The translations under genes were made by a program, and so were the position numbers. 64,000 nt of DNA from positions 930,001-994,000 of the forward strand of contig NZ_CP042862.1 of the NCBI RefSeq assembly GCF_008001015.1, in the 5' to 3' direction. The number at the start of each line of letters is the position of its first letter. Position 1 is the first letter of the stretch. The notes below the pieces were generated by a model. That model had not been told where the DNA came from, made no database searches, and worked only from the letters and a program-made list of their open reading frames with translations. This document shows, in pieces, positions 1 through 64,000 of the stretch. The DNA comes from Serinicoccus profundi. Its GTDB lineage: Bacteria > Actinomycetota > Actinomycetes > Actinomycetales > Dermatophilaceae.

Positions 1-1
1 C

Positions 2-430
2 CTCGCCGAGCTGAGGGAGACCGTGACCCGGCTGGACCCCTGCCCGGCCGGTCTGACCGAGCGCATCGGCTTCGCCCTGACGGTCCGGGCGCTTCAGGCC
101 GAGGTGGCCGAGCTGACCCGTCATCCGGGGGCGCTCACGCGCGGCGACGGCGATGACGAGCCCGACCAGGCGACGACGGTGACCTTCAGCACCGACAGCG
201 TGAGCATCATGGTGACGGTGACGGCCGGTCGCGACGGCACCGCGCGGGTGGACGGGTGGATCACCTGCGAGGCGGACGAGGTCGAGCTCGGCAGGCCGGA
301 TGGCGGCTCCGAGCGGGTGGAGGTCCAGGACGGTCGCTTCGTCTTCGGGTCGATCGCCTGCGGTCCGGCCTACCTCGTCGTGCACCCGAGGGGCGAGCGG
401 ACCGTCATCACCCCGACCTTCAGCATCTGA
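2..430 (+). CDS. Beta-sandwich partner of CHAT protein (5' end outside window)
   Basis: The reading frame is open from the window edge, so the start lies upstream; an internal GTG at 23 is an unlikely start. The visible 142 codons hold a short helical part (residues about 1-40 of what is seen) and a strand-rich C-terminal half with alternating hydrophobic residues ending in TVITPTFSI. It stops 7 bases before the CHAT gene, so the two are probably co-transcribed. From general knowledge, actinobacterial TPR-CHAT genes are often preceded by a small protein with a carboxypeptidase-regulatory-like beta domain, and before that by a sigma factor; only the first part can be seen here. The function is unknown. 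Confidence 0.6.
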   Translation, partial: LAELRETVTRLDPCPAGLTERIGFALTVRALQAEVAELTRHPGALTRGDGDDEPDQATTVTFSTDSVSIMVTVTAGRDGTARVDGWITCEADEVELGRPDGGSERVEVQDGRFVFGSIACGPAYLVVHPRGERTVITPTFSI

Positions 431-437
431 GTGGCCC

Positions 438-3011
438 ATGCCCCAGGGAACGGACGCCTCCACCACGGTCGGGAGCCTGTTCGCAGCCGGACGCTCGGCC
501 AACGTCGAAGGTCGTCCGGCAGAGGCTGAGCGGCTGCTGCGGCGTGCCCTGCGCACCGTCCGGGCGGAGCGCCCTGACCGGGTCCCCGGGTTCGACTCCG
601 TGGCCGACGGGGAGGCGTCGGCCACCGAGGCGGAGGTGCGCCTCCTGCTCTCGCTGAGCACCTCGCTGGTGCAGCGGCACGGCGTGGCCCGGGCGCTCGA
701 GACGGCCGACCAGGCCCTCGGGCTGGCGGCCAGCGACGGGTTGCGGCCCGAGGTGCGCGCCGACCTGCTGGCCAAGTGCCGGCTCCAGCTGGCGATGATC
801 CACGGACGCACCGGTCACGCCGACACCGCGCTCGCGCACCTGGACGAGGCGATGGTCTCCTTCGACCAGCTCGACCCGGTGGACCGCTTCAACCTGCTGC
901 TGTCCCGGGGAGCGGTCCGGACCGACGGCCCGGACCCCGCGCAGGCCGAGGTCGACTTCGCCGAGGCGGCGCGGATCGCGCACGACCACCACCTCGCCGT
1001 CCAGGAGTTCATGGCCCGGCACAACCTGGCGCAGACCGTCGCGGTGTCCGGCGACCTCCCCCGCGCCCTACGGTTGTTCCGGGACATCGAGCGGCTGGGC
1101 GGTGGCGCCTCGGTGGCCGTGGCGCTCCACGGCCGGTCCAAGGTCCTGCTCGACGCCGGCCTCGTCGACGAGGCCCGCGAGATGCTCCTGCGGGCGGCAG
1201 AGGAGGCCGAGCGCACCGGTCAGCGGTTGATCGCCGGCGAGGTCCAGGGTGACCTCGCCATGGCCGAGCTCGTCGAGGGGCACCATGCCGCCGCGGCGCG
1301 CACGGCGATGAAGGCCCGCCGCTCCCTGCAACGTCGGGCCCCCGGGTTGCGCCGCCGCGCGGAGCTGGTGCTGCTCGACGCCCGTCGCCGGCAGGGAGGT
1401 CGGCGCGCGGAGGTGGTGGATCGCGGACGAGCTCTCGTCGAGGCCTTCGACGCCGACGGCGACCGCGTCGCCGCGGACCTCGCCCGGCTCGTCGTCGCCG
1501 AGACCGAGGTCGACCGCGGTCGGACGGTCGAGGCCGTGCGACTGCTGCGGGCCACCGCCGACCTCACCCATGTGGGCTCGCTCAGCACCCGGTTGCGGGC
1601 CCGGGGCGTGCTGGCGTCCGCGGCCCGTGCCGCCGACGACGCCCCGACGGCCCGGCGCCACCTGCGGGCGGCTCTGGTCGACCTCACCGAGACCCTCGGG
1701 GGCAGCTCGAGCCTGGAGCTGCGGGCGGCCACCCACGTCTACGCCCAGGACCTCGCCCAGCTCGACCTCGCGGTCGCCCCGGAGACGCCACGGGAGACGC
1801 TGCTGGCCGTCGAGCGCTGGCGCGAGGCCGCCAGCCGGTCACCGGCCGTCCGCCCTCCGCAGGATCCCGAGCTGGCACGGCGCACCACCGTGCTGCGCCA
1901 CCTGCGGCAGCAGGTCCGCGAGGATCTCGACCGCGCCCACCGGCTCCGGGGTCGGGTGCGAGAGCTCGAGCGGTCCGTGGCGGCGCTGTCGTGGTCCGCG
2001 CCCGGGCATGGTGGTCGGCGGGGCATGGTGACCCGTGCCGACCTCATCCGATCGATGGGCGAGCTGGCGGCCCGAGACACCTCGCTGCTGTACCTCGTCG
2101 AGGCGGGTGACCGACTGCTCGCGGTGGTCGGTCCGGCACGCCGCCTCCGGACCGTCGACCTGGGTCCGGTCGCTCCGGTGGTGGAGCAGTCCCGGGTCCT
2201 CGCCGCCGACCTGGAGACCGGGGCACGCGCGTGCGGGGGACCGATGGAGCAGACCCTCCAGCGCTCGCTGCAGCGCTCCGCGCGGGCCTTCGACGACCTG
2301 GTCCTGCGCCCGGTGCAGCTCGAGGGTCGGGTGCTCGTCGTGCCTACCCCCAGCCTGGCCTCGGTGCCCTGGGGACTGCTGCCGAGCCGCCGTGGGCAGC
2401 CGACGCCGGTGGCCCCCAGCGTGAGCGCCTGGGCCGGGACGGACACCGCCGTCGCCTCGCCTGCGGTCACGGCCCTGGCCGGCCCCGGGCTCGGCCAGGC
2501 GCACCAGGAGGTCGAGCGCGTGGCCGAGGTATGGCGGCAGGGTCGAGCTCGCCACGCCACCACCGCCACCGACCTGGCCGAGGCCTTGGCCGACAGCGAC
2601 GTCGTGCACGTCGCCGCCCACGGGCGCCACCGCGACGACAGCCCGCTCTTCTCCTCGCTGTGGCTCGACGACGGGCCCTACTTCCTGGCCGACCTGGAGC
2701 GGCAGAGCACCCGCGCGAGCCATGTTGTCCTGTCCGCCTGCGACTCCGGGCGCTCCCGGCACCGGGGTGGGTCGGCCGCGCTGGGCCTGGCGGCCGGGCT
2801 CCTCTGGCTCGGGGTGACGAGCGTCGTCGCCGCACCGTGCCGCATACCCGACGAGGTGGCCGCAGACCACATGCCGCGCTACCACGCGCTGCTGGCGCGG
2901 GGGGTGCCCGTCGACGAGGCGCTCAGCGAGGCCGCGGCGCAGGCGCACCCGCTCGCAGGCGCCTTCGTGGCGTGGGGGGCACCGTGGTGCGCCACCCCGA
3001 CCCGCCGGTGA
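438..3011 (+). CDS. TPR-CHAT caspase-like protein
   Basis: The protein has 857 residues. The N-terminal ~480 residues are Ala/Leu/Arg-rich helical hairpins typical of tetratricopeptide repeats, presumably a sensor or partner-binding platform. The C-terminal ~300 residues form a CHAT (caspase HetF associated with TPRs) domain with the expected dyad: His728 in HVAAHGRH and Cys768 in VVLSACDSGRS. CHAT proteins are cysteine peptidases; some act in immunity (the TPR-CHAT peptidase of type III-E CRISPR). The ATG at 438 is the first in-frame start after the upstream stop; the open frame reaches further upstream only by overlapping that gene. No gasdermin, CRISPR or obvious substrate gene is visible on this side. 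Substrate and trigger are unknown. Confidence 0.85.
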   Translation: MPQGTDASTTVGSLFAAGRSANVEGRPAEAERLLRRALRTVRAERPDRVPGFDSVADGEASATEAEVRLLLSLSTSLVQRHGVARALETADQALGLAASDGLRPEVRADLLAKCRLQLAMIHGRTGHADTALAHLDEAMVSFDQLDPVDRFNLLLSRGAVRTDGPDPAQAEVDFAEAARIAHDHHLAVQEFMARHNLAQTVAVSGDLPRALRLFRDIERLGGGASVAVALHGRSKVLLDAGLVDEAREMLLRAAEEAERTGQRLIAGEVQGDLAMAELVEGHHAAAARTAMKARRSLQRRAPGLRRRAELVLLDARRRQGGRRAEVVDRGRALVEAFDADGDRVAADLARLVVAETEVDRGRTVEAVRLLRATADLTHVGSLSTRLRARGVLASAARAADDAPTARRHLRAALVDLTETLGGSSSLELRAATHVYAQDLAQLDLAVAPETPRETLLAVERWREAASRSPAVRPPQDPELARRTTVLRHLRQQVREDLDRAHRLRGRVRELERSVAALSWSAPGHGGRRGMVTRADLIRSMGELAARDTSLLYLVEAGDRLLAVVGPARRLRTVDLGPVAPVVEQSRVLAADLETGARACGGPMEQTLQRSLQRSARAFDDLVLRPVQLEGRVLVVPTPSLASVPWGLLPSRRGQPTPVAPSVSAWAGTDTAVASPAVTALAGPGLGQAHQEVERVAEVWRQGRARHATTATDLAEALADSDVVHVAAHGRHRDDSPLFSSLWLDDGPYFLADLERQSTRASHVVLSACDSGRSRHRGGSAALGLAAGLLWLGVTSVVAAPCRIPDEVAADHMPRYHALLARGVPVDEALSEAAAQAHPLAGAFVAWGAPWCATPTRR

Positions 3012-3018
3012 CGCTGCG

Positions 3019-3024
3019 TACGAT
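3019..3024 (+). promoter_or_regulatory. -10 box of mreB (leaderless type)
   Basis: TACGAT lies six bases before the GTG of mreB, so transcription probably begins at the start codon. It fits the TANNNT-N6-start pattern seen across this window. Confidence 0.5.
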
Positions 3025-3030
3025 GCCGGG

Positions 3031-4080
3031 GTGAGCACCGCGCGCGTCCCCCGAGGGTCAACCCTGCTCGGACGCGACCTCGCCATCGACCTGGGCACGG
3101 CCACCACGCAGGTCCACGTGCAGGGACGCGGGGTCGTGCTGGACGAGCCGACCCTCGTCGCCGTCGACACGGTGACCGGGCGGCTGGTGGCGGCCGGGGC
3201 GAGCGCGCACGAGATGCTCGGGCGGACCCCGGAGCGGGTGCTGACGATGCGGCCCCTCTCCGACGGGGTCATCACCGACGCGGAGGTGACCGAGCAGCTG
3301 CTGCGGCACTTCATCGAGCGCGTGCGACCGACGCGCCTCGTGCGCCCGCGCACGGTGGTCTGCGTGCCCAGCGGGATCACGGCGGTCGAACGCCGTGCCC
3401 TCGAGGACGCCACGATGCGGTGCGGGGCGCGCCGGGTCTACGTCATCGAGGAGGCCATGGCCGCCGCCGTCGGCGCGGGCCTGCCGGTCGAGAGCGCCGC
3501 CGCGAGCATGGTGGTCGACCTGGGCGGTGGCACCACGGATGTCGCCGTCATCAGCCTCGGTGGGGTGGTCAACGCGCGCAGCCTGCGGGTCGGTGGCGAC
3601 GAGGTCGACGAGGCCGTCGCCGAGGGGGTGCGTCAGGCCCACGACCTGCTGCTGGGGGAGCGCTCGGCCGAGCAGATCAAGCACCAGGTGGGCGCGGTGT
3701 GGCCGCTCGCGCAGGAGCTCACCACCCGGGTGCGGGGCCGTGACCTGGGGTCCGGGCTGCCCCGCACCATCGAGCTGGGCAGCGAGGAGGTGCGGCGGAT
3801 GATCGAGCCGGTGACGGCCCAGGTCGTGGAGGTGGTCCGCGCCGTGCTCGACATCTGCCCGCCCGAGCTGTCCGGCGACCTGCTCGACACCGGCGTCACC
3901 CTCACCGGCGGCGGTGCCCTGCTGCGCGGCTGGAGCGAACGTCTGCGCCACGAGCTCGGTGTCCCCGTGCGGCTGGCCGAGGACCCGCAGCACGCCGTCA
4001 TCCGGGGAGCGGGCAGCTGCGTGGAGGACATGGGTGCGCTGCGGCAGGTCCTCACCCGTCAGCGCTCGCTCCAGGGGTGA
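3031..4080 (+). CDS. mreB: Rod shape-determining actin homologue MreB
   Basis: The 349-residue product is a bacterial actin that organises lateral wall synthesis under the membrane. Actin-fold nucleotide motifs are in order: phosphate 1 DLGTATT (20-26), phosphate 2 VVDLGGGTTD (161-170) and the adenosine motif TGGGALLRG (292-300). Length matches the family. The GTG start follows TACGAT by six bases and has no ribosome site, consistent with a leaderless message. The stop overlaps the mreC start (GTGA), giving a tightly coupled mreBCD-mrdA operon. Confidence 0.95.
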   Translation: MSTARVPRGSTLLGRDLAIDLGTATTQVHVQGRGVVLDEPTLVAVDTVTGRLVAAGASAHEMLGRTPERVLTMRPLSDGVITDAEVTEQLLRHFIERVRPTRLVRPRTVVCVPSGITAVERRALEDATMRCGARRVYVIEEAMAAAVGAGLPVESAAASMVVDLGGGTTDVAVISLGGVVNARSLRVGGDEVDEAVAEGVRQAHDLLLGERSAEQIKHQVGAVWPLAQELTTRVRGRDLGSGLPRTIELGSEEVRRMIEPVTAQVVEVVRAVLDICPPELSGDLLDTGVTLTGGGALLRGWSERLRHELGVPVRLAEDPQHAVIRGAGSCVEDMGALRQVLTRQRSLQG

Positions 4081-4886
4081 GCGGTATGCCTCGACGCACG
4101 ACCCTGACCGCCCTGGCCCTCGTGGGCCTGACCGCCGCGGCGCTCGTCCTCGACCTCGCGCGACCCGGGGCCGCCGACCCGGTCCGGGCGGCTGTCGCCG
4201 CGACCCTGGCGCCGGTGCAGGAGGTCCTCGCGGGCTGGGACGACGGCGAGGTCGCCGAGCTCAGTGCCGAGCGCAACGCGCTGGCCGCCGAGGTCGACCG
4301 GCTGCGGGCACGGGAGACCGATGCCGCCGAGCTGGGTGCCCTGGCCCGGTCGAGCACCACGGCCGCGGTGGACCGGACCCTGCTGCCGGCCCGGGTCGTG
4401 GCCTTCGCCCCGGGCAGCTCACCGGTCGGTGGGCGCACCGTGACGATCGACGTGGGCAGCGAGGACGGTGTGCTGCCCGACCAGACCGTCGTGGCCGTCG
4501 ACGGGCTGGTCGGTCGGGTGCTGCGGGTGGCGCCGAGCAGCGCCGACGTCCTCCTCCTCGGCGATCCGCAGGTGGTGGTCGGCGTCCGCTTCGGCGAGGA
4601 CGGCGCGCTCGGGGACGTGCAGGCCGACCCCGCTCCCGGGGTGCCCGCCCGCGGTCACGGCCAGCTCACCCTCACGGCGCTGGGCGACAGCGAGATCGAG
4701 GTGGGTGCGCAGGTGCGCACCCTGGGCAGCCCGGACGACATCCCCTACGCCGCCGGCCTACCCCTCGGTGAGGTCGTCGCGGTCGACCCCGACCGCGGTC
4801 AGCTGGGCCGGACCGCTGTCGTCGAGCCCTTCGTCGACACCGACACCCTCGACCTCGTCGCCGTCGTGCTGAGGGACGACCGGTGA
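4077..4886 (+). CDS. mreC: Rod shape-determining protein MreC
   Basis: The protein has 269 residues. One N-terminal membrane helix (about residues 9-24) is followed by a Glu/Ala/Leu/Arg coiled coil (about 58-85) and an extracytoplasmic beta domain, the standard MreC layout. MreC bridges MreB and MreD to the penicillin-binding protein. The GTG overlaps the mreB stop by four bases; an ATG three codons later (4086) is an alternative start. Its stop overlaps the mreD GTG in the same way, so translation is coupled. Confidence 0.92.
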   Translation: MSGMPRRTTLTALALVGLTAAALVLDLARPGAADPVRAAVAATLAPVQEVLAGWDDGEVAELSAERNALAAEVDRLRARETDAAELGALARSSTTAAVDRTLLPARVVAFAPGSSPVGGRTVTIDVGSEDGVLPDQTVVAVDGLVGRVLRVAPSSADVLLLGDPQVVVGVRFGEDGALGDVQADPAPGVPARGHGQLTLTALGDSEIEVGAQVRTLGSPDDIPYAAGLPLGEVVAVDPDRGQLGRTAVVEPFVDTDTLDLVAVVLRDDR

Positions 4887-5367
4887 TCCGCCTGCTCGGT
4901 CCGCTCGTGCGGATCCTGCTCCTCCTGGCCGCCGCCCTCCTGCCGAGCGCCTGGCCCGCCGGCCTCGCCCGACCCGATCTCGTGCTGCTCGTCGTGGCGG
5001 GCGTGGCCCTCCTGCACCCCCCGCAGGTCGGCCTGCTCGTCGGTCTGGCCGGTGGCTGGTTCGTCGACCTCGTGCCCCCCGGGGCCGCGCCGCTGGGGGG
5101 CGGCGCCCTGGCCTACGCGGCGGTGGGCCTGGGGCTGGGGGCCGTCCGGCAGGCGCTCGTGCTCTCCCGGTGCTCCCGTGGGTCGCGACGGCGGTCGGGG
5201 CGGCCCTCGTCCTCGGCGTGCGCGGCATCAGCGCCGCCGCCGGCGCCGGCCGGGCGCTCCCGGGCGAGCTGGCCTGGACGCTCGTCGTGACGATGCTCGT
5301 CGCCGTGCTCGTGCTGCCCCTCGTCACCGGCCTGGAGCGATGGATGAGCCGGCGGGGGTGGGCATGA
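4883..5367 (+). CDS. mreD: MreD, interrupted by an apparent -1 frameshift
   Basis: MreD is a small integral membrane partner of MreC. Hydrophobic MreD-like sequence runs in frame from GTG 4883 to about 5167 (ending GAVRQALVLSR), where that frame turns into Arg/Ser-rich nonsense and stops at 5290. The matching C-terminal half (LPWVATAVGAALVLGV ... [10 protein letters not shown]) is in the -1 frame from about 5170 to the TGA at 5367. Joined, they give about 161 residues, a normal MreD length. The junction is CTCTCCCGGTGCTCCCG; one missing G after CGG would restore one frame. A sequencing indel, a real mutation, or a programmed shift are all possible. The final TGA overlaps the mrdA ATG. Confidence 0.8.
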
Positions 5368-7430
5368 CGTCCGGATCGGCCCCCGGCCGCCTGCGGTCGG
5401 CGACCCGCGTCCCGCGGCCCTCGCTCACCCCTCGCCGGGTGCGCCGGCGGCGCGCGACGGGTGCGCTCTGGGCCGTGGTCGTCGCCGTCCTCGTGCTCGG
5501 CGGGCTGCTCGTCGGACGGCTGGGGCAGATGCAGCTCGGGCAGCACGAGGAGCTCGCCGTCGAGGCGGCCGGCACGAGCACCCGCGAGATCGTCACGCCC
5601 GCGCTGCGGGGTCGCGTGCTCGCGGCCGACGGCACGCCCGTCGTCGCCAACACCTCGAGCTCGGTGGTGACCGTGGACCCCCAGGTGCTGCTGGAGTCCG
5701 ACGACGGGGGGCGCGCGCTCGTCGCCTCGGTCGCCGACGCGCTCCGGCTGCCGCAGGAGCGCCTCTGGGGGCGGACCCAGCTGTGCGGGACGCCGGACGC
5801 GCCCCCGGTGCCGTTCTGCTTCTCCGGATCCCCCTACCTCCCGCTCCCCCTGGTCTACGACGTCGACCCGGTGGACGCGCTCGCCCTCGTCGAACGTCCG
5901 GAGGACTTCCCCGGGATCGAGGTGCAGAGCCTGCCGGTCCGGGCCTACCCGGCGCCGGAGGGGGTCAACGCCGCCCACCTGGTGGGCTACCTCGGACGAC
6001 CGACGCAGGAGGAGGTCGAGGCCTCCGACGGAGAGCTCGACGCGCAGGCCTGGCTGGGGCGAGCGGGGCTGGAGGCGGTCTACGACACGGGGCTGCGCGG
6101 CATACCGGGCCGCACGACGGTCGGCGTCGACCCCCGTGGCGTGGTCACCGGCACCCTCGAGACCACCGACCCCGTGCAGGGGGCCGACCTGCGCACCCAC
6201 CTGGACGTCCGCGTGCAGGCCGCCAGCGAGCGGGCGCTCGTGGAGGCGATCCGGGCCGCGCGTCGGGCGGGGTCGCCGGCGACCAGCGGCGCGGCGGTCG
6301 TCCTTCGCCCGGACACCGGGGCGGTGCTGGCGGCGGCGAGCTTCCCGACCTACGACCCCGACCTCTGGACCCGAGGGGTGAGCGCGGGGGAGTATGCCCG
6401 GCTGCTGGACCCGGACCGCGGGGCGCCGCTGGTCAACCGGGTGGTGGGCGAGACCTACCCGCCCGCCTCGACGTTCAAGGTGGTCACCCTGCCGGCCGCG
6501 CTCCAGACGGGGATCGACCCCGAGGGCGAGTACGCCTGCCCCGGCGCGGTCTCCATCGCCGGCCAGCGGTTCACCAACTACGAGTCCGAGGCCTACGGCG
6601 AGATCGACCTGCGCCGGATCCTCGAGGTGTCCTGCGACACGACCTTCTACCGCTGGGCCTACGACCACTGGCGGGACCTGGAGTCGACCGGTGAGGACGC
6701 CGACGCGCGCGACCGCTTCCTGGCGGTCGCCCGGGGCTTCGGGCTCGGGCAGCGCACCGGGGTGGACATCCCCGGCGAGGAGGCGGGCACGCTGCCCTCG
6801 CGGGAGTGGAAGCAGGACTACTGGGAGAGCACCCGCGAGGACGTCTGCCGCCGCGCCGAGGAGGGCTACCCGGAGGTCGAGGACCGGGAGCGGCGGGACT
6901 TCCTCGAGCAGCTGGCCCAGGAGAACTGCGTCGACGGTGCGCGCTGGCGTCCCGGTGACGCCGTGAACTTCTCCATCGGGCAGGGCGACGTCGCGACGAC
7001 GCCGCTGCAGATGGCCGTGGTGTATGCCGCCGTCGCCAACGGTGGTCGCCTGGTCACCCCCCAGATCGCGGACGCGCTGGTCCGGTCCGACGGCACCGTC
7101 GTCGAGGACCTGACCGAGCCGGACCAGGGGCGGATCTCCCTCGAGGACGAGACCTGGCAGATCGTGCGGGAGGGGCTCGAGGGGGTCATCACCGACGGCA
7201 CCGGCGCGGCGGCCTTCGCCGGGTGGCCGCAGGACTACCCGATCGCCGGCAAGACCGGCTCGGCGGAGTCCTTCGGTCGGCAGGCCACGTCGTGGTTCGC
7301 CTCCTACGGCCCCGTCGAGGAGCCGGCCTACGTCGTCCTCGTCGTCGTCGAGGAGGGCGGGATCGGGTCGGAGACCGCCGCACCGGCCGTGCGACAGATC
7401 TGGGAGACGCTGCGCGAGGTGCAGCCGTGA
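5364..7430 (+). CDS. mrdA: Penicillin-binding protein 2 (class B transpeptidase)
   Basis: The protein has 688 residues. A basic cytoplasmic tail and one membrane anchor (about residues 34-54) precede a dimerisation domain and a transpeptidase domain. The active-site motifs are STFK (Ser369), SCD as the SxN-type motif, and KTG (Lys630). It cross-links peptidoglycan with the Mre complex. The frame extends upstream, but the ATG at 5364 overlaps the mreD stop and gives the natural N-terminus. No rodA follows, although rodA commonly closes this operon. Confidence 0.93.
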
Positions 7431-7930
7431 TCAGGGACGCCACCCCCGAGGACGCCGCGGCATGCGCGGCGATCTACGCGCCCTACGTCCGCGAGACCGC
7501 CGTGACCTTCGAGACCGAGCCGCCGGACGCCGCCGAGCTGGCGGCCCGCATCGCCGCTGCACAGCGCGAGCACGCCTGGCTCGTCGCCGAGCGCGACGGC
7601 GCGCTCCTGGGGTATGCCTACGCCGGGTCCTTCCGCGGGCGCCGGGCCTACTCCCGCACCGCCGAGACGAGCGTCTACCTCGCTCCGCTGGCCACCGGTC
7701 AGGGCGTCGGGCGGGCGCTCTACACGGCCCTGCTCGATCGGCTGCGCGACCTCGGCTACGGCACCGCCGTGGCGGGGATGACCCCGCCGAACCCGGGCAG
7801 CGCGGCGCTGCACCGCTCGGTGGGCTTCACCCAGGTCGGCGCCTTCACCCGGGTGGGCCGCAAGTTCGGGCGCTGGCACGGGTGCGACTGGTGGGAGATG
7901 GCCCTGCGCGAGGACGTCCGCGAGCCCTAG
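7427..7930 (+). CDS. GNAT acetyltransferase, phosphinothricin/methionine sulfoximine type
   Basis: The product has 167 residues. It shows the GNAT fold with the acetyl-CoA loop GQGVGRAL (91-98) and the family signatures [10 protein letters not shown] near the N-terminus and [13 protein letters not shown] later. Relatives acetylate phosphinothricin, methionine sulfoximine/sulfone or other amino acid analogues; the true substrate cannot be read from sequence. The GTG start overlaps the mrdA stop by four bases, so it is co-translated with the wall operon, in the place where rodA would be expected. Confidence 0.82.
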
Positions 7931-7961
7931 CGTGGGTTGGGAGGCGGCACCCAGGTTGCCG

Positions 7962-7967
7962 TAGGGT
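7962..7967 (+). promoter_or_regulatory. -10 box of ppc (leaderless type)
   Basis: TAGGGT lies seven bases before the ppc GTG, with no ribosome-binding site between. Confidence 0.5.
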
Positions 7968-7974
7968 CGAGCAC

Positions 7975-10758
<2,784 letters not shown>

Positions 10759-10788
10759 CCGGGCTGCTGCCGGGGCCAGGTGCGCCGT

Positions 10789-10829
10789 CGGGGCGCGGGA
10801 GGGTGGTCCGGGCGGTGAGCCGCGCCCCG
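10789..10829 (+). terminator. GC-rich hairpin downstream of ppc
   Basis: CGGGGCGCGG (10789-10798) pairs perfectly with CCGCGCCCCG (10820-10829) across a 21-base loop. There is no U-tract, so intrinsic termination is only possible, not shown. Confidence 0.3.
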
Positions 10830-10847
10830 GGGTGAGAGCATCTCTGC

Positions 10848-11684
10848 ATGCCCGAGGGACACACGCTGCACCGCCTCGCCCGGTCCTTGGACGCCGCCTT
10901 CGCCGGGACGGTCCCGCAGGTGAGCAGCCCGCAGGGGCGGTTCGCGTCCGAGGCGGCCCGGCTGGACGGGCAGCAGGTGGAGCGGGCGTGGGCGCACGGC
11001 AAGCTGCTCTTCGTGGACTTCGCCGGCGACCAGTCGCTCTACGTGCACCTCGGCCTCATCGGCAAGTGGTTCGTCCTGCCGGTGGATCCCCCCGGTGGTG
11101 AGCCGCCAGCCACCGGCCAGGTGCGGCTGCGGCTGCTCTCCGACACCCGGGTCGCGGACCTGCGCGGGCCGATGGCCTGCCGCCTCGTCGACGAGGCCGA
11201 GGTCGACCGCCTCGTCGCGCGGCAGGGCCCCGACCCCCTGCAGCCGGTGAGCGAGCTCAACGACCCGGACGCGGCATACCGGATGATCTCTCGCTCGGGC
11301 AAGAGCGTCGCCGAGCTGCTCATGGACCAGACCGTGCTGGCCGGCGTCGGCAACATCTACCGCTGCGAGGTGCTGTGGCGCCACCGGCTGCACCCGCTCA
11401 AGCCGGGCCGCTCGCTCAAGCGGGCCTCCTGGCAGCTCATCTGGGACGACCTCGTGAGCCTCATGCCGCTGGGGGTCCGCACCGGGACGATCATCACCCT
11501 CGACGACGTGGCCGAGGACACCCGGGCCAGCCTGGAGCGTGGGGAGACCCCGGACGTGCCGCGCGAGTTCGCCGTCTACAAGCGCACCGGCCAGCCGTGC
11601 CTGCGCTGCGGCGCGGCGATCCGGCACAAGGTCGTCGCCGGCCGCAACCTCTTCTGGTGCGGCGGCTGCCAGCGCCGCACCTGA
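10848..11684 (+). CDS. nei: Fpg/Nei family DNA glycosylase (Nei2-like)
   Basis: The 278-residue bifunctional glycosylase/AP lyase removes oxidised bases. It starts with the catalytic P-E pair (MPEGHTLHR), whose His-Thr-Leu form is typical of endonuclease VIII-type (Nei) enzymes rather than Fpg. The C-terminus has the zinc finger C251-C254-C271-C274, and the helix-two-turn-helix DNA-binding segment lies around LMDQTVLAGVGNIYR. ATG 10848 is fixed by the invariant N-terminal proline that follows it. Confidence 0.9.
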   Translation: MPEGHTLHRLARSLDAAFAGTVPQVSSPQGRFASEAARLDGQQVERAWAHGKLLFVDFAGDQSLYVHLGLIGKWFVLPVDPPGGEPPATGQVRLRLLSDTRVADLRGPMACRLVDEAEVDRLVARQGPDPLQPVSELNDPDAAYRMISRSGKSVAELLMDQTVLAGVGNIYRCEVLWRHRLHPLKPGRSLKRASWQLIWDDLVSLMPLGVRTGTIITLDDVAEDTRASLERGETPDVPREFAVYKRTGQPCLRCGAAIRHKVVAGRNLFWCGGCQRRT

Positions 11685-11721
11685 GCGCCCTGACCGCCCC
11701 GCCTCCGCCCCCGACTGACCG

Positions 11722-11831
11722 CCCGCCCCGCCTGAGCAAGCCTGCGTTGCCCGTTCCGGACCTGAGCAAGCTGAGTTCGCACGATGCACCATGGGCATGG
11801 TGCAGCGTGCGGACTCAGCTTGCTCATGTTG
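11722..11831 (+). repeat. Left inverted repeat with internal 64-bp palindrome
   Basis: The outer part begins CCCGCCCCGCCTGAGCAAGC. The inner part (11763-11826) is a near-perfect palindrome: 31-base arms starting TGAGCAAGCTGAGT, two mismatches, and a 2-base centre at CCATGGGCATGG. Its gapless inverted partner is 12991-13100. As RNA it would form a long hairpin, and it could also terminate transcription after nei. Confidence 0.85.
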
Positions 11832-11916
11832 CCGACGGGAGGGCGCGGCCGCCCGGGATCGAGCCGGTGCGGCGAGGGCCGGGCGTGCCATCGCTGATAC
11901 CTCGGATCGGGCGACC

Positions 11917-11925
11917 TGTGGATAA
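11917..11925 (+). promoter_or_regulatory. Perfect DnaA-box 9-mer
   Basis: TGTGGATAA is an exact complement of the consensus box TTATCCACA. It stands alone 40 bases before the DUF559 gene, inside the cassette. A lone box is not an origin; it may be coincidental or may tie expression to replication. Confidence 0.4.
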
Positions 11926-11964
11926 CGTCGTCGGCGGCGTCGCCGATCGGCCCACACTGACGGC

Positions 11965-12927
11965 ATGGACTCGCCTGCTCGTCTCCTCATCGCCACCCAG
12001 CTCCTCGATGCCCACGGCGGGGTGGTCTCCTCGGAGGCGCTGCTGGGCGCGGGGTTGACCTACAACGACATCCACGCCCTGGGCAAGGCCGAGATCGTGC
12101 TGCGGTTGCGGCGCCACGTCCTGGTCGACCGCAGGCGGTGGGAGGCGGCCCCGACCTGGGCGCGGCACGACCTGCGGGCCCGGGCCTTCGCCATCGCCCT
12201 GCCGGACCTGGGCTGGCACCCGGGTGACATCGTGCTGAGCTGTCACAGCGCCCTGGCGCTCTACCGCATCGACATCTACGGCACCGATGACCTGGTGCAT
12301 GCGTCGAGGGTCGAGCACGGACGGGGCCGTCGCAGCGAGGGCGTGTGGGTGCACGCGCCCGTCCCGAGGGCCCAGGTCTCGCGGGTCGACGGGGTGCCCG
12401 TCGCGTCGCCGGCGCTCGCGTCCCTGCAGGTCGCGGCCCTGTATGGCGTGGAGCCAGGGCTCGTGGCGGCCGACTCGGCCCTGCGCGACGGCCACTGCAC
12501 GCGCGAGGAGCTGTCGGCGTGCATCGATCTGACCTGTCTCAAGAACGGCCGGCCCGCAGCCCGCGTGGTCACCGAGCTCGCCGACGGGCGCCGGGAGAGC
12601 GCGGGGGAGTCACGCACCGGGTGGGTGCTGCATACCCTCGACGTGCCGCGCGCCATCCCCCAGGTCGTGATCCGGGACCGCGCGGGCGTGTTCGTGGCCC
12701 GCGCCGACTTCGGCCTGGAGGGGACGAGAGTCCTCGTGGAGTTCGATGGCCGGTTGAAGTATGAGGATCGCGCCGACCTCATCGCCGAGAAGCGACGCGA
12801 GGACCGGCTGCGCGAACTCGGCTACGAGGTCGTCCGGCTCACCTGGGAGGACCTGGCACACCCGCAGCGGGTGCTGGCCAAGATCCGCGCGGCGTTGGCC
12901 CGCGACCTGCGACGCCGGGCGAGCTGA
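11965..12927 (+). CDS. AbiEi-like / DUF559 (Vsr-like nuclease fold) protein
   Basis: The product has 320 residues. The N-terminal part resembles the winged-helix domain of type IV toxin-antitoxin AbiEi-family proteins (motif GVVSSEALLGAGLTYNDI, then R-rich strands). The C-terminal ~70 residues match DUF559/Vsr-type PD-(D/E)xK nucleases: VLVEFDG with Glu259 and Asp261, Lys265, then the EKRREDRLRELGY helix and VVRLTW strand. No AbiEii toxin is adjacent, so this is a solitary gene. The ATG follows CACACT by six bases, the same spacing as leaderless starts nearby. Such genes occur in many copies in actinobacteria; their role is not established. Confidence 0.75.
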   Translation: MDSPARLLIATQLLDAHGGVVSSEALLGAGLTYNDIHALGKAEIVLRLRRHVLVDRRRWEAAPTWARHDLRARAFAIALPDLGWHPGDIVLSCHSALALYRIDIYGTDDLVHASRVEHGRGRRSEGVWVHAPVPRAQVSRVDGVPVASPALASLQVAALYGVEPGLVAADSALRDGHCTREELSACIDLTCLKNGRPAARVVTELADGRRESAGESRTGWVLHTLDVPRAIPQVVIRDRAGVFVARADFGLEGTRVLVEFDGRLKYEDRADLIAEKRREDRLRELGYEVVRLTWEDLAHPQRVLAKIRAALARDLRRRAS

Positions 12928-12990
12928 GGCCCGATCCGGGCCCGCTGGCCACCTGAAGCGCGCTGGGGGATGCCGATCTGGGCTCGCTGG

Positions 12991-13100
12991 CCACATGAGC
13001 AAGCCGAGTCCGCATGATGCACCAGTGCCATGGTGCAGCGTGCGGACTCAGCTTGCCCAGGTAGAAAAACCGCAACGCCCGCTTGCTCAGGTGGGGCGGG
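12991..13100 (-). repeat. Right inverted repeat with internal 64-bp palindrome
   Basis: This is the reverse-complement partner of 11722-11831, with no gaps and about 20 mismatches in 110. Its palindrome spans 12996-13059. It sits between the convergent ends of the DUF559 gene and the LmbE-like gene, so a bidirectional terminator role is also possible. Confidence 0.85.
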
Positions 13101-13112
13101 CGTGGGCGGGCC

Positions 13113-13847
13113 TCAGCGCTCCCAGACCTGGGCTGCCCACCGGTAGCGCCTCGGGGCGCCGTCGCCGTCGGCGCCCTCGGGGTCGCCGAGGATCATGCCG
13201 AGCAGGTCACGCGGGGAGGGGTAGTCGTCGTCGAGGGCGGCGAGGTACTCGCGGTGGGCCTCCAGTGAGGCGACGCCCCGCTCGAAGGAGTCCGTCACAT
13301 CGACCTCGTGCGTCGGCGAGTGCCCGGAGGACGAGGCGATCCAGCGCACGCCGTCCCACGGCTCGGCCCCCTCGCTGATGAGCTCGGGGAAGATCCACCG
13401 GTTGCCCGCGGCCGCGACGGCGTCGATGACGCTCAGCCCGACGGCGCGGTGGTCGGCCTGGTTGAGACCGCCGTTCGGGAAGGTCTCGGCGTGCGAGATG
13501 GTCGTGACGACCTCGGGCCGGACCTCGCGGATGACCCGGGCCAGCTCGCGCCGCAGCCGCAGGTCGGCCTCGACGACGCCGTCGGAGAAGCCGTCGAGGA
13601 AGAGGACGGTCTCCACGCCCACCGCGCGGGCGCCGTCCCGCTCCTCCCGCTCACGCACCGGCCCCGCCTCCTGCGGCGGCATCGTCGCGATGCCGGCCTC
13701 GCCGCGGGTCACGAGGAGGTAGGTCACGTCCTTGCCCTCGTCGGTCCAGCGGGCGACCGCCGCGGCCGTGCCGTACTCGAGGTCGTCGGGGTGGGCGACG
13801 ATGCACAGGGCACGCTGCCAGTCGGTCGGGAAGGTCTGCAGGCTCAT
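13113..13847 (-). CDS. PIG-L/LmbE family zinc deacetylase
   Basis: The 244-residue protein has the LmbE zinc motif AHPDDLE (His19, Asp21, Asp22) and a second motif NQADHR (Asp132, His133). The family removes N-acetyl or other N-acyl groups from sugars, as in MshB of mycothiol synthesis and Mca. This copy lacks features that would assign it firmly to MshB or Mca. Its ATG overlaps the topoisomerase stop by four bases, so the two form a unit. Its end faces the right inverted repeat. Confidence 0.85.
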   Translation of the reverse strand: MSLQTFPTDWQRALCIVAHPDDLEYGTAAAVARWTDEGKDVTYLLVTRGEAGIATMPPQEAGPVREREERDGARAVGVETVLFLDGFSDGVVEADLRLRRELARVIREVRPEVVTTISHAETFPNGGLNQADHRAVGLSVIDAVAAAGNRWIFPELISEGAEPWDGVRWIASSSGHSPTHEVDVTDSFERGVASLEAHREYLAALDDDYPSPRDLLGMILGDPEGADGDGAPRRYRWAAQVWER

Positions 13848-14839
13848 GACAGCATCTCTAGCACGGCACGCTCCAGGTCGCGCGTCCTCGCCGCGGGGGA
13901 GCGGTGCCGCTTCCTCGCCACCTCCCCGATCGTCGTCCCCGACTCGTAGAGGTCGATGACCCGGGGGTCGATGTAGGAGTTGCGGGCGATCGTCGGGGTG
14001 TTGCCGAGGTATGCCGACACCTCCTCGACGGCGGCCCTCACCGCTCGCTTCCGGGAGGTCTTGGTGTCTCCCTCCTCCTCGGTCAGCGCCAGGGAGGTCG
14101 CCGCGAGGACGGTGGCGTGCCAGGTGCGGAAGTCCTTGGCGGTGAGCTCACCGCCGAGCAGCTCGTCGAGGTAGAGGTTGACCGCCGCGGCGTCGAGGTC
14201 GATCCAGCGTCGCCCGTCCTGGTAGGCCAGCAGCCGCTCGCCGGACCGCCGTCGCCGCATCCGGTCCAGCGCGGCGACGACGTCGGCGTCGTCGATCTCG
14301 ATCGTGTGCTCGATGCCGGACTTCCCGACGAAGGAGAAGACCAGGACCTCGCCCCGCGAGCGCACGTGCCGCCGCTGCAGGGTGGTGAGCCCGAAGCTGC
14401 CGTGGGCGTCGGTGTAGACGTCGCTGCCGATCCGGAAGTAGCCGAGGTCGAGCAGCCGGACCGCGACCGCCTTGGCGCGCTCGACCGGCATACCCTCCAG
14501 CGCGAGGTCCCGGGTGATCCGCCGCCGCGCCGTGGGCAGCTGCGCGGCGGCCGCGAGGACGCGGTCGAACTTCTGCTTGTCCCGCTGCACCCGCCAGTCG
14601 GGGTGGTAGAGGTACTGCCGACGACCGGCGTCGTCGGTGCCGACGGCCTGGAGGTGGCCGCGGGGGTGCGGGCAGATCCAGACATCCCGCCAAGCCGGCG
14701 GGATCGCGAGGCCCTTGACCCGGTCGACGTCATGCTCCCCGAGCCGGGCTCCGGAGGCGTCGAGATAGGTGAAGCCACGGCCGGAGCGCCGCCGCGTCCA
14801 CCCGGGGCTCGAGGTGGACACGGTGCGCAGTCGGGCCAT
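13844..14839 (-). CDS. DNA topoisomerase IB (poxvirus type)
   Basis: The protein has 331 residues from the ATG. It relaxes supercoils through a 3'-phosphotyrosine. Visible motifs are LGYFRIGSDVY (first active-site Arg), FSFVGKSG (Lys), FRTWHATVLAA (Arg/His) and the catalytic Tyr289 in ARNSYIDPRVID. A GTG six bases further upstream is in frame, but TAATCT lies exactly six bases from that alternative's ATG neighbour at 14839, so the leaderless ATG was preferred. It heads an operon with the LmbE-like gene and is divergent from rpsO. Confidence 0.9.
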   Translation of the reverse strand: MARLRTVSTSSPGWTRRRSGRGFTYLDASGARLGEHDVDRVKGLAIPPAWRDVWICPHPRGHLQAVGTDDAGRRQYLYHPDWRVQRDKQKFDRVLAAAAQLPTARRRITRDLALEGMPVERAKAVAVRLLDLGYFRIGSDVYTDAHGSFGLTTLQRRHVRSRGEVLVFSFVGKSGIEHTIEIDDADVVAALDRMRRRRSGERLLAYQDGRRWIDLDAAAVNLYLDELLGGELTAKDFRTWHATVLAATSLALTEEEGDTKTSRKRAVRAAVEEVSAYLGNTPTIARNSYIDPRVIDLYESGTTIGEVARKRHRSPAARTRDLERAVLEMLS

Positions 14840-14845
14840 GGGCAC

Positions 14846-14851
14846 AGATTA
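14846..14851 (-). promoter_or_regulatory. -10 box of topoisomerase IB gene
   Basis: On the minus strand this reads TAATCT, six bases before ATG 14839. Confidence 0.5.
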
Positions 14852-14879
14852 GGGCGCTCCCGCGCTCGCTGATAGTCTG

Positions 14880-14965
14880 AATGGTGCCGTCATGACGGCC
14901 GCGGATCGAGAGTGCCCCGGTGAACAGGCCCGGGAGGCGCCGCGCAACAACCGAAGGAGTCGCCG
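14880..14965 (+). promoter_or_regulatory. Structured rpsO leader, possible S15 autoregulatory site
   Basis: The leader holds the palindrome GCCGTCATGACGGC (14886-14899) and a GC-rich second hairpin region before the ribosome site AAGGAG. rpsO leaders commonly bind S15 for feedback control. No specific S15-binding motif could be proven here. Confidence 0.35.
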
Positions 14966-15235
14966 ATGGCGATCGACACTGCCGCCAAGCAGGACATCAT
15001 CAAGGAATACGCCACGACCGAGGGCGACACCGGTTCGCCCGAGGTGCAGGTCGCGCTGCTGACCGCCCGCATCCGCGAGCTCACCGAGCACGCCCGTGAG
15101 CACAAGCACGACCACCACAGCCGCCGCGGCCTGCTGCTGCTGGTCGGCAAGCGCAAGCGGCTGCTGCGCTACCTCGAGGACATCGACATCGAGCGCTACC
15201 GTTCGCTGATCAAGCGCCTCGGCCTGCGCCGCTGA
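14966..15235 (+). CDS. rpsO: 30S ribosomal protein S15
   Basis: The 89-residue protein binds 16S rRNA in the platform. It shows the S15 signatures [23 protein letters not shown] and the basic end LIKRLGLRR. The ribosome-binding site GAAGGAG precedes ATG by eight bases. It is followed by an attenuator-like hairpin and pnp, the widespread rpsO-pnp order. Confidence 0.97.
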
Positions 15236-15249
15236 TACTTCGCAGGGGA

Positions 15250-15273
15250 GCGGCTCCCGACCTCGGGGGCCGC
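15250..15273 (+). terminator. rpsO-pnp intergenic hairpin
   Basis: GCGGCTCCCGA pairs with TCGGGGGCCGC (one G-U pair) and is followed by TTCTTCTG. It probably attenuates read-through or marks an RNase processing point between rpsO and pnp. Confidence 0.55.
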
Positions 15274-15375
15274 TTCTTCTGCGTATGACGTGCGCCCTTC
15301 CCGGGTGCGCGTGCAGGACCGGCCGGGCACAACGACGATGCCCCGGGCGATGAGCAGAAGAGAAAAGGAGGACCC

Positions 15376-17895
15376 ATGGAGGGTCCAGAGATCACCTTCG
15401 CCGAAGCCACGATCGACAACGGCAGCTTCGGCACCCGCACCGTCCGGTTCGAGACCGGGCGCCTGGCCAAGCAGGCCGGCGGCTCCGTCACCGCCTACCT
15501 CGACGACGAGACGATGCTGCTGTCGACCACGACGGCCAGCAAGCACCCCAAGGACCACTTCGACTTCTTCCCGCTGACGGTGGATGTCGAGGAGCGGATG
15601 TATGCCCTGGGCAAGATCCCGGGCAGCTTCTTCCGCCGTGAGGGTCGCCCGTCCACGGACGCCATCCTCACCTGCCGGCTGATCGACCGCCCGCTGCGCC
15701 CGACCTTCGCCAAGGGGCTGCGTAACGAGGTGCAGGTCGTCATCAGCGTGCTGTCCCTCAACCCCGAGCACCAGTACGACGTGCTCGCGATCAACGCGGC
15801 CTCCGCGTCCACCCAAATCTCCGGCCTGCCCTTCAGCGGCCCGATCGGTGGCGTCCGCGTCTCCCTCATCGACGGCCAGTGGGTCGCCTTCCCCAACTTC
15901 TCCGACGCCGAGCGCTCGACCTTCGACATGGTCGTCGCCGGCCGGGTCGTGGACGGTGGTGATGTCGCGATCATGATGGTCGAGGCCGAGTCCACCGAGG
16001 CGACCTGGGAGCTCGTGAAGAACGAGGGCAAGCAGGCTCCGACCGAGGAGATCGTCGCCCAGGGTCTGGAGGAGTCCAAGAAGTTCATCAAGGCGCTGTG
16101 CGAGGCCCAGGCCGAGCTCGCCGCCAACTCCGCCAAGGACGTGCAGGAGTTCCCGCGCTTCCTCGACCACGAGGACGACGCCTACACCGCCGTCGAGGAG
16201 GCCACCTCCGCCGACCTGGCCCAGGCGCTGCAGATCGCCGGCAAGGCCGAGCGTGAGAGCCGCATCGACGAGATCAAGATCGCGATGAAGGAGAAGCTCC
16301 TCGGCCTCCACTGGGACGCTGCCGGGGACTCCGACGACCGCGAGGACGCGCCGTTCCACGGCCGCGACAAGGAGCTGGACGCGGCCTACCGTGCGGTCCA
16401 GAAGAAGCTCATCCGCGAGCGCATCCTGCGCGACGAGGTGCGCATCGACGGCCGTGGCCTCAAGGACATCCGGGCCCTGTCGGCCGAGGTCGAGGTCATC
16501 CCGCGCGCCCACGGCTCGGCGATCTTCGAGCGCGGCGAGACCCAGATCATGGGTGTCACCACGCTCAACATGCTCCGGATGGAGCAGCAGCTGGACACCC
16601 TCTCGCCGGTCTCCCGCAAGCGCTACATGCACAACTACAACTTCCCGCCGTACTCCACCGGTGAGACCGGCCGCGTCGGCTCGCCGAAGCGTCGCGAGAT
16701 CGGGCACGGCGCGCTCGCCGAGCGGGCGCTCATGCCCGTGCTGCCGACCCGCGAGGAGTTCCCCTACGCCATCCGCCAGGTCTCCGAGGCGCTGAGCTCC
16801 AACGGCTCGACCTCGATGGGCTCGGTCTGCGCGTCCACCATGTCGCTGCTCAACGCCGGTGTGCCGCTACGCGCGCCGGTCGCGGGCATCGCGATGGGCC
16901 TGGTCTCCGCAGAGGTCGACGGTCAGATGCGGTATGCCGCGCTGACCGACATCCTCGGCGCGGAGGACGCCTTCGGCGACATGGACTTCAAGGTCGCCGG
17001 CACCCGGGAGTTCGTCACCGCGATCCAGCTCGACACCAAGCTGGACGGCATCCCCGCCGACGTGCTGGGCGGGGCGCTCACCCAGGCCCGTGACGCCCGG
17101 ATGCACATCCTGGACGTCATGAACGAGGCGATCGACGCCCCGGACGAGATGAGCCCCTACGCGCCGCGCGTCATCTCGGTGCGCGTGCCCGTGGACAAGA
17201 TCGGTGAGGTCATCGGCCCGAAGGGCAAGATGATCAACCAGATCCAGGAGGACACCGGCGCCGACATCTCGATCGAGGACGACGGGACCGTCTACATCGG
17301 CGCGACCGACGGCCCCTCGGCCGAGGCCGCCCGCGCGGCGGTCAACGCCATCGCCAACCCGCAGATGCCGGAGATCGGTGAGCGCTTCCTGGGCACGGTG
17401 GTGAAGACCACGACCTTCGGCGCGTTCATCTCCCTGCTCCCGGGCAAGGACGGCCTGCTGCACATCTCCGAGATCCGCAAGCTCGTCGGCGGCAAGCGCA
17501 TCGACGCCGTCGAGGACGTCCTCGGCGTGGGCCAGAAGGTCCAGGTCGAGCTCAAGGAGATCGACCCGCGCGGCAAGCTCTCGCTGGCCGCCGTGGTGGC
17601 TGGTGGCGACGCTGCCCCGGAGGCGGCGCCGGAGTCGCAGCAGGCGCAGCCCGCCGCGCAGTCCGAGCCAACCGACGAGGCTCCGGCGGGCGATGCCGGC
17701 CAGCCGAGCCGGGCCGACGACGCCGAGGCCCCCGAGGTCTCGGGGCAGCAGGACGAGTCCGACGCCGAGGGTGACTCTGCCGAGGGTGACCGTCCCCGAC
17801 GCCAGCGGCGTCGCCGGGGTGGCCGCGGCCGTGGTGGCAACGGCGGGTCCGACAACGGCGACAACGGTGACGGCGGCGAGTCCGCGGAGGACTGA
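15376..17895 (+). CDS. pnp: Polyribonucleotide nucleotidyltransferase (PNPase)
   Basis: The 839-residue phosphorolytic 3'-5' exoribonuclease has two RNase PH domains (about 1-240 and 345-585) around a helical linker, a KH domain with GPKG (614-617), and an S1 domain from about 668 to 740. It is longer than usual because of a ~100-residue tail: an acidic Ala/Glu/Pro/Gln stretch followed by a basic [14 protein letters not shown] run and an Asn/Gly/Asp end, probably disordered and RNA-binding. The ribosome site AAAGGAGG precedes ATG. A strong terminator follows. Confidence 0.97.
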
Positions 17896-17923
17896 TGCCG
17901 TGGTGACGATGCACGTCACATGA

Positions 17924-17957
17924 CGAAAGGGCGGGCCCTGATGGGCCCGCCCTTTCG
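17924..17957 (+). terminator. Intrinsic terminator after pnp
   Basis: A perfect 15-bp stem (CGAAAGGGCGGGCCC) closes on a TGAT loop. It is symmetrical enough to serve also the convergent small gene ending at 17977. It is the clearest terminator in the window. Confidence 0.85.
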
Positions 17958-17976
17958 GCGTCGTGGGTGCTGCGAC

Positions 17977-18129
17977 TCAGGCAGCCGGCGTGCGACGCCG
18001 GATCTGCGGCGCCGGGGCACCGACGTGCCAGCGCATCTCCATGTGGGTGCGGCCGGTCACATCGGTCACCGGGACCCACGTGAGGGCCCTGGTCGGCCGC
18101 GTGGTCCGCAGCGGGCGAACTGTCGCCAT
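17977..18129 (-). CDS. Small basic 50-aa protein, probably phosphate-regulated
   Basis: An open frame of 50 codons on the minus strand runs from ATG 18129 to TGA 17977, with a strong ribosome site GGAGGAGG spaced about seven bases from the ATG. The product is basic (ten Arg, no Lys), begins MATVRPLRTTRPTR, has a central WVPVTDVTGRTHMEMRWHV segment and ends RRRTPAA. There is no signal peptide or membrane helix. It lies between the pnp terminator and a PHO-box-like promoter. The function is unknown. It is supported by start context and promoter rather than by recognised homology. Confidence 0.65.
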   Translation of the reverse strand: MATVRPLRTTRPTRALTWVPVTDVTGRTHMEMRWHVGAPAPQIRRRTPAA

Positions 18130-18173
18130 GGGGTCCACCTCCTCCGAGGTCGTCGTTCATCTTCTGTTCACCT

Positions 18174-18214
18174 AGCGTACAGCACGATGACGCCAAAGTG
18201 AACACAAGGTGAAC
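18174..18214 (-). promoter_or_regulatory. PHO-box-like promoter of the 50-aa gene
   Basis: On the minus strand two 11-base direct repeats GTTCACCTTGT and GTTCACTTTGG (18214 to 18193) match the Streptomyces PhoP box unit GTTCACC. The second repeat contains a -35 TTCACT (18202-18197), 17 bases before a -10 TACGCT (18179-18174). Overlap of the box with -35 is the usual PhoP-activated arrangement. A further GTTCACCT lies on the plus strand at 18166-18173. Confidence 0.6.
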
Positions 18215-18228
18215 GCGAGTGTCGCCTC

Positions 18229-19413
18229 TCAGGGGGCGGGGGCGCGGCCGGGGGGCGGCGTGACCGGGATCGTGGTCACCGCGGCACGCACCGCGGCCTC
18301 GAGTGGTCCGCGGCGGTGCAGGGCCACGAGCGCGGCGCCGGCGAGCAGCGCCACCGCGCCGTGCAGGAGCAGGCCGCTCCGGGTGTCCCTCGCCCAGGGG
18401 CCGACGTCGCCCAGCGGGGTGGCCAGCAGGACGACGTGCGCGGTATACAGCGTCAGGGTCGCCCGCCCCGCGCCGGACATGATCGCCCAGGGGAGAGAGG
18501 AGGTCGAGCGGGTGAGCACGAGGCAGGCTCCCAGGATGAGCAGCGCGCTGCCGGTCGTGTGCGCCAGGTCCACGATGCTGCCGCTGTGGGGTGCCCAGAC
18601 GCCCAGCCACCAGGCGCTGCCCTCGGGGTGGGTGCCGTAGAAGCCGCCCCGCAGCTCCTGGTCCAGGGCCGACCACTCGGTGCCGCCGAGGCCCGCGCTC
18701 TCGAGCAGGGTCGCGCGCCGCTGCTCTGAGCGGGTGATGAGCCTGGAGATCGCCAGGGCCAGGATGGCCAGCCACCCACCACCCAGGACGAGGGCGCGGG
18801 TGACCCGGGGGCGGGGCCCCGTGCGCTGCAGGAGGCGGCCGATGGCGAGTCCGGTGAAGAGGTAGGTCGCCCAGGTGAGCACCGGGTAGTAGCCGGTCAC
18901 GAGCAGCTCGGTCACGAGGTCGACCGGAGCGAGCAGGAGTCCCGCCACCGACGGGACGGCCAGCGTGGGCTCCGGGAGGACCGTCCGCAGCGCCAGGCTG
19001 GCGAGCGGGCTGAGCAGACCCCAGGCGAGGGCCAGCCACGCCAGCGACCGTGCCCGCCAGGCCAGCACCGGCAGGGCGCAGCAGAAGAGGACGCCGTAGT
19101 GGGTGAGGATGACGGCCAGCCCCGAATCCAGCAGCCCGAGGACCAGCCCGAGCCCGGCGATGAGGGTCGCGCGCAGGAGGAGTCGCCGACGGTGCCCGCC
19201 GGGATCCGCCCGGACCGCGGGCAGCGGAGCGACGAGCGCGATGCTCACGCCCGCCAGGACGGCGAAGAGGGCCGAGGAGCGCCCCGCGACGAGCTGGAAG
19301 AGCGAGCTCACCCCGCCGGGACCGTCTCCCTCCTGCGTCACCAGGTGGGCGGCGAACATCCCCAGCAGGGCCAGGGTGCGCGCGAGGTCGACCCCCACCA
19401 GGCGTCCGGTCAT
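18229..19413 (-). CDS. Multi-spanning membrane protein, DUF1624/DUF418-like
   Basis: The 394-residue protein has about nine to ten hydrophobic helices. The start RLVGVDLARTLALLGMFAAH resembles the heparan-alpha-glucosaminide acetyltransferase-like (DUF1624) first helix, and the end resembles DUF418 proteins. Such proteins are thought to be membrane acyltransferases or transporters, unproven here. It lies seven bases downstream of an acetyltransferase gene and is probably co-transcribed with it. Confidence 0.7.
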   Translation of the reverse strand: MTGRLVGVDLARTLALLGMFAAHLVTQEGDGPGGVSSLFQLVAGRSSALFAVLAGVSIALVAPLPAVRADPGGHRRRLLLRATLIAGLGLVLGLLDSGLAVILTHYGVLFCCALPVLAWRARSLAWLALAWGLLSPLASLALRTVLPEPTLAVPSVAGLLLAPVDLVTELLVTGYYPVLTWATYLFTGLAIGRLLQRTGPRPRVTRALVLGGGWLAILALAISRLITRSEQRRATLLESAGLGGTEWSALDQELRGGFYGTHPEGSAWWLGVWAPHSGSIVDLAHTTGSALLILGACLVLTRSTSSLPWAIMSGAGRATLTLYTAHVVLLATPLGDVGPWARDTRSGLLLHGAVALLAGAALVALHRRGPLEAAVRAAVTTIPVTPPPGRAPAP

Positions 19414-19420
19414 GGCCGCC

Positions 19421-19987
19421 TCAGGTCCAGGCGACGAGGCGCACCTCGCGGACGGTCCGCCCGTCGTCGCCGACGACGCGGTCCCGCCAGGCGCCGTCCG
19501 GTTCGAAGCCGGCGTCCTGCAGGAAGGAGCGGGTGTGCTCGGCGTCGGCGAGCACCCAGGTGGCCACGGCCTCGAGCCCGTCGTGGGCCGCGCGCAACGT
19601 GTCGATCGCGGCGTTCAGCAGGCGCGAGCCGTGCCCGGCCGCCCGCGCCTGCGGGTGCACGCCCCCGTCGAGGAGCAGGGCGGAGGTCCCCTCCGGTAGT
19701 CCCGGCTCGTCCTGCGCCGGGCCGACCGCGACGTAGCCGGTGACCTGTGGGCCTGCGCATGCGACGAGCAGCCGGTGGCGCGGGGAGGGCGGGTGCTCCA
19801 GCGAGTCCCGCCAGGCGGAGGCGAAGCGTGGGCCGGTCAGGGCGTCGAGGACCTCCGGGTCGACGATGTCGGCGAGCTCCTCCTGCCAGACGAAGGCCTG
19901 CACCAGGCCCACGGCCGGCGCGTCGTTGGGGCGTGCGGTGCGCACGCTGGCCTCGGCGGCAGGGGGCTGCTGGTGCTGGTGGCTCAC
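19421..19987 (-). CDS. GNAT family N-acetyltransferase
   Basis: The protein has 188 residues. The GNAT fold is indicated by the acetyl-CoA-binding segment [17 protein letters not shown] and the later strand-helix AGFEPDG. The substrate is unknown. The GTG start is preceded by GAGACT at six bases, a weak leaderless-type -10. It is divergent from paaA. Confidence 0.75.
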
Positions 19988-20081
19988 GCTCCCAGTCTCC
20001 CATCGCCGGTTGTTACAGCATCACCGTCATCTGACGTGCGTCGCGTTATACAAGGGGGTGGATCTCTGGCACACTGGGGGC

Positions 20082-21119
20082 ATGTACGGCAACGACTTCG
20101 GCCAGCCCACGAGCGATGACGCCTCGGCACCGCCGTCACCGCTCAACGCCGCCGAGACCCAGGACTACACCGACGCGCTCGAGGTTTACTTCGAGGGGCT
20201 GATCGAGGACGACCAGCGGGTCGAGCCGCGCGACGCCATGCCCGAGGCCTACCGCACGACCCTCATCCGGCAGATGGCGCAGCACGCGCACTCGGAGATC
20301 ATCGGTATGCAGCCGGAGGGCAACTGGATCTCCCGCGCGCCCTCGCTGCGCCGCAAGGCCATCCTCATGGCCAAGGTCCAGGACGAGGCGGGGCACGGCC
20401 TCTACCTGTACTGCGCGGCCGAGACCCTCGGCGTCGATCGCTCCGAGCTGCTGGACAAGCTGCACTCGGGCCGGCAGAAGTACTCCTCGATCTTCAACTA
20501 CCCCACGCTCACCTGGGCCGACGTGGGCGCGATCGGCTGGCTGGTCGACGGTGCCGCGATCATGAACCAGGTGCCCCTGTGCCGCTGCTCCTACGGCCCC
20601 TACGCCCGGGCGATGATCCGGGTCTGCAAGGAGGAGTCCTTCCACCAGCGGCAGGGCTTCGAGATCCTGTGGGTCCTCGCCCGCGGCACCGAGGAGCAGA
20701 AGGCAATGGCCCAGGACGCCGCCAACCGCTGGTGGTGGCCCGCCCTGCAGATGTTCGGCCCGCCGGACTCCGGCGAGAACGCCAGCCAGGGGCATACCGC
20801 GCAGAGCATGGCGTGGGGGATCAAGCGGTTCTCCAACGACGACCTGCGGCAGAAGTTCATCGACATGACCGTCCCGCAGGCCCAGAAGCTGGGGATCACC
20901 CTGCCCGACCCGGACCTGCGCTGGAACCCCGAGCGCGGCCACTGGGACTTCGGCGAGATCGACTGGGAGGAGTTCTGGCGGGTGCTCAAGGGCGACGGGC
21001 CGTGCAACGAGCAGCGGATCCGCACCCGCGTCGCCGCCCACGAGGACGGCGCCTGGGTGCGCGAGGCCGCGGCGGCGTATGCCGACAAGCAGGCCGCGCG
21101 TCAGGTGGAGGTCGCATGA
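20082..21119 (+). CDS. paaA: Phenylacetyl-CoA epoxidase catalytic subunit PaaA
   Basis: The 345-residue di-iron monooxygenase subunit forms ring-1,2-epoxyphenylacetyl-CoA. Iron-ligand helices are visible: AQHAHSE, DEAGHG and EESFHQRQG. The ATG at 20082 follows CACACT by six bases and gives the expected N-terminus; the upstream open frame is antisense to the acetyltransferase gene. It begins paaABCDE, whose first four junctions overlap by four bases. Confidence 0.96.
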
Positions 21120-21403
21120 CCTCGCCCACCTGGCCCCTCTGGGAGGTCTTCGTCCGCGCCAGGCGCGGGCTGTCGCACGTGCACGCCGGATCGCTGCATG
21201 CGCCGGACCGGGAGATGGCGCTGCGCAACGCGCGCGACCTCTACACCCGTCGGCAGGAGGGCGTCTCGATCTGGGTCGTCGCCTCCGAGGACATCACCGC
21301 CTCCAGCCCGGACGAGCGCGACAGCTTCTTCGACCCGGCCGCCGACAAGGTCTACCGGCACCCGACGTTCTACGACGTGCCGGAGGACGTGGAGTACCTG
21401 TGA
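21116..21403 (+). CDS. paaB: Phenylacetyl-CoA epoxidase subunit PaaB
   Basis: The small 95-residue subunit needed for complex assembly is recognised by [19 protein letters not shown] and the end [11 protein letters not shown]. The ATG overlaps the paaA stop (ATGA) and its own stop overlaps paaC (GTGA). Confidence 0.95.
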
Positions 21404-22161
21404 GCGAGCATCACGTCCATTACCTGCTCGGGCTCGGTGACGACGCCCTCGTCTACGCCCAGCGCCTCGGCGAGTGGCTGACCCACGCCCCGCAGATCGA
21501 GGAGGACATGGCCCTCGGCAATGTCGGCCTGGACCTCATCGGACAGGCGCGGTCGCTCCTGACCCGGGCCGGGGAGGTCGAGGGGGCCGACCCCGTCCGC
21601 GACGAGGACGACCTCGCGATGCTGCGCGACGAGCGGGAGTTCCGCAACGTCCAGCTGGTCGAGCAGCCGCGCGGCGACTTCGCGCACGAGATGGCGCGGA
21701 TGCTGTGGTTCTCGGCCTACCAGTGCGAGCTGTATGCCGCACTGCTCACCTCCGCCGACGGGACCCTGGCCGCGATCGCCGCCAAGGCGGTCAAGGAGGT
21801 CGACTACCACCGCGACCACGCGACCCAGTGGGTGGTGCGCCTCGGCGACGGGACCCCGGAGAGCCATGAGCGGATGCAGGCCGCGCTCGCGGCGGTGCAC
21901 CCCTTCGTCGCTGAGCTGGGGGAGGACCACGACGCCGCGCGGTGGGCCGCCGAGCAGGGGATCGGGGTGCTGCCCTCGAGCCTCACCGAGGCCGTCAACG
22001 GCTACGTCGGCGAGGTGCTCGAGCGGGCCACCCTGACCATGCCCGACCCGCCGCGCTGGCACGCGCGCGGGGGACGCGAGGGCGTGCACTCCGAGGTCAT
22101 GGGCTTCCTCCTGGCCGAGATGCAGCACCTCCACCGCAGCCACCCCGGCGCCACCTGGTGA
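21400..22161 (+). CDS. paaC: Phenylacetyl-CoA epoxidase structural subunit PaaC
   Basis: The 253-residue subunit has a degenerate ferritin-like fold and pairs with PaaA. Diagnostic segments are YLLGLGDDALVYAQRLGEW, LDLIGQAR and VKEVDYHRDHA. Length and gene order match the family. The GTG start is translationally coupled to paaB. Confidence 0.95.
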   Translation: MSEHHVHYLLGLGDDALVYAQRLGEWLTHAPQIEEDMALGNVGLDLIGQARSLLTRAGEVEGADPVRDEDDLAMLRDEREFRNVQLVEQPRGDFAHEMARMLWFSAYQCELYAALLTSADGTLAAIAAKAVKEVDYHRDHATQWVVRLGDGTPESHERMQAALAAVHPFVAELGEDHDAARWAAEQGIGVLPSSLTEAVNGYVGEVLERATLTMPDPPRWHARGGREGVHSEVMGFLLAEMQHLHRSHPGATW

Positions 22162-22688
22162 GGGCCGCCGTGCTCGACGCCGACCTCGTCGCGCAGGTGG
22201 AGCGTGAGATGCGCTCCGTGCCCGACCCGGAGATCCCGGTCATCACCATCGACGACCTCGGGGTCCTCCGGCAGGTCGAGGCGACCGAGGTCGGCGGACA
22301 GCCCGGCCTGCGGGTCACCATCACGCCGACCTACTCCGGTTGCCCGGCGATGCACGCGATGGCCGACGCGGTCGCCGCCACCGGCCGGGCGCACGGCATA
22401 CCGGTCGAGGTCGTCACCCAGCTGTCCCCCGCGTGGACGACCGACTGGATGAGCGAGGAGGGGCGCACCAAGCTGCGCCGCTTCGGGATCGCGCCGCCGA
22501 CGGGGGAGCGGGCCCACGCCGCCCGCCCCGGGCCGGTGCCGGTCGGGTTGCAGCTGCGGGTCGTGACCTGCCCGCAGTGCGGCTCGAACGACACCGAGGA
22601 GGTGGCCCGCTTCGGGTCCACCGCGTGCAAGGCCCTGCGCCGGTGCCTCTCCTGCCGGGAGCCCTTCGATGAGTTCAAGACCTTGTAG
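22158..22688 (+). CDS. paaD: PaaD, Fe-S maturation protein of the epoxidase
   Basis: The protein has 176 residues. An N-terminal MIP18/DUF59 domain (VPDPEIPVITIDDLG, SGCPAMHA) is followed by a C-terminal zinc-ribbon-like CPQCG ... CLSC. PaaD is thought to help assemble the metal centres of the epoxidase. The GTG overlaps the paaC stop. Confidence 0.93.
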   Translation: MRAAVLDADLVAQVEREMRSVPDPEIPVITIDDLGVLRQVEATEVGGQPGLRVTITPTYSGCPAMHAMADAVAATGRAHGIPVEVVTQLSPAWTTDWMSEEGRTKLRRFGIAPPTGERAHAARPGPVPVGLQLRVVTCPQCGSNDTEEVARFGSTACKALRRCLSCREPFDEFKTL

Positions 22689-22697
22689 GAGAGAGCG

Positions 22698-23825
22698 ATG
22701 ACCCTCATCCAGCAGCCGACGCGCCGCCGCGCGACCTTCCACGACCTCACCGTGAGCCGGGTGGACCGGCTCACCGACCAGGCGGTGGCCATCAGCTTCG
22801 CCGTGCCGGAGGAGCTGCGCGAGGAGTTCGCCTTCGAGCCCGGCCAGCACCTCACCGTGCGCGCCACGATCGGGGGTGAGGACGCCCGTCGCTCCTACTC
22901 CTGCTGCATCTCCCGGGGACGTGCGCGGAAGACCGGCGAGGTGCGGGTCGCCTCGGCGACCGTGCCCGGCGGCCTCATGTCGACCTGGCTGGGCGAGCAC
23001 GTGCAGCCCGGCGACACCCTGCAGGTGATGACGCCGATGGGGTCCTTCACCTGCCCGACCGAGCCCACCGCCGCCAAGCACCACGTCGGCATCGCGGCCG
23101 GCTCCGGGATCACCCCGGTGCTCTCGCTGCTCACCACCGTGCTGGAGGAGGAGCCGCAGTCGCGGGTGACCCTCGTCTTCGGCAACCGCCGGACCGACAC
23201 GGTGATGTTCCTCGAGGAGCTCATGGACCTCAAGAACCGTTTCCCCCACCGGTTCACCCTGCTCAACGTCCTCTCCCGCGAGCCGCAGGAGGCCGAGCTG
23301 CTCACCGGGCGCCTCGACCGCGCCAAGGTCGAGGCGCTCATGGCCTCCTTCATCCCCGTCGACGACGTCGACGAGTGGTACCTCTGCGGGCCCTTCGGCA
23401 TGGTTGAGACCGTGCAGCAGGTGCTCGCCGAGCGCGGGGCGGACGCCGAGCACGTGCACCACGAGATCTTCCACGTCGACGGCGACGGGGCTCCCGTCAC
23501 CGACCCCGACGAGGCGGCGGCGCCCCGCGACCCGGGTGCGCCCCCGGAGGCCGTGGCCACCGTGACCCTCGACGGCCGGACGACGACCGTGCCCATGCCG
23601 AGCGCGGCCGAGACCATCCTCGCGGCCACGCTGCGCGAGCGCCCGGACGCGCCCTTCTCCTGCACCGGTGGCGTCTGCGGCACCTGCCGGGCCAAGGTCG
23701 TGGACGGCGAGGTCCGGATGGAGCGCAACTACGCACTGGAGCCCGACGAGGTCGAGCGCGGCTACCGCCTCATGTGCCAGTCGCACCCGGTGACCGACCA
23801 GGTCACCATCGACTACGACGCCTGA
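22698..23825 (+). CDS. paaE: Phenylacetyl-CoA epoxidase reductase PaaE
   Basis: The 375-residue reductase passes electrons from NADPH to PaaA. An N-terminal FAD domain (RRSYSCC), an NAD(P) domain (GSGITPV) and a C-terminal plant-type [2Fe-2S] domain with Cys322, Cys327, Cys330 and Cys360 are in the usual order. The ribosome site GGAGAGAG precedes ATG. The last 13 bases overlap the convergent reductase/epimerase gene. Confidence 0.95.
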   Translation: MTLIQQPTRRRATFHDLTVSRVDRLTDQAVAISFAVPEELREEFAFEPGQHLTVRATIGGEDARRSYSCCISRGRARKTGEVRVASATVPGGLMSTWLGEHVQPGDTLQVMTPMGSFTCPTEPTAAKHHVGIAAGSGITPVLSLLTTVLEEEPQSRVTLVFGNRRTDTVMFLEELMDLKNRFPHRFTLLNVLSREPQEAELLTGRLDRAKVEALMASFIPVDDVDEWYLCGPFGMVETVQQVLAERGADAEHVHHEIFHVDGDGAPVTDPDEAAAPRDPGAPPEAVATVTLDGRTTTVPMPSAAETILAATLRERPDAPFSCTGGVCGTCRAKVVDGEVRMERNYALEPDEVERGYRLMCQSHPVTDQVTIDYDA

Positions 23826-24787
23826 GAGCGCCGCTGCCGCAGGACCCACTCGACCTCCATCCAGGCGGTCTCGGCGAAGGTCGGCAGGCTCACCCCCAGC
23901 GCGGACAGCGCGGAGGTGTCGAGCACCATCGCCACCCGCCAGGGGAGGCGGGCGGCGTCCGGGGCCTCGCGCGGGTCGGCGGGGACGACCTCGGGCACCG
24001 GGGAGCAGCCGGCTGCCCGCCAGACCTCGCGGGCGAGCTCGCCGGCCGGGCGCGGGTCGGCGTCGGCGACGTTGAGCACGCGGGCCCGTGGTGCGCGGGC
24101 ACACGCCAGCACCGCGCGCGCGAGCACCTCGGCGGACGTCGTCGACTCGACGACGTCGGGGCCCGCCACGCTCACCGGGTCACGCCCGCGCGACCCGCCC
24201 GTGGCGCCGCCCCTCGGTGCCACGAGGTCCAGCACCGGCGCGCTGCGCACCTGACGCACCCACGGGCCGTGGATCTTGCTCGGGCGCAGGACGCTGACCC
24301 GTTCGCCGTGCTCGGCGAGGAGGCGCTCCGACTCCGCCTTGCCCGCGCCATACCCCTCGGCGCTGCGCACCTCCTGGGCCTGCCACGCCATGGTCGGGCC
24401 CGCCTCGGTGACGGGTGCGTCGAAGTGGGCGCCGCCGGGGGAGTTGAGGTGGCGGCCGCACGCGTCGACATACACCGCCTTCGCCGAGAGGTATGCCGTG
24501 CCACCGCACCGCCGGGAGAGCGCGGCGAGCGCGCGCGCCTGGCCCGGGGCATACCCCTGGCCGTCGACGAGGAGGTCCACACCGTCGCCGACGAGCGCCT
24601 CGGTGGCCTGCTCCTCGTCACGCTCGGCGGCGACGAAGCGGATGCCGAACTCCGCGGCTGCGCCCGGCATGCGCGACGGCTCGCGGCCGGTGACGATGAC
24701 CGACCACCCGGCGCGGGCCAGGTGCAGGGCGCTCACCCACAGGCTGCCCGTGCCGCCGAGGATCAGTGCGGTCGGCGACGTGGGCAC
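23813..24787 (-). CDS. NAD-dependent epimerase/reductase-like (extended SDR) protein
   Basis: The protein has 324 residues. The Rossmann motif LILGGTGSLWVSAL is at the N-terminus, and a GYGAGKAESE segment carries the Tyr-x-x-x-Lys region in altered form. The sequence resembles atypical extended SDR proteins of actinobacteria acting on sugar nucleotides or unknown substrates. The GTG start is seven bases downstream of maf, so the two are probably co-transcribed. Its 3' end overlaps paaE. Confidence 0.7.
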   Translation of the reverse strand: MPTSPTALILGGTGSLWVSALHLARAGWSVIVTGREPSRMPGAAAEFGIRFVAAERDEEQATEALVGDGVDLLVDGQGYAPGQARALAALSRRCGGTAYLSAKAVYVDACGRHLNSPGGAHFDAPVTEAGPTMAWQAQEVRSAEGYGAGKAESERLLAEHGERVSVLRPSKIHGPWVRQVRSAPVLDLVAPRGGATGGSRGRDPVSVAGPDVVESTTSAEVLARAVLACARAPRARVLNVADADPRPAGELAREVWRAAGCSPVPEVVPADPREAPDAARLPWRVAMVLDTSALSALGVSLPTFAETAWMEVEWVLRQRRSQAS

Positions 24788-24794
24788 GGGCTGC

Positions 24795-25433
24795 TCAGTG
24801 GTCGAGCAGGTCGTGCCAGGCGAGGCCCAGCTGGTCGAGCAGGTCGCGCAGCAGCGGGAGGCTCACGCCGACGACGGCGTGGTAGTCGCCCTCGATCCCA
24901 GTGACGTAGGGCCCGCCGAGGCCGTCGACGGTGAAGCCCCCGGCGACGTGCAGCGGCTCCCCGGTGGCGACGTAGTGGACGATCTCGGCGTCGCTGAGCT
25001 CGGCGAAGTGGACGACCGTCGAGGCGGTGGCTCCCAGGGTCGCGCCCGTGCCCTCGGAGCCGTCGGTGTCGCGGTCGTCGATGAGCCAGTGACCCGTGTG
25101 CAGCGTGCCCGAGCGGCCGCGCATGGTCTGCCAGCGCTCGATCGCCACCTGGGAGGAGTGCGGCTTGCCGAAGACCTCGCCGTCGAGCTCCAGGACCGAG
25201 TCGCAGCCGAGGACGAGGGCGTCGACGCCGTGCTCCCGGCTGACCTCCTCCGCCTTGGCCCGGGCCAGGGTGAGGGCGACGTCGGCCGGGTCGAGCTCCC
25301 CGTGGCGCTCGCGGGCGGCGGCGATCGCGGCGTCCTCGTCGACCCCGGAGACGATGACCTCCGGGCTGACGCCGGCGCGGGTCAGGGTCGTCAGGCGGGC
25401 CGGGGAGGCGGAGGCGAGGACGAGGGGGATCAC
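24795..25433 (-). CDS. maf: Maf-family nucleotide pyrophosphatase
   Basis: The 212-residue protein hydrolyses non-canonical or pyrimidine nucleoside triphosphates. The family N-terminus LVLASASPAR, the GCDSVLELDG strand and GKPHS...A segment are present, with the C-terminal GLGGPYVTGIEGDYHAVVG. The GTG start overlaps the preceding acetyltransferase stop (25430-25432) by four bases. Confidence 0.92.
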   Translation of the reverse strand: MIPLVLASASPARLTTLTRAGVSPEVIVSGVDEDAAIAAARERHGELDPADVALTLARAKAEEVSREHGVDALVLGCDSVLELDGEVFGKPHSSQVAIERWQTMRGRSGTLHTGHWLIDDRDTDGSEGTGATLGATASTVVHFAELSDAEIVHYVATGEPLHVAGGFTVDGLGGPYVTGIEGDYHAVVGVSLPLLRDLLDQLGLAWHDLLDH

Positions 25434-26005
25434 GGGTCAGAGCGTACCCTCGCGGCTCCGGCCGCCCGCCACGACGACGCGGTCCGGGCGTGGAAGAGGT
25501 GCCGGACCAGCCAGGGGTATGCCGTCGCGTCCACCCTGGGGTGGTCGAAGTCGCGGGTGGGGTCTCGCTCGAGCCCGATCCTGGCCATGACCCGCAGCGA
25601 GGCGGTGTTGACGGCCGGGGTGAAGGAGACGATCTCCTCCAGCCCGACCTCGGTGAAGCCGAGCTCCAGTGCCTGCGTCGCCGCCTCGGTCGCGAAGCCG
25701 TGGCCCCACGCGGGGCGCGCCAGGCGCCACCCCACCTCGACGCCTGGTCCCGAGGGCAGGAAGTCGGCCGGCCACAGTCCGGTGTAGCCGACGAACTCGC
25801 CGGTGTCGCGGCGCTCGAGCGCCCAGAGCCCCCAGCCGCGCTCGGACCAGCAGGAGGTGATGCGGTCGACGAAGGCGTCCGAGCGCTGCCGGCTCAGCGG
25901 CCCCTGCAGGTGGCGCACCACCTCGGGGTCGGCGTTGAGCGCGGCGAACGGCTCCCGGTCGGCGTCCTCGAACCCGCGGAGCACCAGCCGCTCGGTGAGC
26001 CGCAC
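25430..26005 (-). CDS. RimJ/RimL-type GNAT acetyltransferase
   Basis: The protein has 191 residues from GTG 26005, opening with the classic RLTERLVLRGFEDAD. Further GNAT signatures are GYTGLWPADF, EVGWRLARPAWGHGFATEA and NTASLRVMARIGLE. The likely substrate is a protein N-terminus or small amine, unknown. It starts inside the 3' part of the DUF885 gene in another frame, overlapping about 112 bases, which is unusual. Confidence 0.8.
   Translation of the reverse strand: MRLTERLVLRGFEDADREPFAALNADPEVVRHLQGPLSRQRSDAFVDRITSCWSERGWGLWALERRDTGEFVGYTGLWPADFLPSGPGVEVGWRLARPAWGHGFATEAATQALELGFTEVGLEEIVSFTPAVNTASLRVMARIGLERDPTRDFDHPRVDATAYPWLVRHLFHARTASSWRAAGAARVRSDP
25441..25446 (-). promoter_or_regulatory. 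Possible internal -10 box for maf
   Basis: On the minus strand TACGCT lies seven bases before the maf GTG, inside the end of the acetyltransferase gene. Confidence 0.4.
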
Positions 26006-27711
26006 GGGAGCCCCACCGGTGCGGCTGACAGCTCGTCGAGGACCGCCGCGCGCAGCGTGTCCAGGCCGACCCCGCCGATGTCCAGCGCCCGGCGGTGGAA
26101 GGCCTTGAGGTCGAAGTCCGCGCCCTCCCGGCGGCGGCACTCCTCCCGCAGCTCCAGCCAGAGGCGCTCGCCGATCTTGTAGGACGGCGCCTGCCCGGGC
26201 CAGCCCAGGTAGCGGTCCAGCTCGAAGCGCAGCGACTCCTCGTTCTCGTGGGCGTAGGTGGTGAGGAACTGCCAGGCCTTGTCGTAGGTCCACGCCCCGC
26301 CACCGACCTCGTCGGGAGCCTCGAAGCCGCAGTGCACCCCGATGTCGATGACCACCCGGGCCGCGCGCAGCGACTGCCCCCCGAGCAGTCCCATCCGGTT
26401 GCCCGGGTCGTCCATGAGGCCGAGATCGGCCATGAGCCACTCGGAGTAGAGGGCCCAGCCCTCGCCGTGGCCGGAGGTCCACGACGCCAGCCGCCGCCAG
26501 CGGTTGAGCAGCTCGGAGCGGTAGACCGTCTGACCGATCTGCAGGTGGTGGCCCGGCACGCCCTCGTGGTAGACCGTGGTCAGCTCGCGCCACGTGGAGA
26601 AGCGGGTGACGCCCTTGGGCACCGACCACCACATGCGGCCCGGACGGGAGAAGTCCTCGCTCGGCCCGGTGTAGTAGATGCCGCCGGTCTGGCTGGGCGC
26701 GATCATGCACTCGATGCGCCGCACCGGCTCGGGCACGTCGAACTGCGTGTCGGTGAGCTGGGAGACCGCGTCGTCGGCCTTGACCTGCATCCACTCGCGC
26801 AGGGCCTCGGTGCCCTCCAGGGCATACTCCGGGTCCTCGTCGAGGATCGCCACGGCCTCCTCGATGCTCGCGCCGGGCCGGATCTGCTCGGCGGTCTCCT
26901 GCATCATCGCGGTGATCCGGGCCAGCTCCTCCTGACCCCAGCGGTAGGTCTCCTCCAGGTCGATGTCGGCACCGAGGAAGCTGCGCGAGTGCAGGCGGTA
27001 GCGCTCCGGACCGCACGCGTCGGACTCCGGGGCCTGCGGCGCCAGCTCCTCCTCGAGGTATGCCGCGAGCGCGCCGAAGGCGCCCTTCGCCTCGGCGACC
27101 GCTGCGGCGAGGTCGGTGCGGATCGCCTCGGGCTGGCCCGCGGCCTCGGCCGTGAGGGCATCGAAGCTGCTGGCCTCCTCGCCGGCCTGGTCGCGGCACT
27201 GCCCCGCGACCGCCCGGACCTGGCGCAGCGGGGCCACCTGGCCCTGCTCGGCCGACCACCGCAGCGCGGAGGCATACTCCTCCAGCGCCTGCGGGACGGC
27301 CCGCAGGCGGGCGACGACCAGCTCCCAGTGAGCCTCGGTGTCCTTGGCCATGAGGTCGAAGATGTCGCGCACGGCCTGCGGCGCCGAGGCGATGACGTTG
27401 AGGTCGACCGGTGCCTGGCCACCGAGCACGAGGTCGAGCTGCTCGACCTCCAGGCCCAGCCGCTCGCGCAGGGCGGCGGCGGTGACGCGGTCGGTGTCGT
27501 CGACCGGTGCCACCCCCTCGAGCGCGGCCAGCGTCGCGGCGGACTGCTCGCGGTGCGCCCGCAGCCCCTCGACGGACAGGTCGTCGATCTCGGCGTCCCG
27601 CCCGGGGACCCCCAGGTAGGTCGCCTCCAGGGGGCTGAGCGCCACCATGGCGTCCAGGTGCTCCTCGGCGATGCGGTCGATGTCGGTGAAGGTGCGGCTC
27701 TGCATGGTCAC
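25894..27711 (-). CDS. DUF885 family metallopeptidase-like protein
   Basis: The protein has 605 residues. The DUF885 zinc signature HEGVPGHH is at residues 382-389, followed by LQIGQ. The family is related to thermophilic carboxypeptidase-like M32/M3 folds; activity here is inferred. The GTG at 27711 is six bases after TAGGTT; an ATG two codons later is an alternative. The conserved part ends near DTLRAAVLDEL; the last ~40 residues are Ser/Pro/Arg-rich and overlap the acetyltransferase gene, so either the stop was lost by an indel or the tail is a recent extension. Confidence 0.82.
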   Translation of the reverse strand: MTMQSRTFTDIDRIAEEHLDAMVALSPLEATYLGVPGRDAEIDDLSVEGLRAHREQSAATLAALEGVAPVDDTDRVTAAALRERLGLEVEQLDLVLGGQAPVDLNVIASAPQAVRDIFDLMAKDTEAHWELVVARLRAVPQALEEYASALRWSAEQGQVAPLRQVRAVAGQCRDQAGEEASSFDALTAEAAGQPEAIRTDLAAAVAEAKGAFGALAAYLEEELAPQAPESDACGPERYRLHSRSFLGADIDLEETYRWGQEELARITAMMQETAEQIRPGASIEEAVAILDEDPEYALEGTEALREWMQVKADDAVSQLTDTQFDVPEPVRRIECMIAPSQTGGIYYTGPSEDFSRPGRMWWSVPKGVTRFSTWRELTTVYHEGVPGHHLQIGQTVYRSELLNRWRRLASWTSGHGEGWALYSEWLMADLGLMDDPGNRMGLLGGQSLRAARVVIDIGVHCGFEAPDEVGGGAWTYDKAWQFLTTYAHENEESLRFELDRYLGWPGQAPSYKIGERLWLELREECRRREGADFDLKAFHRRALDIGGVGLDTLRAAVLDELSAAPVGLPCGSPSGWCSAGSRTPTGSRSPRSTPTPRWCATCRGR

Positions 27712-27717
27712 CCCCCG

Positions 27718-27759
27718 AACCTATCGCGCGCAGCCGACACCCCCACCTCCGCATACCCT
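27718..27759. promoter_or_regulatory. Divergent leaderless promoters of DUF885 and membrane protein genes
   Basis: On the minus strand TAGGTT (27723-27718) is six bases from GTG 27711. On the plus strand TACCCT (27754-27759) is six bases from GTG 27766. Both genes have near-identical spacing and no ribosome site. Confidence 0.5.
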
Positions 27760-27765
27760 GTCCCC

Positions 27766-28797
27766 GTGGCCCGCCGAACTCGCACCGCCGACCCGCGCCG
27801 GGAGACCGAGCGCTGGTTCCTGGCCAACGGCCTGTCCTACTTCGTGCCCGCCGAGCGGGCCGCCGCCCGGGCCGCGCTGCGCCCCCGTGTCCTGGTCCCG
27901 CTGGCGGCTCTCGTGCTCGTCGCGACCGCCGCCCTCGGTGGGGCACTCGGATGGGTGTCGCAGCAGGTCAGCGCTGCCCCGGCGGTGTGGCTGACGCTCG
28001 TCGTCGTGGCGGTGCTCTGGTATGCCTCGACCGCCCTGCACGCCCGCCCCATCCTCACCTTCGCCCTGCGCCGCACGGTGCGCAGCGTGCCGCTGCTCGT
28101 GGGGACCGCGATGCGGGCGCTGCCGCTGCTGCTGCTCTTCGTCGCCTTCCTCTTCATCAACGCCGAGGCGTGGGAGATGAGCGCGAGCCTTCCCTTCGCC
28201 ACGCACTGGCTGGTCGTCCTGCTCCTGCTCGGGGTGGGGGTCGTCTTCCAGCTCATCCGGCTCCCGGAGGAGGTCGACAAGGCCGACGACGCCGTGGACG
28301 CGGCCTTCCTGGAGCGCACCTGCCGGGGCACGCCGATGGAGGCCACGCAGGCCCGGCTGGCGGCCGATCCCGCCGTCGACGCCGCGTCCTACGCCCGGGT
28401 CACCGGCTTCGAGCGGTGGAACCTCATCCTCGTGCTGCTCGTCATCCAGCTCGTGCAGGTCGTGGCGCTCATCGTCGCCGTCTTCGTCTTCCTGCTCGTC
28501 TTCGGCTCGATCATCATGCAGCAGGACACCCAGCTCGCCTGGACGGGCCTGGAGCGCACCCACCACGTCCCCTACCTCGGCAGCGTCTCCGCCGAGCTGG
28601 TCAAGGTCTCGCTGTTCCTCGCCTCCTTCTCCGGCCTCTACTTCATCGTCAGCGCGGTCACCGACGACACCTACCGCCACCAGTTCTTCTCCGTCGTCAC
28701 CCAGGAGCTGGAACGCGCGGTCGGGGTGCGGGCGGTCTACCGCGCCCTGCGCGCGCGCGAGAGCACCGACCCCGAGCAGGAGCACCATGAGCGATAG
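27766..28797 (+). CDS. Uncharacterised membrane protein
   Basis: The 343-residue protein was not recognised as a named family. A basic N-terminus (MARRTRTADPRRE) precedes two close hydrophobic helices, then a pair near residues 103-160, a hydrophilic stretch rich in Asp/Ala, and two to three more helices in the C-terminal third (ILVLLVIQLVQVVALIVAVF). It overlaps tam by 11 bases, suggesting co-expression. The role is unknown. Confidence 0.65.
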   Translation: MARRTRTADPRRETERWFLANGLSYFVPAERAAARAALRPRVLVPLAALVLVATAALGGALGWVSQQVSAAPAVWLTLVVVAVLWYASTALHARPILTFALRRTVRSVPLLVGTAMRALPLLLLFVAFLFINAEAWEMSASLPFATHWLVVLLLLGVGVVFQLIRLPEEVDKADDAVDAAFLERTCRGTPMEATQARLAADPAVDAASYARVTGFERWNLILVLLVIQLVQVVALIVAVFVFLLVFGSIIMQQDTQLAWTGLERTHHVPYLGSVSAELVKVSLFLASFSGLYFIVSAVTDDTYRHQFFSVVTQELERAVGVRAVYRALRARESTDPEQEHHER

Positions 28798-29596
28798 CTG
28801 GGACCCGAGCCACTACACCCGGTATGCCGCCGAGCGCGACCGGCCCTTCGTCGAGCTCATGGCGCGGGTGCCGCCGCTGGAGCCGCGGCGCATCGTCGAC
28901 CTGGGGTGCGGGCCCGGGCACGGGCTGCGCTGGCTCGCCGACCGGTGGCCCGACGCCGACGTGCTGGGCCTCGACTCCTCCGCCGAGATGGTGGCCGCCG
29001 CGCAGGAGGTGGCCGGCGGCGGCACGGTCCGGGCGCAGGTGGGCGATCTCGTCGACTGGGCGCGCGGCGGCGCACACGCGGGGGAGGTCGACCTGCTCGT
29101 CACGACCGCGACCCTGCAGTGGGTCCCGGGCCACCTCGACCTGCTGCCCGACCTGGTGGGGCGCCTGCGCCCCGGCGGTGTCCTCGCGATGACGGTGCCG
29201 GGCAACTTCGGCGAGCCGAGCCATACCCTGCGTCGGCAGATCGCGGAGCAGCCGACGTATGCCGCTCACCTCGCGGGCATCGCCTCGCCCGCCTCGCACG
29301 ACCCGGCCGACTACCTCCGGGTGCTGGCGGAGGCCGGAGCCGCCGTCGATGCCTGGGAGACGACCTACCTGCACGTCCTCGACCCCGAGGGGCAGGACCC
29401 GGACCCGGTCTTCACCTGGGTGAGCGCCACCGGCGCCCGCCCGACGCTGCAGGCCCTGCCGGAGGACCTGCGCGCCGACTTCACCGAGGAGTTCCGGGCC
29501 GCCCTGCGCCGGGCCTACCCCCGCACCGACGCCGGTGTGGTGCTGCCCTTCCGGCGCGTCTTCGCGGTGGCCACCCGGCGCGACGACGCGGGGTGA
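28787..29596 (+). CDS. tam: Trans-aconitate 2-methyltransferase
   Basis: The 269-residue SAM-dependent methyltransferase has motif I VDLGCGPGHGLRWLA, followed by an acidic LGLDSS strand and ATLQWVPGH. The family start WDPSHYTRYAAERDRPF and length fit Tam, which methylates trans-aconitate formed from cis-aconitate and so relieves aconitase inhibition. The ATG overlaps the upstream membrane gene by 11 bases. Confidence 0.85.
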   Translation: MSDSWDPSHYTRYAAERDRPFVELMARVPPLEPRRIVDLGCGPGHGLRWLADRWPDADVLGLDSSAEMVAAAQEVAGGGTVRAQVGDLVDWARGGAHAGEVDLLVTTATLQWVPGHLDLLPDLVGRLRPGGVLAMTVPGNFGEPSHTLRRQIAEQPTYAAHLAGIASPASHDPADYLRVLAEAGAAVDAWETTYLHVLDPEGQDPDPVFTWVSATGARPTLQALPEDLRADFTEEFRAALRRAYPRTDAGVVLPFRRVFAVATRRDDAG

Positions 29597-29674
29597 GCGG
29601 GCCGCGCGAGACTGGCGGGTGCGCCTGCCGGTATGTCAGGGTGACCCGACCACGACACTGAGGGAGGGGCAGCG

Positions 29675-31144
29675 ATGTCCGCTGACCAGATCGGCTTCGC
29701 ACTCATCGTCCTGGGGCTGTTCCTGCTCCTGGGCAAGGTCATCCGCGTCAAGGTCGGCTGGGTGCAGAAGCTCTTCCTGCCCAGCTCGATCATCGGGGGT
29801 TTCCTCATCCTCCTCCTGGGGCCGCAGGTGCTCGGCCGGGTCGGCGGACCGGTGGGCGACAACGGGCTGTTCACCCAACCGATGCTCGACGTGTGGAGCG
29901 CCCTGCCCGGGCTGCTCATCAGCGTCGTCTTCGCCACGATGTTCCTCGGCCAGGACCTCCCGACGCCGAAGCGGGCCGGGCGGCTCGTCGGCCCCCAGCT
30001 GGCGCTGGGCGTGGCCATGGGGTCGGGCCAGTACGTCGTCGGGCTGCTGCTCGCGGCGCTGGTGCTCGTGCCGCTCTTCGCCGCCGAGCCAATGATCGGC
30101 GCGCTCATCGAGATGGGCTTCGAGGGCGGGCACGGCACAGCGGCCGGGATGCGACCGGTGCTCGAGGACCTCGGGTATGCCGAGGGCGCCGACCTCGCCG
30201 TCGGCATCGCCACCGTGGGCATCGTGGCCGGCGTCGTCATCGGCATCGCGCTCATCAACTGGGGGGTCCGCACCGGCCGCACCGAGATCCTCAAGGGTGA
30301 CGTCCAGGCCTCGGTCGAGGAGCAGAAGGGGCTGTTCCGCAAGGACGAGCACTACCCGGCCGGCACGATGACCAGCCGACCCGCCTCGGTGGAGCCGCTG
30401 TCGCTGCACATGGCCCTGGTGTCGGTCGCCATCCTCCTCGGCTGGGGCGTGCTCGAGGCGCTGCGCTGGGTCGAGAGCCAGACCTACTCCAGCATCCTCA
30501 TCAACGGCGACACCCCGCTCGAGGTCTTCGCCTTCGTCCCGCTCTTCCCGCTCGCGCTCCTCGGTGGTGTGGCGGTCCAGGCCCTGGCCACGGCCCTGGG
30601 CGTCGACCACCTCATCGACCACCAGATCATGCTGCGCATCCAGGGCTGGGCGCTGGACTTCCTCATCGTCGCCGCGATCGGCACGCTGTCGCTGGAGGCG
30701 ATCGGCGCCAACATCTGGTCCTTCATCCTGCTGGCGCTCGCCGGGATCGCGATTAACGTCGGGCTGTTCCTCTGGTTCGCCCCGCGGATCATCGGTCGCT
30801 ACTGGTTCGAGCGGGGGATCGGCGACTTCGGCCAGTCGATGGGGGTCACGGCCACCGGGCTCATCCTCATGCGGATCACCGACCCGGACGCCGAGAGCCC
30901 GGCCTTCGAGGCCTTCGGCTACAAGCAGCTGGTCTTCGAGCCGTTCTTCGGGGGCGGTCTGGTGACCGCGCTCGCGGTGCCCGTCATCGCCCTCACCGGC
31001 ATCTGGCCGTTGTTCTCGGTGATGCTCCTGCTGTTCCTCACCGCGCTGGCGGTCGGGTGGTTCGTCTTCCGGCCGCGCGCGGACGCCGAGCGTCGGGAGT
31101 TGCAGGAGCAGGGTCAGGGGGGCGCGGAGGCCGTCTCGACCTGA
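29675..31144 (+). CDS. gltS: Sodium/glutamate symporter family (GltS-like) transporter
   Basis: The 489-residue protein has about 11-12 membrane helices in two halves. The GGHGTAAGM motif in the first half and FGQSMGVTATGLILMRI in the second match the two re-entrant loops of GltS (ESS family). The symbol is by similarity; the substrate may be glutamate or another carboxylate. The ribosome site GAGGGAGGGG precedes ATG. It is convergent with accE with only seven bases between. Confidence 0.8.
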   Translation: MSADQIGFALIVLGLFLLLGKVIRVKVGWVQKLFLPSSIIGGFLILLLGPQVLGRVGGPVGDNGLFTQPMLDVWSALPGLLISVVFATMFLGQDLPTPKRAGRLVGPQLALGVAMGSGQYVVGLLLAALVLVPLFAAEPMIGALIEMGFEGGHGTAAGMRPVLEDLGYAEGADLAVGIATVGIVAGVVIGIALINWGVRTGRTEILKGDVQASVEEQKGLFRKDEHYPAGTMTSRPASVEPLSLHMALVSVAILLGWGVLEALRWVESQTYSSILINGDTPLEVFAFVPLFPLALLGGVAVQALATALGVDHLIDHQIMLRIQGWALDFLIVAAIGTLSLEAIGANIWSFILLALAGIAINVGLFLWFAPRIIGRYWFERGIGDFGQSMGVTATGLILMRITDPDAESPAFEAFGYKQLVFEPFFGGGLVTALAVPVIALTGIWPLFSVMLLLFLTALAVGWFVFRPRADAERRELQEQGQGGAEAVST

Positions 31145-31151
31145 GGTCGGC

Positions 31152-31397
31152 TCAGCGGGGCAGCGCCGAGGCGCGCCAGCCGCCCGGGCCGACCGAGGGA
31201 CGGGGCCGGGCGAAGCGGGACCGCGCGGTCCACAGGGTGCGTCGCTGACCCGGGCCGTCCGGGGCCTGCTCGACGCCGCCGGCTCCGGCGAGCACCGCGG
31301 TGAGCGCGGCGATCTGCACCGGCGTCGGGTTGCCCCGCAGGACGCGGATGACGGGTGGGGCCGGCTGCTCCGGCGTCCCGTCGACGACCTCGCTCAC
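31152..31397 (-). CDS. accE: Acyl-CoA carboxylase epsilon subunit
   Basis: The 81-residue protein has the motif [20 protein letters not shown] typical of actinobacterial epsilon subunits, which bind and stimulate AccD5-type beta subunits. The tail WRASALPR is the usual short end. The GTG overlaps the pccB stop by four bases, fitting its role in the same complex. Confidence 0.88.
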
Positions 31398-33013
31398 AGC
31401 GGGATGTTCCCGTGCTTGCGCGGCGCCCGGTTGGACCGCTTGGAGCGCAGGTGCCGCAGGGCCCGCGCCACCTCGATCCGGGTGTGGGAGGGCTCGATGA
31501 CCGCGTCGACGTACCCGCGCTCGGCGGCGACGTAGGGGTTGGCCAGGGTGTCTTCGTACTCCCGGATGCGGCGCTCCCGCTCGGCCTCGACGTCACCGCC
31601 CTCGGACCTCACCTGCGCCAGCTCGCGGCGGTAGAGGATGTTGGCGGCGCCCTGGGCGCCCATCACCGCGATCTGCGCGGTCGGCCACGCGAGGTTGATG
31701 TCGGCGCCGAGGTGCTTGGACCCCATGACGTCGTAGGCACCGCCGTAGGCCTTGCGGGTGATGACGGTGACCAGCGGCACGGTCGCCTCGGCGTAGGCGT
31801 ACAGCAGCTTGGCGCCGCGGCGGATGATCCCGCCGAACTCCTGGTCGGTGCCCGGCAGGAAGCCCGGCACGTCGACGAAGGTGAGGATCGGGATGTTGAA
31901 GGCGTCACAGGTCCGCACGAAGCGCGCGGCCTTCTCCGAGGCGTCGATGTCGAGGGTGCCGGCCAGCTGCATCGGCTGGTTGGCGACGACCCCGACCGAG
32001 CGTCCCTCGACCCGGCCGAAGCCGACGACGATGTTGGGCGCGAAGAGCTCCTGCACCTGCAGGAAGTCGCCGTCGTCCAGGACCGCCCGGACGGCCTCGG
32101 TGATGTCGTAGGGGACGCCGGGGGAGTCGGGGATGAGGACGTCCAGCGCCGTGTCGGCCTCGCCCACCTCCTCGTCCGGCTCCTCGTCGTAGGCCGGGGG
32201 GTCCTCGAGGTTGTTCTGCGGCAGGTAGCCGAGCAGCTCCTTGGCGTACTCGAAGGCGTCGTCCTCGTCGCTGGCGAGGTAGTGCGCCACCCCGCTCGTG
32301 GAGTTGTGCGTGCGGGCCCCGCCGAGCTCCTCCATGGTGACGTCCTCGCCGGTGACGGTCTTGATGACGTCCGGGCCGGTGATGAACATGTGCGAGGTCT
32401 GGTCGACCATGACGACGAAGTCGGTGATCGCGGGGGAGTAGACGGCGCCACCCGCGCACGGGCCCATGACCAGGGAGATCTGGGGGATGACGCCCGAGGC
32501 GTGCACGTTGCGCTTGAAGATCTCGGCGTAGAGGCCCAGGGCGACGACGCCCTCCTGGATGCGGGCGCCGCCGGAGTCGTTGATGCCGACGACCGGGCAC
32601 CCGATCTTCATGGCCAGATCCATGACCTTGACGATCTTCTCGCCGAAGACCTCGCCCAGCGAGCCGCCGAAGACGGTGAAGTCCTGGGCGAAGACGGCGA
32701 TGGGGCGGCCGTCGACGGTGCCGTAGCCGGTGACGACGCCGTCACCGTAGGGGCGGTTCTTCTCCTGGCCGAAGGCGGTCGAGCGGTGGCGGGCCAGGGC
32801 GTCGAGCTCGGTGAAGCTGCCCTCGTCGAGGAGGGCGTCGATGCGCTCGCGGGCGGTGAGCTTGCCCTTGGCGTGCTGCTTCTCGACGGCCTTGCCCGAC
32901 CCGGCGTGGGCGGCGTCCTCGACGCGCGCGCGGTAGTCCGCGAGACGTCCCGCGGTGGTGCGCAGGTCCGGCCCGTCGTCTCCCTGGCTGTCGGCGCTGA
33001 GCGTGTCGGTCAT
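31394..33013 (-). CDS. pccB: Acyl-CoA (propionyl/acetyl-CoA) carboxylase beta subunit
   Basis: The 539-residue carboxyltransferase moves carboxyl from biotin to acetyl- or propionyl-CoA. It has two crotonase-like halves with oxyanion segments [13 protein letters not shown] and [15 protein letters not shown], and the [14 protein letters not shown] motif. The N-terminal helical region and length resemble AccD5. The biotinylated alpha subunit is not in the window. The ATG follows TAAGTT by six bases; birA starts 23 bases away on the other strand. Confidence 0.93.
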
Positions 33014-33019
33014 GGTCCC

Positions 33020-33029
33020 AACTTAGCCT
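33020..33029. promoter_or_regulatory. Overlapping back-to-back -10 boxes of pccB and birA
   Basis: Minus-strand TAAGTT (33025-33020) is six bases from the pccB ATG. Plus-strand TAGCCT (33024-33029) is seven bases from the birA ATG. The boxes share the two bases 33024-33025, so only one can hold polymerase at a time. Confidence 0.55.
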
Positions 33030-33036
33030 TGCCCCC

Positions 33037-33789
33037 ATGGAACGACTGCGCTGGGCCACGCCGGAACGGCACGAGACGATCGGCTCCACCAACGTCGAGG
33101 CGCTCGCCGACCCGCGCCCGGGTCGCGTGGTCATCGCCGAGCACCAGAGCGCGGGGGCGGGGCGGCGCGGCCGCGCCTGGTCCTCCCCTCCCGGCACCGG
33201 GCTGGCGGTCAGCGTCGTCCTGCCGCCGGTGCCCGGATCCCTGGCCGGGTGGGTGCCGCTGGCGGCGGGGGTCGCGGTGGTCGACGCGCTGGCCGCCGGC
33301 CGGTGGCCGGTGCGGGCCCGGCTCAAGTGGCCCAACGACGTGCTCGTCGACGGTGGGCCGGCGCCGGGGAAGATCTGCGGCGTGCTCGTGCAGGTCGCCG
33401 ACAGCGGTGCGGTGGTCGTGGGGGTGGGGGTCAACATCGACCACCGGGAGGACCAGCTCCCGGTGCCCACCGCCACGTCCTGGCGCCTCGCCCGCGGCGG
33501 GGCACCGCTGCCGCCGGGAGCCCGCGACGGCTTCCTCGAGGACTACCTCCACCGGCTGCGCGAGCTGCACGCCCCGCTCGCCGCGGGCGAGGCGGAGCCG
33601 GTGCGCACGGCATACCTCGACCGGAGCGCGACCCTCGGACGCTCCGTCGTGGTGCACGGCCCCGACGGATCGGCCCGCCGGGGTGAGGCCGTCGGGATCG
33701 GCGAGGACGGCGCGCTGATCGTCCGCCGGGAGGGCGGCGAGCTCGGTGTGCACCACGCCGGGGACGTCGAGCACCTGCGCGACCAGTAA
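33037..33789 (+). CDS. birA: Biotin--[acetyl-CoA-carboxylase] ligase
   Basis: The 250-residue enzyme attaches biotin to the carboxylase alpha subunit. Motifs are TIGSTN, the GAGRRGRAW adenylate loop, LKWPNDVLV and GKICGVLVQV, and VGVGVNID. There is no N-terminal winged helix, so it is a mono-functional ligase rather than a BirA repressor. It is divergent from pccB, the carboxylase partner. Confidence 0.94.
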   Translation: MERLRWATPERHETIGSTNVEALADPRPGRVVIAEHQSAGAGRRGRAWSSPPGTGLAVSVVLPPVPGSLAGWVPLAAGVAVVDALAAGRWPVRARLKWPNDVLVDGGPAPGKICGVLVQVADSGAVVVGVGVNIDHREDQLPVPTATSWRLARGGAPLPPGARDGFLEDYLHRLRELHAPLAAGEAEPVRTAYLDRSATLGRSVVVHGPDGSARRGEAVGIGEDGALIVRREGGELGVHHAGDVEHLRDQ

Positions 33790-33792
33790 CCT
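33787..33792 (+). promoter_or_regulatory. -10 box of echA overlapping birA stop
   Basis: TAACCT contains the birA stop TAA and lies seven bases before the ATG at 33800. Confidence 0.45.
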
Positions 33793-33799
33793 CACAGGC

Positions 33800-34606
33800 A
33801 TGGACGCACCGACGATGCTGCAGGTGAGCAGACACACGCACCCCGAGACCGGCGACGGCCTCGTGGTCGAGCTCACCCTGGACCGCCCGGAGGCCATGAA
33901 CGCCATCTCCACGGCCTTCGCGCAGGAGATCACCGCCACGACCGCAGTGCTCGCGGCGGACCCCTCCGTGCGCGCCGTCGTCCTCACCAGCGCCCACGAC
34001 CGGGCCTTCTGCGTCGGCGCGGACCTCAAGGAGCGCAACGGCTTCACCGACGCGCAGATGATGGACCACCGGCTGGTCTCCAAGCAGGCCTACCGCGGCG
34101 TGCTCGACCTACCGGTGCCCGCGATCGCCGCCGTCGAGGGGTATGCCCTGGGGGGCGGGCTGGAGCTCGCGCTCTCCTGCGACCTCATCGTCGCCGGGGA
34201 GGGCGCGACGCTGGCCCTGCCCGAGGTCGGCGTCGGGGTCATCCCGGGCGGGGGCGGCACCCAGCTGCTCACCCGCCGCGTGGGGTGGTCGCGTGCGGCG
34301 TCGATGATCTTCACCGCTCGCCGACTCACCGCGCAGGAGGGACGAGACCTCGGGGTGGTCGACGAGCTCGTGGGGGCGGGCTCCGCCCGGGAGCGGGCCC
34401 TGGCGCTGGCCGCCACGATCGCGGCCAACTCCCCGGTCGCCGTCCGCAACGCCAAACGGGCGATGCGCGTGGGGATGGGCACCGACCTGGCCGCCGGCCT
34501 GGACATCGAGGATGGCGCCTGGCGGGCCACCGCGTTCAGCGGTGACCGGGCCGAGGGGGTCGCGGCCTTCGCCGAGAAGCGCACGCCGCGGTGGCCGGGA
34601 CGATGA
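33800..34606 (+). CDS. Enoyl-CoA hydratase/isomerase family protein
   Basis: The 268-residue crotonase-fold enzyme shows the oxyanion-hole segments AFCVGADLKERN and YALGGGLELALSCDL, and a catalytic Glu candidate in ALPEVGVGVIPGGGGT. The likely reaction is hydration of trans-2-enoyl-CoA in beta-oxidation or aromatic catabolism. The ATG at 33800 is seven bases after TAACCT. Confidence 0.88.
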   Translation: MDAPTMLQVSRHTHPETGDGLVVELTLDRPEAMNAISTAFAQEITATTAVLAADPSVRAVVLTSAHDRAFCVGADLKERNGFTDAQMMDHRLVSKQAYRGVLDLPVPAIAAVEGYALGGGLELALSCDLIVAGEGATLALPEVGVGVIPGGGGTQLLTRRVGWSRAASMIFTARRLTAQEGRDLGVVDELVGAGSARERALALAATIAANSPVAVRNAKRAMRVGMGTDLAAGLDIEDGAWRATAFSGDRAEGVAAFAEKRTPRWPGR

Positions 34607-34649
34607 CCGAAAGCGCATACTGTCAGCCATCTATGCGGAGGGAGACGAC

Positions 34650-35354
34650 GTGACCAGAGTGCTGCTGGCCGAGGACGACCCGACGATCTCGGAGCCGCTC
34701 GCCCGCGCCCTGCGGCGCGAGGGCTATGAGGTGACGGTCGCCGCCAACGGGCGAGCCGCCCTGGCCGAGGCGACCGGTGACCTCGGGCACGACCTGCTCG
34801 TCCTCGACCTCGGGCTGCCCCAGCTCGACGGCGTCGAGGTCTGCCGGTCGCTGCGCGACTCGGGCGTGCGGATGCCCGTGCTCATGCTCACCGCCCGCAG
34901 CGAGGAGGTGGACACCGTCGTCGGCCTGGACGCCGGTGCGGACGACTACGTCACCAAGCCCTTCCGGCTCGGTGAGCTGCTCGCCCGGGTGCGGGCACTG
35001 CTGCGGCGCGGGCCGAGCTCGACCCAGACCCCGAGCGGCTCCGCGCTGCGGATGGACATCGAGGCGCGCCGGGTCTTCCTGCACGACCGCGAGGTCCGCC
35101 TCACCACCAAGGAGTTCGACCTCCTGCGGGTCCTCATGCGCGAGGAGGGCCGCGTGGTCTCCCGCGAGGTGCTCATGCGCGAGGTCTGGGACACGTGGTT
35201 CGGGTCGACGAAGACGCTCGACATGCACGTGTCGGTCCTGCGTCGCAAGATCGGCGACGACGCCCACGACCCGCGGCACATCGTCACGGTGCGAGGGGTG
35301 GGGTTCCGCTTCCAGAACGACCCCGACGGCGCCGACGCCGACGTCGCGGACTGA
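34650..35354 (+). CDS. OmpR/PhoB-family response regulator
   Basis: The 234-residue regulator has a receiver domain with acidic pocket Glu8-Asp9-Asp10, phospho-acceptor Asp53 and Lys103 (VTKPF). A C-terminal winged helix (TKEFDLLRVLM ... RHIVTVRGVGFRF) binds DNA. The GTG at 34650 was chosen for the GGAGGGAG ribosome site; in-frame codons upstream lack a good start. It is followed five bases later by its kinase. Target genes and signal are unknown. Confidence 0.92.
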   Translation: MTRVLLAEDDPTISEPLARALRREGYEVTVAANGRAALAEATGDLGHDLLVLDLGLPQLDGVEVCRSLRDSGVRMPVLMLTARSEEVDTVVGLDAGADDYVTKPFRLGELLARVRALLRRGPSSTQTPSGSALRMDIEARRVFLHDREVRLTTKEFDLLRVLMREEGRVVSREVLMREVWDTWFGSTKTLDMHVSVLRRKIGDDAHDPRHIVTVRGVGFRFQNDPDGADADVAD

Positions 35355-35359
35355 GCACC

Positions 35360-36424
35360 GTGCGCAAGGTCCTGCGCGAGCTGGCGGTGCGGATCGTGCT
35401 GACGCTGGTCGGTGTCTCGCTGCTCTTCGGTGCCCTCAACGCCTGGCTGCTGCGCGAGGCGCAGACCACCCGGTGGCTCAGCGGGGACGGTGCCCTGCCG
35501 GACTGGCTGCTGCTGGCCGCACTCGTCGTCAGCGGCGGCGTCATGCTGGCGGTCGGCATACCGGTGGCCCGCTCGTTGGCCGACCGGGGTGCGGAGTCCA
35601 CCGCCGGCCCCTTGCGCCAGCTGGCCCACCGCACCGACGAGCTCGCCTCGGGCGGCTTCGCGCTCGACCCGGAGGCCCGCCCCGGCCGGCTCGTCGAGCA
35701 GGAGCCCTTCCGGTCGGGCATTGCCGAGATCGACGCCCTGGCCCGGGAGGTGGACCGCCACCACCACACCTTCGCCCGCGCCCTGGTCTTCGAGCGTTCC
35801 TTCGCCGCGGACGCCTCCCACCAGCTCCGCACCCCGTTGGCCGCCCTCCTGCTGCGGCTGGAGGAGATCGCGCAGTCCGACGACGCGTCGGTGGCCCGTG
35901 CGGAGGCCGAGATCGCGATCAGCCAGGTCGAGCGGCTCACCGGTGTCGTCGACGAGCTGCTGCAGCGGACCCGGGCGGGGCACGCCAGCGGCGGTGCGGT
36001 GAGCGCCGCCGACGCCGTGGTCGCCGGGCTCGACGAGGAGTGGACCCCGGCGTTCGAGGAGCGGGGGCGCACGATCGAGCTCACCTGCGAGCGCGGGGTC
36101 ATCGTCGAGGCCAGCGCGTCGGTCCTCTCCCAGGTGCTCAACACGCTCGTGGAGAACGCCCTCATCCACGGTCGGGGCGATGTCCGGCTGCACGTCGCGC
36201 GCTCCGGCCCCTCGGCGATCTTCAGCGTGTCCGACCAAGGGCCGGGCATCCCGCGGGAGCTGGCCCGGACGATCTTCGACCGCGGCATCACCACCGGGCA
36301 GGGCACCGGGCTGGGGCTCGCGGTGGCGCGGGAGACGGCGGAGTCCATCGGTGGGCGCGTGGAGCTGGTCCGCGCCTTCCCTCCCGTCTTCGCCTGCTAC
36401 CTGCCCCTGGCGACGACGCCCTGA
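35360..36424 (+). CDS. Sensor histidine kinase
   Basis: The 354-residue kinase has two membrane helices (about 11-30 and 47-66), a short extracytoplasmic loop, a HAMP-like linker, and the H box ASHQLRTPL with His154. ATPase boxes are N LVENALIHG, G1 DQGPGIP and G2 GTGLGLAVA. It is partnered with the upstream regulator. The small sensor loop suggests sensing within the membrane or envelope. The last 28 bases overlap the convergent gtrA-like gene. Confidence 0.92.
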   Translation: MRKVLRELAVRIVLTLVGVSLLFGALNAWLLREAQTTRWLSGDGALPDWLLLAALVVSGGVMLAVGIPVARSLADRGAESTAGPLRQLAHRTDELASGGFALDPEARPGRLVEQEPFRSGIAEIDALAREVDRHHHTFARALVFERSFAADASHQLRTPLAALLLRLEEIAQSDDASVARAEAEIAISQVERLTGVVDELLQRTRAGHASGGAVSAADAVVAGLDEEWTPAFEERGRTIELTCERGVIVEASASVLSQVLNTLVENALIHGRGDVRLHVARSGPSAIFSVSDQGPGIPRELARTIFDRGITTGQGTGLGLAVARETAESIGGRVELVRAFPPVFACYLPLATTP

Positions 36425-36918
36425 TCCTGCTCCCGCGTCTGCAGCTCTCCGCGGAAGACGAAGGTGCGGTAGGCCCAGAAGCGGAACAACGTGCCCAGGA
36501 CCAGGCCCACGCCGTTGCCGGAGATGTTGTCGGCGAGCTGGCTGTCCAGGCCCAGGACGTAGCGGGAGAAGCCCAGGCAGGCGACGGCGATGAGCAGCCC
36601 GACGGCGTTGAAGACGACGAAGAGGGCGAACTCGTGGGCGACCGGCTCGCTGCGGCGGTGCCGGAAGGTCCACCACCGGTTGCCGACCCAGGAGAAGACG
36701 GTGGCCACGCTCGTGGCCACGACTTTGGCCCACAGCGGTGAGCCGGACATCGGTGCGTCGGTGACCCCGGGCACGCCGAAGACGAGGACGTTGTAGAGCG
36801 CGGTGTCCAGGACGAAGGCCAGGGCACCCACCGTGCCGAACTTCGCCAGCTCGGCGACGAGGACCTGGTAGGTCGCGCGCGCGCGGGCCAGCAGCCCGGG
36901 GGTCGGTGAGGGGGTCAC
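36397..36918 (-). CDS. GtrA family membrane protein
   Basis: The 173-residue protein has four membrane helices and the GtrA signatures KFGTVGALAFVLDTALYN and FSWVGNRWWTFRHR. GtrA proteins are proposed flippases or helpers for polyprenyl-linked sugars used in wall or surface glycosylation. The GTG is eight bases after TAGACT. It is divergent from purK and overlaps the kinase gene at the 3' end. Confidence 0.88.
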   Translation of the reverse strand: MTPSPTPGLLARARATYQVLVAELAKFGTVGALAFVLDTALYNVLVFGVPGVTDAPMSGSPLWAKVVATSVATVFSWVGNRWWTFRHRRSEPVAHEFALFVVFNAVGLLIAVACLGFSRYVLGLDSQLADNISGNGVGLVLGTLFRFWAYRTFVFRGELQTREQDQGVVARGR

Positions 36919-36926
36919 GGGGCGGC

Positions 36927-36953
36927 AGTCTAGGTGGCGCCGCTGGGTAGGCT
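36927..36953. promoter_or_regulatory. Divergent -10 boxes of gtrA-like gene and purK
   Basis: Minus-strand TAGACT (36932-36927) is eight bases before the gtrA-like GTG. Plus-strand TAGGCT (36948-36953) is six bases before the purK GTG. Confidence 0.5.
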
Positions 36954-36959
36954 GGTCCG

Positions 36960-38177
36960 GTGACCTCTCCCAACCCCGTCCGTGCCGAGGGCGGCTTCCC
37001 GGTGGTGGGCATCGTCGGCGGGGGCCAGCTCGCCCGCATGTGCCAGCCCCCGGCGACGAACCTGTCCATCACCCTGTCGGTCCTCGCGGAGGGGCCGACC
37101 GCGAGCGCCGCCCTCGTCGTGCCGCACAGCCCGGTCGGTGAGCACACCGACCTCGAGGCCGTCCGCGCCTTCGCCCGCAGCTGCGACGTGGTGACCTTCG
37201 ACCACGAGCACGTGCCTCAGGAGGTGCTGCTCGCCCTGCAGGACGACGGGGTCGAGCTGCACCCCAGCCCGCAGGCCCTCGTCTTCGCCCAGGACAAGCT
37301 CGCCATGCGCCGCCGGCTGACCGAGCTCGGGCTGCCCTGCCCGCGCTGGGCGCACGCGCGCACCGCCGCCGACGTCGAGGAGTTCGGCGCACGGGTGGGC
37401 TGGCCGCTAGTCGCCAAGGCGCCCCGTGGCGGCTACGACGGCAAGGGGGTCCTGGTCTGCCGTGGGCCCCGCGACCTCGACCCGTGGCTCGCTGCCGTGG
37501 GCGAGGGCGGACTCGCCGACGGCATCCTGCTCGAGGAGGCCGTCGACTTCCGCCGCGAGCTCTCGATCATGGTCGGGCGCAGCCCGTCGGGCCAGGCCGC
37601 GGCGTGGCCGGTCGTCGAGACCGTCCAGGAGGGCGGCATCAACACCGAGGTCCTCGCCCCCGCCCCCTCGCTCGACCCGGACCTGGCGGCCGCCCTCACC
37701 GAAGGGGCGCTGCGCATCGCCGGCGAGCTCGGCGTGACCGGCGTCATGGCGGTCGAGGCGTTCGAGGTGAGCGACCCGCGGACCGGGGCGGCGGCATACC
37801 TCGTCAACGAGCTCGCGATGCGCCCGCACAACAGCGGGCACTGGAGCATCGACGGATCGGTCACCAGCCAGTTCGAGCAGCACCTGCGCGCCGTCCTCGA
37901 CCTGCCGCTGGGCGAGCCCGCGGCCCGGGCCCCCTGGACGGCCTCGGCCAACGTCCTCGGCGGGGACTACCCCGAGCTGTATGCGACGTACCGTCACCTC
38001 CTGGCCCGCGACCCCGGCCTCAAGGTCCACCTCTACGGCAAGGGTGTGCGCCCGGGGCGCAAGCTCGGCCACGTCACCGTCTACGGCGGCTCCTCCGGCG
38101 ACCTGGCGTCGCTGGAGGACCTGCGCGAGCGCAGCCGCCACGCCGCCGACTACCTCCAAGGAGTGGTAACCGAATGA
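36960..38177 (+). CDS. purK: 5-(Carboxyamino)imidazole ribonucleotide synthase
   Basis: The 405-residue ATP-grasp enzyme of purine synthesis converts AIR and bicarbonate to N5-CAIR. The N-terminal [11 protein letters not shown], the ATP-grasp segment [22 protein letters not shown] and [13 protein letters not shown] are family hallmarks. The GTG is six bases from TAGGCT. The stop overlaps the purE ATG. Confidence 0.95.
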
Positions 38178-38707
38178 GCCGCGACGAGCAGCACGCGCAG
38201 CCTCTCGTAGGCCTCGTCATGGGCAGCGACAGCGACTGGCCGGTGATGGAGGCCGCGGCCCAGGTGCTCGAGGAGTTCGGCGTGCCCTACGAGGCCGATG
38301 TGGTCTCGGCGCACCGGATGCCGACCGAGATGATCGACTACGGCCGCGGCGCCGCGGACCGCGGGCTGCGCGTCCTCATCGCCGGGGCCGGTGGCGCCGC
38401 GCACCTGCCCGGCATGCTCGCCTCGGTGACCGTGCTGCCCGTCATCGGCGTGCCGGTGCCACTGAAGCACCTCGACGGCATGGACTCCCTGCTCTCCATC
38501 GTGCAGATGCCCGCCGGCATCCCCGTCGCCACCGTGTCGGTGGCGGGAGCCCGCAACGCCGGCCTGCTCGCGGTGCGGGTGCTCGCGGCCGGCGAGGGGG
38601 AGCGGGCCCGGGGATGGCGCGACCAGCTCGCCACCTTCGCCGACGACCTGCGCGACCAGGCGCACGCCAAGGGTGCGGCGCTGCGGCAGCGCCGCACCCA
38701 GGACTGA
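38174..38707 (+). CDS. purE: N5-CAIR mutase
   Basis: The 177-residue enzyme moves the carboxylate to C4 of the imidazole ring. GSDSDWPVM at the start, SAHRMP with the catalytic His, and [11 protein letters not shown] are diagnostic of class I PurE. The ATG overlaps the purK stop (ATGA), coupling consecutive steps. Confidence 0.95.
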
Positions 38708-38713
38708 CGGGGC

Positions 38714-38964
38714 TCAGCCGACGACGAGGGTGTCGACCATGTTGGGGTGCGGCTCGCAGAAGAAGGAGTACTCGCCCGGCTCGTCGGGCACGGTGAAGGT
38801 GGCCTCGGAGTTGGCCTCGATCGAGACGTCGAAGACCGCCTCCTCGTCCGAGGTCACCGTGTGGGCGACCGCGTCGGTGTTGACCACGGTCACCTCTCCC
38901 CGCCGCCGGCGCAGCCGGCGAGCAGGAGGGCGCACACGAGGAGCGCGGGGGTGATCTGTCTCAT
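38714..38964 (-). pseudogene. Broken cupredoxin lipoprotein
   Basis: ATG 38964 opens a lipoprotein signal (MRQITPALLVCALLLAGC, lipobox LAGC) that reaches a TGA at 38890 after GGGER. In the -1 frame, directly after, a cupredoxin continues (VTVVNTDAVAHTVTSDE ... PGEYSFFCEPHPNM) to the stop at 38714. All four type-1 copper ligands remain: His in AHTVTS, and Cys, His and Met in CEPHPNM. The first beta-strands normally between signal and VTVVN are missing. So a deletion with frame change, or a collapsed assembly, separates export signal and copper site. Confidence 0.65.
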
Positions 38965-39012
38965 GCCGGCTATTCGTCGCCGAAGGGCTCCGCAGATGTC
39001 GCCGCACCGGGT

Positions 39013-39018
39013 TAGGTT
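39013..39018 (+). promoter_or_regulatory. -10 box of LLM oxidoreductase gene
   Basis: TAGGTT lies six bases before ATG 39025, which favours this start over the GTG at 39019. Confidence 0.5.
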
Positions 39019-39024
39019 GTGGCC

Positions 39025-40050
39025 ATGCAGTTCGGACTCTTCGTGCCCCAGGGCTGGCGGATGGACCTCGTCGGCATCGCCCCCGAGCATCAGTGGGGCA
39101 TCATGCTCGACCTCGCCCGACGGGCGGACGACGAGGAGGGCTGGTCCTCGCTGTGGGTCTACGACCACATGCACACCGTGCCTGACCCCAGCACCGAGGC
39201 GTGCCACGAGGCGTGGACGCTCATGGCCGCGCTGGCGGCGACGACCGGGCGCATCCGGCTCGGCCAGATGTGCACCTGCATGAGCTACCGCGAGCCGACC
39301 TACCTCGCCAAGGTCGCCGCGACCGTCGACGTCATCTCCGGCGGCCGGGTCGACATGGGGATCGGCGCCGGGTGGTACGAGCACGAGTGGCGCGCCTACG
39401 GCTACGGCTTCCCCGGGGCGGGGGAGCGGCTGGCGCGGCTGCGTGAGGGGGTGGAGATCTTCCGGCAGATGTGGACGACGGGGTCGGCCACGCTGGTCGG
39501 CGAGCACTACCAGGTGGACGGCGCGCTGTGCCACCCCCGACCGTTGCAGGGAAGCACCGAGGGGTTCGGGGGCAGCCCGCGCAACGGCATACCCATGTGG
39601 GTCGCCGGTGGCGGGGAGCGCAAGACGCTGCGGATCGCGGCGGAGTATGCCGACGCCACCAACTTCGACGGCACGCCGGAGGGCTTCGCGCACAAGTCGG
39701 CCGTCCTGGCCGAGCACTGCGCCGACGTGGGGCGCGACCTGGACGAGATCGTCCGCAGCGCCAACTACAACGTCGTCATCGGCCGCGACGAGGCCGAGGT
39801 GGAGGAGCGGCTGGCCGCGGTGCGGGAGCGCTACCTCCAGGCGGGGCTTTCCCCGGAGCGGGCGCAGGAGCAGGCCGACAGCCTGCGGACCCAGCCTGCG
39901 GTCGGGACACCCGAGCAGATCGTCGAGACGCTGCAGGGCATGGAGGCGCTGGGCATGACCTACGCCATCACCTACTTCGCCGAGGCGGCCTACGACACCA
40001 GCGGCATCGAGCTCTTCGAGAGCGAGGTCATCCCCGCGCTGCAGGGCTGA
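39025..40050 (+). CDS. LLM-class F420-dependent oxidoreductase
   Basis: The 341-residue luciferase-like TIM barrel has the start MQFGLFVPQGW, the SLWVYDHMHT strand, the GRVDMGIGAGWYEHEW segment and the Gly-rich MWVAGGGERKTLR phosphate site. These match TIGR03560-type F420-linked oxidoreductases of actinobacteria. Its cofactor would come from cofD/cofE at 48631-50688. The substrate is unknown. Confidence 0.85.
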   Translation: MQFGLFVPQGWRMDLVGIAPEHQWGIMLDLARRADDEEGWSSLWVYDHMHTVPDPSTEACHEAWTLMAALAATTGRIRLGQMCTCMSYREPTYLAKVAATVDVISGGRVDMGIGAGWYEHEWRAYGYGFPGAGERLARLREGVEIFRQMWTTGSATLVGEHYQVDGALCHPRPLQGSTEGFGGSPRNGIPMWVAGGGERKTLRIAAEYADATNFDGTPEGFAHKSAVLAEHCADVGRDLDEIVRSANYNVVIGRDEAEVEERLAAVRERYLQAGLSPERAQEQADSLRTQPAVGTPEQIVETLQGMEALGMTYAITYFAEAAYDTSGIELFESEVIPALQG

Positions 40051-40080
40051 CGTGCACGTCAGGCACCCGACGTCGGCGGG

Positions 40081-40086
40081 TACGCT
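40081..40086 (+). promoter_or_regulatory. -10 box of acyl-CoA dehydrogenase gene
   Basis: TACGCT lies six bases before ATG 40093. Confidence 0.5.
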
Positions 40087-40092
40087 GCCCCC

Positions 40093-41250
40093 ATGAGCGA
40101 CTTCGACCTGTTCCGGATCAACGAGGATCACGAGGCGCTGCGCGAGGCCGTACGCGAGGTCGCGGACGAGCAGATCGCGCCGCACGCCGCATCCGTCGAT
40201 GAGGAGGGCAGGTTCCCCGACGAGGCCCTCAAGGCCCTCGTCGCGACCGACTTCCACGCCCCCCACATCGCGGAGGACTACGACGGCGTGGGCGCCGACG
40301 CGCTGGCCACCTGCATCGTCATCGAGGAGGTCGCGCGCGCCTGCGCGAGCAGCTCGCTCATTCCGGCCGTCAACAAGCTCGGCACGATGCCGCTCATCCT
40401 CGCCGCGAGCGAGGACCTCAAGTCCCGCTACCTCCCCGCGGTCGCCTCGGGGGCGGCGATGTTCTCCTACGGCCTCTCCGAGGCCGGGGCGGGGTCGGAC
40501 ACCGCCGGCATGACCTGCAAGGCGGTCGCGCACGGCGACGAGTTCGTGCTCAACGGCCAGAAGTCGTGGATCACCAACGCCGGCGTCAGCGAGTACTACA
40601 CCGTCATGGCGGTCACCGACCCCGACGGCCCGCGCGGGCGCAACGTCAGCGCCTTCGTCGTCGAGAAGGACGACGAGGGGTTCACCTTCGGCGCCCCGGA
40701 GAAGAAGCTCGGCATCAAGGGCAGCCCCACCCGCGAGCTGCACTTCGACAACTGCCGGATCCCGGCCGACCGGATGATCGGTGGCCCGGGCGAGGGCCTC
40801 AAGATCGCGCTGCGCACCCTCGACCACACGCGGGTCACCATCGGCGCGCAGGCCGTCGGCATCGCCCAGGGAGCCCTGGACTTCGCGCTCGGCTACGTCA
40901 AGGAGCGGCGTCAGTTCGGCCAGGCCGTCGCCGACTTCCAGGGGGTGCAGTTCATGATCGCCGACATGGGGATGAAGCTCGAGGCCGCCCGGCAGATGGT
41001 GTATGTCGCCGCCGCCAAGTCCGAGCGGGGTGACGCCGACCTGCCGTTCTTCGGGGCGGCGGCCAAGTGCTTCGCCTCGGACGTGGCCATGGAGGTGACG
41101 ACCGACGCCGTGCAGCTGCTCGGTGGATACGGCTACACGAAGGACTTCCCGGTGGAGCGGATGATGCGCGACGCCAAGATCACCCAGATCTACGAGGGTA
41201 CCAACCAGATCCAGCGCGTCGTCATGGCGCGGCAGCTGCTCAAGGGCTGA
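40093..41250 (+). CDS. Acyl-CoA dehydrogenase
   Basis: The 385-residue FAD enzyme catalyses alpha,beta-dehydrogenation of acyl-CoA. Signatures are YGLSEAGAGSDTAGM, WITNAG, RRQFGQ and the C-terminal IYEGTNQIQR with the catalytic base Glu368. It is close to short/medium-chain enzymes; chain length cannot be fixed. It is leaderless by promoter position. Convergent with the kinase gene, 17 bases apart. Confidence 0.92.
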   Translation: MSDFDLFRINEDHEALREAVREVADEQIAPHAASVDEEGRFPDEALKALVATDFHAPHIAEDYDGVGADALATCIVIEEVARACASSSLIPAVNKLGTMPLILAASEDLKSRYLPAVASGAAMFSYGLSEAGAGSDTAGMTCKAVAHGDEFVLNGQKSWITNAGVSEYYTVMAVTDPDGPRGRNVSAFVVEKDDEGFTFGAPEKKLGIKGSPTRELHFDNCRIPADRMIGGPGEGLKIALRTLDHTRVTIGAQAVGIAQGALDFALGYVKERRQFGQAVADFQGVQFMIADMGMKLEAARQMVYVAAAKSERGDADLPFFGAAAKCFASDVAMEVTTDAVQLLGGYGYTKDFPVERMMRDAKITQIYEGTNQIQRVVMARQLLKG

Positions 41251-41267
41251 GCACCGGGCCGTTCACG

Positions 41268-43058
41268 TCAGCGACCGTCGTCGTCGTTCCCGTTGCCGTT
41301 GTTGCGGTTGCCGTTGTTGCCCTCGGTGCCGTTGCCCTCGGTGCCGTTCCCGTTGCCCTGACCACCGTCGTCGTCGGTGGTTCCCTCGTCGGTGGTGTCG
41401 TCGTCGGTGCTGCTCTCCTCCGGAGCGCTGTCCTGGGGAGCGTCATCGGCGCCGCTGTCGGTCGATCCGCCCGACCTGCTCCGCTCCACCGCGTCGCGCA
41501 GCGAGATCCGCGCCGTGCCGTCCTCTCGGCCGATGCCCAGGGTCTCGTCCTGCACGATGACGATGGAGCCGTAGGTGTAGGTCACCACCGAGCTCACCCG
41601 CGCGGTGCCGTCCTCCATCTCCTGCGCGTCCACGTCCGCGACGGAGATGCTGTCGAGACCGTCCGCGATGTCGGAGGCGATGAAGGCCGTGGGTGTGGTC
41701 AGCTCCTGCGCAGCGGCCAGGCCCTCGGTGTCCAGCGTCGTGTAGAAGGCCTGGGCGAGGTCCTGCGCCTCCTGGGCGCTCACCGGGGTTCCCGGCGCCT
41801 CTGAGGTCGGACCGGGGTCGCTCGCGGGTCCGTCACCGGAACCGCCGCCGTCCAGGCCGGTGGCGATGCTCCACACCAGCCAGCCGAGCAGCAGCGCCAG
41901 CGGGACGGCGAGCAGCCAGCCCAGCCACATGCTGCGGCGCGGGGCCGCCTGCTGGGGGCCGGTGCGGTGCGGGGCGGCGGGGGCGTGCTGGCCCTGGCCG
42001 CGCCCGTCCCGCTGGGGGCCGGCGGCGAGCCCGGAGGTCCGTGGCCCGGGCTCGGCCTGGCGCGGGAAGGACCTCGTCGGGTCGGCCTGGGGCACGGCCT
42101 GGGTGTGGTCGCCTGCAGCGCCGGCGGCGGCCCACCCCCCGGCAGCTGCTCCTGCCGCACCCGCTGCCGTGGCGCTGCGCCCGGCCGGGCTCGTGCCTGC
42201 GGCGACAGCGCCGAGCTCCTCGGCGGCTCGCGCGGCGCTCCAGCGGGATGAGGGGTCCGGATCGAGCATGCCCTGCAGGGCGGAGGTCAGCTCGCCGGCG
42301 TGCTGCGGTGGACGGGGGTCCTCCCGCGCGATCGTGTGCAGTTGGGCGACGGCGTTGGGCCGCTCGTCGAAGGGTCGACGCCCCTCGACCGCGGCGTAGA
42401 GCGTCGCGCCCAGCGCCCAGACGTCCGAGGCGGTGCTCGGGTCCTCTCCGCGGGCGAGCTCGGGGGAGAAGTAGGCGGCCGTGCCCGAGACGAAGCCGGT
42501 CCGGGTGAGCTGGGGGTCCTCGTCGGCCCGGGCGATGCCGAAGTCGGTGAGCTTGGCGTCGTGCCCCTCGCCACCGGTGAGCAGCACGTTGGCCGGCTTG
42601 ACGTCACGGTGCAGGATGCCGGCCCGGTGGGCGGCGGCGAGCGCGGTGGCCATCTGGGCACCGATGGCGGCGACCTGGGTCGGTGGGAGTCGGCGACCGT
42701 CGGCGATGAGCTCGGCGAGCGAGGGGCCCTCGATGAACTCCATGACGATCCAGGGCGAGCCCTCGTGCTCGAAGGCGTCGTAGACGCGCACGACGTGCTG
42801 GTGGGCCAGGGTGGCGCTGGTGCGGGCCTCCCGGAAGCCGCGGCTCAGGAGGATCTCGGTGTCGGTCTCGCCACCGACGCGCTTGAGTGCGACCTGTCTG
42901 CCGAGGTTCTCATCGGTCGCCAGCCAGACGTGTCCGCCGCCACCCCGGCCGAGGGTGCGGACGATGCGGTAGCGGTCGGCGACCAGGGTGGGGTCCTGGT
43001 CGGCCGGCGCCGGGGCCGTGGTCTCGGCGTCGTGCTCTGCGTCGTGCGGGTCCGCCAT
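41268..43058 (-). CDS. Membrane Ser/Thr protein kinase (PknB-like)
   Basis: The 596-residue protein has an N-terminal Hanks kinase with Gly loop LGRGGGGHVW, Lys59, HRD (150-152), DFG (172-174) and SPE. An Ala/Gly/Pro-rich juxtamembrane stretch and one membrane helix (378-400) follow. The outer domain of ~150 residues has no PASTA repeats, and the end is an Asp/Ser/Thr then Asn/Gly low-complexity tail. The ATG at 43058 has the ribosome site GGAGGTGACC; an upstream GTG lies inside that site. Confidence 0.9.
   Translation of the reverse strand: MADPHDAEHDAETTAPAPADQDPTLVADRYRIVRTLGRGGGGHVWLATDENLGRQVALKRVGGETDTEILLSRGFREARTSATLAHQHVVRVYDAFEHEGSPWIVMEFIEGPSLAELIADGRRLPPTQVAAIGAQMATALAAAHRAGILHRDVKPANVLLTGGEGHDAKLTDFGIARADEDPQLTRTGFVSGTAAYFSPELARGEDPSTASDVWALGATLYAAVEGRRPFDERPNAVAQLHTIAREDPRPPQHAGELTSALQGMLDPDPSSRWSAARAAEELGAVAAGTSPAGRSATAAGAAGAAAGGWAAAGAAGDHTQAVPQADPTRSFPRQAEPGPRTSGLAAGPQRDGRGQGQHAPAAPHRTGPQQAAPRRSMWLGWLLAVPLALLLGWLVWSIATGLDGGGSGDGPASDPGPTSEAPGTPVSAQEAQDLAQAFYTTLDTEGLAAAQELTTPTAFIASDIADGLDSISVADVDAQEMEDGTARVSSVVTYTYGSIVIVQDETLGIGREDGTARISLRDAVERSRSGGSTDSGADDAPQDSAPEESSTDDDTTDEGTTDDDGGQGNGNGTEGNGTEGNNGNRNNGNGNDDDGR
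41320..41349 (-). repeat. 15-bp tandem repeat in the kinase tail
   Basis: CCCTCGGTGCCGTTG is repeated twice with one change in the last base, coding Gly-Asn-Gly-Thr-Glu units. It lies in a wider Asn/Gly low-complexity stretch (about 41275-41360) prone to copy-number slippage. Confidence 0.7.
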
Positions 43059-43096
43059 GGTCACCTCCGATCAGCGCAAGGGTAGCCCGAACGGGC

Positions 43097-44338
43097 TCAC
43101 GGTTCGACGGTGATGGCCTGGTCCTGCCGCAGCGCGGTGAAGAGCTGGCCGGCGCGCTCCTCGTCCCAGAGCACGGCACTCCCGACCTCGGTGGGGTAGT
43201 TGGGGTTTGCGACGGGGACGGTCACCGAGTTGCCGTTACCGCCGGCGACCTGGCGCATCGCCCAGGCCATCCGGCCGGCCTCGAGCATCGAGGTGTCGTC
43301 CCCGAGGCTGATGGCCGAACCCGTGGCCGTGCCCACCTCGTGCAGCCGCCACGGGACCAGGGCGGTCGACGGGGTGAGGGTCTTGTCCACGAGCGCGGAG
43401 AGGAACTCCCGCTGCCGCTCCACCCGGCCGATGTCGCCGCGCGGGTCGCTGTAACGCATCCGGACGTAGCCCAGCGCCTGCTCCCCGGCGAGCTCCTGGC
43501 AGCCCGCGGGCAGGTCGATGTGGGCCTTGTCGTCCACGATCGGCGCCTCCAGGCACATCTCCACGCCACCGACCCCGTTGACGACATCGACGAAGCCGCC
43601 GAAGCCGATCTCCATGTAGCCGTCCACGGGCAGCCCGGTGGCGCGCTCGACGGTGTCGACGAGCTGCTCGGGGCCGCCGTTGGCATGGGCGGAGTTCAGC
43701 TTGTTCCAGCCGGCGTCCCGGATCTCGACGTAGCTGTCGCGCGGCAGGCTGACCAGGGTCGGCTCGCCGAAGGTCGGCACGTGCAGGAGCATGACGGTGT
43801 CGGCGCGGTGCCCCTCGGTGAAGCCGGTGCCGAACTCCCCGCGCTGCTCCTCCGAGAGCTGCTCCCGGCTGTCGGTGCCGACGAGCAGGTAGTTCTCGCC
43901 CTGGGCCGCTGCGGGCCGGTCCGCCACGTCGGGGGTCGCGTCGAGCCGGTTGACGCTGCCCCACACGAGGGAGACCACGACGATCATCGTCACGAGGTAG
44001 GCGACGAGCGCGAGGGCCAGCAGCGCCATCACCCGGCGGACCCCGTAGCGGGGGCGTCGACGCCCGCGACCCCGGTCACGCGGGGGTGCGGCATACCGTT
44101 CCCCGCGGTCGTCATACCGGTCCTGGTCCTCGTCGTACCGCCGGTGGTCCTCGTCGTACTGCCGGTGGTCCTCGTCGTACTGCCGGTGGTCCTCGTAGGC
44201 CCGGTGCTGGGAATCCTCGTCGCGTCGGCCGCGGGGCGGCAGCGGGATCCGCTCGGTGGCGTCGGGGTCGTGGCGGTGGCCCTCGCGCGGGGTTCGCGGC
44301 ATCGGGCGGGTCCAGTCGTCCTGCGGATGGTCGGGCAC
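43097..44338 (-). CDS. LytR-CpsA-Psr (LCP) family wall ligase
   Basis: The 413-residue protein has a charged cytoplasmic tail (1-100), one membrane helix (103-126) and an extracytoplasmic LCP domain: LLVGTDSREQ, RADTVMLLHV, LVSLPRDSYVEI, NSAHANGG and a conserved Arg-rich MRYSDPRGDIGRVERQ. LCP proteins transfer lipid-linked glycopolymers to peptidoglycan. The GTG at 44338 follows TAGTCT by eight bases; the longer open frame would run into the divergent glycosyltransferase promoter. Codons 48-75 are encoded by a tandem repeat. Confidence 0.88.
   Translation of the reverse strand: MPDHPQDDWTRPMPRTPREGHRHDPDATERIPLPPRGRRDEDSQHRAYEDHRQYDEDHRQYDEDHRRYDEDQDRYDDRGERYAAPPRDRGRGRRRPRYGVRRVMALLALALVAYLVTMIVVVSLVWGSVNRLDATPDVADRPAAAQGENYLLVGTDSREQLSEEQRGEFGTGFTEGHRADTVMLLHVPTFGEPTLVSLPRDSYVEIRDAGWNKLNSAHANGGPEQLVDTVERATGLPVDGYMEIGFGGFVDVVNGVGGVEMCLEAPIVDDKAHIDLPAGCQELAGEQALGYVRMRYSDPRGDIGRVERQREFLSALVDKTLTPSTALVPWRLHEVGTATGSAISLGDDTSMLEAGRMAWAMRQVAGGNGNSVTVPVANPNYPTEVGSAVLWDEERAGQLFTALRQDQAITVEP
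44128..44190 (-). repeat. Three 21-bp tandem repeats in the LCP cytoplasmic tail
   Basis: Plus-strand unit CCTCGTCGTACYGCCGGTGGT occurs three times without gaps, followed by a partial fourth. On the coding strand it encodes DHRQYDE heptads (Tyr/Asp/His/Arg). The high identity suggests recent expansion; the copies differ by one base. Confidence 0.85.
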
Positions 44339-44346
44339 GGGACGCA

Positions 44347-44417
44347 AGACTACGTGCTCGACCTTGCGCCGGGCTGGGAGTGCCGCGCCGCCGCGCGCGT
44401 CCGGTGCGGGGTAGCCT
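44347..44417. promoter_or_regulatory. Divergent -10 boxes of LCP and glycosyltransferase genes
   Basis: Minus-strand TAGTCT (44352-44347) is eight bases before the LCP GTG. Plus-strand TAGCCT (44412-44417) is six bases before the glycosyltransferase GTG. Confidence 0.5.
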
Positions 44418-44423
44418 CGCGAG

Positions 44424-45407
44424 GTGAGTTCAGCGTCGCGGCCCGTGTCCCTGCCCCCCGTGTCGGTGATCATGACCGTCCTGGAGGAGGAGCAACACCT
44501 CCCGCACGCCGTGCGCTCGGTGCTGGCCCAGGACTACCCGGGGGTGCTGGAGGTCGTCGTCGCCGTCGGGCCGAGCCGCGACCGGACCCGGGAGGTCGCC
44601 GACGGGCTCGCGGCGGCGGATCCGCGGATCCGGGTCGTGGACAACCCCTCGGGCCGCACCCCCGACGGCCTCAACGCCGCCCTTGCCGCGACCAGCCACG
44701 AGGTCGTCGTGCGGATGGACGGCCACGGGGAGCTGAGCGAGGGCTACATCCGTCGCGCGGTCGAGATCCTGGAGGAGACCGGCGCGGCCAACGTCGGGGG
44801 CATCATGCTCGCCGAGGGGGTCGGCACCCTGCAGGAGACGGTCGCCCTGGCGATGCGCTCGCCGCTCGGGATGGGCAGTGAGCGCTTCCATGTCGGTGGG
44901 GAGGCCGGGCCGGCCGACACCGTCTTCCTCGGGGTCTTCCGCCGCGAGTGGCTGCACCGCGTGGGCGGCTACGACCCGACCTTCACCCGCGCGCAGGACT
45001 GGGAGATGAACCACCGGATCCGCCAGGCGGGGGGCACGGTGTGGTTCACCCCGGAGCTCACCGTCACCTACCGCCCCCGGTCCAGCTTCGGTGACCTGGC
45101 GCGTCAGTTCTACGGCAGCGGGCAGTGGCGCCGACAGGTCGTCCGGCACCATCCCGACTCGGTCAACGCGCGCTACCTGGCGCCGCCGGTGACCCTCGTC
45201 CTGGTCGCCGCGGGCGCGGTCGGTGGGCTGGCGTGGCGTCCGCTGTGGCTGCTGCCCGCGGGGTATGCCGCCGCCGTGACCCTCGGCGGGGCCTGGATCT
45301 CCCGCCACCACGGGAGGGCCGTCATGGCGCGCATGCCGGCGGTCCTGGCGACGATGCACCTCACGTGGGGGGCCGGCTTCCTGCGCGGCCCCCGTCGCCG
45401 GGGCTGA
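44424..45407 (+). CDS. Glycosyltransferase family 2
   Basis: The 327-residue protein has a GT-A fold with VSVIMTVLEEEQHL, the nucleotide-binding VVVAVGPSRD, metal-binding region VVRMDGHGELSEGYI and acceptor segment FTRAQDWEMNHRIRQAG. Two membrane helices near the C-terminus anchor it. It resembles succinoglycan-type GT2 enzymes (ExoA-like). Divergent from the LCP gene, it probably serves the same glycopolymer. Confidence 0.85.
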   Translation: MSSASRPVSLPPVSVIMTVLEEEQHLPHAVRSVLAQDYPGVLEVVVAVGPSRDRTREVADGLAAADPRIRVVDNPSGRTPDGLNAALAATSHEVVVRMDGHGELSEGYIRRAVEILEETGAANVGGIMLAEGVGTLQETVALAMRSPLGMGSERFHVGGEAGPADTVFLGVFRREWLHRVGGYDPTFTRAQDWEMNHRIRQAGGTVWFTPELTVTYRPRSSFGDLARQFYGSGQWRRQVVRHHPDSVNARYLAPPVTLVLVAAGAVGGLAWRPLWLLPAGYAAAVTLGGAWISRHHGRAVMARMPAVLATMHLTWGAGFLRGPRRRG

Positions 45408-45409
45408 GC

Positions 45410-46078
45410 TCAGGCCGCGGGGGTGGGCTCCGGGGTGGGCTCGTCCAGGGCGATCCGCAGCTCGGGCTCGGTCTTCTCGACGACCTCCTCGACGGTGACA
45501 CCCGGCGCGAGCTCGCGCAGCACGAGCCCCTCGGGCGTGACGTCGATGACCGCGAGGTCGGTGATGATGCGCTGCACGACCTTGAGGCCGGTGAGGGGCA
45601 GGTCGCACTCGGAGACGATCTTGGCCGAGCCGTCCTTGGCGACGTGGTCCATGAGCACGACGACCTTCTTGGCGCCGAGGACGAGGTCCATCGCCCCACC
45701 CATGCCCTTGACCATCTTGCCGGGGATCATCCAGTTGGCGATGTCGCCGGCGGCCGAGACCTGCATGGCGCCGAGGATGGCGGCGTCGACCTTGCCGCCC
45801 CGGATCATCCCGAAGCTCGTCGCCGAGTCGAAGAAGCTCGCGCCGGGACGGACCGTGACGGTCTCCTTGCCGGCGTTGATGAGGTCGGGCACCTCCTCAC
45901 CCTCGTAGGGGTAGGGGCCGACGCCGAGGATGCCGTTCTCGGACTGCAGGACGAGCTCGACGTCGTCGGGCACGTAGTTGGGGACCAGGGTCGGCATACC
46001 GATGCCGAGGTTGACGTAGTCGCCGTCGTGCAGCTCGGCGGCGGCGCGTGCGGCCATCTCCTCGCGGGTGAGCGCCAT
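45410..46078 (-). CDS. scoB: 3-Oxoacid CoA-transferase subunit B
   Basis: The 222-residue subunit carries the catalytic glutamate Glu47 in QSENGILG; other signatures are [12 protein letters not shown] and [14 protein letters not shown]. It transfers CoA between succinyl-CoA and 3-oxoacids. The C-terminus ends in a Pro/Thr/Glu tail. It starts three bases after scoA. Confidence 0.94.
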
Positions 46079-46081
46079 CGG

Positions 46082-46894
46082 TCAGGCCTCCTGGGTCTGG
46101 TCGGTGGGGGTCGGGGTCTGCCCGGGGCGCGGGCGGGTGGTGCGCTTCTCGATCTTCTTGTCGGTGGCCTGCTCGGGGGTGAGCGCCAGGACACGCTGGA
46201 CGTAGATGCCGGGGAGGTGCACGTCGTCCGGGTCGATCTCGCCGGGCTCGACGAGCTCCTCCACCTCGGCGACGGCGATCTGGGCCGACATGGCGCACAG
46301 CGGGTTGAAGTTGCGCGCGGACTGGTTGAAGACGAGATTGCCGTGCCGATCGCCCTTGGCGGCCCGGACCAGGGCGAAGTCGGCGAAGATGGCGTGCTCG
46401 AGGACGTAGTCGCGGGCGTGTCCGCGCACCTCGAACTCACGGGTCTCCTTGGCGGGCGACTCCTTGACGACGTTGCCCTCGCTGTCGTACAGCCACGGCA
46501 TACCCCCTTCGGACACCTGCGAGCCGACCCCGGTCGGGGTGAAGAAGGCGGGGATCCCGGCGCCACCCGCGCGCAGCTTCTCCGCGAGGGTGCCCTGCGG
46601 GGTGAGCTCGACCTCCAGCTCGCCGGAGAGGTACTGCCGGGCGAACTCCTTGTTCTCCCCGACGTAGGAGGCGATGACCCGGCGGATGCGACCCTCCGCG
46701 AGGAGAAGCCCCAGCCCGGCGCCGTCGACGCCGCAGTTGTTGGAGGCGACCTCGAGATCCTTCGTGCCCTGCTCGAGCGCCTGGTGGATGAGCACGGTGG
46801 GGATGCCGGAGAGCCCGAAACCACCCACGGCGACGGTCATGCCGTCGGTGAGCCCCTCGAGCGCCTCCACGGCGGAAGCGACGACCTTGTCCAT
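46082..46894 (-). CDS. scoA: 3-Oxoacid CoA-transferase subunit A
   Basis: The 270-residue subunit shows MTVAVGGFGLSGIPTVLI (CoA site) and the strand SNNCGVDGAGLGLLL. The last ~25 residues are a Lys/Arg then Pro/Thr/Gln tail beyond the normal end. The ATG is seven bases after TAGCCT. A longer open frame upstream is antisense shadow of the AlkA-like gene. Together with scoB it handles acetoacetate or 3-oxoadipate; the substrate is not settled. Confidence 0.93.
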   Translation of the reverse strand: MDKVVASAVEALEGLTDGMTVAVGGFGLSGIPTVLIHQALEQGTKDLEVASNNCGVDGAGLGLLLAEGRIRRVIASYVGENKEFARQYLSGELEVELTPQGTLAEKLRAGGAGIPAFFTPTGVGSQVSEGGMPWLYDSEGNVVKESPAKETREFEVRGHARDYVLEHAIFADFALVRAAKGDRHGNLVFNQSARNFNPLCAMSAQIAVAEVEELVEPGEIDPDDVHLPGIYVQRVLALTPEQATDKKIEKRTTRPRPGQTPTPTDQTQEA

Positions 46895-46901
46895 GGCGGC
46901 G

Positions 46902-46907
46902 AGGCTA
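46902..46907 (-). promoter_or_regulatory. -10 box of scoAB
   Basis: Minus-strand TAGCCT lies seven bases before ATG 46894. Confidence 0.5.
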
Positions 46908-46919
46908 CCCGGCGCCCGG

Positions 46920-47657
46920 TCAGCCCCCGAAGGCGGTCCGATCCTGCGGGAGGTGGTCCACGCCCTCGGAGCCCCACCGGGGATCCTGCGCGTCGGGGAC
47001 GGTGCCGTGGACCAGCACCGCCGAGGCGTCGTGGAACAGCACCTGGAGGACCTGGCGGACGAAGCGGCCCGGGTCGGTGGTGGCGAGCAGGGCCCGGGAC
47101 CCGGACGGGAGGTCCGGGAGCCCGTCGACCAGCTCGGCGTAGGCCACCCGCTCGCCGCCGCTGACGAGGGCGGTGTCCTGCTCCTCGGCCTCGTCCCACG
47201 GGGTGAAGTCGTCGGCGTAGCTGGCCAGCTCGGCGGCCTCGTCCATGACGCCCGAGCGCAGCTCGCCGGAGTAGCGACGGGCCAGTGCGGGCAGGGTGAC
47301 CGCCACGACCTCGTCGGAGTCCTCCGCGACCGGGCTGTCCGGGTCGGCGGTGACCAGGACGTCCGCCCCCTCGTGGGCGTCCACGGTGAGCGTGGCACCC
47401 ACGGACCACACCGCCAGCGCCCAGTAGGCGAGCCTCCAGTGCGGCGCGGGGAGGTCGACGAGGACCACGGAGCCGGGCTGGACGTCCAGCCCCTCCTGGA
47501 GCGCGTTGGAGGCCTTGGCGACCCAGGTGCGCAGGACCTTGCGGGAGATCTCGATGCGCTCCCCGGTGCCGTCGGGTCGGTCGTCGTAGTAGGTGAGAGC
47601 CGGGCGGGTGGCGTCGGCGGCCACGGCCCGCGCCAGGATCTCGTGAGGCGCATGCAC
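46920..47657 (-). CDS. TIGR03089 family protein
   Basis: The 245-residue actinobacterial protein resembles only the N-terminal lobe of AMP-binding acyl-CoA ligases (TRPALTYYDD, LDVQPGSVVLVDLPAPHWRLA, ADVLVTADP). The adenylate-forming motifs of full enzymes are absent, so ligase activity is unlikely. The function is not known. The GTG is six bases after TAGCGT. It is divergent from the AlkA-like gene. Confidence 0.8.
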   Translation of the reverse strand: MHAPHEILARAVAADATRPALTYYDDRPDGTGERIEISRKVLRTWVAKASNALQEGLDVQPGSVVLVDLPAPHWRLAYWALAVWSVGATLTVDAHEGADVLVTADPDSPVAEDSDEVVAVTLPALARRYSGELRSGVMDEAAELASYADDFTPWDEAEEQDTALVSGGERVAYAELVDGLPDLPSGSRALLATTDPGRFVRQVLQVLFHDASAVLVHGTVPDAQDPRWGSEGVDHLPQDRTAFGG

Positions 47658-47663
47658 GCACCC

Positions 47664-47669
47664 ACGCTA
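47664..47669 (-). promoter_or_regulatory. -10 box of TIGR03089 gene
   Basis: Minus-strand TAGCGT lies six bases before GTG 47657. Confidence 0.45.
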
Positions 47670-47717
47670 ACGGGTGCCCTTGCGTCCGCGGCAACCAGAA
47701 CGGCAGGGTTGCGGGTT

Positions 47718-48653
47718 GTGGACACCGCCCGACACCGCGTATGGCGCCCGGTCACCCCCCTCGACATCGGGGCGACCTGGGGCACGCTGCGTCGTGGGGC
47801 GGGCGACCCCGCGTGGACCGTGGCCGGGGGAGCGCTCTGGCGTGGCGTGCGCACCCCGGCGGGCCCGGCCACCCTCCGGCTGCCCCGCCGCACCCCGGAC
47901 GCACCGGTCGCGGCGCAGGCCTGGGGGGCCGGTGCGGACTGGCTGCTGGAGCGCCTGCCCCGGATGCTGGGGGAGGAGGACGACACCCGGGGCTTCACCC
48001 CGGTGCACGAACCGGTGGCGCGGGCCCTGCGCCTGCACCCTGGCTGGCGGGTGCCCCGGACGGGTCTGGTCCTGGAGGCGCTGGTGCCGGCCGTCATCGA
48101 GCAGAAGGTCACCGGCCAGGAGGCGTTCTCCGGGTGGCGTCGGATGGTGCTGCGCTTCGGCGAGCCCGCCCCGGGCCCCGGCTCGGGGCTGGGGCTGCGT
48201 GTCCCCCCGTCGGCCGAGACGCTGGTGGGTGTCCCCTCGTGGGAGTGGCTGCGCGCCGGGGTCAGCCCGCAGCGGGCCGACACCGTGCTCCGCGTGGTCC
48301 GGGTCGCCGCCCGGATGGAGGAGTGCACGAGCCTGACCCACGCCGCCGCCCGCGCCCGGCTCACCGCCATACCCGGCGTGGGGGTGTGGACCGCCGCCGA
48401 GACCGCGCAGCGGGCCCTCGGAGACCCGGACGCCGTGTCCTTCGGCGACTACCACGTCGCCGCCAACATCGGGTGGGCGCTCACGGGGCGTCCCGTCGAC
48501 GACCGTGCCCTGGTGGGGGTGCTGGAGCCCTACGTAGGCCAGCGCTACCGCGTGCAGCGGCTGCTCGAGCTGTCCGGGGCCATGCGTCCGCGGCGTGGTC
48601 CGCGGATGGCCCCGCGGACGCACCTGCCGATCAGCCGCCCGCGCGGTCGGTGA
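47718..48653 (+). CDS. AlkA-like DNA-3-methyladenine glycosylase
   Basis: The protein has about 311 residues. The second half holds the helix-hairpin-helix LTAIPGVGVWTAAE and the downstream GDPDAVSFGDYH with the catalytic Asp candidate, as in AlkA-type glycosylases that excise alkylated bases. The N-terminal half is a degenerate AlkA beta domain. GTG 47718 was chosen because the in-frame ATG at 47652 overlaps the divergent gene's start; the start is uncertain. The 3' end overlaps cofE by 23 bases. Confidence 0.82.
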   Translation: MDTARHRVWRPVTPLDIGATWGTLRRGAGDPAWTVAGGALWRGVRTPAGPATLRLPRRTPDAPVAAQAWGAGADWLLERLPRMLGEEDDTRGFTPVHEPVARALRLHPGWRVPRTGLVLEALVPAVIEQKVTGQEAFSGWRRMVLRFGEPAPGPGSGLGLRVPPSAETLVGVPSWEWLRAGVSPQRADTVLRVVRVAARMEECTSLTHAAARARLTAIPGVGVWTAAETAQRALGDPDAVSFGDYHVAANIGWALTGRPVDDRALVGVLEPYVGQRYRVQRLLELSGAMRPRRGPRMAPRTHLPISRPRGR

Positions 48654-49699
48654 CGACGCGGACGCGGGCCGGGAGGTCCTCCGCGCTCAGCGCCACCTCG
48701 AGCCGCGCCGCGACGCGGCCGGCGAGCACCGGGTCGGCCGCGTGCACCGTGAGGCCCTCCTCGACGGAGCCACCGACCCGTGCCCCGGGGTGGCCCAGGA
48801 GCGCGAGGTCCGTGGCTCGCCGCACGCGGCGTTCCTCGGGCTCGGGGACGACGGAGGGCAGGCCCACGGACCGGGCCGCCTCGCTGCCCGGTGGGGCGCC
48901 GAGAGCAGCGCGGACCGCCTCGCGGTGACCGAGGGCGAACCAGTCGCCCGGGCCGGTACGCACCAACGAGCGGGCGCCGCCGCCGTCCTCGTGCGTGACG
49001 ACGTGCGCGAGCCCCCGCACCAGGGCCGCGCCGATCCCGCTCGCCTTGCCCTTGACGAGGTCGGCGGCCGGCGAGCTCGTCGGCGACCGCGCGGCTCGTG
49101 ACGGCCAGCGGCCGCCCGTCGACATCGGTCGTGCCCCGCAGATCCTCCAGCACGTCGAGGCCGTGGGCCCCGAGCGCGATGTCGGTCTGCCCCTCGCGCC
49201 ACGGCCGCCCGGCGGTGTCGCTGAGGAGCAGCCCGAAGCGTGGACGGGCGGCCGGGTCGAGCGAGGCGTGGTGCGCCATCAGTTCCTCGTGCAGGGTCTT
49301 CGCGGCGGCGTCCGGGTCGCGCGGCAGCACGAGGAGCGCGTCGGTGGCGCCGGTGTTGCTGGCATCGACCCCCGCAGCGGCCAGGACCGGGCCGGCGGCC
49401 GACTCGACCACCTGGGTCAGACCGGCGGGCGTGAGGCGCTCGGCCACGACCCGCACCGTGTGCTCACGCACCACCTGCTCGCGGTCGACGGGGGGTTCGT
49501 GACGCAGCCCGAGCGCCTTGGACACCAGCTTGCTCGACACCACGACGACGTCCCCCGTCCGCACCCCGCCCCAGCGGGAGGCGGCGGTGACGAGCGCGTC
49601 CGCCAGGTCCAGCCCTGCGGTGACCTCGGGCATGCCGGTGAGCGGGAGCAGCTTGACCTCCCCGACCTCCCCGACCTCGTCGATCTCGCCGGGCGCCAT
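48631..49699 (-). CDS. cofE: F420-0:gamma-glutamyl ligase, with an apparent frameshift
   Basis: CofE adds glutamate to F420-0. The N-terminal part from ATG 49699 (VVVVSSKLVSKALG, GVDASNTGATDALLVLPRDPD, LLLSDTAGRPWREGQTDIALG, AVTSRAVADELAG) is in one frame. The next conserved block (ADLVKGKASGIGAALVRGL) is in another frame, with the switch near 49066-49072 at GCCGGCCGCCGACC. Joined, the product is about 355 residues. A +1 base or -2 bases explains the break. The ~115-residue C-terminal part does not show the nitroreductase domain of mycobacterial FbiB. The start overlaps the cofD stop by one base. Confidence 0.82.
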
Positions 49700-50688
49700 C
49701 ACCGCTGCCCGGCCGGCGCGGCGGCGAGGTCGCGGCCGAACTCCAGCGCTGCGCCGGCCAGGCGCGCGGCACCCGCCTGGTCGCGCATGAGCAGGTCGAG
49801 GGAGCGGACCTCGAGGCTCGTCGGGTAGGCCGCGTCGGCGTCCGCGTCGTCGACGAGCCATCCGTCGAGGAAGTCGGCATAGAGGCCCGCCACCCCGGCC
49901 GCGCTCACCTCCACCCCGAGGGGCTGCAGGCACGCGTCGGCGTGACCGCGGACGGGTCGCCCGCCGAGCAGGGGGCTGACCCCCACCACGGGGGCCCGGG
50001 TTCCGCGCAGCGCCTCCCGGACACCGGGGACCCCCAGGATGATCCCGATGGAGACCACCGGGTTGCTCGGGGGCAGCAGCACGAGGTCGGCCGAGCGGAT
50101 CGCGTCGAGGACCCCGGGGGCGGCGCTGGCCTGCGCGAGCCCGGCGACGGTGAAGCGACGGGCCGGGACCGCCGCCCGGTGCCGCACCCACCACTCCTGG
50201 AAGTGGATGGCACGCTCGCTCTCCCCGTCGTCGACGACGACGTGGGTCTCGATGGGGGCGTCGGTCGCGGGGAGCAGGCGCACCCCGCGCTCCGGCAGGC
50301 CCCAGCGCTGCGCGAGGGACGCGGTCACCTCGCTCAGCGTGCGACCCTGCGCCAACCACCTCGTCCGGGCCAGGTGGGTGGCCAGGTCCTGGTCGCCCAG
50401 CGTGAACCAGTCCGGCCCGACGCCGAGGGTCCGCAGCTCCTCGGAGACGCGGGTGGACTCCCCGGCGCGACCCCACCCCTGGGCCTCGTCGACCGACCCG
50501 CCGAGGGTGTAGAGCAGGGTGTCGAGGTCCGGGCATACCCGCAGGCCGACGAGGGTGATGTCGTCGCCCGTGTTGCCCACGACGGTGACCGCAGGGGGCC
50601 CCGCGGAGCCGTCGGCGGTGAGCGCGTCGAGGAGGCCGCGGGTGAACCGCGCACCCCCGACGCCGCCGGCCAGAACGGTGATCTGCAT
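49699..50688 (-). CDS. cofD: 2-Phospho-L-lactate transferase (F420 synthesis)
   Basis: The 329-residue enzyme joins the phospholactyl-type group to the deazaflavin Fo. It begins MQITVLAGGVGGARF with the Gly-rich site at 8-12 and has VTVVGNTGDD, PSNPVVSIG and GVSPLLGG. ATG 50688 is preferred to a GTG 21 codons upstream because the Gly loop must be N-terminal. A CACAAT hexamer is six bases upstream. The mycobacterial name is fbiA; it heads a cofD-cofE operon divergent from whiB. Confidence 0.93.
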   Translation of the reverse strand: MQITVLAGGVGGARFTRGLLDALTADGSAGPPAVTVVGNTGDDITLVGLRVCPDLDTLLYTLGGSVDEAQGWGRAGESTRVSEELRTLGVGPDWFTLGDQDLATHLARTRWLAQGRTLSEVTASLAQRWGLPERGVRLLPATDAPIETHVVVDDGESERAIHFQEWWVRHRAAVPARRFTVAGLAQASAAPGVLDAIRSADLVLLPPSNPVVSIGIILGVPGVREALRGTRAPVVGVSPLLGGRPVRGHADACLQPLGVEVSAAGVAGLYADFLDGWLVDDADADAAYPTSLEVRSLDLLMRDQAGAARLAGAALEFGRDLAAAPAGQR

Positions 50689-50731
50689 GCCGACATTGTG
50701 GGCGGCCCGACAGCTCCTAGCAGATCCGGGG

Positions 50732-50760
50732 TTGACTAGAGCGGATGACACGCGTGTAAT
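50732..50760 (+). promoter_or_regulatory. Promoter of the whiB gene
   Basis: TTGACT (50732-50737) and TGTAAT (50755-50760) are separated by exactly 17 bases. This is the best -35/-10 pair in the window. It leaves a leader of about 80 bases before the ATG, unlike the leaderless neighbours. Confidence 0.7.
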
Positions 50761-50846
50761 TCAGGTGTTGCGATCTTGCACCGGAGCACCTTCGGCGGCG
50801 AGGACGTGGCCGGCGCGAGGTGTAGGCGAGAGGTCGAGGAGGAGCC

Positions 50847-51116
50847 ATGCACGAGCTGGAACTAATGTCGATGATGCACGCGATCGACGAGACGGAGGAG
50901 ATGTCCTGGCAGGAGCGGGCGCTGTGCGCGCAGACCGATCCTGAGGCGTTCTTCCCGGAGAAGGGCGGATCCACCCGCGAGGCCAAGAAGGTCTGCGTCG
51001 GGTGCGAGGTCCGCTCGGAGTGCCTGGAGTATGCCCTGTCCAACGACGAGCGCTTCGGGATCTGGGGCGGCCTGTCCGAGCGCGAGCGGCGCAAGCTCAA
51101 GAAGCGCGCGGTCTGA
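50847..51116 (+). CDS. whiB2: WhiB-family iron-sulfur regulator (WhiB2-like)
   Basis: The 89-residue protein has the four [4Fe-4S] cysteines Cys27, Cys50, Cys53 and Cys59, the GIWGG turn and a basic C-terminus RRKLKKRAV. Context next to cofD and upstream of the glycosyltransferase, DUF3499 and manB cluster matches WhiB2/WhmD, linked to septation in mycobacteria. The symbol is by context and similarity. The ribosome site GAGGAGG precedes ATG. Confidence 0.88.
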   Translation: MHELELMSMMHAIDETEEMSWQERALCAQTDPEAFFPEKGGSTREAKKVCVGCEVRSECLEYALSNDERFGIWGGLSERERRKLKKRAV

Positions 51117-51169
51117 GCGCGCGGCGCTCGCCCACCGCTGGGTCCCACCAGCGTCCACCGGCCCCTGCC

Positions 51170-54100
51170 ATGTCGACGAGCCCTGCACCCCCTGCCGATC
51201 CACCCCGTTCCGGACGCGCCGCGGTCGACGACGTCACGGTCGTCCTCCTGTGGTCCCCCGGCCCTCTCCCCGACCTCGACGAGGACGGGGCCGGCGAGGA
51301 CGAGCACGTCCAGTGCCTGCGGGCGGTCGCGGGCCAACGGCGGCCGGCACGACGGGTGCTGCTCCTGCACCCCGATCCGGGGGGTGAGCACGGGCGGGAG
51401 CTGAGCGGCCTCGCCCTCGAGCTCGGTCTGGACCTCACCCTGCTCGCGCTCGACGGCACCGACCGCGCAGCGCAGGTGGCGTCCGCGCTCGCCGCGCTCT
51501 CCGGCTCGCCGGGCCACTGGGTCTGGTTCCTCACCCCCGACGCCGTCCCGGAGCCGGGGGCGCTGTCCGCGCTCGTGGGTGCTGCCCGCCGCAGCAGCAG
51601 GGTCGGGGTCGTCGGGCCCAAGCTCGTCCGCCTGGACCAGCCCCGTCTGCTGCGCTCGATGGGACACCACCTCACCCCCGCCGGTCGCGTCGTGGACCCG
51701 ACGACCATGGCCCTCGTCGACCAGGGCCAGCTGGACCTGCGGCAGGACGTGCTCGGCGTGCCGCTCAGCGGATCGCTCGTCGACGTCACCCTGCTGACCC
51801 GGATCGGTGGGCTGGACCCCGCCTTCGCGGCCGATGGGGTGGACGGGCTGGACCTGGGCTGGCGCAGCCACCTGGCCGGCCACCGGGTGGTCGTCGCCCC
51901 CGACGCCGTGGTGCGCCTCGGCGACGCCGGGCTCGGGGTCGAGGAGACCCTGCGCACCCGTGCGCGGACCCGTCAGCTCGCCCTGGCCCGCGGGCCGTGG
52001 TGGGCCGCTCCCGGGAGAGCGCTCGGCGTGCTGCTCACCAGTCTGGTCGCCGCGGCCCTGCTCCTGCTCGTGAAGCGTCCCGCGGAGGCCGCGGGGGAGT
52101 GGGCCGACGTCCGCGCCGTCCTGCGCCCCGCGCGGGGCTGGGCGGCCCGGCGGAGGTTCCGTCGGGCGCGGACGGTCGCGCCGCGTGACCTGTCCGGGCT
52201 GCACGAACCCCGCGCGGCGGGGTGGCGCGCCACACTCGACACGGTCGGCGACGCGCTGGACCCCCGCGCCCGCCGGTCCCGTGCCCAGGTACGGCGTGGC
52301 GCGGCGGTCGGGGCCACCGAGAGCGGACCGGTGTCCGAGGAGTTCGACGACCTCGGGGGAGAGCGACGAGCCGGGCGCTGGTGGAGCTGGCCCCTGGTCG
52401 CCGCCTGCGTCGTGGCCCTCGGCCTCACCGGATGGTGGACGCTCGGCCTCTGGGCGGGGCTGGACCCGGCCGGAGCGGGATGGTCCGGGGGCGAGCTCGG
52501 GGTCGGGGTGAGCGATGCCGCGGGCCTGTGGTCCTCTGCCGTCGAGGGGTGGCGTGGAGGGGGACTCGGGCACGCCGACGCCCCGCAGACCTGGCTCGTC
52601 CAGCTCGCCGTCGGGGCCGGTGCGCTCGGACTCCTCCCGGGTGCCGGGCGCGACACCGCCGGTGTCGCCCTGGCCTGGATGCTGGCGCTGGGCCCCACCC
52701 TCAGCGTCGTCACGGCCTATCTCGGGCTGCGGCGGGCCACGGAACGCCGGTGGGTGCGTGCCGCACTCGCCCTCGGATGGGGCGTGGCCTCACCCCTGAC
52801 GGTGGCCCTCGGGCAGGGCCGGGTCGGCCCGGTCGTGGTGCACGTGCTCGCGCCCCTGCTCGTCGCGGGGCTGGTCGTCCTCGCCCACCGGGACCGCGGG
52901 GTGCGCCGGGCCGCTGCGGCCTTCGCCTGCGTCCTCGGCCTCGCCGTGGCCGCCCCGTGGGTGCCCTCCCTGCTCGTGCTCGGCACGGTGGCCGGCCTGC
53001 TGGTCGTGCTGCTGGGCCGCGGCGCAGCGCGGTGGCGGGGCGCCACGGTGGCCGTGCTGCCCTGGCTGCTCATGGTGCCGTGGTGGGGTGCGATCGCCAC
53101 GCAGCCGCTCCGGCTGCTCGGGGGGGCCGGGGCCACCTCCGCCGTGGTCGAGCTGCCCGCGGCCGCGCCGCTGTGGCAGCTGCTGCTCCTGCACCCGACC
53201 GGGGTGGACGGTCTTGGTCTGGCGGCGGTGCCGTTGTGGCTCGTCCTCCCGTGGTGGGTGGCGGCGCTCGTGGGGGTGTTCCGACGTGGAGCACCCGGCC
53301 GGCGTGCCGCGACCCTGCTCCTCGTGGCGCTGGTCTGCCTCCTCGCCGCACAGGTGGCCGCCCGCACCTCCCTCGGCGTCCTGCCGGAGGGGCACCCGGA
53401 GGAGGGACTGCTGGTGACGATGTGGCCGGGTCCACTCCTCTCCCTCGCAGGCGCCGCGCTCCTGCTGGGCGCGGCCGTGAGCCTGGACGGTCTCGTGCGG
53501 CGCTCGCGCCCGGGTCGCGGCCGGGTGCTCTCGCGGGTGGCCGTCCTCGGGGTCCTCGCCGCCCCCCTCGCCCTGGCCGGATCGGCGCCGTGGACCACCG
53601 ACCGGACGGCGCTGGAGGTCGCGGCCGAGCCGCTCCCGGCGGTAGCGGTCGAGCAGGCTCACGGACCGGCAGCCCTGCGCACCCTCGTCCTCCGCCCGCG
53701 CGGGGAGGGGCTGCTCGTCGACCTCCGGGGGGCGGAGGCCGAGCCGAGGAGGATCCTGCGTGACCGCACGATCGAGCTCGCGGCGGCCCGGCCGACCCCC
53801 CAGCAGACCCGCGTGGAGCGCACCGTCCTGTCGCTCGTCGGGGGCGCCCCGGCGGACCAGGCGCAGCGCGAGCTGCTCGACCTCGGCGTCGGTTACGTCC
53901 TGCTCGACGCCGACGAGAGTCATCCCGCTGTGAGCGACCTCGACCGGGTCTCGGGGCTCACCCGGGTCTCCAGCCCGCCGGGGTCGGTGCTGTGGCGCAT
54001 GGTCGACGGCGACCCGGCGCGCAGCCGCGTCGTGGACGCGGAGGGCAGGAGCGTGATGACGCTGCCGGCCGACGGGCCGCACGGAGCCGCCTCAGGGGTC

Positions 54101-54367
54101 GTCGACGTCCCCGAGGGTGGAGCCCTCGCCGTGGCGGAGGGAGCAGAGTGGGCGGAGGTCGCCCGGGTCGAGGTGGACGGTGCGCCGGTCCCCGTGGAGG
54201 ACCCCGGCCGCATCGCGCTGCCGGAGGGCCGGCATACGGTCGAGGTGGCGCAGGCGACCCCCGGGCTGCCGTGGCAGGTCCTCGCCCTGGCGCTCGCCGG
54301 GATCGTCGGCTTCCTCGCCCTCCCGGTCGGACGCTCCGAGGACGAGCCGCAGGAGGAGCAGCGATGA
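51170..54367 (+). CDS. Large GT2 membrane glycosyltransferase
   Basis: The 1,065-residue protein starts with a divergent GT-A domain (WFLTPDAVPEPGALSAL, VGVVGPKLV, GLDPAFAADGVDGLDLGWR; residues about 20-270). A membrane hairpin is followed by a long hydrophobic region of about 10-12 helices (400-800), then a periplasmic C-terminal part and a last helix. The ATG at 51170 is the first plausible start 53 bases after whiB. It overlaps the DUF5719 gene by four bases. The family is conserved in this actinobacterial cluster; sugar and acceptor are unknown. Confidence 0.82.
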   Translation: MSTSPAPPADPPRSGRAAVDDVTVVLLWSPGPLPDLDEDGAGEDEHVQCLRAVAGQRRPARRVLLLHPDPGGEHGRELSGLALELGLDLTLLALDGTDRAAQVASALAALSGSPGHWVWFLTPDAVPEPGALSALVGAARRSSRVGVVGPKLVRLDQPRLLRSMGHHLTPAGRVVDPTTMALVDQGQLDLRQDVLGVPLSGSLVDVTLLTRIGGLDPAFAADGVDGLDLGWRSHLAGHRVVVAPDAVVRLGDAGLGVEETLRTRARTRQLALARGPWWAAPGRALGVLLTSLVAAALLLLVKRPAEAAGEWADVRAVLRPARGWAARRRFRRARTVAPRDLSGLHEPRAAGWRATLDTVGDALDPRARRSRAQVRRGAAVGATESGPVSEEFDDLGGERRAGRWWSWPLVAACVVALGLTGWWTLGLWAGLDPAGAGWSGGELGVGVSDAAGLWSSAVEGWRGGGLGHADAPQTWLVQLAVGAGALGLLPGAGRDTAGVALAWMLALGPTLSVVTAYLGLRRATERRWVRAALALGWGVASPLTVALGQGRVGPVVVHVLAPLLVAGLVVLAHRDRGVRRAAAAFACVLGLAVAAPWVPSLLVLGTVAGLLVVLLGRGAARWRGATVAVLPWLLMVPWWGAIATQPLRLLGGAGATSAVVELPAAAPLWQLLLLHPTGVDGLGLAAVPLWLVLPWWVAALVGVFRRGAPGRRAATLLLVALVCLLAAQVAARTSLGVLPEGHPEEGLLVTMWPGPLLSLAGAALLLGAAVSLDGLVRRSRPGRGRVLSRVAVLGVLAAPLALAGSAPWTTDRTALEVAAEPLPAVAVEQAHGPAALRTLVLRPRGEGLLVDLRGAEAEPRRILRDRTIELAAARPTPQQTRVERTVLSLVGGAPADQAQRELLDLGVGYVLLDADESHPAVSDLDRVSGLTRVSSPPGSVLWRMVDGDPARSRVVDAEGRSVMTLPADGPHGAASGVVDVPEGGALAVAEGAEWAEVARVEVDGAPVPVEDPGRIALPEGRHTVEVAQATPGLPWQVLALALAGIVGFLALPVGRSEDEPQEEQR

Positions 54368-56019
54368 GCGTGTCAGAGCCCGGTCGTTCCACCCGCCGCT
54401 GGCTCCCGACGGCCCTGGGAGGCGCGGCCGTGGCCGCCCTCGTCTGGACGTCCACCCTGCCCGGCGCCTGGGGCCCCGGGAGCAGCGGCGGCCAGGAGGA
54501 CGCGTCCGGGCCGGCCGGGACCTCCGCAGGAGAGGGGCAGGCCCCGGCCTTCGTCGAGGACGCAGCACTCGCGTGCGCCGGGGTCGAGGGCCTGACCGGG
54601 CAGGCGTCCGCCGCCGTGGCGCCGCAGGAGCTGGTGTCCGCGACCGGCGACGGCGAGGGCCGGCTGCGGGTGCTCTCCGGGGGATCCGTGGCCGACCAGG
54701 TGTCCCTCCCGTCCGCCGGGGCCGCCACGGCGGCCCTCGACGCAGGAGGGTCGGCGCTGATCACGGCGACCGGCAGCGCGGTGCCGGGTCTGGTCGCCGG
54801 GCAGCTCCTCGTCGGCACGGGAGGGGGCGCAGACCCTGCGTCCCCGACGGGGGACGAGCAGGAGGCGGCACCGACCCCCGCGGCCCGGGGCCTCGCGCTG
54901 TCCGGCTGTGTCGAGCCGGGGGAGGAGCACTGGCTGCTGGCCGGGGGAGCCGCCCCGGGACGCACGGAGACCCTGGTGCTCACCAACCCCAGGGCCGACC
55001 CGGTCCGGGTCGACCTCGAGCTCCGCGGGCAGGACGGGCCGGCCGAGGTCACCGGTGGCGCCGGGCTGGTGGTGCCTCCTGACGACCAGCTGGCGGTGCC
55101 GGTCGACGCCCTCGCCGCGGGGGTCGAGGCGCCCGCTCTGGGCGTGAGCGCCGAGGGCGGTCCGGTGGCGGCACAGCTCGTCGAGACCGTCAGGGACGGC
55201 ACGACCGACCTGGGGCTGAGCATCTCCTCACCGTCCGCCGCGCCGGCCCGTGACCTCGTCGTCCCGGCGGTTCCGGGCGACGTGGAGCGGCAGGACCTCG
55301 TGCTGCGCGTGCTCGCCCCCGACGGGCCCGCCGTGGTCGAGCTGGTCGCGCTGACCGAGGCCGGCGCGGCGACCCCTGAGGCCGCCGCGGTGCGGGTGGA
55401 GGCCGGGTCCACCACCGACGTCCCGCTCGAGGGGCTGCCCGAAGGGCCCGTGGGGCTGCGCCTGCGCTCGGACGCCCCGGTCACCGCCTCCCTCCAGGTG
55501 CGGGTGGCGCCCTCCGGCGACGATCCTATCGAGGCGGACGCCGCCGCGAGCACGGACGCCGCCGCGAGCACGGACGACGCGGCGTCGTCGTCCGCGCCGC
55601 CGTCGGAGGACGGCACCACCGTGGTGCGACCGGCCGGTGACCTCACCTGGCTGCCCTCCACCGCCCTGAGCGCGCAGCCCGTCGGCGCCGCCGTGCCCGC
55701 CGCCGAGGTGCCCGACGCGCGCTGGGAGCTCTCCCTGACGGTCCTCGACGCGACGACCGCGCAGGTGCTCCTGCTGTCGGAGGACGCCGGGGTCAGCACC
55801 CGGACTGTCGAGCTCGCCCACGACTCCAGCACGGTGCTCGACCTGCCGCAGGGCACGGCCGCGGTCTGGGTGCGACCGGCGGAGGTCGACCTGCCCCCCG
55901 TGTCGGCAGCCCTGCACGTGACCGGGCAGGACGAGCTGGGTCCCTACCGCGCCGCGACGACGCTGCGGCCGGTGCCGTGGACCAGGGCGGTCGCCGACGT
56001 CAGCAGCGTCATCCCCTGA
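54364..56019 (+). CDS. DUF5719 family secreted/anchored protein
   Basis: The 551-residue protein has one N-terminal membrane anchor (about 13-30) and a Ser/Gly/Glu-rich linker, then repeated beta-sandwich-like segments with HWLLAGGAAPGRTETLVLTN and similar strands. A disordered Ala/Ser/Asp stretch lies near residues 390-415. It is probably outside the membrane. It is coupled (ATGA) to the large glycosyltransferase, so the two likely act in one envelope process. The function is unknown. Confidence 0.8.
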   Translation: MSVSEPGRSTRRWLPTALGGAAVAALVWTSTLPGAWGPGSSGGQEDASGPAGTSAGEGQAPAFVEDAALACAGVEGLTGQASAAVAPQELVSATGDGEGRLRVLSGGSVADQVSLPSAGAATAALDAGGSALITATGSAVPGLVAGQLLVGTGGGADPASPTGDEQEAAPTPAARGLALSGCVEPGEEHWLLAGGAAPGRTETLVLTNPRADPVRVDLELRGQDGPAEVTGGAGLVVPPDDQLAVPVDALAAGVEAPALGVSAEGGPVAAQLVETVRDGTTDLGLSISSPSAAPARDLVVPAVPGDVERQDLVLRVLAPDGPAVVELVALTEAGAATPEAAAVRVEAGSTTDVPLEGLPEGPVGLRLRSDAPVTASLQVRVAPSGDDPIEADAAASTDAAASTDDAASSSAPPSEDGTTVVRPAGDLTWLPSTALSAQPVGAAVPAAEVPDARWELSLTVLDATTAQVLLLSEDAGVSTRTVELAHDSSTVLDLPQGTAAVWVRPAEVDLPPVSAALHVTGQDELGPYRAATTLRPVPWTRAVADVSSVIP

Positions 56020-56029
56020 CCCGTCCGGC

Positions 56030-56416
56030 TCAGAGGAGGTCCTCCGGGTCGCGGCCGAGCATGCGGGCGACCTGCTCGACGACGACCTCGGTGACCAGCG
56101 CCGCGAGCTCGGCCTCGTCGCGGGCCCGATGCTCCACGGGGCGGCGGTAGACCACCAGCCGGGCGGGCATCCCTCGCTCGGCGGGGAACAACCGGCCGAG
56201 CGCGACCCCGTGCTCCCACGGAGCAGGGTCCGAGGGCGGCACGTCCTCGACCGCGAGCTCCAGCCCCAGCTCGGCGTCCAGCCGCCGCTCCAGCGACTCC
56301 GCGGCGTCGAGGACGAGCTCGTCGAAGCGGTCCCGACGGGTGCTCATCGCCGGGATGCGGGGGCGGGCCAGGGGCCCGCGCAGCCCGTGCCCGCGACGGT
56401 CGCGGCGTGTGCTCAT
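56030..56416 (-). CDS. Metallopeptidase-family (zincin-like) protein without HExxH
   Basis: The 128-residue protein matches the small actinobacterial zincin-like family (FDELVLDAAESLE, LVVYRRPVEHRARDEAEL, VVEQVARMLGRDPEDL). Where other members of the broader family carry HExxH, this one reads EVVVEQVARM, so zinc peptidase activity is doubtful. Start ATG 56416 is eight bases after TAGGGT. It is divergent from DUF3499. Confidence 0.78.
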   Translation of the reverse strand: MSTRRDRRGHGLRGPLARPRIPAMSTRRDRFDELVLDAAESLERRLDAELGLELAVEDVPPSDPAPWEHGVALGRLFPAERGMPARLVVYRRPVEHRARDEAELAALVTEVVVEQVARMLGRDPEDLL

Positions 56417-56424
56417 GCCCAGCG

Positions 56425-56491
56425 ACCCTAGAGCACCCGGGACGCCGGCCCGGGGTGGCACCGCAGGATCGTGGGTGGGGGCGCCTAGAGT
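56425..56491. promoter_or_regulatory. Divergent -10 boxes of metallopeptidase-like and DUF3499 genes
   Basis: Minus-strand TAGGGT (56430-56425) is eight bases before ATG 56416. Plus-strand TAGAGT (56486-56491) is seven bases before GTG 56499. Confidence 0.5.
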
Positions 56492-56498
56492 GTCAGGC

Positions 56499-56870
56499 GT
56501 GACCCTCACTCGCCAGTGCTCGAAGACGGCGTGCGTCCGCCCCGCCACGTCGACGCTCACCTACGTCTACGCGGAGCAGACCGCCGTGCTGGGGCCGTTG
56601 GCGACCTATGCCGAGCCCCACAGCTACGACCTGTGCGAGGTGCACGCCACCCGGCTGACGGCACCGCGGGGCTGGGACGTCGTGCGTCTGGAGCTGCCCG
56701 AGGGCGAGCCGCGCCCGCCGGTCGACGACCTGGCCGCGCTGGCCGACGCCGTGCGCGAGCACCGCGGCACCATCGTGCGCGTCGATCACGCCGCCGACAC
56801 CGAGCGTGAGGGCGCCACGGTCACCGAGATCGCCCGTCGAGGTCACCTCCGGGTGCTGCGCGACCGCTGA
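56499..56870 (+). CDS. DUF3499 family protein
   Basis: The 123-residue protein opens with TRQCSKTACVRPATSTLTYVYAE and has YDLCEVHATRLTAPRGW; the paired Cys/His residues suggest a small zinc-binding fold. It is found almost only in actinobacteria, next to manB. The function is unknown. Leaderless GTG start. It probably shares a transcript with manB 22 bases later. Confidence 0.88.
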   Translation: MTLTRQCSKTACVRPATSTLTYVYAEQTAVLGPLATYAEPHSYDLCEVHATRLTAPRGWDVVRLELPEGEPRPPVDDLAALADAVREHRGTIVRVDHAADTEREGATVTEIARRGHLRVLRDR

Positions 56871-56892
56871 CCGCAGATCGGGGGAGCGAGCA

Positions 56893-58305
56893 GTGAGCAT
56901 GCGGGTCGCCGATGTCGTCACCGCCTACGACATCCGCGGTCGATCACCCGGCGCGCTGAGCCCGGACGTCGCCCGGGCGCTCGGCTCGGCCTTCGCCCAG
57001 GTCGTCGTCCTCCCCGAGGGCGGCAGCGGCGTGGTCGTCGGCCGGGACATGCGCGCGACGTCCCCGGCACTCGCGGACGCCTTCGTCGAGGGCGTGAGGT
57101 CCCACGGGGTCGGGGTCACCCTGCTCGGCCTGTGCTCGACCGACGCGCTCTACTACGCCAGCGGCGCGCGGGCGGAGCCGGGCGCCATGGTCACCGCCAG
57201 CCACAACCCGGCCGGGGACAACGGCATCAAGCTGTGCCGCAGCGGGGCGCGGCCGGTCGGTCGGGACTCCGGCCTGGGCGAGATCCGCGACCTGGCGCAG
57301 TGGATCCTCGACCGCGGCGCCCTGCATACCTCCCCGGCCACGACGCCCGGGGAGGTCCGCGAGGTGGACCTCCTCGACGACTACGCCGCCCACCTGCACT
57401 CCCTCGTCGACCTCGGCGGGATCCGCCCCCTGCACGTCGTCGTGGACTCCGGCAACGGCATGGCCGGGCACACCGTGCCCGCCGTCCTGACCGGCGACCT
57501 GCCGCTGCGCCTCGACCAGCTCTACGCCGAGCTCGACGGCACCTTCCCGCACCACGACGCCAACCCCTCGGACCCGGCCAACCTCCGCGACCTCCAGGGC
57601 GCCGTCGTCTCCGCGGGTGCCGACCTGGGCCTGGCCTTCGACGGTGACGCCGACCGGGTCGTCGTCGTCGACGAGCGCGGCGCCGTCGTGCCGGCCAGCG
57701 CCCTGGCGGCGCTCATCGCCACCCGGGAGCTCGCCCGCGAGCGCTCCCTGGGCAGGTCGTCCGCGCGACCCACGGTCGTCCACGGCTCGATCGTCTCGCG
57801 CAGCGTGCTCGAGGTGGTGGAGGAGATGGGGGGCCGGTTGGTGCGCTCGCCGGTCGGCCACTCCTTCGTCAAGGCGGCCATGGCCGAGCACGGTGCCGTC
57901 TTCGGGGCCGAGCACTCGGCGCACTACTACTTCCGCGACTTCTGGTATGCCGACAGCGGCCTGCTCGCGGCGATGCACGTCCTCGCCGAGCTCGGTCGGC
58001 AGGACGCCCCCCTGTCGCACCTGCTCGCGCCGTTCGCCCGCTACGCCGCCTCAGGGGAGATCAACAGCTCGGTGGGGGACACCGGTGCCGCCGTCGAGCG
58101 GGTGCGCCGCTGGGGACAGGAGCGGCAGGCGCGCGAGGTCGAGGGCGACGGCCTGGTCCTCCTGGCCGAGGACCCCTACTGGTGCGTGTCCCTGCGGTCG
58201 AGCCACACCGAGCCGCTGCTGCGGCTCAATGTCGAGGCCCGCGACGGTGAGACGATGGCGCAGGTCCGGGACGCCGTCCTGGACCTCGTGAGACAGGAGG
58301 CCTGA
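56893..58305 (+). CDS. manB: Phosphomannomutase/phosphoglucomutase
   Basis: The 470-residue enzyme interconverts mannose-6-P and mannose-1-P for GDP-mannose and glycan synthesis. Catalytic phosphoserine Ser103 is in TASHNP, the metal loop DGDADR is at 250-255, the sugar loop GEHS-like GAEHSAHYYF follows, and the phosphate loop RSSHTEPLLRL is near the end. The GTG at 56893 has the ribosome site GGGGAG; an ATG two codons later is possible. Confidence 0.93.
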   Translation: MSMRVADVVTAYDIRGRSPGALSPDVARALGSAFAQVVVLPEGGSGVVVGRDMRATSPALADAFVEGVRSHGVGVTLLGLCSTDALYYASGARAEPGAMVTASHNPAGDNGIKLCRSGARPVGRDSGLGEIRDLAQWILDRGALHTSPATTPGEVREVDLLDDYAAHLHSLVDLGGIRPLHVVVDSGNGMAGHTVPAVLTGDLPLRLDQLYAELDGTFPHHDANPSDPANLRDLQGAVVSAGADLGLAFDGDADRVVVVDERGAVVPASALAALIATRELARERSLGRSSARPTVVHGSIVSRSVLEVVEEMGGRLVRSPVGHSFVKAAMAEHGAVFGAEHSAHYYFRDFWYADSGLLAAMHVLAELGRQDAPLSHLLAPFARYAASGEINSSVGDTGAAVERVRRWGQERQAREVEGDGLVLLAEDPYWCVSLRSSHTEPLLRLNVEARDGETMAQVRDAVLDLVRQEA

Positions 58306-58306
58306 G

Positions 58307-58522
58307 ATGGCACGACCGGAGTACGACCCCTGGGTGCGCAGCATCCTGCGCTGCCCGGCCAGCGGTCATGAGCTGCTCGACGTGATCGATGGGGCCGGCA
58401 GCCCGGCGCTGCAGTGCGCCGAGGACTGCGGGGGCGAGGGCCGGCGTCGGCGATATCCCTGGCGCGACGGCATACCCGTGCTCCTGGTCGACGACGCCGA
58501 TGTCGTCACCGTCGCCGACTGA
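58307..58522 (+). CDS. Trm112-like small protein
   Basis: The 71-residue protein has a Trm112/YcaR-type fold: LRCPASGHELL at the start with Cys16, then Cys37 and Cys41, and YPWRDGIPVLLVDDA at the end. Family members act as zinc-binding helpers of methyltransferases or other enzymes. It lies one base after manB and 15 bases before the SIS gene. Confidence 0.85.
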   Translation: MARPEYDPWVRSILRCPASGHELLDVIDGAGSPALQCAEDCGGEGRRRRYPWRDGIPVLLVDDADVVTVAD

Positions 58523-58537
58523 CACCGCGGAGGTCAC

Positions 58538-59830
58538 GTGCCCTACATCGACGAAGCACTGCTGGACGATCCCGACGAGCTCGCCCGCAAGGACTCCCGC
58601 GAGACCCTGCGCGCCCTGGCCAGCGCCGGCGCGCAGGTCCGGGAGGCGATGACCCTCGCCGAGGAGGCGGGGATCGACCGGCTCGCCAGCACCGACCGCC
58701 CCCGGTCGGTCCTGGTGGCCGCCATCGGCGGCACCTCGATCGTCGCCGACGTGCTCGAGCTGCTCGCCGAGCCCGGCTCACCGGTCCCGGTCCAGGCCCG
58801 GCGCAACCTTCCGCTCCCGGGGTGGGTGGGGCCTCTGGACCTCGTCGTCGCCGTGTCCCTGTCGGGCCGCGCGCCTGGCCCCCTCGCCGTGGCCGCCGAG
58901 GCGGCGCGCCGCGGCGCCATGCTGCTCACCGTCGGGGCTGACGACTCGCCGTTGGCCGAGGTATGCCGTCGCGCCCGAGGGGTGCACGTCGGCGTCGGGA
59001 CCGGCGGGCGGACGAGCTCGCGCACCGCGCTGTGGACCCTGCTGACCCCGGTCCTCATCGGGGCCGACCGCCTCGGTCTGCTCGAAGCCTCCACCGACAT
59101 GATCGCCGGCGTGGCCGACCGGTTGGACACCCGCGCCGGGCAGTTCCGCCCCTCCTCCGACGCCTTCGTCAACCCCGCCAAGGTGCTGGCGGTGCAGCTC
59201 GCGGAGACGGTCCCGGTCGTCCTCGGCGACGGTCCGCTCGGCGGGGTCGCTGCGGGCAGGGCGGCCTCGATGCTGGCCCGGACGGCACGGATCCCCGCCA
59301 CCTTCGGCGAGCTGCCCGACGCGGCGAGCGGCATCGTGGCCTGCTTCGACGGCCCCTACACCCCGATCGGTGGGCGGCGGCCGGGGACCTACGACGACGC
59401 CCGGATCCGGCTCGGCGACATCGACACCTCGCGCTGGGAGCCGCACCACTTCGCCGAGCCGGAGGGCGAGCTCATGGAGCGGCCCACCGGGCCGGGCGGG
59501 GGAGCCCGCCAGGACGACATCTTCGCCGACCCCTACCTCGACGGCCCGGCGCCGCCCCGGTTGGGGCTGCTCATGCTCAGGGACGCTCCCGTGGAGCCGC
59601 CGTCGCCGACCTCGGTCCAGGCCGAGGCGCTGACCGACGCCGTGCTCACCACGGCACGGGAGGCGGGCGTGCGGGTCATGGAGGTCCAGGCCGAGAGCGG
59701 CCCGCCGATCGTCCGGCTCGCCGACCACCTCGTCGCCGTCGACTTCGCCGCGACCTACCTCGCGATCGGCCTCGGGCTGGACCCCTCGGTGTCCCCGCAC
59801 GTGGCCGACCTGCGGGACCGCACGCGCTGA
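58538..59830 (+). CDS. SIS-domain phosphomannose/phosphoglucose isomerase-like protein
   Basis: The 430-residue protein has a SIS sugar-isomerase domain (LVAAIGGTSIVADVLELL, LVVAVSLSGRAPGPLAVA), and a second half matching bacterial phosphoglucose/phosphomannose isomerase C-terminal domains. It would supply mannose-6-P to ManB. A manA gene often follows in relatives but is absent here; tryptophan genes follow instead. Start GTG 58538 has GGAGG upstream. Confidence 0.82.
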   Translation: MPYIDEALLDDPDELARKDSRETLRALASAGAQVREAMTLAEEAGIDRLASTDRPRSVLVAAIGGTSIVADVLELLAEPGSPVPVQARRNLPLPGWVGPLDLVVAVSLSGRAPGPLAVAAEAARRGAMLLTVGADDSPLAEVCRRARGVHVGVGTGGRTSSRTALWTLLTPVLIGADRLGLLEASTDMIAGVADRLDTRAGQFRPSSDAFVNPAKVLAVQLAETVPVVLGDGPLGGVAAGRAASMLARTARIPATFGELPDAASGIVACFDGPYTPIGGRRPGTYDDARIRLGDIDTSRWEPHHFAEPEGELMERPTGPGGGARQDDIFADPYLDGPAPPRLGLLMLRDAPVEPPSPTSVQAEALTDAVLTTAREAGVRVMEVQAESGPPIVRLADHLVAVDFAATYLAIGLGLDPSVSPHVADLRDRTR

Positions 59831-59886
59831 GCCTCCGGACGGGGGCGCAGGGCACGTCCACACGCCTGGGTGGTTGACTCGCTCCT

Positions 59887-60825
59887 GTGAGCAGTGACAG
59901 CGACGCCCCCGCTCCCGAGGCCGACCCGGTCGCGCGGCATACCCGCTCCCGACGCCACCTCGAGGACGACATCGAGCGCGACTTCGGCGAGAACCTCTCC
60001 TACGGCGCCTACCTCGACCTGCCCACCCTGCTCTCGGCGCAGCACCCGCGCTCGACCCCCGCTCAGCACGATGAGCTGCTGTTCATCATCCAGCACCAGA
60101 CCACCGAGCTGTGGCTCAAGCTCGTCATCCACGAGCTGACCAGCGCCCGGGCCCTGCTCGCCGCCGACGACCACCGGCAGGCGCTCAAGCGGATCGCCCG
60201 GGTCAAGCACATCCAGGCCTCGATGACCGAGCAGTGGTCGGTCCTGGCGACCCTCACCCCGAGCGAGTACGCCCGGTTCCGCGCCTACCTGGCGACCGGC
60301 TCGGGCTTCCAGAGCTCGCAGTACCGCGCGGTGGAGTTCATGCTCGGCAACAAGAACGCCGCCATGCTGCCGGTCTTCGCGCACGATCCGCAGGTGCACG
60401 ACGAGCTGTCCCGGTTGCTGCACGAGCCCAGCCTGTATGACGAGGTGCTGGCCTGGCTGGCGCGGCGCGGCCACGCGGTCCCCGAGGAGGTGCTGGGGCG
60501 CGACCTCTCCCAGCCCTACACCGCGCACCCCGGCGTCGTCGACGTCTTCTCCCGCATCTACGCCGACCCCGAGCAGCACTGGGCGGAGTACGAGACCGCC
60601 GAGGAGCTGGTCGACCTCGAGGACAACTTCCAGGTCTGGCGCTTCCGGCACCTCAAGACGGTCGAGCGCATCATCGGCAGCAAGCGGGGCACCGGCGGCT
60701 CCAGCGGCGTGCCGTTCCTGCGCCGCGCGCTGGAGCTGACCTTCTTCCCCGAGCTCTACGACGTGCGCTCGGCGATCCAGGACCTCGCCCCGCAGGGCTA
60801 CCACGGAGGTGAGGGCCGTGGCTGA
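59887..60825 (+). CDS. kynA: Tryptophan 2,3-dioxygenase
   Basis: The 312-residue heme enzyme opens the indole ring to N-formylkynurenine. Signatures are LLFIIQHQTTELWLKL, TGSGFQSSQYR and the proximal heme ligand His255 in FRHLKTVERIIG. The GTG start has only a weak -10-like TTGACT seven bases before. It overlaps kynU by eight bases. Confidence 0.95.
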   Translation: MSSDSDAPAPEADPVARHTRSRRHLEDDIERDFGENLSYGAYLDLPTLLSAQHPRSTPAQHDELLFIIQHQTTELWLKLVIHELTSARALLAADDHRQALKRIARVKHIQASMTEQWSVLATLTPSEYARFRAYLATGSGFQSSQYRAVEFMLGNKNAAMLPVFAHDPQVHDELSRLLHEPSLYDEVLAWLARRGHAVPEEVLGRDLSQPYTAHPGVVDVFSRIYADPEQHWAEYETAEELVDLEDNFQVWRFRHLKTVERIIGSKRGTGGSSGVPFLRRALELTFFPELYDVRSAIQDLAPQGYHGGEGRG

Positions 60826-62056
60826 ACCGGCCGAGCTGCAGCACGCCCGACAGCTGGACGCCCAGGACCCCCTGGCCGCGTTCGCCACGCGCTTCGAGCG
60901 GGCCGAGGGGGTCGTGGCGTACTTCGACGGCAACTCGCTGGGCCGACCGGTGGCCGGGGCGGCCCGGGCGATGGAGCGCTTCGTCCGCGAGGAGTGGGGC
61001 ACGCGGCTCATCCGCGCCTGGGACGAGGGCTGGATGAGCTGGCCCGAGCAGGTCGGGGACCTCGTGGGGCAGGCCGCTCTCGGCGCGGCGCCCGGACAGA
61101 CGGTCGTGGCGGACTCGACCACGGTGCTGCTCTACAAGACGCTGCGCGCCCTCGTGGACCATCAGCTGGCGCTCGACCCCGCCCGGGTCGAGCTCGTGCT
61201 CGACACCGACAACTTCCCGACCGATCGCTACGTCGCCGAGGGCATCGCGGCCGAGCGGGGGCTCACGCTGCGCTGGATCGACGCCGACCCGGCCTCCGGC
61301 GTCACCCCGGAGCAGGTGGAGGCCGTCGTCGGGGAGCGGACCGGGGTGGTCCTCATCTCGCACGTCGCCTACCGCTCCGGCTTCGTGGCGGACGCGCCCG
61401 GGATCACCCGGGTCGTCCACGACGCGGGTGCGCTGGTCCTGTGGGACACCTGCCACAGTGCCGGGTCGGTACCGGTGCTGGCCGACGCGTGGGGCTGGGA
61501 CGCCGCCGTGGGCTGCGACTACAAGTACCTCAACGGCGGTCCGGGGGCGCCCGCGCACGTCTACCTCGCGCGGCGCCACCACGACCTGGCGACCCTCCGT
61601 CAGCCGGTCCAGGGGTGGATGGGCCGGCGGGACCCCTTCCTCATGGAGCAGGGCTACCAGCCCGCCGCGGGGATCCGATCCTTCGTCAGCGGCACCCCGC
61701 CCATCGTCGGGATGATCCCCGTCCGTCTCGGCGCGCAGCTGCTCGCCGAGGCGGGCATCGAGGCGGTCCGGCGCAAGTCGCTGCTGCTCACCGATCTCGC
61801 CTGGTCGATCGTGGACTCCTGGCCGCGCGACCTCGGGGTGGTCGTGGCCAGCCCGCACGAGCACGAGCGGCGCGGCGGTCACCTCACCCTGCGCCACCCG
61901 GGGTTCCAGGACGCTTACCCCCGGCTGTGGCGGCGCGGGGTCATCCCCGACTTCCGCTCACCGGACGGTCTGCGGCTCGGGCTGTCGCCGCTGTCGACGA
62001 CCTTCACGGAGGTGTGGCAGGGGCTCGAGGCGATCCGGGAGGAGCTCGCCGGCTGA
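60818..62056 (+). CDS. kynU: Kynureninase
   Basis: The 412-residue PLP enzyme cleaves kynurenine to anthranilate and alanine. The PLP lysine is Lys236 in GCDYKYLNGGPG; FDGNSLGRP and WDTCHSAGSVP are further hallmarks. GTG 60818 was chosen because GGAGGTGA lies at the right distance; GTG 60809 is an alternative. Coupled to kynA; no formamidase gene is visible between or beside them. Confidence 0.94.
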   Translation: MAEPAELQHARQLDAQDPLAAFATRFERAEGVVAYFDGNSLGRPVAGAARAMERFVREEWGTRLIRAWDEGWMSWPEQVGDLVGQAALGAAPGQTVVADSTTVLLYKTLRALVDHQLALDPARVELVLDTDNFPTDRYVAEGIAAERGLTLRWIDADPASGVTPEQVEAVVGERTGVVLISHVAYRSGFVADAPGITRVVHDAGALVLWDTCHSAGSVPVLADAWGWDAAVGCDYKYLNGGPGAPAHVYLARRHHDLATLRQPVQGWMGRRDPFLMEQGYQPAAGIRSFVSGTPPIVGMIPVRLGAQLLAEAGIEAVRRKSLLLTDLAWSIVDSWPRDLGVVVASPHEHERRGGHLTLRHPGFQDAYPRLWRRGVIPDFRSPDGLRLGLSPLSTTFTEVWQGLEAIREELAG

Positions 62057-62098
62057 GGCGTGGTGCGGGGCGCCCCCGCCCCCGGGCCGGTCCCGATC

Positions 62099-62104
62099 TA
62101 CCCT
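62099..62104 (+). promoter_or_regulatory. -10 box of mtr
   Basis: TACCCT lies six bases before GTG 62111. Confidence 0.5.
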
Positions 62105-62110
62105 GGCAGG

Positions 62111-63541
62111 GTGAGCGACACCTCCCACTACGACCTCGTCATCATCGGCACCGGCTCGGGCAACTCGCTGGTCACCCCCGAGCTGGAGGGGCGGCGGATC
62201 GCCGTCGTGGAGGACGGTGTCTTCGGCGGCACCTGCCTCAATGTCGGGTGCATCCCCACCAAGATGTTCGTGTATGCCGCGGAGGTCGCCTCGACGATCC
62301 GGGACGCCGCGAGGTTCGGGATCGACGCGACGCTGGACCAGGTGCGCTGGGCCGACATCCGGGACCGCATCTTCGGCCGGATCGACCCGATCAGCGACGG
62401 CGGCCGCGACTACCGCGTCGAGGGGGAGCACACCGAGGCCTTCCTCGGTCACGCCCGCTTCACCGGCGACCACGACCTTGAGGTCGAGATCACCCGGCCC
62501 GGCGGCCACCACGAGCTCGGCTCGGTCCACCGTCTCACCGCCGACCAGATCGTCATCGCGACCGGGGCCCGGCCGCACGTGCCCGAGGTCGTCGTCGACT
62601 CCGACGTGCCCTTCCACACGTCCGACACCATCATGCGGCTGCCCGAGCTGCCGACCAGCCTGGTCATCCTCGGCGGCGGCTACATCGCGGCGGAGTTCGC
62701 CCACGTCTTCTCCGCGCTCGGCGTGTCCGTGCGGATCGTCACCCGCGGCGACGGCCTGCTGCGGGCGCTGGACGAGGAGGTCTCCCGCGCCTACACCGCC
62801 CTCGCCCGCGACCAGTGGGACGTGCACACGGGCGTCGAGGTGGCGTCGGTCGCGCAGGGCCAGGAGGAGGTCGAGCTCAGCCTGACCGACGGCGCGGTGG
62901 TCGGCGGGGAGGTCCTGCTCGTGGCGACGGGGCGGGTCCCTCACACCCACGACCTGGGGCTGGAGCACACCGGGGTGCGCACCCACGAGGACGGCCGGGT
63001 GGCCGTCGACCGCTTCGGGCGCACCGACGTGGACGGGGTGTGGTCGCTGGGCGACGCGTCCTCCGAGCACCAGCTCAAGCACGTCGCCAACCACGAGGCC
63101 CGGGTCGTGGCGCACAACCTGGCGCACCCCGAGGACCTGCGGGCCGTCGACCACCGCTTCGTGCCCTCGGCCGTCTTCACCCACCCCCAGATCGCGACCG
63201 TGGGACTCACCGAGGCGCAGGCGCAGGAGCAGGGGTATGCCGTGACGACCAAGGTGCAGCGGTTCGGCGACACGGCCTACGGCTGGGCCATGGAGGACAC
63301 CACCGGCCTGCTCAAGGCGGTCGGTGACGCGGCGACCGGCCGGCTCCTCGGTGTCCACGCGATGGGCCCGCACGCCAGCACCCTCATCCAGCCGGCCATC
63401 CAGGCGCTCAGCCTGGGCCCGGCGATCACCGCGCACGAGCTCGCGCGGGGGCAGTACTGGATCCACCCGGCCCTCTCGGAGGTGCTGGAGAACGCCCTGC
63501 TGGGCCTGCGGGTGCCCGAGGACGTCGGGGACGCCACGTAG
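62111..63541 (+). CDS. mtr: Mycothione reductase
   Basis: The 476-residue flavoprotein disulfide reductase has the FAD motif LVIIGTGSGN, redox cysteines Cys42 and Cys47 in GGTCLNVGC, the NAD(P) motif LGGGYIAAEFAHV, and the C-terminal catalytic HPALSE. The serine/asparagine form GTGSGN and overall length favour mycothione reductase over glutathione reductase or lipoamide dehydrogenase. It keeps mycothiol reduced in the cytoplasm. Confidence 0.92.
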   Translation: MSDTSHYDLVIIGTGSGNSLVTPELEGRRIAVVEDGVFGGTCLNVGCIPTKMFVYAAEVASTIRDAARFGIDATLDQVRWADIRDRIFGRIDPISDGGRDYRVEGEHTEAFLGHARFTGDHDLEVEITRPGGHHELGSVHRLTADQIVIATGARPHVPEVVVDSDVPFHTSDTIMRLPELPTSLVILGGGYIAAEFAHVFSALGVSVRIVTRGDGLLRALDEEVSRAYTALARDQWDVHTGVEVASVAQGQEEVELSLTDGAVVGGEVLLVATGRVPHTHDLGLEHTGVRTHEDGRVAVDRFGRTDVDGVWSLGDASSEHQLKHVANHEARVVAHNLAHPEDLRAVDHRFVPSAVFTHPQIATVGLTEAQAQEQGYAVTTKVQRFGDTAYGWAMEDTTGLLKAVGDAATGRLLGVHAMGPHASTLIQPAIQALSLGPAITAHELARGQYWIHPALSEVLENALLGLRVPEDVGDAT

Positions 63542-63544
63542 CAT
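63539..63544 (+). promoter_or_regulatory. -10 box of ahcY overlapping mtr stop
   Basis: TAGCAT contains the mtr stop TAG and lies six bases before ATG 63551. Confidence 0.5.
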
Positions 63545-63550
63545 GACCCC

Positions 63551-64000
63551 ATGCCCGACACGACGACGATGACCACGGCCGCGCTCGAGCACCGGGTCCG
63601 TGACCTGGGACTCGCCGAGCAGGGCCGGCACCAGATCCGCCTGGCGGAGCACGAGATGCCCGGCCTCATGGCGCTGCGCGAGCGCTTCGGCGCCGAGCAG
63701 CCGCTCGCGGGGGCCCGCATCGCCGGGTCGCTGCACATGACCGTGCAGACCGCGGTGCTCATCGAGACCCTCGTCGCCCTCGGGGCGCAGGTGCGGTGGG
63801 CCTCCTGCAACATCTTCTCCACGCAGGACGAGGCGGCCGCCGCCGTCGTCGTCGGCCCGCAGGGCACCCCCGAGGACCCGCAGGGCGTCCCGGTCTTCGC
63901 CTGGAAGGGCGAGACGCTGGAGGACTACTGGGCGTGCACGACCCAGATCATGCTGTGGCCCGACGGGGAGGGCCCCAACCTCATCCTCGACGACGGCGGT
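63551..64000 (+). CDS. ahcY: S-adenosylhomocysteinase (3' end outside window)
   Basis: The first 150 codons are open to the window edge. Hallmarks of the N-terminal substrate domain are [43 protein letters not shown] and [10 protein letters not shown]. The enzyme hydrolyses S-adenosylhomocysteine to adenosine and homocysteine. ATG 63551 is favoured by the TAGCAT box six bases before it. Confidence 0.93.

Follow-up and report, generated by a model that had tools for sequence, protein, structure and literature searches.

The window, by which we mean the whole 64,000-nt stretch of Serinicoccus profundi DNA that was analysed, contained a DUF559 gene framed by a long inverted repeat with a palindrome in each arm (Table 1). 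The two arms of the inverted repeat were 82% complementary over their 114 nt, aligned without gaps and lay 1155 nt apart. Within them, the arms of the upstream palindrome (11760-11793 and 11796-11829) were 34 nt each (91%), and those of the downstream palindrome (12993-13024 and 13031-13062) were 32 nt each (84%). An earlier note on this DNA had described inverted repeats, each holding a palindrome, around one gene with an AbiEi-like N-terminus and a DUF559 C-terminus, and both parts of that description were borne out. The upstream and downstream flanks of the gene matched each other in inverted orientation with a score of 74, compared with 23 for the best of 60 shuffles. When folded as single-stranded DNA, the 70-mers reached -36.1 (upstream) and -27.8 kcal/mol (downstream), with z-scores of -10.2 and -8.0, and none of 200 shuffles was as stable. 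The 12-bp end motif recurred once exactly 30 bp beyond each palindrome, at 11730 and 13081. A 26-nt direct repeat (88%) was also observed at 12931-12956 and 12973-12998, between the DUF559 stop codon and the downstream palindrome, its second unit overlapping the start of that palindrome by 6 bases.

Table 1. Features of the DUF559 locus, in window coordinates
Feature	Position	Strand	Remarks
DUF559 gene, 320 aa	11965..12927	+	AbiEi-like N-terminal part and Vsr/EDxHD-type PD-(D/E)xK nuclease domain
Upstream 70-bp palindromic element	11760..11829	.	Core between two inverted ACCTGAGCAAGC-type end motifs
Downstream 70-bp palindromic element, same family as the upstream one	12993..13062	.	
Left arm of the 114-bp inverted repeat framing the DUF559 gene	11720..11833	+	
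Right arm of the 114-bp inverted repeat framing the DUF559 gene	12989..13102	-	
Extra outer half-site GCCTGAGCAAGC	11730..11741	+	30 bp outside the upstream palindrome
Extra outer half-site ACCTGAGCAAGC	13081..13092	-	30 bp outside the downstream palindrome
Left neighbour: Fpg/Nei-type DNA glycosylase gene (nei)	10848..11684	+	Empty-site reference gene
Right neighbour: PIG-L family protein gene	13113..13847	-	Empty-site reference gene

The window protein scored 22.2 bits against Pfam DUF559 (PF04480), above the gathering score of 20.6, and fell below the cut-off of REase_MTES_1575 (PF18741). Pfam reported no AbiEi domain for the window protein itself, and the AbiEi model of PADLOC matched it with an E-value of 1.4e-6. 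A Pfam scan of 47 aligned members, the window protein included, found AbiEi_4 in 43, DUF559 in 20 (E <= 0.01) and MTES_1575 in 17; the only other domains reported were AbiEi_3_N, PIN_9 and DUF2171, and the Y1 transposase domain was absent. Residues E215, D248, E259, D261 and K265 were invariant in all 47 proteins, and we take them to be the candidate PD-(D/E)xK active site. The AlphaFold2 model of the window protein had a mean pLDDT of 95.7, and among solved structures it best matched the AbiEi antitoxin 6y8q (E 1.9e-5). It also matched the catalytic domain of the homing endonuclease I-Bth0305I (3r3p; E 1e-3, TM 0.76 on target), whose fold we take to be the Vsr fold. A sequence search against solved structures gave no match below E 0.2. 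The dN/dS ratio was 0.15-0.20 among four Kribbella orthologues and 0.23-0.59 among seven window-clade DUF559 genes, compared with 0.13-0.23 for the PIG-L neighbour; these ratios indicate that the DUF559 protein is under selection and evolves faster than its neighbour. An AbiE-type toxin-antitoxin or phage-defence unit would account for the AbiEi-type domain and for the match to the PADLOC AbiEi models. This reading is highly improbable, as the window locus had no adjacent AbiEii nucleotidyltransferase, its neighbours being the glycosylase and PIG-L genes, and it leaves the nuclease domain and the dispersed repeats described below unexplained.

A BLAST search of the window palindrome against its own genome found at least 15 copies, two of them flanking the window gene; this number is a lower bound, as the count missed a sixteenth motif pair, at 3055060-3055129, with the appropriate span. 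Most of the 15 copies started ACCTGAGC (by eye), and 13 were intergenic according to heuristic GC-frame gene calls. In 10 of them the end motif was repeated 29-32 bp further out (three mismatches at most; raw count), oriented as the adjacent arm, and similar steps of 29-31 bp were seen as a raw observation in a second family (at L314, L327, L336, L346 and L347). The earlier note had also raised the possibility that dispersed copies cluster beside DUF559 genes, and this expectation failed: six DUF559 genes were found in the genome (matches at E <= 0.01), and 13 of the 15 copies were separated from every one of them by over 40 kb. Instead of one family clustering beside DUF559 genes, the comparisons described below indicate that each DUF559 gene has a repeat family of its own. 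Within the window family, 81.4% of cells paired in register, compared with 28-38% out of register. A selected hairpin is not claimed, because compensatory changes in this family did not exceed those in shuffles.

All six DUF559 genes of the genome had matching repeats on both sides, and the repeat sequence was different for every gene. Our first locus set comprised 35 loci, 4 of which were left out as too short; 24 of the 31 testable loci beat all 60 shuffles, and 7 had no significant pair. A larger comparison used 80 named loci, nearly all actinobacterial, which were the best 80 of 514 confirmed stretches, and therefore the sample is biased towards close relatives. Seven of them were left out with a flank shorter than 300 bp. 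Matched flanking repeats (score >= 28) were found at 44 of the 73 testable DUF559 genes, compared with 4 of 269 control genes taken from the same loci by our own GC-frame gene calls (Fisher p 4e-31); the remaining 29 loci were without a significant matched pair. Outside Serinicoccus and Ornithinimicrobium, matched pairs were present at 34 of 55 loci, with at least one case in 16 of 22 taxon groups. A contig filed as an Acidobacteria MAG (L066) carried a DUF559 relative that was 40% identical, for which misbinning or transfer is possible.

The repeats of the other DUF559 genes in the genome were dispersed to varying degrees, in scans whose counts are lower bounds with 40 of 168 candidates scored. 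The repeat of locus L020 was found at about 25 places or more (merged by hand) and that of L018 in at least 8 elements; L019 had at least 2. L017 had only its two flanks and L021 a local array, with no dispersed copy of either seen among the candidates scored. The L020 repeat, which matches the flanks of the DUF559 gene at 2751915, had the most matches among the own-genome repeats searched, and its family consisted of 30-32-bp units in tandem and inverted arrays, such as L352 (G000:C1 2585000-2586500). Two L018-family palindromes lay 0.9 kb apart at G000:C1 875884 and 876766 (L349), perhaps an old cassette with other content; tblastn with the six DUF559 proteins found no DUF559 gene or remnant between them.

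The relationship between gene and repeat was followed by comparing the upstream flank of gene i with the downstream flank of gene j, a score of at least 28 being counted as a match; this design therefore removed most simple synteny. The input was 136 loci (80 named, 30 from the Kribbella search and 26 of the 35 of the first set), with L017, L020, L021, L033, L036, L039, L043, L047 and L049 left out, and 101 were kept once duplicates and loci with short flanks had been removed, together with reads that were short or contained N. The two flanks of the same gene matched at 72 of the 101 loci and did not at 29. Between different genes, matches occurred in 13 of 3612 comparisons (0.4%) below 35% protein identity, in 18 of 3556 at 35-40%, in 7 of 1494 at 40-45% and in 5 of 458 at 45-50%. 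Their frequency was 17 of 234 at 50-55% identity, 43 of 322 at 55-60%, 69 of 330 at 60-70% and 38 of 60 at 70-80%, and it reached 20 of 24 at 80-90% and 8 of 10 above 90%, so that 82% of comparisons matched above 80% identity. The matches at high identity indicate common descent of gene and repeat, that is, co-divergence. Strong cross-matches between distant proteins (L038/L072, 37%; L121/L127, 41%) were set aside as artefacts of synteny, the loci being syntenic. L038 and L072 represent the same genomic site in two relatives; their DUF559 genes are only 37% alike and point in opposite directions, an arrangement suggestive of a hot spot or of one cassette having replaced another.

Dispersal differed greatly between repeat families, and it followed the presence of the gene. 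Across 31 genomes of the genus, the window palindrome had 29 matches in its own genome (both strands counted) and a single one in G028, the remaining 29 genomes having none. The CCTGAGCAGAGAA family had 18 matches in G011, 24 in G017, 13 in G021, 23 in G028 and 21 in G030, all of which carry the cognate gene at the nei/PIG-L site. G029 had 10 matches; there the best DUF559 match to the window protein was 47% identical and lay elsewhere. The other 25 genomes had none. The element of a sister gene in G026 was hardly dispersed, with 3 matches at 2 places in that genome only, and the search did not recover the element's own other flank at that cut-off. A family searched in 16 Kribbella genomes gave 25, 20, 18 and 14 matches in the four genomes with a cognate gene 79-100% identical. 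The other 12 genomes (cognate at most 69% identical) gave 8, 2, 2, 1 and eight zeros; the 8 matches were in G060, which lacks a close cognate gene, and these copies are, at a guess, relics. For the families traced, there was one close cognate gene per genome and there were many repeats. These distributions indicate that dispersed copies are restricted to lineages that have the cognate gene, or presumably once had it.

The same results bear on the idea that the repeats are passive, MITE-like sequences that replication errors or a different transposase move around, the DUF559 nuclease being a host enzyme that only processes nearby hairpins. The stability of orthologous copies, which stay put in one clade, agrees with this idea, and the part of the protein in repeat movement is itself our inference. 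Passive repeats would not be expected to pair privately with gene lineages, even between the genes of one genome, or to be missing from most genomes without the cognate gene, and we regard this explanation as quite unlikely.

The nei/PIG-L site was surveyed in the 28 genus genomes, of 31 searched, that had a PIG-L match. The arrangement nei-DUF559-PIG-L in window orientation was found in 7 of them, and a DUF559 gene on the other strand in one (G001). No DUF559 match lay between nei and PIG-L in 17 genomes, the largest unoccupied gaps being those of G006 and G010; in G007 the two stop codons were 13 bp apart. G029 had a lone palindrome of the sister CCTGAGCAGAGAA family at the site, and in G002 and G012 nei was elsewhere or outside the stretch. 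The question of empty sites in relatives, raised by the earlier note, was thus answered for the cassette by the 17 genomes without DUF559 and for three single palindromes by the Kribbella sites described below, and the cassette was not at one fixed place in all relatives, its window arrangement being confined to 7 of 28.

Alignment of G029 with G028 was 94% on both sides of the site, with about 1.25 kb comprising the gene and one palindrome absent from G029. In several shared regions G029 was closer to G028 and G030 than G011 is, which makes loss of the gene probably likelier than primitive absence. Reading the opposite orientation in G001 as a flip of the same cassette was not adopted, as the tree grouped its gene with those of G016 and G024, not with the seven syntenic genes; separate arrival of the G001 gene appears as likely as a flip. 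DUF559 genes of the same clade were also observed on either side of nei in G001 (L028/L269) and G016 (L029/L272), the strand in G001 being opposite to that of the window.

Solo palindromes were followed in Kribbella through ten solo sites, in a scan that scored 25 of 243-330 candidates per genome and whose counts are lower bounds; three of the ten sites were aligned. At the corresponding place 7, 4 and 5 relatives, respectively, lacked the palindrome, and our reading of the alignments placed the three palindromes in short gaps just after stop codons. One further solo site was common to two species (L170/L194). On parsimony only, the absence of these palindromes in relatives is read as insertion. 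No target-site duplication was evident by eye at the three empty sites, where the flanks diverge. An insertion sequence of conventional type, whose terminal inverted repeats are palindromic, whose gene is a PD-(D/E)xK transposase and whose MITEs are the solo palindromes, would explain why inverted repeats bound the gene and why empty and solo sites occur. It would fit poorly with one cognate gene per genome beside many repeats in the families traced, and with the lack of a clear target duplication at the three empty sites. A search of 72,556 plasmid records gave two partial matches, none over 80% of the protein, and a search of 50,697 phage records gave no match to it, which also argues against an insertion sequence, and we consider this reading very unlikely.

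Constraint on the elements was examined in a six-genome clade, in 40 regions where one method detected 48 elements and a second one 52 motif pairs. The 48 copies of this second family mostly started CCTGAGC (by eye). The span was exactly 68 bp in 47 of the 52 motif pairs; two others, of 67 and 69 bp, were both in G029, and the remaining three, of 78-79 bp, came from a single local array (L321), where the motifs were probably paired falsely. In 46 pairs of copies at orthologous sites, the 13-bp ends were 97% identical, a value biased upward to some degree by the detection of elements through similarity to one element, compared with 79% for the interior, 80% for the adjacent 60 bp and 91% for the farther flank. 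Faster evolution of the interior than of its surroundings was rejected, the interior falling below the adjacent DNA in only 24 of the 46 pairs. Concerted evolution within genomes was likewise rejected, as mean similarity was 0.838 between copies at orthologous sites (64 pairs) vs 0.773 between different copies within a genome (202 pairs). Decay of the ends in the gene-less G029 was not significant (imperfect ends in 4 of 5 vs 18 of 47; Fisher p 0.15), and the 67- and 69-bp spans there were noticed after this test. Most sites in the clade were common to several species, and therefore the elements are old there and their spread slow. Together with the old shared sites, the intact ends and drifting interiors point to selection on a pair of putative binding sites held at a fixed span.

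Such a pattern could also be produced by a local regulator: the AbiEi-like protein would bind DNA, the palindromes would serve as its operators or as bidirectional terminators, and its regulon would be made up of the dispersed copies. Conserved ends with a drifting interior are as expected for binding sites of value to the host, and the AbiEi-type N-terminal part, the heuristically intergenic position of 13 of 15 own-genome copies and the three solo insertions directly after stop codons, as read from the alignments, agree with it. We nevertheless regard a regulator as unlikely. Operators are not required downstream of a gene, yet each matched pair places one element there, and the conserved candidate active site would have no role; insertion positions vary between species and have empty sites, and terminators need no gene-specific sequence. 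Because the repeats were gene-specific and on both sides, terminators were rejected as the whole story, with a side-role as terminators possible. The suggestion that the palindromes are ordinary terminators with no association with DUF559 genes was not supported, the family being tied to these genes.

The findings in this study make it probable that the DUF559 gene and its palindromes form a system like REPIN/RAYT whose enzyme is an unrelated nuclease. Comparison between genomes shows that flanking pairs are specific to each gene, that gene and repeat diverge together, that dispersed copies keep to lineages which have the cognate gene or presumably once had it, that sites occur in occupied, solo and empty states and, in one family, that the ends and their spacing are strongly conserved; binding, cutting and copying of the elements by the protein are putative. 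The earlier note had suggested that a Vsr-fold protein and its own palindromes may be paired much as RAYT and REP are. Gene-specific flanks, lineage-restricted copies and empty and solo sites lent that suggestion strong comparative support, and the part of it that did not stand was the expected position of the copies, those of one family not lying beside DUF559 genes.

Under the REPIN/RAYT-like reading, each DUF559 protein would recognise a private pair of inverted 12-13-bp motifs about 68-70 bp apart. Judged from the folds, a protein dimer may bind both motifs, with the AbiEi-type domains reading the ends and the nuclease domains placed over the middle. As I-Bth0305I is described to bind, in the form of a dimer, a target that is nearly 60 bp long (PMC3943268), an inverted motif pair spanning 68-70 bp would suit such a dimer. 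The dimer might then make a cut or nick inside the palindrome or inside the cruciform that it can adopt, and the products of cutting, we guess by analogy with REPIN/RAYT, would rarely give rise to further solo copies in the gaps between genes. The gene would usually be single-copy between two elements, gained at a site or lost from it leaving one palindrome.

With somewhat more belief than doubt, we extend this reading to DUF559/AbiEi-type proteins at large, as a widespread, undescribed group of repeat-associated DNA-processing enzymes of actinobacteria. Each lineage would maintain and slowly spread its own palindrome, a nuclease dimer would act on a motif pair of fixed span, and selection on the dispersed motifs would imply a role for the host too. 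The constraint on the ends would fit a benefit of the elements to the host. If this is true, a protein family of unknown function gains a function, and the REPIN/RAYT way of life, in which one chromosomal enzyme gene is accompanied by its own population of small palindromes, will have emerged anew around an unrelated enzyme. As the putative site lies in the flanks of the gene itself, the rules of recognition could be read from sequence and tested at once; the co-divergence comparison alone provided 72 natural putative enzyme/target pairs.

No homologous system was found here. In a partial survey, the titles and the beginnings of abstracts gave no literature link between DUF559 and repeats, and an earlier description elsewhere is possible. 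The Pfam families DUF559 (PF04480) and REase_MTES_1575 (PF18741) correspond to the C-terminal domain of the window protein; their description lines read 'unknown function' and 'REase_MTES_1575', and name no repeat partner. CGTC-tagged REPs are likewise dispersed palindromic repeats and are stated to lack a dedicated transposase (PMC3733652). They differ in the sequence of their tag and have no DUF559 link, 'DUF' and 'Actinobacter' having no occurrence in the main text of that source.

With the AbiE type IV toxin-antitoxin system, the window protein shares a domain, the AbiEi-like part that matched 6y8q. Here this part is joined to a nuclease domain and no AbiEii lies beside the gene, so the window locus is not an AbiE pair. 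The EDxHD/Vsr-like homing endonuclease I-Bth0305I is similar in the fold of its catalytic domain (3r3p) and in a target of almost 60 bp that is bound as a dimer (PMC3943268). Unlike that enzyme, the window gene had no intron or intein seen around it, the DNA-binding part is AbiEi-like, and the palindromes proposed as its targets are dispersed and private, in place of a single allelic site.

The closest resemblance is to the REP/REPIN-RAYT system. By membership ours is not a RAYT system, as both the HUH/Y1 transposase and the GTAG tag are absent. The enzyme is an AbiEi protein with a Vsr/EDxHD-fold nuclease instead of an HUH/Y1 tyrosine transposase (TnpA-REP), and inspection by eye found no GTAG tag at the repeat ends in two families (15 and 48 copies). 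It also differs in its actinobacterial hosts and, in the two families examined, in a fixed span of 68-70 bp and outer motifs at 30 bp. A REPIN is described as an inverted pair around a spacer, with more copies in genomes that keep the RAYT gene, and that gene is single-copy, vertically inherited and not seen on plasmids (PMC8049555). The same source reports little evidence yet for a benefit of REPINs to the host, with gene regulation or DNA folding offered as speculation. In both systems an inverted motif pair around a spacer flanks the enzyme gene and is also scattered through the genome, with copies commoner where the gene is present (PMC8049555 and PMC3733652). In our case the families traced had one close cognate gene per genome, and the plasmid search gave two partial matches. 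By analogy, the DUF559 gene and its palindromes would work like a system of a known kind.
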